A DNA stretch of 31,499 nt, from positions 1-31,499 of the IMG/VR virus record IMGVR_UViG_3300025326_000145; one strand, given 5' to 3'. The stretch comes from a virus. The notes under the pieces are model-generated. The model had not been told where the DNA came from, did not search any database, and saw only the letters and a list, made by a program, of their open reading frames with translations. This document shows, piece by piece, positions 1-31,499 of this stretch. Each line of letters opens with the position of its first letter. Within the stretch, counting starts at the first letter, position 1. A program made the translations under genes and the position numbers.

Positions 1-538
1 TGTTTGGCATGGCCCCGGTGTCGGCCGCTGCCGTGATCGTCACAACCGCGCCCGCGCCTACCGCCGTGTAGCCGTGCGTGCCAGTGAGCGTGTTGATGGC
101 GGCCGCGAGATTAGTGGCCGTCTGCGTGCGCGACGTGATCCAGTCGACCGCAGCGGAAATCAGATTGACGCCGTTGACAGTGATCTGGCTGATCTTGTTG
201 ACGCCGGCCGATTCTGTGCCGCGCAGAATTGTCACGCTGCCGGTAGCGAGCACTTCGGCGACCACAGGCGACGTAAGCCGTTGGTACAGCACGCCGGACG
301 GCATTGACGCCGACAAATCGGCAGAGCCGAACGCGTAAAGCTGCCCGAGCAATTGGGCCATGCCAAACGTGCCGGCCGGCAGTGTGTAAGTGCTGACGAG
401 CTTCTTGGCGCGCTCGATGTCGCCGCCGCGCGTCAGGTGCGCGTTCTGAATGTCCCAAAGTGTACCTGGCACGCCGGCAATGCGCGCACGGCGCCGATCA
501 AGTCCATATTTGAAGTCGTTGACTGCGAGATACGGCAT
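1..538 (-). CDS. Virion-associated protein, N-terminal part (runs off the window)
   Basis: The reading frame starts at ATG 538 and continues past base 1, so only about 179 N-terminal residues are visible. The start MPYLAVNDFKYGLDRRR, followed by a TRGGDIERAKK segment near residue 40, resembles the opening of large structural proteins of short-tailed phages that lie next to the adaptor gene. That similarity is from memory of the family, not a search. After about residue 60 the chain is rich in Ala, Thr, Val and Gly, as in beta-structured virion proteins. The start codon shares one base with the upstream adaptor stop (TAATG), so the two are probably translationally coupled. The function could be tail hub, stabilisation or appendage protein; the visible part does not decide. 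Confidence 0.7.
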   Translation of the reverse strand, partial: MPYLAVNDFKYGLDRRRARIAGVPGTLWDIQNAHLTRGGDIERAKKLVSTYTLPAGTFGMAQLLGQLYAFGSADLSASMPSGVLYQRLTSPVVAEVLATGSVTILRGTESAGVNKISQITVNGVNLISAAVDWITSRTQTATNLAAAINTLTGTHGYTAVGAGAVVTITAAADTGAMPN

Positions 539-1233
539 TACCGCACCTGCACGACGATGCCGCCCGATGAACGATCTGCCCCGCCAGTACCGATGAAGCT
601 GGCCTTCGAGGTGGCCTTGGCGTTGCCCTTCAACGTCGTCAAGCGTTGCTGTGCCATCTGCAGCTTCGCGCCGGCGTCCTTCATGCCCGCGCCGGCGCCG
701 AGTTCGGCCGCGCAGAACAGTACAATCAGGTGATCGTCGAGGTCGGCCGGGTCTTCGTCGTTCACGAGTTGGCGAAGCTTGCGGATCGCCCGGTATTGCA
801 TCGTGCAATTGTTGCTGATCGGGATCGGCCACACCTCGATTTGCTCTTTGGCGCTATCCCAACGGATGTCCCACTTCTGCACCGGGTCCGAACGAACGTC
901 GTTGTCGGGGTTATGAAGCGCGTAGTCCTCGAAGCCGATGCCGCGCGTGATGCGTTGTGGCTGGCCCGAGAAGAACGTCACCGCCTCTTCGATGCGATCG
1001 AAATTGAAGGCGGTCGGCACGTCGTAGTATCGCTGGCCCGCGCTCAAAGTGATCGGCGCGGAAACTTGGCGAAGGAACGGCCAGTCGTAGCCGTCATAGA
1101 GCACCGCCTGAGTGCGGACCAGCGTTTGTTTCAGGGTATACAAATCGTCGACGCCGACCGCGACGCTGTTCGAGCGCCGGAGCTCGGAGCGAAGCATCGA
1201 AATCAGCGTCGAGAATTGCGTTCCCCTTGCCAT
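538..1233 (-). CDS. Head-tail adaptor-like protein
   Basis: This 231-residue protein looks like the adaptor that sits under the portal ring in short-tailed phages and joins it to the tail. The N-terminal half has helical segments (STLISMLRSELRRS, then a VDDLYTLKQTLVRTQ helix). It is followed by a DWPFLRQ segment and AGQRYYDVPTAFNFDRIE, a pattern I associate with SU10-type adaptor proteins. The C-terminal third is helical and Ala-rich. I chose ATG 1233 because it begins the recognisable domain and follows the upstream stop by one base; the frame is open further upstream, but that sequence is Arg/Ser/Pro-rich out-of-frame shadow. The neighbours (decoration, capsid, portal upstream; virion protein downstream) fit. 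A P22 gp4-like connector is the main alternative. Confidence 0.7.
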   Translation of the reverse strand: MARGTQFSTLISMLRSELRRSNSVAVGVDDLYTLKQTLVRTQAVLYDGYDWPFLRQVSAPITLSAGQRYYDVPTAFNFDRIEEAVTFFSGQPQRITRGIGFEDYALHNPDNDVRSDPVQKWDIRWDSAKEQIEVWPIPISNNCTMQYRAIRKLRQLVNDEDPADLDDHLIVLFCAAELGAGAGMKDAGAKLQMAQQRLTTLKGNAKATSKASFIGTGGADRSSGGIVVQVR

Positions 1234-1234
1234 G

Positions 1235-1687
1235 TCAGGCCAGAATATCGGCGGGTGTGACGGCGTTCTTCGTGATCTGTCCCTTGGCGTTCCGCATCGG
1301 CTGCGGTTTCTCTGCCAGCGGCGCCGCAACGACGGTGCGCACAATAACTTCCTTGTCGTCGTCTTCGTCACCTTCGAGGATGGCGTCGGTGACGTCTTCC
1401 TCGACCACCGGCGTGTATTCCTGCGGCAGCGGCAAGGTGTCGACACCGAACAGCCGTTGAACGATCGCCGCGCCGGGGAGTTCGCCGAAGTGATAATTGG
1501 CGGCCAGCCGTTTACGTTCGGCACGATCCGACCGCTTCACGCTTCCGCACTCTTCACATTCAACGATGGCGTCGGCGCCCTTGTGCAGAAACGACAAAAC
1601 CGCGATTTCCGCGGCCGTGACATCCTGCTTGCGAACCTCCGTGAACAATTCTCCGTTTACGCGCAGTTTGATGTTGTAGATTTTCAT
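1235..1687 (-). CDS. Hypothetical protein with a CxxC motif, late operon
   Basis: I do not recognise this 150-residue protein. A CEEC motif near residue 45 could be half of a metal site, but no second Cys pair is visible. The middle is acidic (EEDVTDAILEGDEDDDKE, about residues 95-115) and the C-terminus has a basic NAKGQITKN stretch. It lies between the decoration-like gene and the adaptor gene, and its stop is one base from the adaptor start, so it belongs to the late transcript. A GGGAG ribosome-binding site lies about nine bases before ATG 1687. Its position suggests a head-completion or virion-assembly role, but that is inferred from neighbours only. Confidence 0.75.
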   Translation of the reverse strand: MKIYNIKLRVNGELFTEVRKQDVTAAEIAVLSFLHKGADAIVECEECGSVKRSDRAERKRLAANYHFGELPGAAIVQRLFGVDTLPLPQEYTPVVEEDVTDAILEGDEDDDKEVIVRTVVAAPLAEKPQPMRNAKGQITKNAVTPADILA

Positions 1688-1727
1688 GTTGGGAGCTCCC
1701 TTTTGTGTGAGTCCTTGGCAGTAAATG

Positions 1728-1752
1728 CCGGATGGCCTTTAGGGCCATCCGG
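1728..1752 (-). terminator. Strong hairpin downstream of the decoration-like gene
   Basis: A perfect 10-bp stem (CCGGATGGCC pairing with GGCCATCCGG) with a five-base loop lies between the decoration-like gene and the Cys-motif gene. There is no clear U tract after the stem on the minus strand, so it may be a partial terminator, an mRNA-stabilising 3' end or a processing site rather than a full stop. Downstream genes have their own ribosome-binding sites and must still be transcribed. Confidence 0.5.
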
Positions 1753-1774
1753 TATTATTCGTCAGCTAAGTCGA

Positions 1775-3295
1775 TCAGCCCGCGTACTGCGCGACGCCGT
1801 CGTCGCTCGGATCGGGCAGGATCGCGGCCATCGCGTATCCGATCGTTCCGTCCGGAGCCGTGGCCGGGCTGTAGGTGCCGCGGGTATCGCCCGAGGTGCC
1901 GGTGGCCGCAGTGGTAACGCCACCAACGAACGTACCGTCAACGCCAGTCACCTTGTTCATCGCCGAAACAATCTCGATGACCTTTTGCGCCAGGTCGGAG
2001 TCGTTCTGGTTCTGCACGATGCTGTCGGTGCGGAGCAGATTGTGCTGCGCCGCGATGCCGGCCATTGCGTCGGCTTCGTCCATGTTCTGGATTTTCACGA
2101 GGAAGTAGCCGCTGCCGGCCGAGAACGCCGTGCCACTTGCGGCCGCTTCGATCGAGAACGTGTCCGAAGCGGAACCGGTGTTGGCGCCAGAAACGGCAGC
2201 GCCAGCGGTGAGTTCACCCTTGGCGCTCGTGCTGGCTTCCGTCAGTACGCAAGTCGACGGCGAGGTGCCAACGTCGGTCGTGCCGATTTCCATGTTGTAG
2301 GTGCGAGCAGCGCCCGCACCAACACCGGGAACATCGGTCACGAACGACCAATCCAGGATTTTGAACTTGTATCCCGGTGTGTACGCCGTAATGGCGTCAA
2401 TCGCGTTCGCTGTAGCGTCCATTGTGTGCGGGAACGTCAGCGTTGTCACGCCAACCCCTGCGGCCCAAGTCGTGGCCGCCGAGCCAGTCGTGTTGTCGGT
2501 GATCGCCGCGCCGACGCTGGAACCGTCCGCGAGGGTATTGTCGTGCGTGCCGGAATCGCCGGTGCTGTCGGTCAATGTGACGACGGCTTCGACAATCTCG
2601 GTGCCGCTTTCCAACTCGGAAACAACGTACGCCGAATTCGGAACGAAGACAGGCAGACCGAGCACAACACCGGTGCCGAGCGTGGCACTGGTGACGGTGG
2701 CGTTGGTCGTAACGCTCGTGATCGACTTGAACGCCTTCTTGCCGGTGTGCGACGTGCCGCTGGCCGACGTCTCGACAACGACGTTACCGTCGACATCGAG
2801 GCCGGTGATCGTGATGATCGCCGTGTTCGTCCATGCGCCGACGACGTTACGAGGAACGTCGAAGGTGGCACCGACAGCGCCGTTCAGAAGGAACGCGGTG
2901 CCGGCACCGGTAACAGTCTGCGACGCGGAAAGACCGTCCGCATCGGCCAGGTCCGGCGAGCCGAGGTTAATGAGGTGCAGCGGCGCCTTGACGACGCCGT
3001 CAGCCAGGGTGTCGTTTTCGGGAGTACCGTCGTCGTCGCCTTGGCGATCCAGTTGCAGACGGACGAGAGTGCCGGCCGGCAGCGTGGTTGAGCCAAGGTA
3101 GGTGACAGTGAACGTGGTGGCGCCGAACGAGATTGAGAAGTCGACGGGCGAGGTCCGCACGGCGCCAAGCGCAAGCATCTTGTGGGCGTGCGCGTGGTCA
3201 TATGAGCCTGCGCCGCGACCGGCCGGATAGCTGACGGCGAACGTGCCGTTGTCAGCAACCGCCGAAGCGAGGGTGTGAGAGATATTGTCGAACAT
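1775..3295 (-). CDS. Decoration-like virion structural protein
   Basis: This 506-residue protein is rich in Thr, Ala, Gly and Val with very little charge, and has many short alternating hydrophobic stretches (for example VGAWTNTAIITITGLDVDGN), typical of stacked beta-sandwich virion proteins. It starts at ATG 3295 with a GGAAC ribosome-binding site about eight bases upstream. It follows the major capsid gene directly, the usual place for a head decoration protein. The N-terminal 120 residues (SYPAGRGAGSYDHAHAHKML and the DRQGDD region) look like a small capsid-binding domain; the rest could form head fibres. No enzymatic motif is seen. Hairpins on both sides suggest separate mRNA dosage for this gene. 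Decoration is inferred from position and composition; a minor tail protein is the alternative. Confidence 0.65.
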   Translation of the reverse strand: MFDNISHTLASAVADNGTFAVSYPAGRGAGSYDHAHAHKMLALGAVRTSPVDFSISFGATTFTVTYLGSTTLPAGTLVRLQLDRQGDDDGTPENDTLADGVVKAPLHLINLGSPDLADADGLSASQTVTGAGTAFLLNGAVGATFDVPRNVVGAWTNTAIITITGLDVDGNVVVETSASGTSHTGKKAFKSITSVTTNATVTSATLGTGVVLGLPVFVPNSAYVVSELESGTEIVEAVVTLTDSTGDSGTHDNTLADGSSVGAAITDNTTGSAATTWAAGVGVTTLTFPHTMDATANAIDAITAYTPGYKFKILDWSFVTDVPGVGAGAARTYNMEIGTTDVGTSPSTCVLTEASTSAKGELTAGAAVSGANTGSASDTFSIEAAASGTAFSAGSGYFLVKIQNMDEADAMAGIAAQHNLLRTDSIVQNQNDSDLAQKVIEIVSAMNKVTGVDGTFVGGVTTAATGTSGDTRGTYSPATAPDGTIGYAMAAILPDPSDDGVAQYAG

Positions 3296-3332
3296 GAGAC
3301 AAGTTCCTTTCGTGAACGGGGGACCAGAAAGT

Positions 3333-3360
3333 GTGACCGTCGCTTTTCAGCAACGGTCAC
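3333..3360 (-). terminator. Hairpin between capsid and decoration-like genes
   Basis: GTGACCGT (3333-3340) pairs with ACGGTCAC (3353-3360) around a 12-base centre that can extend the stem by one or two pairs. It lies in the 78-base gap after the major capsid gene. No long U tract follows on the minus strand, so partial termination or mRNA 3'-end stabilisation of the capsid message is more likely than complete termination. Confidence 0.45.
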
Positions 3361-3373
3361 TCATTCCAACACA

Positions 3374-4417
3374 TCAGGCGATCGAATAGACGCCTTGAAC
3401 ATTTCGGCGCCGGCAAATGAGGCCGCCCGCCCAGGTCACAGCGCGATAGTAGACGTACTTGTTCTCGGGACGCGCCGGGGTGTGCTTCTTCATGTTCTCG
3501 CCGTCGATGACCATCGGATAGATGTGACGGGTATCGAGGGCGAACAGATACTTCGCCAGGCCCATGTCGTCGAGCGTCGGGTCATACACGATGTCGACGC
3601 CTTTGAACGTCATGTCGGAAATCGACGGGTCGATCTTGCCGCTCTTCGCCCAACCTTCCTGCGTGAAGTTACCCTTCGACCGGAGCTCGGCTTCGAGCGC
3701 CGCGATGGCGTCGGAACCGGCGTAGATCTTGTTGGTCTTCCCGCCGTACCGGCGCAACTGCCGGAACTCGGTCTGCAGTTTGTTGGTCAAGAGCAGATCG
3801 CCGGGCGTCGAAGTGACGACGCCAAGTGACGCGCGGTTGCGCCACCAGGTCAACGCGTTCTGATCGAGGCCGGCCACGACGGTTGCCGAGGTCGGATCGT
3901 TCAGGACGAACGAGCGCAGGCCGGGAACTTCCTTGGAATCCTGCGAGCCGTCTTTCCAGAACATGAGGTTGAAACCGCGGTCGATGCCTTCCTGCATGTC
4001 TTCGAGCTTGTCTTGAAGCAGGTTGGCGAGCGCGGTCTTCTCGCGATCGGTGTGGTTGGTTTCACCGCTGCCGTCCGTGCTGTCGCTGACGGAGATACCG
4101 TCGTTGAGCAGTTCGTGCATCGTGATCTGGATGCCGGCGTGAATGAGCTTCCATGGATACGTCGCCGTCTTGATGTTCGCCGGGTTGGCGTACGTGACGG
4201 TGTCGTCGTTTTCGAAGCCTTGGATTTCCGTGGTGTATTCACCCTTCACGCGAACGGTGATGTTTCCCTTGCCACCGGGAAAGGTTTTGACGCGCTTCAT
4301 CATGTCATCGAGAAACGGCTTGTCTTGAAGCGTCTGCGAGGTGACAGTGCCGCGCTCAAAATGATAGTCGATCGCCGCATTGGCGATGTTTTCGAGTTCC
4401 TGGGACATAAAGGGCAT
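3374..4417 (-). CDS. Major capsid protein
   Basis: This 347-residue protein is the best candidate for the coat subunit that forms the icosahedral head. It follows a scaffold-like gene and precedes a decoration-like gene, and the portal and terminase genes are upstream in the same operon. It has a helical N-terminus (SQELENIANAAIDYHFERG), an extended region with FPGGKGNITVRVKGEYTTEI near residue 50, and a C-terminus typical of phage coat proteins, where VYYRAVTWAGGLICRRRNVQ recalls 'gg..n.r..g' endings. The ribosome-binding site AAAGGA lies about nine bases before ATG 4417 and favours it over the Met four codons later. An HK97-like fold is expected for the family but cannot be proved from the sequence alone. 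Confidence 0.8.
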   Translation of the reverse strand: MPFMSQELENIANAAIDYHFERGTVTSQTLQDKPFLDDMMKRVKTFPGGKGNITVRVKGEYTTEIQGFENDDTVTYANPANIKTATYPWKLIHAGIQITMHELLNDGISVSDSTDGSGETNHTDREKTALANLLQDKLEDMQEGIDRGFNLMFWKDGSQDSKEVPGLRSFVLNDPTSATVVAGLDQNALTWWRNRASLGVVTSTPGDLLLTNKLQTEFRQLRRYGGKTNKIYAGSDAIAALEAELRSKGNFTQEGWAKSGKIDPSISDMTFKGVDIVYDPTLDDMGLAKYLFALDTRHIYPMVIDGENMKKHTPARPENKYVYYRAVTWAGGLICRRRNVQGVYSIA

Positions 4418-4452
4418 TGATGCGGTCCTTTGCAGTTACCGCTCGCCTTCCG

Positions 4453-5511
4453 TTACCCTGCCGCCAACGTATTGTTGATGACGTCCATGAGGTTTTTGGG
4501 TTTCGGTCGCGAGCTTTGCGAAGCCGATCCAGTCACAGGGTTGACCGCTCTGCGGGGCGATCCAAAACGCTTCAACTCTTCGTTGACGCGCTTGAGAGCC
4601 ACCTCGGACATATCAACCGCCTCTTGCGGCGACTTCGGGAACCATCCCGGCGTCGTGCGTTGTCGGCGGGCCATGTCGAGTTCAACGAGTTCTGCGACTC
4701 GATCCTTCTTCAACGGCCAATCGGGGTCGATTTTTGCCTTGGTCTTTTCCCAATCCGTTGCGGACTTCGCGACCGTATCGACGTGCGACTGCAAGGCTTC
4801 CTGCTGTTGCTCCATCTGCGAGCGATTTCGCTCTTCCGTTGATCGCGTTTCGGTCAATTGACCTCTGGCGCGGAGGGTCGAAATTTCGCGAGCGCGCTCT
4901 TCGGTGATGAAACCTTCATCGACTTCCTTTTTCAGGTCGTCGGGAAGAACGACACCATTGAGCTTCTGCAACTCGACCACAATCGGGATAAGTTGCTCGT
5001 ACGCTTTCACGGGGTCGTTTCGTACCAGCGCCATCAATTCGAGCCCGCGATCCAAGTCCTGCGGGGTTAGGTTCGACTTGTTGACGAAGTTCACCAGTCG
5101 ATCGAAGCCTTCGGCTTTGGGCTGCACCTCGGAGAGTTGCTGCTTGAAGTCGCCAATCTGCGATCGAAAACGCTCGATGCTCTTTTGGGTCTTCCGCGGG
5201 AGAAGCTTTTCCTCTGCAGGTGTGAGCTCGACCGCGTCTTTGTCCGTCCCGGCAGCTTTGGGTTTACCCTCGGCGTCCGAACCCGACTCGGAGAGGGGCG
5301 ATTTCTCCTGCTTGCCATCCAGCGCCGCGTTAACGGCGTCGAGCATGGACTTCGGCCCTTTTTCCGGCTCCGCAGCGGACGGATCCGCGGCATCTACGTC
5401 CTGGTCTTCAATTGTTGCCTCGGTTGACGCTTCCGTGGCCGATTTTACGTCTTCCAACGCCGACTGTTCGCCTTCGTTGTCAATTTCAGTTCCGGCGACG
5501 AGTCCGGGCAT
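4453..5511 (-). CDS. Capsid scaffolding protein
   Basis: This 352-residue protein is highly charged, lacks hydrophobic-core patterning in its first 100 residues (acidic, with runs such as EDQDVDAADPSAAEPEKGP), and has a long helical, probably coiled-coil centre (KTQKSIERFRSQIGDFKQQL onward, about residues 115-240). A basic Pro/Ser-rich tail ends in NLMDVINNTLAAG. Scaffolds use such a C-terminal helix to bind coat protein. It lies immediately upstream of the major capsid gene. The start at ATG 5511 is supported by an AGGAGGTGA ribosome-binding site four bases upstream; the frame is open 13 codons further but without such a site. No Ser/His protease signature is visible, so a combined scaffold-protease is unlikely. 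Confidence 0.75.
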   Translation of the reverse strand: MPGLVAGTEIDNEGEQSALEDVKSATEASTEATIEDQDVDAADPSAAEPEKGPKSMLDAVNAALDGKQEKSPLSESGSDAEGKPKAAGTDKDAVELTPAEEKLLPRKTQKSIERFRSQIGDFKQQLSEVQPKAEGFDRLVNFVNKSNLTPQDLDRGLELMALVRNDPVKAYEQLIPIVVELQKLNGVVLPDDLKKEVDEGFITEERAREISTLRARGQLTETRSTEERNRSQMEQQQEALQSHVDTVAKSATDWEKTKAKIDPDWPLKKDRVAELVELDMARRQRTTPGWFPKSPQEAVDMSEVALKRVNEELKRFGSPRRAVNPVTGSASQSSRPKPKNLMDVINNTLAAG

Positions 5512-5616
5512 ACAGTCACCTCCTGATATAGCTGTCGATTGCTCGACCAAGCAACATCAGTCGCATATTTCAACAAGCCACGCAACTTTATGTCGTGGAT
5601 GCCGATTTCATCGCAA

Positions 5617-5778
5617 TTAAATTAGTTTCCGACGCGCCGACCAGGCCAGAGCGAGCACCAGCGAAACCACAACGGCCGCGGCGCCCCACTCGTTCGAACC
5701 AAAGAGGTTCGAGGCGAATCCGGCGATAGACGCCACAAGCAGCAGCCACAGGATAACTTCGCCCGCTATTTGGCCCAT
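5617..5778 (-). CDS. Possible small two-span membrane protein
   Basis: This 53-residue frame lies between the portal and scaffold genes and encodes two strongly hydrophobic segments (about residues 6-22 and 32-47) separated by a short polar FGSNEWG turn, ending in the basic RRKLI. The size and two-span shape suit a class II holin or other phage membrane protein. ATG 5778 has no clear ribosome-binding site; a TTG at 5799 would add seven residues. Support comes from the clear hydrophobic pattern and the otherwise empty 320-base gap. The absence of an adjacent endolysin gene argues against a confident holin call. Confidence 0.45.
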   Translation of the reverse strand: MGQIAGEVILWLLLVASIAGFASNLFGSNEWGAAAVVVSLVLALAWSARRKLI

Positions 5779-5831
5779 GACGGACTGTACCACAGGCAAT
5801 TATCCCGTGAAAGTGCCGACTTACGCCGACA

Positions 5832-7988
5832 TTAGCCGACAGACATGGGCGCCGGGTTCATATTCTGCGGTTCTCCGAGCGGAATGCCGGGCCGTGGCAT
5901 TGGGTTCGCACCTTGCGGACCCTGCGCCGCCGGGTCGGTTGGTCCGCCGGCGGGCGCCGCGTCCAAAACGCCGTCGGCCGCCTGTTCGAGCGTCGCGAAT
6001 TTGGTGTTGGTCGCCTGAATGGACGGCAGGCCTTCCACGACCGCGCCCTCGGCGTCGATGTCGCTCAAATCCGTGAGCTTCTGCGCCCACGGCGTCGGAT
6101 TGATGCCGGGCAACTGCAAGACGAACGGCATGACGCCCTTGAGGTTGGCGAGTTCGGCGGCGCGGTTCGGCCGGCCGGACGAGCCGGCGCGGATGTCGAG
6201 CAGGATGTCCTTCGAAATCTCGTCGCGCTTGATTTGCAACTCGGGCCACACAGCGCCCGGCCCAACAATCTCGACGACGGTTTCCTTGGAGAGCTCCTGC
6301 AGCATCATTTCACCGGTGGCTTGCGCCAGCGCCGAGAGAAGATCGTCAAGGTCGTCGACATTGTCCGCCGCGGACACGGAGCGGCCGCTGGCGGCGATGC
6401 TTTCGGCGGTCGCGGTGACGCCGCCGTCCGGCTGGCCTAGCTGCGACTCGGACGAGCCGAGAATGCGCAAGATATCCTCATATTCCGGAGCGACGTCGTA
6501 GAGCATTGGATCAAGCGGATGCTGCTTCATGGGCTGCAGCACCTTTTCGGCGTCCTGGCCGGGCAGAAGCCCTTGCAGTTCCAAGAACTCGCCGCTCTGC
6601 GCGTTTTGCAGCTTGACCTTGTCCTCGTCGAGCAACACGCCCTTCGGCCCGACGTATTTCGGCCGGTTCTGGAAGCGATGCTCCCTGCGAGCCTGGCGCG
6701 CGCGATTGAATTCGGCCGCCGGATGGCGAGCGAGCCACACGTCGGACAGCGGGAAAATCTTCTTCTTGGATTCGACCTCGTTGAAGACCAGCGGGAACAG
6801 ATTCCAGAAGCGGTTGAGCCACACGTCGGGCGGCGCCGGCTCCTTGAAAAAGTCCTTGTAGCCGTCGCAGATCGTCATGACCTGCTGGTTCTTCTTGTCG
6901 TGAATTTCCCAAACCTTGTATGTTGACTTGTCCGGCTTGCCGCCCTCGCCGGACGAACGCGCGGGTTCCTGATAGCTCGCGCCGCAGTCCTTCATGTCGA
7001 TCTTGTACGTCTCAAGGATGTCGTCGTCATCCATGTCGAACTCGTGGGCGTAGAATCGCGCGCCGACCAGCGTTTTGAGGTTACGGCACTTCTTGTCGAC
7101 GATGATTTCATCGGACGCCGGGAAATCGAACACCGGCCCTTCACGCACGATCAAATCTTCCTGCGCCTGCAAGTCTTGCAGATTCAGACGCAATTCTTCG
7201 AGCTTTGCGGAGTCATCGTCAACGTCGCCGCCTTCCAATCGGGCCAGAGTGGCCTCGATCGCCGCGATCTTGCTGGTCACGTCGCTAATCTGCGCCGTAA
7301 TTTCCGGCCGCTTTTCAAGCACGCGTTGAAAGCCGAGCTTCACGTAGCCGACGCTGCAGACCTTCGTGCGGCGCACCAGTGACTTGAAAAGCTGCTTGTA
7401 GCCGGCCTGCTGGTCCCGCATAAAATAGTCCCACAAGATTTCCATCGTCTTTGCGAGCCGGTCGATCATGACGTTGTAAGCGCGCACATTTTCGGCGTCG
7501 TCGAGAATGGCTTTGACGTTGGGATCAACCGGCGGCGGCATCGCGCCGGCCTGCTGCGCCATAACGGCCATCTGCTGATACTGCTGCGCGGCCTGGCGCG
7601 CTTGATCGAGCGACGACATCGTGCCGTCCCAAACCGTATTCATCAGCCGCTTGCGGCGCTTGGCCTGCGCCTGCGGATCCTTGGCGTAAAGCGTCGCGAC
7701 CGACTGATTGATGTGACGCGTCAGAATCGGCGCGACGTAATTCTTGTCATCTTTCGTCCAGGCGTCATCGGCGCCCTGCTCCGCAAGCGTAATGCACTTC
7801 TGCATTCGCTTGAACACGTCATCCCAATGCGCTTTGCTCTTCTTGACCCGTTCGGTCCACTCCTTCACAAGCGCCTCACGTTTGGGATCGACGGTTTTAT
7901 CGTTCTTGTCCGTAGATGGCACCGCGGCGCCCACGTCGGTGTCGGCCGTCGTCTCGTCGACGTGCGTTTCGGTTTCCAAGTCAGCCAT
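5832..7988 (-). CDS. Portal protein
   Basis: This 718-residue protein is probably the dodecameric portal through which DNA enters and leaves the head. Its size matches the large portals of P22-like and related short-tailed phages (about 700-730 residues). It begins right after the large terminase and comes before scaffold and capsid, the canonical order. Seen features: an N-terminal helix-rich part with AYNVMIDRLAKTMEILWDYF near residue 160, a predicted coiled coil at about 225-270 (ITAQISDVTSKIAAIEATLA), the DFPASDEIIVDKKCRNLKTL region near residue 290, and a Gln/Pro-rich flexible C-terminus. The start may be ATG 7988 or the GTG one codon earlier; GGTGA lies just upstream, overlapping the end of the terminase gene. 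Confidence 0.85.
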   Translation of the reverse strand: MADLETETHVDETTADTDVGAAVPSTDKNDKTVDPKREALVKEWTERVKKSKAHWDDVFKRMQKCITLAEQGADDAWTKDDKNYVAPILTRHINQSVATLYAKDPQAQAKRRKRLMNTVWDGTMSSLDQARQAAQQYQQMAVMAQQAGAMPPPVDPNVKAILDDAENVRAYNVMIDRLAKTMEILWDYFMRDQQAGYKQLFKSLVRRTKVCSVGYVKLGFQRVLEKRPEITAQISDVTSKIAAIEATLARLEGGDVDDDSAKLEELRLNLQDLQAQEDLIVREGPVFDFPASDEIIVDKKCRNLKTLVGARFYAHEFDMDDDDILETYKIDMKDCGASYQEPARSSGEGGKPDKSTYKVWEIHDKKNQQVMTICDGYKDFFKEPAPPDVWLNRFWNLFPLVFNEVESKKKIFPLSDVWLARHPAAEFNRARQARREHRFQNRPKYVGPKGVLLDEDKVKLQNAQSGEFLELQGLLPGQDAEKVLQPMKQHPLDPMLYDVAPEYEDILRILGSSESQLGQPDGGVTATAESIAASGRSVSAADNVDDLDDLLSALAQATGEMMLQELSKETVVEIVGPGAVWPELQIKRDEISKDILLDIRAGSSGRPNRAAELANLKGVMPFVLQLPGINPTPWAQKLTDLSDIDAEGAVVEGLPSIQATNTKFATLEQAADGVLDAAPAGGPTDPAAQGPQGANPMPRPGIPLGEPQNMNPAPMSVG

Positions 7989-7992
7989 CACG

Positions 7993-9618
7993 TCACCATC
8001 CCTTCTTTGCCTGTTCCGACTTATCGGTCGTTTTCTTGCTCAAAGCGTTCCGCATGATCCACTCGATCGAACCCGTCCGCAGTTCGGGAGTTTTCATAAC
8101 AGACCGCCGCGCACCAACCTGTTTCGCCAGGCCCATGCCGATGTGCGCAATGAAATCGACGAAGTCGTCCTTCGACCCGTTCGGAAACCGAAGCATCTGC
8201 GCCTTGGCATTCTGCCACCACGGGGCGAATCTTGGAAATCGCACCTTCCGCATCTGGATTCGGCCCTGAATGGCCCGTGCGCGCGTGGGTTTATCCTTGC
8301 TTGGCGTCACCTCGTCGATGGGTATGTAAATTTGCTCTTCGCGCATCCTTTTGAACAAAAACGGGCCGAACGACTTTGAAATCAGTTCCGATTCCATCCA
8401 CCAAAGCTGCGGATTGTGGATTTGCATTTTCATAAGGAGTTCTTCAACCGTGCGATCGGTCTTCATGCGCTCCCAAACAAGGTCCGGCAGGATCCAGATG
8501 TCATCGTTCTCGTCGACACCGGCGCAGCCGATCACGGTGAAATCGCGCTCGGCCTTTTCGCTCACGGCATGGTCGGAGGCGCCGTATTTGCGCAGATTGG
8601 TCGGCAGTTCGGCGCGTTCATATTCAACCAGGTCGGCGGCCTCGAAATAGTCGCCGTCGTCAGGTGACGGGCGGCCCATGTAGAGCGCGCCGAAGATGCG
8701 CGCGTCGCTCGCCTTTGCTTCGGCCATCAGGGGCAGAGACTTTCGACCCGGCCAGAGGGCCGATATGGGTTTCGAACCGAATTGCGCCACGATGTCCGGA
8801 TCGGTCTGTACCGTAAGCGTCAAGCCGAGAGCTTTGGCCAGGTTGGGGTCTGTCACCACCGCAGGAAGATTTATGTACGTCCATCGCTTCTCCAATCCTT
8901 TGTAGAGGCCGTTGCGTTCGGGGTGCTCGGGGTCGCAAAGCCGGCCGATAAGGTCGTCCTCGCTCCACCTAGTATGGACTATGATGATGGCCGTCTCGTC
9001 GGTCGTGCGCGAGAACACCACGCCGTTGAACCAAGCCCACAGACCGTCGCGGAATGCCTGACTGCGCGCGTCGTCGGGACCGCGGATCGGGTCGTCGACG
9101 ACGAAACGCTTGGCCGCCTTGCCGGTGCCAGAGCCGCCGACGCCGACAAACGAAAGTTTGCCGCCTTCGGTCGACACCAGCAAATCTTTCGCGGCGCCGC
9201 CCTTCATGAGCTCGTAATTGGGAAATATCTGCTTGAACGGCTTGCCTTCAATGCGCGTGCGCACCTCAAAACCGAACTCGTCGGCGAACTTCTGATTGTA
9301 GCTGCCGAGGATCATGTCAGACCGTGGATCGCGGCCGGCCATCCATGCCGGCGCGGCGCGGCTAATAATTTCGCTCTTGCCCATCTGCGGTCCGATAGAC
9401 ACCGCAACGCGCTTGAGCTCGCCGCACTCAACCTTTTCCATGACCTCGCAAAGCAAGCGCGCCTGCGGCGTGACGATGTAGCGCGAGCGTGCCGCGTCAT
9501 CGAGGTCTTCGGCGTCCGGCATCGTCATCTGAATGAACTTGAGCAAGCTGTTGCGGGCGTCTTGCGCAGCAAGAAGCCGCTTGGCCGCTTTTAGCCGTTG
9601 CTCAAGTTCGCCGCTCAC
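7993..9618 (-). CDS. terL: Terminase large subunit
   Basis: This 541-residue protein is the packaging ATPase-nuclease that drives DNA through the portal. The ATPase domain shows a Walker A-like GPQMGKSE at about 76-83 and a Walker B RFVVDDP at about 171-177. A later VHTRWSEDDLIGRL segment (about 222-235) matches the coupling region of phage terminases. The C-terminal nuclease half contains GASDHAVSEKAERDFTVI, where the Asp residues are candidate metal ligands. GTG 9618 is chosen because it forms a GTGA overlap with the phosphoesterase gene and has AAGG about nine bases upstream; an in-frame start 12 codons earlier would sit inside that gene without better support. Portal follows directly. Confidence 0.93.
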   Translation of the reverse strand: MSGELEQRLKAAKRLLAAQDARNSLLKFIQMTMPDAEDLDDAARSRYIVTPQARLLCEVMEKVECGELKRVAVSIGPQMGKSEIISRAAPAWMAGRDPRSDMILGSYNQKFADEFGFEVRTRIEGKPFKQIFPNYELMKGGAAKDLLVSTEGGKLSFVGVGGSGTGKAAKRFVVDDPIRGPDDARSQAFRDGLWAWFNGVVFSRTTDETAIIIVHTRWSEDDLIGRLCDPEHPERNGLYKGLEKRWTYINLPAVVTDPNLAKALGLTLTVQTDPDIVAQFGSKPISALWPGRKSLPLMAEAKASDARIFGALYMGRPSPDDGDYFEAADLVEYERAELPTNLRKYGASDHAVSEKAERDFTVIGCAGVDENDDIWILPDLVWERMKTDRTVEELLMKMQIHNPQLWWMESELISKSFGPFLFKRMREEQIYIPIDEVTPSKDKPTRARAIQGRIQMRKVRFPRFAPWWQNAKAQMLRFPNGSKDDFVDFIAHIGMGLAKQVGARRSVMKTPELRTGSIEWIMRNALSKKTTDKSEQAKKGW

Positions 9619-10883
9619 GCCGCGACCTTGCCGGGATCGAACACCGAAACCCAATCCGGCGTCCCCTTGGTGATTGCCGGCTCAAGCTTCACTTCCCACC
9701 GCGACGTGATGCCGTAGCGAGGATGATTGAACCAGAGCGGTTGTGACGGCGGCGTCGGCGGCGCACTCAACGCAGACTTGGCGAAGTTGCAGTAGCCCTT
9801 GAGCGTGTTCGCCACGATGGCGCGCGGAAGCCACAGCGACTGGTGCCAGTGACCCATGACGATGATGTCGTAGGCCATGCCTGACGACGCCGAACGTCCG
9901 CGCGTCTTCACTTCGCCGCGCATGATCGGACCGATGGCGCCGATGATGCCGTCGCCGCCTTTTACGCCGAGCATGTCTCCGTGACAGGCCAGGTAAGCGG
10001 TGTCCCAAACGCGATAAAAGACTTCGTTGGCTGGTCGCACGTCGATCTGAATGCGGTCGTCCTTGCGGTCGGCCAGCGCACGGATGACCATTTGATAAAT
10101 CAGCCAGTCCCAATTCGTGTAGGGGTAGCCCTTGAACTCCGGCTTCGCGGTCGTGCGGCCGTGGTTGCCACAAACCGCCGGCGCATAGACGCGGCCGAAC
10201 TCGTCGGCGAACGCCTGCAGTCCCCACACAAGCAAATCGCGCACGCGCAGCGCGCATTGCATTGGCGTCTCTTCGTCGGTCTTGCGGAGCTCTTCATGCA
10301 GCCAGCCGGACACCATGTCGCCGATCAGATTGACGACGATGCCTGGATAATTCCCAGGACCGTGCTCGCGCGACAAGCGGATGGTGCGCTCGACGTAGCG
10401 CCGAAAGCGCGCTTCCATGATCGCAAGATTGAATTCGTTGACGCCGTTGAGCTCGTCGCGGCGCACCACTTCGCCGGCGTGCAGGTCGGCGATCGAAGTG
10501 ATAGGAACTTCCAGCGTTGACTGACCTTTCTTGACGCGCACCTGAACGGTCCAGTCGGGGGGCTCGCACGGCGCCAGCGACAGCGTGCCGAGGATGTTGC
10601 GCACTTCGTCTTCGGCGATCGTAGCGCGATGTTGCGTCTTGAGTTCGTTCTTGAGCCGATTTATTTCGTCGGCCTGCGCCAAGATGCGCCGATCCTTCGG
10701 GTCGCCGCCGAGTCGATAAGTGTTGACTGCTTTAGGACCACTGTTTTCAACACCGTCGGCAACGGCAAGGCGTTCGCGCACCTGATTGCGCGTCAGCTTC
10801 AAGATGCGCGCCGTGCCGTTTTGTGACGTGCCTTCCTGACGAAGGCGCGCGCATTCGTCAACTTCGCTCTGCGGAATTTTCAT
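9615..10883 (-). CDS. HTH domain fused to a calcineurin-like metallophosphoesterase
   Basis: This 422-residue protein has two parts. Residues about 5-45 resemble a helix-turn-helix of the 'resolvase/transposase' type (ECARLRQEGTSQNGTARILK then LTRNQVRERLA). Residues about 127-370 carry the full set of metallophosphoesterase motifs: ADLHAGE (D133, H135), IGDM (D189), GNH (239-241), H301 in ACHGDM, and GHWH (344-347). Such enzymes use two metal ions to cut phosphoesters, including DNA. A charged helix at about 68-92 links the parts. It overlaps the large terminase by four bases (GTGA), and GGAGGA precedes ATG 10883. Its role in packaging or DNA-end processing is inferred from this coupling; the true substrate is unknown. 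Confidence 0.85.
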   Translation of the reverse strand: MKIPQSEVDECARLRQEGTSQNGTARILKLTRNQVRERLAVADGVENSGPKAVNTYRLGGDPKDRRILAQADEINRLKNELKTQHRATIAEDEVRNILGTLSLAPCEPPDWTVQVRVKKGQSTLEVPITSIADLHAGEVVRRDELNGVNEFNLAIMEARFRRYVERTIRLSREHGPGNYPGIVVNLIGDMVSGWLHEELRKTDEETPMQCALRVRDLLVWGLQAFADEFGRVYAPAVCGNHGRTTAKPEFKGYPYTNWDWLIYQMVIRALADRKDDRIQIDVRPANEVFYRVWDTAYLACHGDMLGVKGGDGIIGAIGPIMRGEVKTRGRSASSGMAYDIIVMGHWHQSLWLPRAIVANTLKGYCNFAKSALSAPPTPPSQPLWFNHPRYGITSRWEVKLEPAITKGTPDWVSVFDPGKVAA

Positions 10884-10931
10884 GTGTTTGGTTCCTCCGT
10901 TTTCTTGCCTTACAAGCGTAATGACGGCGAT

Positions 10932-11477
10932 TCACCCCTGCACGTCGATCTGTGCAACGCCACTAAAGCTGGTACCGGGGGACCATGTTGGGGCAGGGGC
11001 CGCTTCATTGTAAGAATTGACGGCGGCCTTATAGTACCTGCCTACCTGTGGTGCGCCGGGTGCGGTATTCCGGCGTAAGTTTGCGTTAGCCGATGCAAGG
11101 TCCATAACCACGACCACGACAGTGTCGCCGGTTCCAAGCATCAGATCAGCCCAGTCGCTAGTAATTGATTGCCCGGCGGAAATAGCAAATCCGCTAACCC
11201 CGCTGAATAACAATTCAATGGGTGTTGATACCGTTGCCTCCGCCCCGCCCGTTTGAATACCGACAGACGCAAAATCAAGGGTCAGCGCCGATCCAGAGGC
11301 CGCAGCAAACGTGACCCGGATTTTTTCAGCGGCGGACCCGGTGATAGTGATGGGCTGCCTAAAGCTATAGTTGTTGTTTCCCGCATCGTCGGCGTTGAAG
11401 CCCGGTGTATTAAAGACGGTCGTGGTGACAAGCTCTCGACCGGCCGCAAAGCCGACCAACTGAGTTGTGCCAAACAT
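10932..11477 (-). CDS. Probable beta-structured virion or tail-appendage protein
   Basis: This 181-residue protein, starting MFGTTQLVGFAAG, is poor in charge and rich in Thr, Ser, Ala, Val and Gly, with alternating patterns (ITITGSAAEKIRVTFAAASG, DTVVVVVMDLA) typical of a beta-sandwich. No catalytic motif is seen. It starts one base inside the stop of the preceding gene (TGATG), with GAAGG ten bases upstream, so it belongs to the fibre operon. Because it follows a tail fibre and two small fibre-associated genes, it may be an appendage or carbohydrate-binding protein. I do not recognise the family; a head protein is possible since the terminase block follows. Confidence 0.7.
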   Translation of the reverse strand: MFGTTQLVGFAAGRELVTTTVFNTPGFNADDAGNNNYSFRQPITITGSAAEKIRVTFAAASGSALTLDFASVGIQTGGAEATVSTPIELLFSGVSGFAISAGQSITSDWADLMLGTGDTVVVVVMDLASANANLRRNTAPGAPQVGRYYKAAVNSYNEAAPAPTWSPGTSFSGVAQIDVQG

Positions 11478-11827
11478 CAGATTTCGGCCTTCACTTCGCC
11501 GACAAGCTGCGTCAGCGTCATGCCGTTTTTCTTTGCCAGCCACTTGAGCAGCGCCCGCTCGAATGGGCCGACCGATGACATGCGTGATGTTTTTTCGTCA
11601 GCCAATTCCTGCCGCGTCTTCGCGCGCACGGTCCAGGTTCGCGTAACTTCTGACGCGCCGACAACATCAACCGGACCCTCCTTGACCTGCGTATCATCCG
11701 CCGGCAAATCGTTGCCGATCAAGCGCACCGGAAGCCAAACAAACGGCAGCTTTGTGCCAACTTCCGGATCAATGTTCAACGCAAAGCGGTCGATGGCCAG
11801 AGTTTGCGTGTTGACCAATGCGTGCAT
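11477..11827 (-). CDS. Tail-fibre-associated protein, paralogue B
   Basis: This 116-residue protein is a diverged copy of the protein encoded just upstream. Both open with the pattern M-x-x-ALVN-x-[EQ]T-x-AI followed by F-[AS]-x-NIDP, then TK-[LP]-PF-x-WLP, an EGPV segment and RAKT. The shared part is about the first 80 residues; the C-termini differ (here KWLAKKNGMTLTQLVGEVKAEI). Start ATG 11827 overlaps the upstream stop by one base (TAATG). Small genes of this kind directly after a fibre gene are often fibre-assembly chaperones, which is the working idea, not a demonstrated function. An in-frame extension upstream lies inside the paralogue and is rejected. Confidence 0.8.
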   Translation of the reverse strand: MHALVNTQTLAIDRFALNIDPEVGTKLPFVWLPVRLIGNDLPADDTQVKEGPVDVVGASEVTRTWTVRAKTRQELADEKTSRMSSVGPFERALLKWLAKKNGMTLTQLVGEVKAEI

Positions 11828-12201
11828 TACGAACCTCCAAAAATGCCACGAAGCCACGAGAAGAAACCGCCGGACGGTTGACCTTCCAAAACAACCAACC
11901 GCGCTTCCAGCCGCTCGAACAACCAAAGCGACTCGGCGCCGACCGCCGCGATCTTCTTATCGACCGCACTATCGAGTTCGCCAGCGGTTTTTGCGCGCGC
12001 GCCGTACGTGCCGACGACTTCACCGTCGACTACGGCATAAACCGGACCTTCGAGAACTTCGACGGCGGTGTCGTAGTTCGGCACAACAGGCTCGACCGCC
12101 GGCAACCACTTGAACGGCGGCTTGGTCTGCGCGCTCGGATCAATGTTTGACGCGAACTGAACGATCGCGAGGGTTTCGAGATTGACTAGGGCGTATCTCA
12201 T
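11827..12201 (-). CDS. Tail-fibre-associated protein, paralogue A
   Basis: This 124-residue protein starts MRYALVNLETLAIVQFASNI and ends in a hydrophobic-aromatic Gly-rich tail (GGFFSWLRGIFGGS). It overlaps the tail-fibre stop by four bases (ATGA) and is followed by paralogue B in a one-base overlap. The VVDGEVVGTYGARAKT segment matches the second copy's EVTRTWTVRAKT. A helical part at about 85-108 (AVGAESLWLFERLEARLVVL) is also echoed there. The context suggests assembly or trimerisation help for the fibre, or a small structural appendage. No known domain is recognised with certainty. Confidence 0.8.
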   Translation of the reverse strand: MRYALVNLETLAIVQFASNIDPSAQTKPPFKWLPAVEPVVPNYDTAVEVLEGPVYAVVDGEVVGTYGARAKTAGELDSAVDKKIAAVGAESLWLFERLEARLVVLEGQPSGGFFSWLRGIFGGS

Positions 12202-13838
12202 GTGTCGTCCGCCGCGTTCACGGTGTAAAACAAACGAATGCCGTGCAGCCGCGCGTCAACCGCCAGCGTATCGCCGGCGTCGGCCACGGTGCGATTGATT
12301 TGGAATTGAACCGTGCAGCCGGCGGCCAGCGTGCCGGCGATTGTGATGGCGGCCGACTCAGGGCCGACATAAATGTCGTCGGTCGTGCCGCCGGTATCGA
12401 CCGATGTAACCGCGGTGCCGAACGCCACGTCACCCGCGTCGTCGTCGCGCCGTCCGACGCCGGCCAATCCAAACGCGACACCGAAATTCGTGGTCGTCGC
12501 GGGGTGCGACCAAATTGGAACAAACGTTACCGTGCCGAGATTCCAATTCTTCGGCATCGGCACTTCGAACTGAACGAACTCTTGTGTGGTCGTATCGAAG
12601 TCAAACGTCTTGAACATATTCTTGTTGGTGGCCTTCTCGATCGAACCGGTGGCCGCGCCGTTCGTCGTGCGCGTGTACATGGCTATGGCAGGCATACCGA
12701 TCGTCAGCTTGCCCTGCTTGAGCGCGTCGGTGACGCCGTAACCGGCGAGCGTGGTGGCCGGCGCCTGAACGTCGGTCCCGATCGCAAGGCCGAGCGTCGT
12801 GCGCTGATCAGAGGCGGCTGCGTCGTCGAGCAGTGCGCGGCCAGCGGCGGTCAAATCAAACTCAGCGGCGACGTTGGCGGCCGTGAAATAAATTCCCTTG
12901 TCGCCGGCAGTGCCAAGCGCGGCGATTGACGTCAGCGCGGCGTCGTACGCCTGTACGTTCGTGCCGATCACAAGGCCGGTGATGACGTGGCCGTTCAGCG
13001 CGAGGTCGCCGCCGAGCGACGGCGCGGTGTCGTCAACCAAATTGGTCATGCCACTCGACGGCGAGTACGACTGCCACGCGGCGCCGTCGTAGACCTTCAA
13101 GACGTTGCTGGCGGAATTCCAATAAAGCTGGCCTTCGACAAGCGCGGCGCCGTCATTGTCGAGCGTCGGATCGGACGCCTGCGGGCCAAGATAGATGTCG
13201 TCAAGGGCGTCCTCCGAAGCTGCGGCTGCGGCGGCCGAATTGGCGGCGGCCGTGCGATCAAGACCGGTCTGCACGCGATCGGCGGCCGTGGCGATGGCGT
13301 CAAGTGCCGTGAGAACTGCTTTCGCTGTGGCGATAACCGCCTGCGCCGTCGAGATGTCGGCTTGCGTGGTCGCGGTGCTGGCTTGCGTGGTCGCGGTCGT
13401 CGCGCTTGCCTCGGCTTCGCTGGCGGCGGTTTGCGCATCGGTGGTCGCTTGCGAGAAGTCGGCGATCAAAACCCACTTGGTGGCGGCCAGATCGGTCGCG
13501 AAGGTGCCGGAAACGTGAGAAATCGCGCAAGTGTAGAACCCGGTCCCTTCAAACACGGTGCTGTAGTTGGCGGTGTAGCTCGTGACGGTCGCCCACAACG
13601 ACGGAGCGCCGAAACCGAGGCTGATGTCGGCCGCAAGCTGGTCACGACCAACGGAGAGATTGGCCAGGCGGCCGTCGTCGCGCTGAATGAGGACGAGATT
13701 CGCGAGGATCTGGTCGAGCGTGACCTTGATTAGGTTATATTCGCCGTCGACCTTGTCGGCGGGCAACACAGTTGTCGGATTCGCCGCCTGAAAAGACGTG
13801 AAGGAATACAGCCGGGAATATGCGTCGGGTTGAGCCAT
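12198..13838 (-). CDS. Tail fibre protein
   Basis: This 546-residue protein has the layout of a phage tail fibre. The N-terminal about 130 residues (SFTSFQAANPTTVLPADKVD, then LDQILANLVLIQRDDG) resemble fibre-attachment domains that dock to the tail. Residues about 130-215 are an Ala/Thr/Gln-rich heptad-like region with repeated TATTQAST units, probably a trimeric coiled coil. Then come a YLGPQASDPT / GQLYWNSASNVLKVYDG segment common in fibres, repeated ALxxLGIGTDVQA-like units, and a beta-rich C-terminal domain (about 370-546) likely to bind the receptor. ATG 13838 has AGGAG about 11 bases upstream. The stop overlaps the next gene (ATGA). Confidence 0.85.
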   Translation of the reverse strand: MAQPDAYSRLYSFTSFQAANPTTVLPADKVDGEYNLIKVTLDQILANLVLIQRDDGRLANLSVGRDQLAADISLGFGAPSLWATVTSYTANYSTVFEGTGFYTCAISHVSGTFATDLAATKWVLIADFSQATTDAQTAASEAEASATTATTQASTATTQADISTAQAVIATAKAVLTALDAIATAADRVQTGLDRTAAANSAAAAAASEDALDDIYLGPQASDPTLDNDGAALVEGQLYWNSASNVLKVYDGAAWQSYSPSSGMTNLVDDTAPSLGGDLALNGHVITGLVIGTNVQAYDAALTSIAALGTAGDKGIYFTAANVAAEFDLTAAGRALLDDAAASDQRTTLGLAIGTDVQAPATTLAGYGVTDALKQGKLTIGMPAIAMYTRTTNGAATGSIEKATNKNMFKTFDFDTTTQEFVQFEVPMPKNWNLGTVTFVPIWSHPATTTNFGVAFGLAGVGRRDDDAGDVAFGTAVTSVDTGGTTDDIYVGPESAAITIAGTLAAGCTVQFQINRTVADAGDTLAVDARLHGIRLFYTVNAADDT

Positions 13839-14209
13839 CGAACTGTTCGCTCCTATGTCCGGTGGCGAAACGGAATTAGCGCCCGCGTTGGCTGGTGTGT
13901 AGCAACAATGGTCACTAATTTCAACAGAGAAAAACTATGCCCGATGTTCGTGCTCGTTGCCGCAGGGAGGAACCGCGACCGGCACGCACCTCGGAGCCGG
14001 GCGCATAACTTCTCGGCGAACAGACGCAACGCGCGCCGAGATTTTACTGACCCATCGCTGATACTTGGGATTTTTGGAAATCGCAAATTTCACAATTTCG
14101 TACGTGTGGGCGGACCATGATTTCTACAGCGAGTTCGGGGTCATGGCCGGGGGTGCCGGCGACCTCGATCGCCGCGCGCCATCACCATGCCGCCCTGTAA
14201 GGGCGACGA
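13839..14209 (-). other. Gene-free 371-base stretch upstream of the tail-fibre operon
   Basis: No frame here has convincing protein-like composition or a start with a ribosome-binding site on either strand. It holds a 6-bp GC stem (CGCCCT/AGGGCG, 14191-14205) just past the small-terminase-like gene without a U tract on the minus strand, an AT-richer patch at about 14065-14105, and a candidate promoter at 13896-13924. It is the longest non-coding segment of the late region and probably separates two transcription units. Confidence 0.5.
13896..13924 (-). promoter_or_regulatory. Candidate promoter for the tail-fibre operon
   Basis: Read on the minus strand there is TTGAAA (13924-13919), a 17-base spacer and TACACA (13901-13896), which is a fair -35 and a weak -10 for a housekeeping sigma factor. 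It would give a leader of about 50 bases before ATG 13838. Support is sequence pattern and position only. Confidence 0.3.
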
Positions 14210-14713
14210 CTAATCAAACATATCAATGCCTTGCGCTGGTGCCTGCTCGATAGTGGTGCCAATGACCGGCTTTGCGCGCTCAGCGAGCTCGCCTTCCAGG
14301 CGCGCAATGTATCGCCTCAGATCCTCTCCGGACATCTCGTGCAGAGCCTTGTCGCCCGGCGCTTCCTGCTTAGCCGGCGACGCTGCAGGGAAGCCGGCAC
14401 GGTCTAAGAACGTCTTAACCAGGCCTTCGCGCACACGTTCAGCCGTAGTTTCACTGCCAAGCAATTCCATGCCGACTTTTAGGGCCAGGGGCGCCGACTC
14501 GGTTTGCAGCATCCGGCCGAGCTCTATCGCTATTGCAGCCTGTACGTTGCCTTGTGCAATTAGCTGGTTTCCGATGGTTTCAGCATATTCCGGTGCGTAG
14601 CCGGAAACGGTTGCGGCCGCAACTGTTTTCATTCCCTTGCTTTTGTTTATGGCGAATAAACGTTCTTTATCGCTCAGTCTCAAAGCGGCCGGAAACCTTG
14701 CAGGCGCTGCCAT
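14210..14713 (-). CDS. Terminase small subunit-like protein
   Basis: This 167-residue protein resembles DNA-packaging small subunits: LSDKERLFAINKSKGMKTVA followed by AATVSGYAPEYAETIGNQLI fits the family pattern in which helix-turn-helix residues are followed by 'AGYSP..A...G..LL..P.V..AI'. Here QAAIAIELGRML and a SAPLALKVGMELL helix follow. The C-terminus is charged and helical (SGEDLRRYIARLEGELAERA). Small subunits recognise the packaging site and dock with TerL. ATG 14713 is chosen for its AAGGGAGA ribosome-binding site; 15 more in-frame residues upstream lack one. Unusually it is about 4.6 kb from terL, separated by fibre genes. Another HTH regulator is possible. Confidence 0.65.
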   Translation of the reverse strand: MAAPARFPAALRLSDKERLFAINKSKGMKTVAAATVSGYAPEYAETIGNQLIAQGNVQAAIAIELGRMLQTESAPLALKVGMELLGSETTAERVREGLVKTFLDRAGFPAASPAKQEAPGDKALHEMSGEDLRRYIARLEGELAERAKPVIGTTIEQAPAQGIDMFD

Positions 14714-14846
14714 TCTCTCCCTTTCGATCACGGAAACGTGAACACCAATACCCGACAAATAGCGACATTGCGCTAGACTTTATATGTTGATAGGTGTTGA
14801 TTATCACAACGGCCAGCAATACGCACGGCCGGCAAGTGAGGACAAG

Positions 14847-15206
14847 ATGCAGACATATAAAACCACGGCCGCCTATATCTCTGGCGGCATTTGCGGTCCG
14901 ATCTGGTGGCCTGTTGGCGCCTTGTGCGGCCGGCCATTAAAACAAAATGCGCGCGGTCATTGGGGATTCATGGACAAGGGCGACTCGTTCCGCGATGCGC
15001 TGCTTTCTCTTTTGATGAAAGAGGGCGGCGACTTTCAATATGCTCAATTCACTGCCGACACTTGCATCTGCATTAAACGGCGCGGGCTTAATGACTCCGG
15101 CAAATACACGATGCACACAAAAACAATTGAGCTCGCCAACCTCGCCTCGTGCGCCGACCTAGTGAACGCGGAAGCATTCACCAGCGACTTTATGGACGGA
15201 GACTAA
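14847..15206 (+). CDS. Hypothetical protein, first gene of the plus-strand accessory block
   Basis: I do not recognise this 119-residue protein. It starts MQTYKTTAAYISGGICGPIW and contains WGFMDKGDSFRDALLSLLMK, then a CICIKRR segment. It appears soluble, with a mixed alpha/beta pattern and five Cys residues but no clear zinc motif. ATG 14847 has GAGGA five bases upstream; an ATG 21 codons earlier lacks one. It is transcribed away from the small-terminase-like gene, and a GC-rich hairpin follows its stop, so it may form its own short transcript. Confidence 0.65.
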   Translation: MQTYKTTAAYISGGICGPIWWPVGALCGRPLKQNARGHWGFMDKGDSFRDALLSLLMKEGGDFQYAQFTADTCICIKRRGLNDSGKYTMHTKTIELANLASCADLVNAEAFTSDFMDGD

Positions 15207-15222
15207 CAACGCTTCCCGGTTG

Positions 15223-15245
15223 GCGGCGCCATGTGCGCCGCTTTC
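15223..15245 (+). terminator. Hairpin terminator candidate
   Basis: A 7-bp all-GC stem (GCGGCGC, 15223-15229, with GCGCCGC, 15235-15241) and a CATGT loop are followed by TTT. It lies 17 bases after the stop of the preceding gene and ahead of the next gene's ribosome-binding site. The short T run makes this a weak intrinsic terminator or an attenuator in the leader of the next gene. Confidence 0.45.
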
Positions 15246-15281
15246 CAGGGCGCGCCAGTGCTGCCCGCAACGGAGTCGACC

Positions 15282-15581
15282 ATGACCCAAGACACCGAAC
15301 CAACAAAAACTATTTTTAGATGCTGGCCCGACGGAAACGTACTCGCATTATTTCCACGCCAAGCTGGCACAAATGACGCGAGCACATGTGGCAGCTATGA
15401 GCACGTCGGCCAGCACGGCGCCGCCGATGCCTTCCACGTCATGCAAACGACTCGACCGGCCGCGCCAACGGAATATGCCGATCTATTAGCCGAGCTTGAA
15501 AGCATTGGATACCGCGTAAAAGTGGCAGCACGCTGTCACTCGTCTGATCGACGAGAACGCCAAAAACAAGTCGGAGCTTAA
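15282..15581 (+). CDS. Conserved-type small phage protein, function unknown
   Basis: This 99-residue protein has the pattern TIFRCWPDGNVLALFP, then CGSYEHVGQHGAAD and a C-terminal helix YADLLAELESIGYRVKV. I recall this arrangement from many small genes in proteobacterial phages and prophages, always without assigned function. ATG 15282 is preceded by CAACGGAGTCGACC, almost the same leader as the next gene, so the two may share a regulatory signal. The leader follows a hairpin. The His-rich YEHVGQHGA segment could bind metal, but nothing proves it. Confidence 0.75.
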   Translation: MTQDTEPTKTIFRCWPDGNVLALFPRQAGTNDASTCGSYEHVGQHGAADAFHVMQTTRPAAPTEYADLLAELESIGYRVKVAARCHSSDRRERQKQVGA

Positions 15582-15591
15582 CCGCCAATTC

Positions 15592-15620
15592 TTGCCCGCA
15601 ATGTTGAAATTTGCGGGCAA
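15592..15620 (+). terminator. Perfect 10-bp hairpin in the leader of the next gene
   Basis: TTGCCCGCAA (15592-15601) pairs perfectly with TTGCGGGCAA (15611-15620) around a nine-base loop. No T tract follows; a smaller GGGC/GCCC stem comes next and then the CAACGGAGTCGA leader. It could be an mRNA 3'-end stabiliser, an RNase site or an attenuator. Confidence 0.4.
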
Positions 15621-15654
15621 TGGTGGGCGATTATGCCCTTCAACGGAGTCGAAA

Positions 15655-15873
15655 ATGCCACACTTTGCAAAACGTCATTACGAAGCGATTGCGACCGTCA
15701 TGCAAGACTGCAAGCGCGACCTCGCTATGGACACCAATAACACGACCGCGCACGCCCTCGACTGCGTGGTGTTCGCGCTCGCTGATATGCTGGCGCGTGA
15801 CAACGGCCTATTTAAGCGCGACCGATTTGAACGCGCTTGCACACCTGGCGCCAACGTCCGCGCTCGCACATGA
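15655..15873 (+). CDS. Small helical phage protein, function unknown
   Basis: This 72-residue protein begins MPHFAKRHYEAIATVMQDCK and is predicted to be mostly helical, with a second helix ALDCVVFALADMLARDN and a basic RDRFERAC segment. Similar short proteins with RHYEAIA and FARDNxxFxRxRF patterns are frequent in accessory regions of phages of Gram-negative bacteria; no role is known to me. ATG 15655 follows CAACGGAGTCGAAA, nearly identical to the previous gene's leader. The stop overlaps the next gene by four bases (ATGA). Confidence 0.75.
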   Translation: MPHFAKRHYEAIATVMQDCKRDLAMDTNNTTAHALDCVVFALADMLARDNGLFKRDRFERACTPGANVRART

Positions 15874-16022
15874 CCGTCAAACCCCACACCCACGACGAAG
15901 CGGCCGGTGATATGCCGCAATTCCTTTGCCGGCTTTGCCATCCCGAGCTCTGCATTCCGCCAGCCAAGCGAACACCCGAACCGCAAGACGACGAAAAAGC
16001 ATTAAACGAAATGTTGAAATAA
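15870..16022 (+). CDS. 50-residue Cys-containing protein, function unknown
   Basis: The frame starts inside the stop of the preceding gene (ATGA) and encodes 50 residues with a CRLCHPELC motif around residues 20-28 and a charged, helical C-terminus. The C-x2-C-x5-C arrangement could bind zinc, possibly with nearby His. Coupled translation and the Cys motif support a real gene. Function unknown. Confidence 0.55.
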   Translation: MTVKPHTHDEAAGDMPQFLCRLCHPELCIPPAKRTPEPQDDEKALNEMLK

Positions 16023-16042
16023 GTGAACAACGGAACCACGAC

Positions 16043-16207
16043 ATGCGCCCACAATCCCGCGACGACTTGCCGGCCGTCGAACCTATGCGCCGGCACATCA
16101 ATCGAATCGACGCGACCGAATACGAGAAAGATTCGCGCCGCTCGAAGCCCCGCAACAAGCGCGCCTGGCGCGGCCGCCGACACGTCAAGCGTTCACAAAT
16201 TCAATAA
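16043..16207 (+). CDS. 54-residue Arg-rich protein, function unknown
   Basis: This frame starts at ATG 16043 with ACGGAA about eight bases upstream and encodes a strongly basic peptide (many Arg, Lys and His; ending RRHVKRSQIQ). It fills the gap between the Cys-containing gene and the pentapeptide-repeat gene in the same direction. Basic small proteins may bind nucleic acid, but Arg-richness is also common in chance frames of GC-rich DNA, so the call is tentative. Confidence 0.4.
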   Translation: MRPQSRDDLPAVEPMRRHINRIDATEYEKDSRRSKPRNKRAWRGRRHVKRSQIQ

Positions 16208-16233
16208 CCGAAACCCAACCAGAGGACTCCGCA

Positions 16234-16830
16234 ATGAAATTCGAAATTAAAAACCGCTTCACTGGCGCCGTTCAATTCGCCGCCGAAATTAAATGCGATG
16301 GTGACGCCTCGACTTCAATCAAACTAGGTCTTGCCGTTCGCTCGGCAATTCTCCACGGGGCCGACCTCGGCGGGGCCGACCTCTACGGGGCCTACCTCGG
16401 CGGAGTCGACCTCCGCAAGACCAACCTCTGCGGGACCGACCTCGGCAAGGCCTACCTCGGCGGGGCCAACCTCTGCGGAGCCAAGAGCGACGTAAAAACA
16501 GTATGGCCGCCACTTTCAATATTGGCCGAAGGAACCTTGAACGTCTGGAAAAAACTGAAAAACAACGCGATTGCCAACCTTGAGATTCCAGCGAAAGCTA
16601 AACGTATAAACAGCACCGGCCGAAAATGTCGCGCTGAATTCGCCAAGGTGCTGTCAATCGTCAGCCGCGGCGGAAAGAAAATCAATATAGGTCACGCCTC
16701 GCACGACGGCACCGAATACAAAGTCGGCAAAATCGTAAAGCCCGACAAATACGATCACGACTTCCGCGTCGAATGCTCACACGGAATCCACTTCTTTATC
16801 ACACGCGAAGAAGCGGAGAATTACGAATGA
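16234..16830 (+). CDS. Pentapeptide-repeat protein
   Basis: This 198-residue protein has three parts. Residues 1-35 form a leader (MKFEIKNRFTGAVQFAAEIK). Residues about 38-83 consist of consecutive five-residue units of the A(D/N)LxG type (ADLGG, ADLYG, AYLGG, VDLRK, TNLCG, TDLGK, AYLGG, ANLCG), expected to form a right-handed square beta-helix. The rest is an alpha/beta domain with HASHDGTEYKVGKIV and ECSHGIHFFITREEAENYE, a C-terminal module I recall beside pentapeptide repeats in phage proteins. Some pentapeptide proteins mimic DNA and block gyrase or restriction enzymes, but this one is short and shows no such evidence. AGAGGA lies about nine bases before ATG 16234. Confidence 0.9.
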   Translation: MKFEIKNRFTGAVQFAAEIKCDGDASTSIKLGLAVRSAILHGADLGGADLYGAYLGGVDLRKTNLCGTDLGKAYLGGANLCGAKSDVKTVWPPLSILAEGTLNVWKKLKNNAIANLEIPAKAKRINSTGRKCRAEFAKVLSIVSRGGKKINIGHASHDGTEYKVGKIVKPDKYDHDFRVECSHGIHFFITREEAENYE

Positions 16831-16919
16831 ACACATTGGAGGAACTTCTATCACCCCTGCTCGCGACCGCGCTTTCACTCACCATTGCCGGCGCCTGGCT
16901 CGCGATCGCCCTCTGCTAA
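16827..16919 (+). CDS. 30-residue single-span membrane peptide
   Basis: A short frame overlaps the stop of the pentapeptide gene by four bases (ATGA) and encodes a polar start (MNTLEELLSP) followed by about 20 hydrophobic residues (LLATALSLTIAGAWLAIALC). Coupled start, a perfect membrane span and a strong terminator right after the stop support a real small gene. Its last 45 bases overlap the convergent winged-helix gene. Function unknown; small phage membrane peptides may affect host envelope proteins. Confidence 0.5.
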   Translation: MNTLEELLSPLLATALSLTIAGAWLAIALC

Positions 16920-17444
16920 ATCCAAACGGATGGCGCCTAAAAGCGCCATCCGTTTTGCTTCACCCGCCGCCGTCAGCCTCCACAAGAATTCCGGCTCCAC
17001 CACGCGCCGCTCGTCACTGCGCGTCGCCCACCGCCCATCCCATGCCGGATTACGACCGCGCACAACCCATCCCCTCCCCACCATGTCCTGATAAATCTTC
17101 GCGCAAACCGATTTGCGCGGAATGCCTGTTGTGTTGACCAGGTCGCGCACCCCGTACCAGGCGCCCGGCTCCATTGCCGCCAGTATCCGCTCCACATGCT
17201 TTATCCGCCCCGGCCTTGCCGCCCACGGCTGGCGCCTCGCCTCGACACGCCGATCGAGCGCGGCCAACGTGCGCGCCCACCTAGCCCGATGCCATGCCCT
17301 GCGGGCGACCGCCATGCGCGCCCGGCTCTCGACCGTGTGCCGATCGCCTTTGCGCATGGGACCGCGCCCCGCGGTGGCAATGCGCAAAAGCGCGTCCCAT
17401 GACTCGGTTCCGAAATAGGCCAGTGGGTGTCGGGGTTTTACCAT
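16875..17444 (-). CDS. Winged-helix-like DNA-binding protein
   Basis: This 189-residue, Arg/Trp-rich basic protein ends the minus-strand replication operon. A region at about 95-160 looks like a winged helix: KHVERILAAMEPGAWYGVRD, then LVNTTGIPRKSVCAKIYQDM as recognition helix and VGRGWVVRGRNPAWDGRWA as wing. The N-terminal half has many Arg residues (MAVARRAWHRARWARTLAAL), a possible nucleic-acid surface. I chose ATG 17444 over a GTG 14 codons upstream because that extension lies in the GTTCAA repeat region. The C-terminus is encoded through the hairpin at 16924-16956. It could regulate transcription or act as an origin-binding partner of the primase-helicase; both are inferences from position. 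Confidence 0.7.
   Translation of the reverse strand: MVKPRHPLAYFGTESWDALLRIATAGRGPMRKGDRHTVESRARMAVARRAWHRARWARTLAALDRRVEARRQPWAARPGRIKHVERILAAMEPGAWYGVRDLVNTTGIPRKSVCAKIYQDMVGRGWVVRGRNPAWDGRWATRSDERRVVEPEFLWRLTAAGEAKRMALLGAIRLDLAEGDREPGAGNGE
16924..16956 (+). terminator. Strong intrinsic terminator of the plus-strand accessory block
   Basis: AAACGGATGGCGC (16924-16936) pairs perfectly with GCGCCATCCGTTT (16943-16955) around CTAAAA, and a TTTT run overlaps the end of the stem. It follows the 30-residue peptide stop by five bases. On the minus strand the same hairpin lies inside the end of the winged-helix gene, so it may also reduce transcription in that direction. Confidence 0.85.
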
Positions 17445-17469
17445 GCGTCCGTTACTTGAACGGAACTTT

Positions 17470-17622
17470 ATGAACAACTTGAACACCTATATAGTGGGTG
17501 TTCAAGTGTTCAACGGAGTTCCATTGTCCGATGTTCATATTTGTTCAAGTTGTTCAAACAGGACAACCCATTGACCGCGCTTTACTTTTCGTAATGTTCG
17601 TTTTTGTTCAAGCGTGTTCAAC
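17470..17622. repeat. Cluster of paired GTTCAA sites
   Basis: Four pairs of GTTCAA-type half-sites occur in about 150 bases. TGAAC/TTGAAC lie at 17471 and 17479 (inverse orientation). GTTCAA occurs at 17500 and 17508, at 17543 and 17552, and at 17606 and 17616. Half-site starts within pairs are 8-10 bases apart, about one helical turn. The first two pairs form an inverted repeat: CTTGAACACC (17478-17487) mirrors GGTGTTCAAG (17497-17506) around a TATATAGT centre. The last two pairs lie inside the 3' end of the primase gene, where they encode LFEQLEQ and LNTLEQ. The arrangement suits an operator array or origin iterons. Confidence 0.6.
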
Positions 17623-19520
17623 ATGCGCCCGACAGTCATGCGCTCGCTGTCCGAAATCGGAGTTTGAACGAAGGCCGACATTCGCGACATTCCCCGACTT
17701 TGCGCCCCGTTATCGGTCGGATACATTATTGCGTGAATGAACGCCGCTTTGAAATTATATTGCGCGGCCAGCGCCCGGTCGCCGTCGCATTTATCGAGCA
17801 CGGCGGCCTCTATGAGTTCCAACAAATCGCTTTCCTCGCGGGTCAAGTCGACGGCACCAAAGTCGCCACTGTCCCGCAGTTCCACGATGCAGCTAGTCAC
17901 CTTGTCGCCGTCCGCGTCCCGGCCAATCTCGACCGTTTTCAGGTTGAAGCGAATCGGCTCGCCGGCATCGAGCTCGCGTTGCTTCGTCGCCGTGATGACG
18001 TGATTGTCGACTTCGAGCTCGGTGTCGGTGGCCGCCCGCAACAGCGAATGCCCGCGAGCGCCCCGCGCCTTATCCTTGCCGGAGTGGTGCACGACCATGA
18101 GGTGCGCGCCGGTGGCGGTCCGGATGCGATCGAAATTGCGCACAATAGCGCCCATGTCGGTCGGCGCGTTCTCGTCACCGCCAGCGATTGCTCGAGACAG
18201 CGTGTCTATTACGACCAGCGCGACCGGCTGCGCGTGCTTCGCCTCGATCGACCGGACCAAGGCAATCAGTGCTTCGGTGTCGCCTGCCTTGCCGGCGCGC
18301 AGCAGGTCGACCGGACAGGGGATAATCTCAAAGGGGAGCGCGCCTGTTGCTTCTACACTGTAATGGCGGCCGAGAGCTTCCAGGCGCTTGAAAATGCCGC
18401 CACCGCCTTCCGCTGCGACGTAGACCACCAATCCCTGCGTTGTCTTGCAGCCGTTCCATGCTGCACCCGCGGCGACGTGGTAGCTGAAATCGAGCGCCAG
18501 GAATGACTTGCCGCTATTGCTCTCACCGTAAAGGACGCTCATGGCCGCGGTGTCGAGCAATCCCTTGATTAGCGGCTTCATGCCCGCGGTCAGCGCGCGT
18601 TGTCGGCCCTCGTTGAATGGCACGGCATAGAGCCCTCTTCGCGGCTCTTGCTGCGTCGGCGCTTCGCGCCGCCTGTCTGTGATCTGCACCTCGCCATCGC
18701 TGCTGAATTCCGCTTCGGCGGATAATGAGCCTGGCGGGCGCGAGCCGTAGCCGTAAGCATTGTTAACCTTTTGAGCGAGCTCGGCCGGATCCCACGTCGG
18801 GAACGCCTTTTGTTCGTTCCAATGCTGGCACATCAAATCCCAACAGGTCGGCTCGCTCACGCCGAAGTCTTTCACCCTGGCTGCCACCTTGTAGGTCGTT
18901 GCGTCACCGCCGGCGCCTTCGACGGCTTCCGGCGCGTTGTCCTGCAGGTAGCGCGTGGCGTTGATTATGGCGGCGTCGCTGTCGAGCTCGATCGCCGGCG
19001 CGCTCGTGTCTGTTCGCTCGCGCGCTGTGCCGCATAGGTCGATCAGCCATTGCGGGGCTTCTGTGAGCGCGCCGCCGAGGTCTTCGTACGGTTTGCCGTC
19101 GATCACCGAGCCGGCCGCCACCACGTAACCGCGCCGGCCACGCACGTCGACGTTCGGTGCGATCTTGCTGACTGAGTTCGGCACCTCAATGCCGGCCGGA
19201 AGCGTGTAAATCATGTGCAATCCGCCGCTTGGCGTGCGCACCGACCACGTTGCCGGCAAGCCCATCATTTCGAGCATGGCAAGCGATTCGGCGCCCCTCT
19301 GGCCGGGCTTGCAATCAAAGTCGAGCGCGAGGTCGGGGACCAGGCCGATGTTCGCGTTGTCCGGCCGATCAAACCAATCTTGATCGATTTGCGCCAGGTC
19401 GCAGGTCGCGCGCTCGGGCCAGTTATCCCACTCGCTTGCTGGCTTCTTGCTGTTAGCGCGCAGCGGGAAGACGCGGTGTCCGGCGGCGGCCAAGCGTTGT
19501 GCGGATTCGAATATGGTCAT
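17535..19520 (-). CDS. Primase-polymerase / RepA-like helicase
   Basis: This 661-residue protein joins two replication activities. Residues 1-165 match the bifunctional primase-polymerase (AEP) domain: AAAGHRVFPLRANSKKPA at the start, the metal-binding D67-x-D69 in LALDFDC, and GGLHMIY with H102. Residues about 310-550 form a RecA-fold hexameric helicase of the RepA/AAA_25 type, with Walker A GESNSGKS (332-339), Walker B ALVVID (434-439) and a VVHHSGKD motif (476-483). A DNA-binding C-terminus is likely. The start ATG 19520 overlaps the methyltransferase stop (ATGA). It should lay primers and unwind DNA for the family A polymerase encoded at 29112. Confidence 0.92.
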   Translation of the reverse strand: MTIFESAQRLAAAGHRVFPLRANSKKPASEWDNWPERATCDLAQIDQDWFDRPDNANIGLVPDLALDFDCKPGQRGAESLAMLEMMGLPATWSVRTPSGGLHMIYTLPAGIEVPNSVSKIAPNVDVRGRRGYVVAAGSVIDGKPYEDLGGALTEAPQWLIDLCGTARERTDTSAPAIELDSDAAIINATRYLQDNAPEAVEGAGGDATTYKVAARVKDFGVSEPTCWDLMCQHWNEQKAFPTWDPAELAQKVNNAYGYGSRPPGSLSAEAEFSSDGEVQITDRRREAPTQQEPRRGLYAVPFNEGRQRALTAGMKPLIKGLLDTAAMSVLYGESNSGKSFLALDFSYHVAAGAAWNGCKTTQGLVVYVAAEGGGGIFKRLEALGRHYSVEATGALPFEIIPCPVDLLRAGKAGDTEALIALVRSIEAKHAQPVALVVIDTLSRAIAGGDENAPTDMGAIVRNFDRIRTATGAHLMVVHHSGKDKARGARGHSLLRAATDTELEVDNHVITATKQRELDAGEPIRFNLKTVEIGRDADGDKVTSCIVELRDSGDFGAVDLTREESDLLELIEAAVLDKCDGDRALAAQYNFKAAFIHAIMYPTDNGAQSRGMSRMSAFVQTPISDSERMTVGRMLNTLEQKRTLRKVKRGQWVVLFEQLEQI

Positions 19521-20284
19521 GAAAACATTTCCGCGTCGTTCATTGCATCATCTGCCGCAGCAATGAACTCGACTGCCGGGCGCGAGTCGATGGCGTTGCC
19601 GATGGCGCGCAGTTTAGCCACTCGGGCGGGTATCCCATAAGACGGCCGCAGAACATCGGAGACATCGATAGTAGCGCCGTTTCCTGTTCGGAGAGGCCGC
19701 GCAAAAGCGCGAACATCCTCGCTTGGTCTTCCAGATTCCGCGCGTCTCCGTCCCGCCATCGTCTGCCGCCCGCATCGCCCCTCGCCCTGGGTGTCTGCCA
19801 CAAAGAAAAATCTTTCGCGTGGATGGAACGCACCCGCGCTCGCGGCCTGAATAGGCATTGTCCCCACGGCGTATTCCAAGGTTTCCAGATCACTTCGCAC
19901 AAGTCGGAGCCATTGAGACGCGGACGCAACCTGCTCTCCAAAAACGATTGCAGGACGTCGCTCGCGGATGAGGTTGCAGAAGAACGGCCAGAGGTGTCGT
20001 TCGTCGGCGAAGCCTTTTCGCTTTCCGGCTGCGCTGAACGGTTGACACGGGCATGAGCCGGTCCAGACCGGCCGGTCGTCGGGCCATCCGGCGAGACGGA
20101 GTGCGTAAGCCCATCCCCCCAAGCCGGCGAAGAAGTGACAGGTTGTGAAGCCGAGCAAATCGGCGGGGTCGACATCTGCGATCGAGCGTTCATCAACATC
20201 TCCCTCTGGAATCAACTTTTCGCGCATGAGATTGCGCAACCACTCGGCGCAGTACGAATCAATTTCATTGTAGTAGACGCTCAA
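19517..20284 (-). CDS. C5-cytosine DNA methyltransferase
   Basis: This 255-residue protein transfers a methyl group from S-adenosylmethionine to C5 of cytosine in DNA. Seen motifs: FFAGLGGW (motif I, about 51-58), TGSCPCQPFSAAG (motif IV, catalytic C80), GEQVAS in place of the usual ENV (motif VI), HPRERFFFVAD (motif VIII) and a late AIGNAI (motif X). The EQV form is shared by a phage-type Dcm group. It is shorter than full bacterial enzymes, and the target-recognition part is small. The start is probably TTG 20284, which overlaps the upstream stop (TTGA); no ATG lies before residue 20. No restriction partner is seen, so it is an orphan that may protect phage DNA. Confidence 0.88.
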   Translation of the reverse strand: MSVYYNEIDSYCAEWLRNLMREKLIPEGDVDERSIADVDPADLLGFTTCHFFAGLGGWAYALRLAGWPDDRPVWTGSCPCQPFSAAGKRKGFADERHLWPFFCNLIRERRPAIVFGEQVASASQWLRLVRSDLETLEYAVGTMPIQAASAGAFHPRERFFFVADTQGEGRCGRQTMAGRRRAESGRPSEDVRAFARPLRTGNGATIDVSDVLRPSYGIPARVAKLRAIGNAIDSRPAVEFIAAADDAMNDAEMFS

Positions 20285-20532
20285 GCGGCCAGCCTCGCCG
20301 GTTCGACCGATCCGCCAAGCGGCGCCGGGTCTGCTTCCGGCGGCACGTTTGCGAGAACGCGTGCCGCTTTCGACCACGCCGCGTTAAGCACGCGCATGTG
20401 ATCTTCGGTTGGGTCGACGCCAAGATCTGTGATCGCCGTTTCAAGCGTGTTGACTACTGCGCGTAAAGTCGATTGGTAGTCGACGTTCGAACACTGCATC
20501 GCGGCGTCGCGAAGTTGTTTGAGAAAAGTCAT
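20281..20532 (-). CDS. Hypothetical 83-residue helical protein
   Basis: The protein starts MTFLKQLRDAAMQCSNVDYQ and is probably all-helical with a DLGVDPTEDHMRVLNAAWSK segment. It overlaps the zinc-ribbon gene by four bases (ATGA at 20529-20532) and the methyltransferase by four bases, so it lies in the same coupled operon. I do not recognise the family. Two extra in-frame Met residues upstream lie inside the previous gene and lack ribosome-binding sites. Confidence 0.7.
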   Translation of the reverse strand: MTFLKQLRDAAMQCSNVDYQSTLRAVVNTLETAITDLGVDPTEDHMRVLNAAWSKAARVLANVPPEADPAPLGGSVEPARLAA

Positions 20533-20660
20533 TCCGGCGGTGCCGCGGCCTTGATTCGCTTCTCGCAGGTCTTGCACTTCTGCACGACTCCGTTCGGCCA
20601 CGTCAGCACGGCAGTCGTCGTTGGCAGGTCGCGCTTACATTCGGGGCATTTGTCGGCCAT
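20529..20660 (-). CDS. 43-residue zinc-ribbon protein
   Basis: This small protein has two Cys pairs, CPEC (about residues 5-8) and CKTC (about 29-32), around a beta-like TTAVLTWPNGVVQ core, which is the layout of a zinc ribbon. ATG 20660 has a strong AGGAGA ribosome-binding site. It directly follows the stop of the IS-interrupted membrane-protein gene, so before insertion it was probably the next gene in the same transcript. Its role is unknown; such ribbons in phages often bind nucleic acids or host polymerase. Confidence 0.7.
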   Translation of the reverse strand: MADKCPECKRDLPTTTAVLTWPNGVVQKCKTCEKRIKAAAPPE

Positions 20661-20714
20661 TGGTTTTCTCCTGGTTAGAAGGTGACGCTTGCGGTGAGGA
20701 CCGCTGCGGCCGCC

Positions 20715-20722
20715 CAATAAAT
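20715..20722. repeat. Target-site duplication, left copy
   Basis: CAATAAAT directly outside the left end of the insertion sequence; the identical 8-bp copy is at 22284-22291. Confidence 0.9.
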
Positions 20723-20745
20723 GGGAATTATATACATGACTCCCT
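20723..20745 (+). repeat. Left terminal inverted repeat of the insertion sequence
   Basis: The sequence begins GGGAATTATATAC and ends GACTCCCT; it differs at one base (A in place of T at position 14) from the reverse complement of the right end. Confidence 0.9.
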
Positions 20746-20754
20746 TTTCCACAG

Positions 20755-20892
20755 CTAAGCCTCATTTTCTTTCCTCGCCTTGGCCGCGCGCCGCTTACGC
20801 TTCTTCGCGGGCTTCGATTTGGGCTTGGGGCGATAGGCGAGAACCACGTCAGTTATCGCGTCGAGGGCTTTGGGCGGCTTGGGACGTTTCAT
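20755..20892 (-). CDS. 45-residue basic accessory protein of the insertion sequence
   Basis: The frame starts in an ATGA overlap with the upstream coiled-coil gene and encodes MKRPKPPKALDAITDVVLAY followed by a Lys/Arg/Ala-rich tail (KSKPAKKRKRRAAKARK). It ends just inside the left terminal repeat. The strong positive charge suggests DNA or RNA binding, for example help in synapsis or transposase regulation, but no function is known to me. The coupled start and its position fully inside the element mark it as IS-borne, not phage-borne. Confidence 0.7.
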   Translation of the reverse strand: MKRPKPPKALDAITDVVLAYRPKPKSKPAKKRKRRAAKARKENEA

Positions 20893-21299
20893 GGCTTTGC
20901 TGCCGCGTGCTTTTCCCACGCACGATCAAGCAGGGCTTTGTCTTCTGGCGTTAAAGGCTCATCGCGTTCGGCCAAGTCCGAATCTTGTGCACGTATTTCG
21001 GACAACTCGGCCCGAAGCCGCTGATTGTCCTCACGCACGGCCTCCAAGAGATTGCGAAGCTGGATGGTATCCTCAGCACGGCGCGCGTAAATCAGTACCT
21101 GGTTAGCTAGGGCGCTGTTTGCCGATTCCAGCTTTTGAACCCTGGCGAGAGCTTTTTCGAGCGCATCGCGGGTGCCTTCCAGCATCTCAGCAAGGCTGTC
21201 ATTGTTCGGGATAATCATAGGACACCTTTCATGATCGCAGGCAAATCCAAGCACCTGCATGTTTGTCGCACCGCAGTCTGAGCAATAGCGTCTCATCAT
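20889..21299 (-). CDS. Cys-cluster and coiled-coil accessory protein of the insertion sequence
   Basis: This 136-residue protein starts with a Cys-rich module (C6, C9, C21, C26; CSDCGATN then CDHERC), probably a zinc knuckle, followed by a long heptad-patterned helix at about 33-115 (LEGTRDALEKALARVQKLES, then LLEAVREDNQRLRAELSEIR). It overlaps the transposase stop and the next gene's start by four bases each. It lies inside the terminal repeats. It might be a transposition cofactor or a cargo gene; the phage-like look of the coiled coil leaves open capture from a phage. Confidence 0.8.
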   Translation of the reverse strand: MMRRYCSDCGATNMQVLGFACDHERCPMIIPNNDSLAEMLEGTRDALEKALARVQKLESANSALANQVLIYARRAEDTIQLRNLLEAVREDNQRLRAELSEIRAQDSDLAERDEPLTPEDKALLDRAWEKHAAAKP

Positions 21300-22213
21300 T
21301 GGATCAGTGCCTTGTAGGTCAGGCGCTTGCCCTTCGTGCCGCTCACAAAGCTTTCCAGCCGCTCCATGGTGTGACGCTTCACGTTGCCGTCATTCAGACG
21401 GAAGGCAAATTCGTCAACGTAGCGGCCAAGGTGCTTTTTGCTGGCGTGGTGATAGACGCCAATCAGGCCGCGCTTCATGACCGCGAACACGCTTTCAACG
21501 CCGTTGGTGGTCACGCTATCGCGGACGTATTCGCCTTCGCTGTGGTTGACAGTTTCGTGGTTGAAGAACAGCCCGCCAAGGCCACGGTACACGCCAGCCT
21601 CATCGGTGTGCAGCGTGGAACCGGCGGCGACGTGCTGATGGATTTTGGTGTGCAGGGTCGCCATGTCGGCGTCCTCAACCGCCATCGCCTTCATTCGGCC
21701 CTTGCGCTCGCGCATGGCGACAACGGCGGTCTTGCCGACCGTGCCGCGTCCCGCCTTGAGCTTTCTGGACTCGTGCTTGTTCTTCTCGATTCCGCCGACG
21801 TAGGTTTCGTCGATTTCCACGATGCCTTGCAACTTGGTCAGATCGTCGCCGCAGGCTTCGCGAAGGCGATGCAGAACGAACCAAGCCGACTTTTGCGTGA
21901 TCCCGATTTCCTTCGCCAGTTGCAGGCTGGAAATGCCCTTGCGGGCCGTGACCAGCAGATACATGGCGTAAATCCACTTGTGCAGCGGGACGTGGCTGCG
22001 CTCGAAAATGGTGCCCGTCCGCACGGTAAAATCCTCTTTGCATTGGTTGCAGCGAAAGTAGCCGCCCGCCCGCGCCGTGATCCGCTCGCCAAGGCCACAG
22101 ACCGGGCACTTGGGGCCTTCCGGCCACAGACGCCCCTCCAAATAGACCCGCGCCGTCTCTTGATCCGGGAACATCGCGAACAACTCAAAGGTGGAAATCG
22201 TGGACTTACTCAT
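21296..22213 (-). CDS. IS1595-family (ISXO2-like) transposase
   Basis: This 305-residue enzyme cuts and joins the IS ends. The N-terminus has a zinc ribbon (C36, C39, C55, C58; CPVC and CNQC), followed by a helix-turn-helix at about 92-115 (GISSLQLAKEIGITQKSA). The ISXO2-type catalytic domain shows EIDETYVGG (D135), HTDEAGVYRGL (D204), NHSEGEYV and VTTNGVESVF, then a C-terminal HLGRYVDEFAFRLN signature. All catalytic residues are present and the frame is intact, so it is probably active. GAGG lies about ten bases before ATG 22213. Confidence 0.95.
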   Translation of the reverse strand: MSKSTISTFELFAMFPDQETARVYLEGRLWPEGPKCPVCGLGERITARAGGYFRCNQCKEDFTVRTGTIFERSHVPLHKWIYAMYLLVTARKGISSLQLAKEIGITQKSAWFVLHRLREACGDDLTKLQGIVEIDETYVGGIEKNKHESRKLKAGRGTVGKTAVVAMRERKGRMKAMAVEDADMATLHTKIHQHVAAGSTLHTDEAGVYRGLGGLFFNHETVNHSEGEYVRDSVTTNGVESVFAVMKRGLIGVYHHASKKHLGRYVDEFAFRLNDGNVKRHTMERLESFVSGTKGKRLTYKALIQ

Positions 22214-22260
22214 GACCCATATCCCTCGTTTCTATGGGCAAAATCTAGTCAAAAACAGCG

Positions 22261-22283
22261 AGGGAGTCAAGTATATAATTCCC
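22261..22283 (-). repeat. Right terminal inverted repeat of the insertion sequence
   Basis: It is the inverted partner of 20723-20745 with one mismatch in 23 bases. It lies about 47 bases upstream of the transposase start codon, so it may overlap the element's promoter. Confidence 0.9.
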
Positions 22284-22291
22284 CAATAAAT
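22284..22291. repeat. Target-site duplication, right copy
   Basis: CAATAAAT directly outside the right end of the insertion sequence, identical to 20715-20722. In the ancestral gene one copy of this octamer encoded part of the CIYW segment. Confidence 0.9.
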
Positions 22292-22380
22292 GCAGTGGCG
22301 CCAGTCGAAAGCGAAGCCGTATCCGATGGCCGCGCCGATTGACAATGTGATTATTACGAAAGCCAAAGCGCGGCCGACGT

Positions 22381-22989
22381 TCATGCGGCAACCCCGATGG
22401 CGCGGAGTTGATGCTGGTCGATCGCGTCTTGTAGGCAATTAAGCCATACGTTGTGCGCGATCGCGGCCGGCCACGGCTCGACGTCGCCGGGCAGCGTTGG
22501 GCTGCTTTCGTAAACACCCCACGATTTCGCGGACGGCCCGAGCAGCGAACGCTTCTCGGTCATAAGCATGATGATGTCGGCCTGCTTGATCGCCGCAACG
22601 TCGTCCGGCGGCAACGGCCACGGCAGGTCGAAGCGTTCATGAATGGCGGCGTCGATGTTGTGCTTCATTGATTCGAGCGCGAGCTTGAACGCCGACTTTG
22701 TGCCAGGCGACAAGGCGGAAGCCGAATCGAGCGCCCATTGGATCGGCGTCGCAATATCCCCGACATATGCCTCGTGCGCGTCGTGCAGCAGGCCGTAGGC
22801 TCTAAGTCGCGGCGGCAGCAATTGGGCAACCCGCACGCAATGCTCGGCCACGGAATAGAAGGTTTTTACGTGGCCGGTAAAGCGACAGATCAGGCTTAGG
22901 GCGTGTGCAATATCCGCTACTTCAACGTCTTTCGCTTCGGGTTGAAGTAGCGGGAACGCAACGCCTGTCCGCGTTTGTATCCAGGTCAT
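22381..22989 (-). CDS. HD-domain phosphohydrolase (YfbR-like nucleotidase)
   Basis: This 202-residue protein probably removes phosphate from deoxynucleotides. It has FYSVAEHCVRVAQL with H50, the paired H69-D70 in LLHDAHEAYVGDIATPI, and D78, the usual metal ligands of the HD superfamily; DIAHALSLICRFTGH precedes them as in phage-type members. ATG 22989 follows a strong GGAGGGA site. Its stop overlaps the interrupted membrane-protein gene (ATGA). It is divergent from a dATP/dGTP diphosphohydrolase-like gene, so both probably adjust the dNTP pool during infection. A 5'-deoxynucleotidase is most likely; a dATP triphosphohydrolase of the aminoadenine-phage type cannot be excluded from sequence alone. 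Confidence 0.85.
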   Translation of the reverse strand: MTWIQTRTGVAFPLLQPEAKDVEVADIAHALSLICRFTGHVKTFYSVAEHCVRVAQLLPPRLRAYGLLHDAHEAYVGDIATPIQWALDSASALSPGTKSAFKLALESMKHNIDAAIHERFDLPWPLPPDDVAAIKQADIIMLMTEKRSLLGPSAKSWGVYESSPTLPGDVEPWPAAIAHNVWLNCLQDAIDQHQLRAIGVAA

Positions 22990-23101
22990 GCAATTCCCTC
23001 CGTGTCGATTTCGTTGAAAATAGTGATTGACAACGATCACCGTTTTCTGACATTAACCATCGTTGAAAGCAAGTGGTTTTTAACGGGAGGGATAAAATCA
23101 C
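22990..23101. promoter_or_regulatory. Divergent promoter/operator region
   Basis: This 112-base gap separates two oppositely transcribed blocks, so it must drive both. On the plus strand TTGACA (23027-23032) is a good -35, but the -10 at 23050-23056 is poor. TTGACA lies within an imperfect palindrome GTGAT...ATCAC (23023-23040). TCGTTGAAA occurs twice (about 23011 and 23060), with CAACGAT in inverse orientation between. These repeats could be regulator sites. Confidence 0.4.
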
Positions 23102-23806
23102 ATGAATGATTTCGTAACACAGGCGACGTCGCTGCCGACCAACGCAAAGGCGCGCAAGGCCGTCCCTCTTGCGACCGGCTGTTTTGATTACTTCCCCGAT
23201 GCTCTGGCGGACGTGGCCGCGCTCTCGCGCATCGGCAACGAGCAGCACAACCCCGGCAAGCCGCTTCATTGGGATCGCGCGAAGTCGACCGACGAGGCCG
23301 ACTGCCTCGCGCGTCATTTCATCCAGCGCGGCACTAACGACACCGACGGCGTTCGTCACAGCACGAAGGTCGCGTGGCGAGCTCTCGCGCTGCTGCAGAA
23401 GGAAATTGAGACTGCGCGCGTGAAACCCGTCGCCAGGCCCGCGCCGATCGTTATGTCTGCCGTGGCGCCGCTCACGCCGTATGGCGAGCGGTTGACCGTC
23501 GCCGTGCGCGAGTGGGGCGAGGCTGCCAACAAGGAGTTGGTGAACGCCGCCAAGCACGAGCCGCAGGTCGGCGACTACGTCCAGGTTTCCGAGTTTGGCG
23601 GCAAGGACGTGTGCGCTGTCTTGGGACCGTGCGAGCTCGGCCAGATTTGGCACGGTAAGAAAAATGCGGCGTGTTTCGTTGCAAATTTCGGCGACTACTA
23701 TCGGCACGTCCAGGCGCACGAATGCACCGTCATCAAACGCAAGGCCGACATCATGTTCGGCGAACTTCTGACAGTCGGTCATACGAAGGTCGGCATCATT
23801 TCGTGA
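23102..23806 (+). CDS. dATP/dGTP diphosphohydrolase-like protein (DUF5664 type) with extra C-terminal domain
   Basis: This 234-residue protein has an N-terminal domain (about 15-105) with the family pattern KARKAVPLATGCFDYFPDAL, ADVAALSRIGNEQHNPGKPL, WDRAKSTDEADCLARHF and KVAWRALALLQKE. This MazG-like all-helical domain is known from phages as dATP/dGTP diphosphohydrolase N-terminal domain. The second half (about 120-234) contains a beta-rich VGDYVQVSEFGGKDVCAVLG segment I do not recognise. GGAGGG lies about ten bases before ATG 23102. It overlaps the resolvase gene (GTGA). It probably hydrolyses purine dNTPs to shape the nucleotide pool. Confidence 0.8.
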   Translation: MNDFVTQATSLPTNAKARKAVPLATGCFDYFPDALADVAALSRIGNEQHNPGKPLHWDRAKSTDEADCLARHFIQRGTNDTDGVRHSTKVAWRALALLQKEIETARVKPVARPAPIVMSAVAPLTPYGERLTVAVREWGEAANKELVNAAKHEPQVGDYVQVSEFGGKDVCAVLGPCELGQIWHGKKNAACFVANFGDYYRHVQAHECTVIKRKADIMFGELLTVGHTKVGIIS

Positions 23807-24261
23807 AACAACTTCTCGCCCTTGATCTTGGAACGACGACTGGTTGGGCCATCGGCCATCCCGGCGAGCGGATCACGTCGGGGACGTGGAATTTGAAGCC
23901 CGGCAAGTACGAGGGTGGCGGGATGCGCTACCTCAAGTTCGAAGCGGCACTCAATCGTGCTCTGGCCGAGGCTGGCGGATTTGTTTCGGTCGCCTTCGAG
24001 GCCGTGCGGCGGCACATCGGCACCGATGCCGCCCACGTTTACGGCGGCTTAATGGCCACGCTCACAAAATGGTGCGAGGTGAATAAAATCCCGTACGAAG
24101 GTGTCCCCGTCGGGACAATCAAGAAGTTCGCGACGGGCAAAGGCAACGCGGATAAATCCGCGATGATGGCCGCCGCATGGAAAGCCGGTTACGACCCCAT
24201 TGACGACAACGAAGCCGACGCGATCGCGATTGCGCGCCTCAAGCTTGAGGCCGTCGCATGA
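23803..24261 (+). CDS. RuvC-like Holliday junction resolvase
   Basis: This 152-residue protein has the RNase H-like RuvC fold seen in phage resolvases. The first strand LLALDLGTTTGWAI carries D8; VSVAFEAVRR carries E66; IDDNEADAIAIARL carries the C-terminal acidic pair (D135/D139). GTIKKFATGKGNADKSAMM is a typical basic loop. Such enzymes resolve branched DNA before packaging. GTG 23803 overlaps the previous stop (GTGA). Length matches the family (about 150-180). Confidence 0.88.
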   Translation: MKQLLALDLGTTTGWAIGHPGERITSGTWNLKPGKYEGGGMRYLKFEAALNRALAEAGGFVSVAFEAVRRHIGTDAAHVYGGLMATLTKWCEVNKIPYEGVPVGTIKKFATGKGNADKSAMMAAAWKAGYDPIDDNEADAIAIARLKLEAVA

Positions 24262-24530
24262 ACAAACCCGCCGGAATGCAAAAGATACAGACCGACATCA
24301 AAGCCGAAGAGATGTCGGAGCACATCGACAAGGTTGTCGGCCAGCGCAACGTCGACGAAGTTACGGGCGGTCCGGTGCGCGCGCTCGAAGCGGCCATCAA
24401 GGAAGTTCACGGCAACGTCGCTTTCATATACGGCCGTTTCGGCGACATGGTCGCTTGCCGTGTGCTGCAGCAGATCATTGACAGCATTACGTCCGACACG
24501 ATGACGACCGCGCCGGAGAAAAAGCATTGA
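24258..24530 (+). CDS. Hypothetical protein of the replication block
   Basis: This 90-residue protein starts in an ATGA overlap with the resolvase and is mostly charged and helical (KAEEMSEHIDKVVGQRNVDE, then a C-terminal VACRVLQQIIDSI helix). I do not recognise it. Co-translation with the resolvase suggests a link with DNA processing, which is only an inference. Confidence 0.7.
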   Translation: MNKPAGMQKIQTDIKAEEMSEHIDKVVGQRNVDEVTGGPVRALEAAIKEVHGNVAFIYGRFGDMVACRVLQQIIDSITSDTMTTAPEKKH

Positions 24531-24800
24531 ATGCGCCGACGCAAAGAAAAACCGATAATCGTGCCGGTCACGCTCGACGACATCTGGCTCGAATATCTAC
24601 GCGAGGAATGCGCGCTCGCCGTCATCGCTTGGCTTAAAGGTTCGATCAATCTCGATCGGCCAGTGCGTAGCCTACGGCTATCCGAGTTTCGGGGAATGGC
24701 CGAAGCGGCGACGTCTCGATGGATCGTGCTGGTGTCGCAGCGGATGAAAGAGAAGCCGGTGCCGGAAGAGGCGAAGTCACAGATCGCGTTGCTATATTGA
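24531..24800 (+). CDS. Hypothetical protein of the replication block
   Basis: This 89-residue protein starts directly after the preceding stop (TGA then ATG). It begins with a basic MRRRKEKP segment, then a VTLDDIWLEYLREECALAVI helix and a C-terminal helix around RWIVLVSQRMKEK. A GGAG lies about 13 bases before the start. The family is unknown to me. The consistent spacing and predicted helices support a real gene. Confidence 0.65.
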   Translation: MRRRKEKPIIVPVTLDDIWLEYLREECALAVIAWLKGSINLDRPVRSLRLSEFRGMAEAATSRWIVLVSQRMKEKPVPEEAKSQIALLY

Positions 24801-24826
24801 ACTTAACCACGGAAGGAGAGATTTTT

Positions 24827-25348
24827 ATGCCAACCACCGAAGAGACTTCTACGGCCGCGCCGCAGATCAATGTTCTCGACATGATAACGATGTCGCAATT
24901 CAATCAACTCGCCAAGCGATTCGGCTACGTGCCGCGCATCGACGTGGATGCCGCCTGGTCGAAAGCGGCGGTCGAGCTCGTCGCCACCGCTGCGCCAAAA
25001 GCCGCGACGGTTGGTTCTGCGCCGCCGGTGCTGGTTGCCCCGCGCAAACCAGGCCGACCGAAAACAGTCGACGCCGAAGTGCTTCCGCCGGAAAAGCCGG
25101 TTGCTGCAAAGCCTGCCGCTCCAATTCCGGCCGGCGGCGATCCGCTACCAGCGAACCTCAACGGCGGCGGCCACACCACGACCGACGCGCGCACGGCGCT
25201 GACGTCGCTGGTCGCCGCGAAGGGCATGGGCGTCGGCATGAAGCTGCTGCAGATATTCGAGGTCAAGAAGGTTAGCGATGTGCCGGCCGACCGGATCGCG
25301 GACTTCATTGCTCGTGCCGGCGAGCAAGCCGCACAGGAGGGCGAGTGA
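24827..25348 (+). CDS. Hypothetical protein with an Ala/Pro-rich linker
   Basis: This 173-residue protein has an N-terminal helical part ([20 protein letters not shown]), a long Ala/Pro/Lys linker with an AT-hook-like RKPGRPKT at about residue 73, and a C-terminal helical module ending in [19 protein letters not shown], which recalls the C-terminal region of ERF/RecT-neighbour phage proteins. GGAAGGAGA precedes ATG 24827. Its stop overlaps the Cas4-like nuclease (GTGA). It may recruit DNA or the nuclease; function not established. Confidence 0.7.
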
Positions 25349-26547
25349 GCCGAGCTCACGCCAAGCTCTCGCCTTCCGGTAGCGACCGGTGGGTGAACTG
25401 TAGCGGCTCCCCGCGCATGGAAGCGGGGATGCCGGACAGTTCGTCGCCGTTCGCTCGTGAAGGCATGGCTGCGCACTTCTTGGCCGAACGCTGTCTCAAC
25501 AAGGAAGTCGACGCCAGCGAATACGCCGGCCGCGTCGCGCGTGTCGAGGACGGCGATCACCCTGATTTTGCCGTCATCGGCACCGAGGCCGACGGCAACA
25601 CGCTGTTCGAAGTCGACGACGAAATGGTCGACGGCGTGCAGCTTTACCTCGACACCGTGCGCGAGATTGGCGAGAACGCCGACGAGTTCGAGGTCGAGCA
25701 ACACTTGGTCATTTCCGACGACATCTTCGGCACCGGGGACGTGGTCGCCTACAATTCCAAATACCTGCATCTGTCGATCTGCGACTTCAAGTATGGCCGC
25801 GGCGTCCTGGTGACACCGGACAAGAACACACAACTGCTGCTGTACGCCATCGGCGCTTTGAAGCGGCATCACAACCGCGGGGTCAAGCAGATCGAGCTCA
25901 TAGTCGTGCAGCCGCGCGCCGGCGGCGTCTCGCGCTGGATGACCGATGCCGTGACACTTATGGACCAAGAGGCCGACCTGCTGGCCGCCGCCGAGCGCAC
26001 GAAGGCGCCCGACGCGCCGCTGGTCGCCGGCGATTGGTGCAAGTTCTGCAAGGCCAAGGCGGTCTGTCCGGCCCTGCGCACGAAGGCTAGGGAAATTGCC
26101 GAGGCGGAATTTTCCGACGGGGCGTTGGTCGCATCGGACGTCAAGACGCTCACGCCCGACGAACAGGCCGTTGCCCTGGCCGATGTTGACGTGCTCGAAA
26201 CGTGGTGCCGCGGCTTGCGCGAGTACGCGCACGGCGAGGCCATGCACGGGCGCGGGCCAACGGGTTGGAAACTCGTTGCCAAGCGCGCTAACCGGCATTG
26301 GAAGAACGAAGGCACGGCGGCCGAGACGCTTGTTGCTCTCGGTATTCCGCAGGTCAAGATTTACACCGAGCCGAAGCTGCTCTCGCCCGTAAAGGTCGAG
26401 CCGCTGATGCCTGGCAAGAACAAAAACGCACGCAGCGAGGCGTTGGCTGCACTGGTCGAGAAGACGTCGACCGGCCTCGTGCTGGCGCCCGAAGCGGATC
26501 CGCGGCCGTTGGTCGTGCCGAACGCGGAACTCGAATTTGCCGACTGA
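25345..26547 (+). CDS. Cas4/RecB-like nuclease (DUF2800 type)
   Basis: This 400-residue protein has the layout of phage DUF2800 exonucleases of the PD-(D/E)XK superfamily. Seen: C19 in [20 protein letters not shown] with H44; GTGDVVAYN with D132; ICDFKYG with D147 and K149; [11 protein letters not shown] with Q163; and C232, C235 and C241 in [13 protein letters not shown]. The four Cys residues are expected to hold an Fe-S cluster as in Cas4 and AddB. GTG 25345 overlaps the preceding stop. Followed by a ssDNA-binding protein, it probably makes single-stranded ends for recombination. No CRISPR array or other cas gene is near. Confidence 0.9.
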
Positions 26548-26576
26548 AACATGACAAACAAGGAGAACATGCAACC

Positions 26577-27161
26577 ATGAGCGACATTCTGAAAAAGATC
26601 ACGAAGACCGAATCCGGCAACTTTCGAGTGCCGGGCCGGATCAGCTACCCGACCGTGTTCACGCCGAAGGCACAGAGCGATCAGCCGGGCGCGAAGCTCA
26701 AGTATAGCTGCGCCCTGCTTATTCCGCCGGGCGTCGACCTGACGGAGCTCAAAGCGGCCGCCACCGCCAAGGCCAAGGAAACGCTTGGCGCCAAGGCGGC
26801 CGGCTGCAAGTCGCCCTTCCTCAACCCGCTTGAAAAGGGCTACGACGAGGAATTCAAGGGCTGGACGCTCCTGCGCATGTCGTCCGACATGAAGCCGGAC
26901 ATCGTCGGGCCGAACCCGAAGGACCACATCGAAGAGCCGCGGGAAGTCTACCCCGGCCGTTGGGCGCGCATCTCGACCAATCCGTACGCGTACAACAAGA
27001 ACGGCAACAAGGGCGTCACGTTCGGGTTGAACAACATTCAGTTGCTCGATCATGACGAGCCGATCGCTGGCGGCCGCACGCGGGCCGAAGACGACTTCGA
27101 AGCCGTTGAAGTGGCTTCTGGCGGCGCCAAGACCGGCGCGGCCGACGACGTGTTCGCGTAA
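26577..27161 (+). CDS. ssDNA-binding protein (DUF2815 / Enc34 type)
   Basis: This 194-residue protein resembles the Enc34-type phage ssDNA-binding family with an OB fold. It has the pattern FRVPGRISYPTVFTPKAQ, KYSCALLIPPGVDLTELKAA, a FKGWTLLRMSSDMKPDIV segment and a C-terminal core (RWARISTNPYAYNKNGNKGV then FGLNNIQLLDHDEPI). The C-terminus is acidic and flexible, as in many SSBs. ATG 26577 follows AAGGAGA at about 11 bases; a nearer ATG gives only three codons. It follows the Cas4-like nuclease, as in other phages, and probably protects and presents single strands. Confidence 0.9.
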   Translation: MSDILKKITKTESGNFRVPGRISYPTVFTPKAQSDQPGAKLKYSCALLIPPGVDLTELKAAATAKAKETLGAKAAGCKSPFLNPLEKGYDEEFKGWTLLRMSSDMKPDIVGPNPKDHIEEPREVYPGRWARISTNPYAYNKNGNKGVTFGLNNIQLLDHDEPIAGGRTRAEDDFEAVEVASGGAKTGAADDVFA

Positions 27162-27424
27162 TGGCGACACCGGGGCCGGGCCACAACAGCGGCGCCGACG
27201 TCAAGGCCAAGCTCAAGTCGCTCGTTGAGCGGCTTGAGAACCTTGAGCAAGAAAAGAAGTCGTTCGCCGACGACATCAAGGACGTCTACGTCGAGGCCAA
27301 AAGCCAGGGCTTCGACGTGAAGGCACTGCGCTCGATCATTCGCCGGCGCAAGCAAGACGCCGACAAGTTGAAAGAGCACGAGGCCATCGTCGACACGTAC
27401 CTGATGGCGCTCGGAATGATCTGA
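27161..27424 (+). CDS. GapR/DUF2312 nucleoid-associated protein
   Basis: This 87-residue protein matches GapR of Alphaproteobacteria: VKAKLKSLVERLENLEQEKK, then DDIKDVYVEAKSQGFDVKAL and a C-terminal IRRRKQDADKLKEHEAIVDT / YLMALGM. GapR forms a tetramer that encircles overtwisted DNA ahead of forks and stimulates topoisomerases. Here it starts in a TAATG overlap with the ssDNA-binding gene, inside the phage replication operon. Key basic residues in the IRRRKQD helix are kept. It may aid phage fork progress or compete with host GapR. Confidence 0.92.
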   Translation: MATPGPGHNSGADVKAKLKSLVERLENLEQEKKSFADDIKDVYVEAKSQGFDVKALRSIIRRRKQDADKLKEHEAIVDTYLMALGMI

Positions 27425-27433
27425 CTGATACAG

Positions 27434-27460
27434 CACGGCGGTCAAACCGCGGCCACCGTG
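27434..27460 (+). terminator. Hairpin after the GapR-like gene
   Basis: CACGGCGG (27434-27441) can pair with CCACCGTG (27453-27460) with one mismatch, or an inner GCGGT/ACCGC stem (27438-27450) can form. It is followed by TTGAAATTT. It may end or reduce the upstream transcript before the secreted hydrolase gene. Confidence 0.35.
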
Positions 27461-27489
27461 TTGAAATTTGTGCAATCAGGAGAATCAAC

Positions 27490-27921
27490 ATGAAGAAGCT
27501 CGCCATACTTACTCTCTCGGTGTTCGCATTTTCGCTCGCCCTGATCGTGTCGATCGAATTTGCGTTCGCCGGCGACCTTGTCGCGACGGCGCGCAGTTAC
27601 GTTGGCACCAATCCGACCGGCCGCTCGCGGCTGTGGTGCGGCGCCTTCATGGACCTGGCGCTACGTCAGAGCGGACACAGTGGCGGCGGCAATCTCGCGC
27701 TCGGTTACAAGCGATACGGCACGCGCGTCGGTGGCCCGCAGGTTGGCGCGCTCGCTGTCATAGGGCGTAAGGGCGGCGGCCACGTGGGCGTCGTCAGCGG
27801 CGTCGACGCCAACGGTAACCCGATCATCATTTCCGGCAATAATGCGGGCCGCGCCGGTCACCGCGTTGTCGGCGAGAGTGTCTATCCGAAGGGCCGCGTC
27901 CAAGCCTATGTGATGCCGTGA
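27490..27921 (+). CDS. Secreted CHAP/NlpC-like hydrolase (TIGR02594 type)
   Basis: This 143-residue protein has a signal peptide (MKKLAILTLSVFAFSLALIV, cleavage likely after AFA at residue 27) and a papain-like cell-wall hydrolase domain. LWCGAFMDLALRQSG carries the candidate nucleophile C50, and GGGHVGVVSG carries H98; NNAGRAGHRVV follows. The TIGR02594 family cleaves or is thought to cleave peptidoglycan amide bonds. Export would place it in the periplasm, so it may be the endolysin or a wall-remodelling enzyme. AGGAGA precedes ATG 27490. The stop overlaps the next gene (GTGA). No Rz/Rz1 pair is seen next to it. Confidence 0.82.
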   Translation: MKKLAILTLSVFAFSLALIVSIEFAFAGDLVATARSYVGTNPTGRSRLWCGAFMDLALRQSGHSGGGNLALGYKRYGTRVGGPQVGALAVIGRKGGGHVGVVSGVDANGNPIIISGNNAGRAGHRVVGESVYPKGRVQAYVMP

Positions 27922-28178
27922 CGCACGACGAATTCAAAAAATGGCTGAACAAGTCGCGCCGCGGCTCGCGCGCCGTTTATCACGTCGGCCATTTGGTAAG
28001 TGACCGTGGGCCGGACGAGCACGCTTTCAAGACCGAGAAACACAAGGAAGTTCACCGGATCGCTAACGATGCCTGGTCGGCGTATCGCGCCGGGCGCATC
28101 GCGTTGTCGCAAGTGCGCAATCCGTCGGTGCGCGAGGGCGTGCCTGACGATTTCAATTATTTGGCGGAAAAGCTGTGA
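27918..28178 (+). CDS. Hypothetical 86-residue protein
   Basis: The protein starts at GTG 27918, overlapping the hydrolase stop, and contains a FKKWLNKSRRGSRAVYHVGH segment, then KHKEVHRIANDAWSAYRAGR and an ALSQVRNPS part. It is basic and helical with several His residues. The pattern recalls small phage proteins described only as hypothetical. Its stop overlaps the adenine methyltransferase start (GTGA), so it is in the same operon. Confidence 0.72.
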   Translation: MTHDEFKKWLNKSRRGSRAVYHVGHLVSDRGPDEHAFKTEKHKEVHRIANDAWSAYRAGRIALSQVRNPSVREGVPDDFNYLAEKL

Positions 28179-28741
28179 CAGTCAAAGGGATGTTGAAGGC
28201 CGCAATTTCCGCCGAGGGTCGCGAAGAGAACGATTTCTATCCGACGCCGCCGGAAGCAACGCAAGCGTTGCTGCCGCACATAGCGGACTTTCCTTCGACG
28301 ATTTGGGAACCGGCGTGCGGCAACGGCGCAATTGCGCGCGAGCTCGAAGCGGACGGCTTCAAAGTAATCGGCACGGATTTGATTGACAGAGGATACGGAA
28401 ATGGGGGGGTTGATTTTTTAGCGACGACCGAACGCTTGGCCGACGCGATTGTGACCAATCCGCCGTTCGGCGCATGGGCATCAAAATTCGTCGAGCACGC
28501 CTTTGCGCTCGAAATCCCCTACATGGCCATCTTGTTCAACGTCAATTTTTGGCACGCCAAGGCGCGAACGCCGATGTTCGAACGCCGCCGGCCGGACGCT
28601 ATTTTGCCGTTGACGTGGCGGCCCGATTTCACCGGATCTATGCGCCCGTATTTTAATTGCATCTGGACAGTGTGGCGTCCGAAAGCGGCGACGCATCCGC
28701 GTTATGTCCGACTAGAACGGCCGGCGGACATATTCGCATGA
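28175..28741 (+). CDS. N6-adenine DNA methyltransferase
   Basis: This 188-residue class I methyltransferase has DFYPTPPEAT at about 20-29, a SAM-binding IWEPACGNGAIARELE (about 43-58), acidic D68 at the end of the second strand (VIGTDLID) and the catalytic TNPPFGAW (NPPF 95-98). NPPF marks N6-adenine methylation. It is near the minimum size, with a short target-recognition region, as in phage orphan enzymes. It starts with GTG overlapping the previous stop and ends in ATGA overlap with an HNH endonuclease gene. It may protect phage DNA from restriction or mark it for packaging. No cognate restriction enzyme is seen. Confidence 0.88.
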   Translation: MTVKGMLKAAISAEGREENDFYPTPPEATQALLPHIADFPSTIWEPACGNGAIARELEADGFKVIGTDLIDRGYGNGGVDFLATTERLADAIVTNPPFGAWASKFVEHAFALEIPYMAILFNVNFWHAKARTPMFERRRPDAILPLTWRPDFTGSMRPYFNCIWTVWRPKAATHPRYVRLERPADIFA

Positions 28742-29115
28742 CTGAGATTTGGAAACCAACCGTCGGGCATGAAGGTAACTACGAAGTGTCGAATCTCGGT
28801 CGTGTACGAACATTTCGACGTCGTGCCAACGGCCGATTGCTGCGACCCGGTGTGGCGTCGAATGGATATTTCACGGTCGCACTTGGGCGGGGCAACAGCC
28901 GAACGGTTCATTCATTGGTGGCCGCAGCATTTCTCGGCCCCTGCCCGCCCAATCAAGAAGTCCGTCATAAAGACGGCACACGAAAAAATAACGTGGCCAA
29001 CAATCTTGAGTACGGCACGCGAACCCAAAACATTCTCGACGCAGTCGCACACGGAAGTTGGATGTCGCCAGCGCGCGAAGCACATTGCGCGAATCTTCGG
29101 TCATACCGAACATGA
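28738..29115 (+). CDS. NUMOD4-HNH endonuclease
   Basis: This 125-residue protein starts with a NUMOD4 segment (EIWKPTVGHEGNYEVSNLGR then VRTF) followed by a compact HNH nuclease: TVHSLVAAAFLG with H58, EVRHKDGTRKNNVANNLEY with H77 and D79 and the Asn pair. Such freestanding nucleases act as homing endonucleases that cut alleles lacking them. It overlaps both neighbours by four bases (ATGA), which is unusually tidy for a homing element, and lies directly before the DNA polymerase gene, a common homing target. Confidence 0.9.
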   Translation: MTEIWKPTVGHEGNYEVSNLGRVRTFRRRANGRLLRPGVASNGYFTVALGRGNSRTVHSLVAAAFLGPCPPNQEVRHKDGTRKNNVANNLEYGTRTQNILDAVAHGSWMSPAREAHCANLRSYRT

Positions 29116-31109
29116 CCAAGCCGACTCTTCATATCGACTTGGAAACTCGCAGCACGATCGACCTGCGGAAAACCGGCGTCTACGTCTACGCCGAGCATCT
29201 GTCGACCGACGTGTGGTGCGCCGCCTATGCGATCGACGACGGGCCGATCGAGTTATGGACGCCAGAATGGGGGCATCCCGAGCCGGTGCGCCTCGCGGTT
29301 CAACATGGTTGGCCAATCGTCGCCCACAACGCGGCGTTCGAACGCATCATCTGGAAACACATTCTGACGCCGCGCTACGGCTGGCCGGAACCGAAGCTCG
29401 AACAATGGCGCTGCACGATGGTCATGGCCTATGAGATGGGTCTGCCCGGTTCGCTTGAGAACGCCGCGGCTGCGGTTGGGCTTACCGCCGGCAAGGACAT
29501 GGAAGGCCGGCGGCTCATGCTGCAGATGTCGAAGCCGCGCCTGGCCACGAAGAAGAACCCCGAGCTCCGCTGGTGGGACGACCAGGAAAAGCTCGATCGG
29601 CTGTACGCCTACTGCAAACAGGACGTCGAAGTCGAACGCCAGCTTGAAAAGCGGTTGCTGCCGCTGCGGCCGCTCGAACAGACGCTTTGGCAGCTTGACC
29701 AGAAAATCAACGATCGCGGCGTGCTCGTCGACAGGCCGCTCTGCGACGCCGCCCTGGCCGTTGTCGCCACCACGACCGCCCGGCTCGACAAGGAAATCTT
29801 CAAAGTCACCGACGGCGGTGTGCGCGCCTGCAGCAACGTGCAGGAACTCAAGACGTGGATCGCCGACTATGGCTTGCCGCAGGACGGCTTGGCCAAGGAC
29901 GATCTGGCCGAACTGTTGAAACTCGATCTGCAGCCCGAGGTGCGCCGCGCGCTCGAAATACGTCAAGAGGCCAGCAAGGCTTCTGTGAGCAAGATCGCGG
30001 CGCTGCTGCGGGGCCGGTCGGACGACGGCCGCGCGCGCGGGCTGTTGCAGTTCTACGCCGCCTCGCCCGGCCGTTGGGGTGGCCGCCGCTTCCAGCCGCA
30101 TAACCTCAAGCGGCCCGAGCTCATTCAGGACGACGAGGACCTAAAGGCCGAGCAGATGCGCGCCGGCGCCATCGAGGCGGTCATGACCGGCGACGCCGAT
30201 GTCGTCGAAATGACGTGGGGACCGCCGCTCACGGTCGTCGGCGATTTGCTGCGCAGCATGGTTGTCGCGGCGCCGGGCCGGACGATCATGGCGGCTGACT
30301 ACTCGAACGTGGAGGGCTGCGGCTCGGCTTGGCTCGCCGGCGAAGAGAAAAAGCTGCAAGCGTACCGCGCCTATCAGGCCGGCACCGGTCCTGATCTTTA
30401 CAAGGTCGCCGCCGCCGACATCTACGGCATTTCGATCGGCGAGGTCGACAAGCCGAAGCGCCAAATCGGAAAAGTGTCCGAGCTCGCTTGCGGGTATCAG
30501 GGCGCGGTCGGGGCCTTTCAGAAAATGGCTTACACGTACGGCGTCAAGGTGCCGGACGAGCAGGCGGCGTCGATCGTCAAAGCGTGGCGGCTCAACAATC
30601 CGAACATTGTGCAATTTTGGTGGGACCTGGACGACGCGGCGCGTTTCGCGGTTGAGAAGCCCGGCCAGGTCGGTGACGTCGGCAAGATCAAATTTAAGAC
30701 CAGCGGCTCGTTCCTGTTCATGCAACTGCCGAACCGCCGGTGTCTCGTTTATCCGTACCCGCGCGTCGTCGAGAAGCTGATGCCGTGGGGTGATTACAAG
30801 GACGTCGTCACCTACAAGGGCATAGACAGCTACACGCGCAAATGGGGCGATTGCTACGGTTATGGCGGCTTGTGGCTGCAGAACGCCACCGAGGCGATCT
30901 GCCGCGACCTCTTGGCCGAGGCCATGCTTCGCTTCGAGGCGAAAGGCTTTCCAGTGATTCTCACGGTTCACGACGAAGTTGTGTGCGAGCCGCCCTTGGG
31001 ATTCGGAACAGTTGAAAATTTCGAGAGCGAGATGTGCGTTCTGCCGGGGTGGGCCGAGGGGTTTCCGGTTGCGGCGAGCGGGTTTGAAGGCGCGAGGTAT
31101 CACAAGTGA
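29112..31109 (+). CDS. Family A DNA polymerase with 3'-5' exonuclease domain
   Basis: This 665-residue replicative polymerase starts with a proofreading exonuclease domain: D9-x-E11 in LHIDLETRS (Exo I), IVAHNAAFE (Exo II) and YCKQDVEVERQL (Exo III, acidic D). The polymerase part shows motif A ADYSNVEGCG (D396), motif B RQIGKVSELACGYQG (R450, K454) and motif C TVHDEVVCE (H620, D621). There is no 5'-3' exonuclease domain, as usual for phage enzymes. Motif B has Leu-Ala-Cys where many family A enzymes have Phe or Tyr near the O-helix, which may affect sugar or base selection. ATG 29112 overlaps the HNH stop. Confidence 0.95.
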   Translation: MTKPTLHIDLETRSTIDLRKTGVYVYAEHLSTDVWCAAYAIDDGPIELWTPEWGHPEPVRLAVQHGWPIVAHNAAFERIIWKHILTPRYGWPEPKLEQWRCTMVMAYEMGLPGSLENAAAAVGLTAGKDMEGRRLMLQMSKPRLATKKNPELRWWDDQEKLDRLYAYCKQDVEVERQLEKRLLPLRPLEQTLWQLDQKINDRGVLVDRPLCDAALAVVATTTARLDKEIFKVTDGGVRACSNVQELKTWIADYGLPQDGLAKDDLAELLKLDLQPEVRRALEIRQEASKASVSKIAALLRGRSDDGRARGLLQFYAASPGRWGGRRFQPHNLKRPELIQDDEDLKAEQMRAGAIEAVMTGDADVVEMTWGPPLTVVGDLLRSMVVAAPGRTIMAADYSNVEGCGSAWLAGEEKKLQAYRAYQAGTGPDLYKVAAADIYGISIGEVDKPKRQIGKVSELACGYQGAVGAFQKMAYTYGVKVPDEQAASIVKAWRLNNPNIVQFWWDLDDAARFAVEKPGQVGDVGKIKFKTSGSFLFMQLPNRRCLVYPYPRVVEKLMPWGDYKDVVTYKGIDSYTRKWGDCYGYGGLWLQNATEAICRDLLAEAMLRFEAKGFPVILTVHDEVVCEPPLGFGTVENFESEMCVLPGWAEGFPVAASGFEGARYHK

Positions 31110-31499
31110 CCGTCATCGCTTATCGCGCCGGCATCATGGCCTGCGACAGTTGTTGGGCCAGTTGCGGCACGCAAACCGTCTCGGCCATAAAGATCGTGCG
31201 GCTGTCGTCGGGCGCGCTGCTCGGCTCGGCCGGCGACAACGACAGCCGCGCCATGTACGCGTTGCTCGGCAAGATTAAATCGCCCGGCAAGCTGCCGTCG
31301 CGCGCCGAGCTCGCCACCACCAAGCTTGACTACGAGGGATTGATCGCGTTTCCGAAGGGCGGCGTCTATATGATTTCGACCGGCCGTCACGACGAGACAG
31401 GCTACCCGCTCGGCGACGATGGCTCCGCGGCCAGCGACGCCGACTATGGTGTGTGGCCGGCGACTACGATGGGCGGTTACGCGGCCGCAGCTTGCCGGG
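31106..31499 (+). CDS. HslV-like Ntn-hydrolase-type protein, partial
   Basis: GTG 31106 overlaps the polymerase stop (GTGA), and the frame stays open to the window end (131 residues). It begins MTVIAYRAGIMACDSCWASC and has VSAIKIVRLSSGALLGSAGD, then LPSRAELATTKLDYEGLIAF. The pattern resembles phage proteins related to the HslV/proteasome beta family, in which a Thr or Ser after the initiator Met acts as nucleophile (here Thr2). Protease activity is not shown by the visible part. The unusual C13/C16/C20 cluster may be specific to this phage. Confidence 0.75.
   Translation, partial: MTVIAYRAGIMACDSCWASCGTQTVSAIKIVRLSSGALLGSAGDNDSRAMYALLGKIKSPGKLPSRAELATTKLDYEGLIAFPKGGVYMISTGRHDETGYPLGDDGSAASDADYGVWPATTMGGYAAAACR

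Follow-up and report, generated by a model that had tools for sequence, protein, structure and literature searches.

Features of the locus

The window analyzed here spans an entire IMG/VR virus record (31,499 bases), itself possibly only part of a longer genome. An array of short repeats containing GTTC half-sites was found at 17456-17622, around the stop codon of a primase-helicase gene (17535-17537, minus strand), and the coordinates of its parts and of the adjoining genes are given in Table 1. A gene for a pentapeptide-repeat protein with a DUF5758 domain (16234-16830, plus strand; PF00805, PF19062) was located just beyond this region.

Table 1. Positions of the repeat array and adjoining genes in the window
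Feature	Position	Strand	Basis or remark
Primase-helicase initiator, 661 aa	17535..19520	-	Pfam PF09250 5.6e-32, PF13481 3.3e-39
Predicted C-terminal winged-helix domain, residues 546-661	17538..17885	-	AlphaFold2; proposed iteron reader
Downstream ORF, 189 aa, helix-turn-helix-like C-terminus	16875..17444	-	Not required by the origin model
Inverted iteron group: TTGAACG 17456, GGAAC 17462, ATGAACA 17470, TTGAACA 17479	17456..17485	-	
Centre of symmetry TATATAGTG between ACTTGAACACC and GGTGTTCAAGT	17488..17496	.	Sequence
Iteron pair TGTTCAA (17499, 17507) and half-site GTTC 17518	17499..17521	+	
Iteron triple: 17532 TGTTCAT, 17542, 17551	17532..17557	+	
IHF-like box TCAATGGGTTG	17564..17574	-	Near the position of the relatives' TCAATGNNTTA
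Outer iteron group: half-site 17596, iterons 17605, 17615	17595..17621	+	

A preliminary description had reported four pairs of half-sites. The pairs are real, and three are exact GTTCAA-N-GTTCAA pairs (17500/17508, 17543/17552 and 17606/17616) with no other such pair in the whole record; the fourth (17470/17479; ATGAACA, TTGAACA) carries one mismatch, and the true unit was found to be a triple. In the array, GTTC half-sites are arranged in threes with steps of 8-10 bp; of the four such groups, the plus strand carries three (17500/17508/17518, 17533/17543/17552 and 17596/17606/17616) and the minus strand one (17463/17472/17481). No further GTTC triple at 8-11 bp steps occurred elsewhere in the window, and dinucleotide shuffles of the whole window (n=200) gave a mean of 0.045 triples with a maximum of 1. 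The hexamer GTTCAA was counted 34 times in the 31.5-kb window compared to 16.8 expected, approximately twofold the expectation for the whole record and a number reached in none of 100 shuffles. Nine of the 34 copies fall within 17456-17669, and no similar density was found in the rest of the record. The alphaproteobacterial LexA/SOS box is GTTC-N7-GTTC, with a step of 11; a LexA/SOS box reading was rejected, there being no 11-bp step inside the array.

The minus-strand group opposes the first plus-strand group across TATATAGTG. A perfect inverted repeat had been described here with 10-bp arms; the repeat is perfect, the arms measure 11 bp (ACTTGAACACC, 17477-17487, and GGTGTTCAAGT, 17497-17507) and the spacer is TATATAGTG. 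These arms sit within a longer 29-nt inverted repeat of 72% (17459-17487/17497-17525).

Overlap of the array with coding sequence

With the stop codon at 17535-17537, the third group straddles the 3' end of the primase-helicase gene and only the fourth is internal to it, a correction to the earlier placement of both groups in coding sequence. The other two groups are non-coding. The iteron triple encodes most of the protein tail LFEQLEQI. The protein of the nearest relative, L049, ends in HGRWALA, whereas the window protein continues from KRGQWVV into LFEQLEQI; as read from the two sequences, LFEQLEQI is coding sequence running into the array, and L049 is without this tail. The outer group falls within the part of the gene that codes for the C-terminal domain, where relatives have their outer pairs, and DNA and protein are therefore both probably under selection there. 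The proposal of dual selection is accordingly retained for the in-gene sites at the relatives' iteron positions (-126/-116 from the centre) but not for the LFEQLEQI tail.

Since part of the array is coding, it was considered whether the sites are a chance cluster or a by-product of the LFEQLEQ codons. None of 5000 local shuffles gave four triples, two groups are non-coding, and in the relatives described below the layout persists although words and codons differ. This explanation is extremely improbable.

In two other loci, L004 (3489-3600; Paracoccus prophage) and L131, an array of GGGGAACA with the centre CCCTATAGGG lies wholly within the helicase gene, and the entire array is therefore coding there.

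Domain organization of the primase-helicase protein

The protein contains a Prim-Pol domain (residues 7-158), an AAA_25 hexameric helicase domain of the RSF1010 RepA type (residues 307-484) and a predicted C-terminal winged helix. The helicase matched RSF1010 RepA, the solved hexameric helicase 1g8y (phmmer E=1.3e-7). When the C-terminal 116 residues were modelled with AlphaFold2 using 20 aligned relatives, a helix-strand-helix-helix-wing order was obtained, with pLDDT values of 82-92 for the wing and for the greater part of the helices. Comparison of this model by VIA-align gave Z about 7 to many winged helices with no particular family singled out, and comparison of the domain with solved structures by sequence returned no specific relative. 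The P4 alpha origin-binding domain was absent from the list of structural matches, an absence that does not exclude likeness, and no sequence match to P4 alpha was found. The P4 alpha helicase is of the SF3 type. The N-terminus of the window protein is a Prim-Pol domain (PF09250) and not the Toprim-type primase of P4 alpha initiators, and its AAA_25, RSF1010 RepA-like helicase is not of the SaPI Rep type.

Conservation of the array layout in relatives

With the whole primase protein as query only one close locus was found, and terminase and DNA polymerase scans returned distant phages only. When six primase-helicase proteins were aligned and the alignment was used for scanning, 80 viral and 73 genome loci were obtained, from which 92 non-redundant relatives of the primase-helicase gene remained after removal of near copies; the chief weaknesses of the analysis are that words were registered by hand, that score thresholds had to be chosen and that a single scan alignment was used. 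In the 100 bp after the helicase stop codon of these 92 relatives, identical 7-mers at 8-12 bp steps amounted to 3.8 on average, compared to a background of about 0.12 per 100 bp farther away, an approximately 30-fold enrichment. The step spectrum had peaks at 9 and 10 and a second rise at 18-21. Fifty of the 92 relatives exceeded all 100 shuffles and 26 scored below 2 in the array scan; no clear array was found after the gene in Caulobacter phage GB2A (L048) or in L043.

The repeated word differs among relatives (CGTTCC, CGTTAC, CGTCAC, CGTGAC, CCGGAC, CTACAAAA, TGTATGAA, TGGTCAAA, TTGTGAGG and more), and a common layout was found nonetheless: an outer pair, a triple, a pair, a palindromic centre that is often CCTWTAGG, and an inverted pair; in some loci an IHF-like box is added. 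In the window two iteron sets stand on either side of a centre just after the replication gene, and the same layout was seen in 33-46 loci. It was the layout that was conserved, and not the LFEQLEQ codons. Measured from the centre, the sites of the window lie at -126 and -116 (outer iterons 17615 and 17605), -62, -54 and -44 (the triple), -18 and -10 (the TGTTCAA pair at 17507 and 17499) and, inverted, at +10 and +20 (the inverted pair). The corresponding positions were -128, -118, -108, -64, -54, -44, -20, -12, +12 and +18 in L057 and -118, -106, -62, -52, -42, -18, -10, +10 and +18 in L054. The window matches L057 in five of five outer sites and L054 in four of five, with unrelated words, and its outer group stands where L057, L086 and L107 have their outer pairs and near the outer pairs of L044 and L116. 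Over 30 loci, 640 outer-site coincidences within 2 bp were counted, compared to 303 (sd 18, maximum 384) in controls in which the outer block of each locus was rotated.

The palindrome CCTWTAGG was 37-fold enriched around the stop codon, with 44 occurrences in the array zones of the 92 loci. The centre at 17488..17496 corresponds to this type of palindrome, TATATAGTG not being a clean CCTWTAGG, and it is a candidate melting or priming site. Among 33 aligned arrays, TCAANNNNTTR occurred in the forward orientation only 80-100 bp before the centre and in reverse once, and CAATGRSTTA was 31-fold enriched in relatives. The IHF-like box is a consensus match only and is present, at 80-100 bp before the centre, in a minority of arrays; in the window its core CAANNNNTTR lies close to that place.

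A second large layout class (L044, L086, L091, L107 and L116 among its members) was observed in which the middle group is reversed relative to the class of the window, three or four sites at -69 to -39 replacing the triple.

Five plasmid records carry an array after the helicase gene, phage-like circles of 17-38 kb among them: pMRAD08 (21 kb), a Methylobacterium currus plasmid (35 kb), a Caenibius plasmid (38 kb), a Klebsiella phage-like circle (17 kb) and a Xanthobacter plasmid. A circular plasmid state fits an origin function, and it does not prove that the array is the driver. In the M. currus plasmid (L204, 7609-9746) the array-bearing helicase has no fused primase and follows a separate Toprim-domain gene. 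The array therefore goes with the helicase and its tail and not with Prim-Pol, and the primase part of the module appears to be exchangeable.

The downstream gene and a possible operator function

The ORF at 16875-17444 had no Pfam, PHROG or phage match, and no relatives were found when it was used as the query; single-sequence structure prediction gave pLDDT 45, too low for the model to be of use. An operator array had also been suggested for this locus. On such a reading the neighbouring winged-helix protein encoded by this ORF would occupy the sites and repress the promoter of its own gene. The sites do lie just upstream of the ORF, and in the closest relative, L049, the ORF after the array encodes a homolog (45% identity over 87 aa). 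L049 was, however, the only locus sharing this ORF, and the array was not found to be conserved together with this candidate regulator gene. The next ORF after the array belonged to 48 unrelated clusters in 66 loci and was on the opposite strand in 20 of them, the layout and palindromic centre remained constant without the 16875-17444 gene, and a search for a sigma-70-like promoter at the array was negative. The array goes with the helicase gene rather than with a particular gene beyond it, and for this reason the operator function is not favoured and is distinctly unlikely.

Association of the repeated word with the C-terminal domain

In 33 loci with a clear centre, similarity of the word tracked the C-terminal domain when helicase similarity was allowed for (partial Mantel r=0.456, p<=0.0005), whereas no such association was found with the helicase domain when the C-terminal domain was allowed for (r=-0.05, p=0.80). 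The words of 29 loci, put in register by hand, were scattered over the helicase tree, with 17 changes compared to a least possible number of 11. A recognition helix with AFHK was found with CGTTCC in five of five cases; CGTTAC (AFF or AFS) went with a non-arginine residue two positions past the phenylalanine in six of six, and CGTCAC (AFMR or AFLR) with arginine at that position in four of four. This relation was drawn up excluding the window, whose C-terminal domain falls with those of L049, L108, L054, L057 and L052 in a more divergent group. Paracoccus genes adjacent on the tree have different words and matching helices, and recognition-helix residues changed with the word in all three supported independent pairs, a number too small for a sign test to reach significance.

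Since the array lies next to the sequence for the C-terminal domain, exchange of both as a block could give part of the association without contact between them. Block exchange alone would not account for shared words among distant genes whose helices are similar. Both the replication protein and the product of the winged-helix gene had been named as candidate binders; through its predicted winged-helix C-terminus the replication protein is favoured as the iteron binder over the neighbouring gene product, which has a homolog in one relative only.

The array as a putative replication origin

Regular tandem short repeats at near-helical steps, as found in iteron origins, and linkage to an initiator gene with a predicted DNA-binding domain were present in the window and in relatives. 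The early suggestion of a replication origin received strong support from dozens of relatives with the same layout straight after the same helicase gene and with different words. With its statistical excess, its conserved layout and a word that tracks the C-terminal domain, the array would very probably be an iteron-type replication origin read by the C-terminal winged helix of the primase-helicase. GC skew did not point to the array, and in CRP-823 and RHph_N65, as in the window, it was uninformative about the position of the origin.

In the mechanism that we propose, copies of the primase-helicase would bind the TTGAACA iterons through their C-terminal winged-helix domains, and the fixed layout would place the helicase complexes face to face across the TATATA centre. 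The IHF-like box between the outer pair and the triple may bend the DNA, the duplex would open at the TATATA centre, and the primase-helicase would itself make the first primers through its Prim-Pol domain.

Two other functions were considered. Iterons act at several places in P4 and in several plasmids, and the sites could be incompatibility-type iterons bound by the replication protein for copy control or partition, with initiation elsewhere; the data show linkage between protein and array rather than initiation. Yet this is the sole such array in the window, and a symmetric two-arm layout round a centre is a mark of PICI origins (PMC6092414). Copy control or partition is therefore an unlikely function of the array. 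A packaging (pac/cos) or recombination site is very improbable: short repeats are also kept at phage packaging sites, but in relatives the array follows the helicase gene, and both terminase genes of the window lie several kb off (7993-9654 and 14210-14758).

Comparison of the putative origin with known systems

In PICI/SaPI elements (SaPIbov1, EcCICFT073) the origin lies after the rep gene, two sets of iterons surround a centre, and the helicase reads them through its C-terminal domain (PMC6092414, PMC7581432). The locus described here resembles this pri-rep-ori arrangement in that the putative origin directly follows the gene and two sets of short iterons flank a possibly melting centre. It differs in being carried by phages and phage-plasmids and not by satellites, and in having an RSF1010 RepA-like (AAA_25) helicase fused to Prim-Pol in place of the SaPI Rep. 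Since terminase subunits and a DNA polymerase are encoded in the record itself, it reads as a phage and not as a satellite.

The alpha protein of P4 combines a Toprim-type primase, a helicase and a C-terminal winged helix in one polypeptide that binds origin repeats (PMC4234260), and the present system is like P4 alpha with ori/crr in having primase, helicase and a predicted winged helix in one protein together with repeats at a putative origin. In SCCmec the helicase Cch2 binds, through its C-terminus, iterons in the form of direct repeats situated just past the helicase gene, and priming prefers the same place (PMC7581432); the helicase is another one, and priming is by a separate A-family polymerase complex, CCPol-MP. 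The RSF1010 oriV has a homologous helicase, RepA, and an iteron origin, but iteron binding, helicase and primase are divided among three proteins, RepA, RepB' and RepC (PMC4234260), compared to one protein here. The pRN1 protein ORF904 contains Prim-Pol, helicase and C-terminal winged helix and has a cis-acting replication element directly downstream (PMC4234260); unlike in the window, its helicase is SF3 and the element is a long stem-loop without iterons.

An origin after the helicase gene, two iteron sets and C-terminal recognition are known already; what sets the present loci apart is the type of helicase, its fusion to Prim-Pol, their occurrence in phages and the details of the layout. 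In the literature searched, which was mostly outside subscription journals, no description was found of a layout that combines the outer pair, triple and IHF-like box with a CCTWTAGG centre. We lean towards the view that these loci represent a widespread, undescribed class of phage origin with a fixed initiation geometry and a changeable word, in which the winged-helix tail of a RepA-type helicase, often fused to Prim-Pol, is matched to the array and a conserved CCTWTAGG is the melting or priming centre. If tail and array are matched in this way, each phage would have a private origin. Probable origins could be located by inspecting a 150-bp stretch around the stop codons of RepA-type helicase genes, a simple rule that would cover many uncultivated phages of Alphaproteobacteria and some of Gammaproteobacteria. 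The pairs of word and recognition helix would form a natural series on how initiator specificity changes at constant origin geometry.

Elsewhere in the record, an IS1595/ISXO2-type transposase gene was found at 21296-22213 (minus strand; PF12762 1.4e-47, PF12760), which is either a phage-carried insertion sequence or a sign of a mixed contig.
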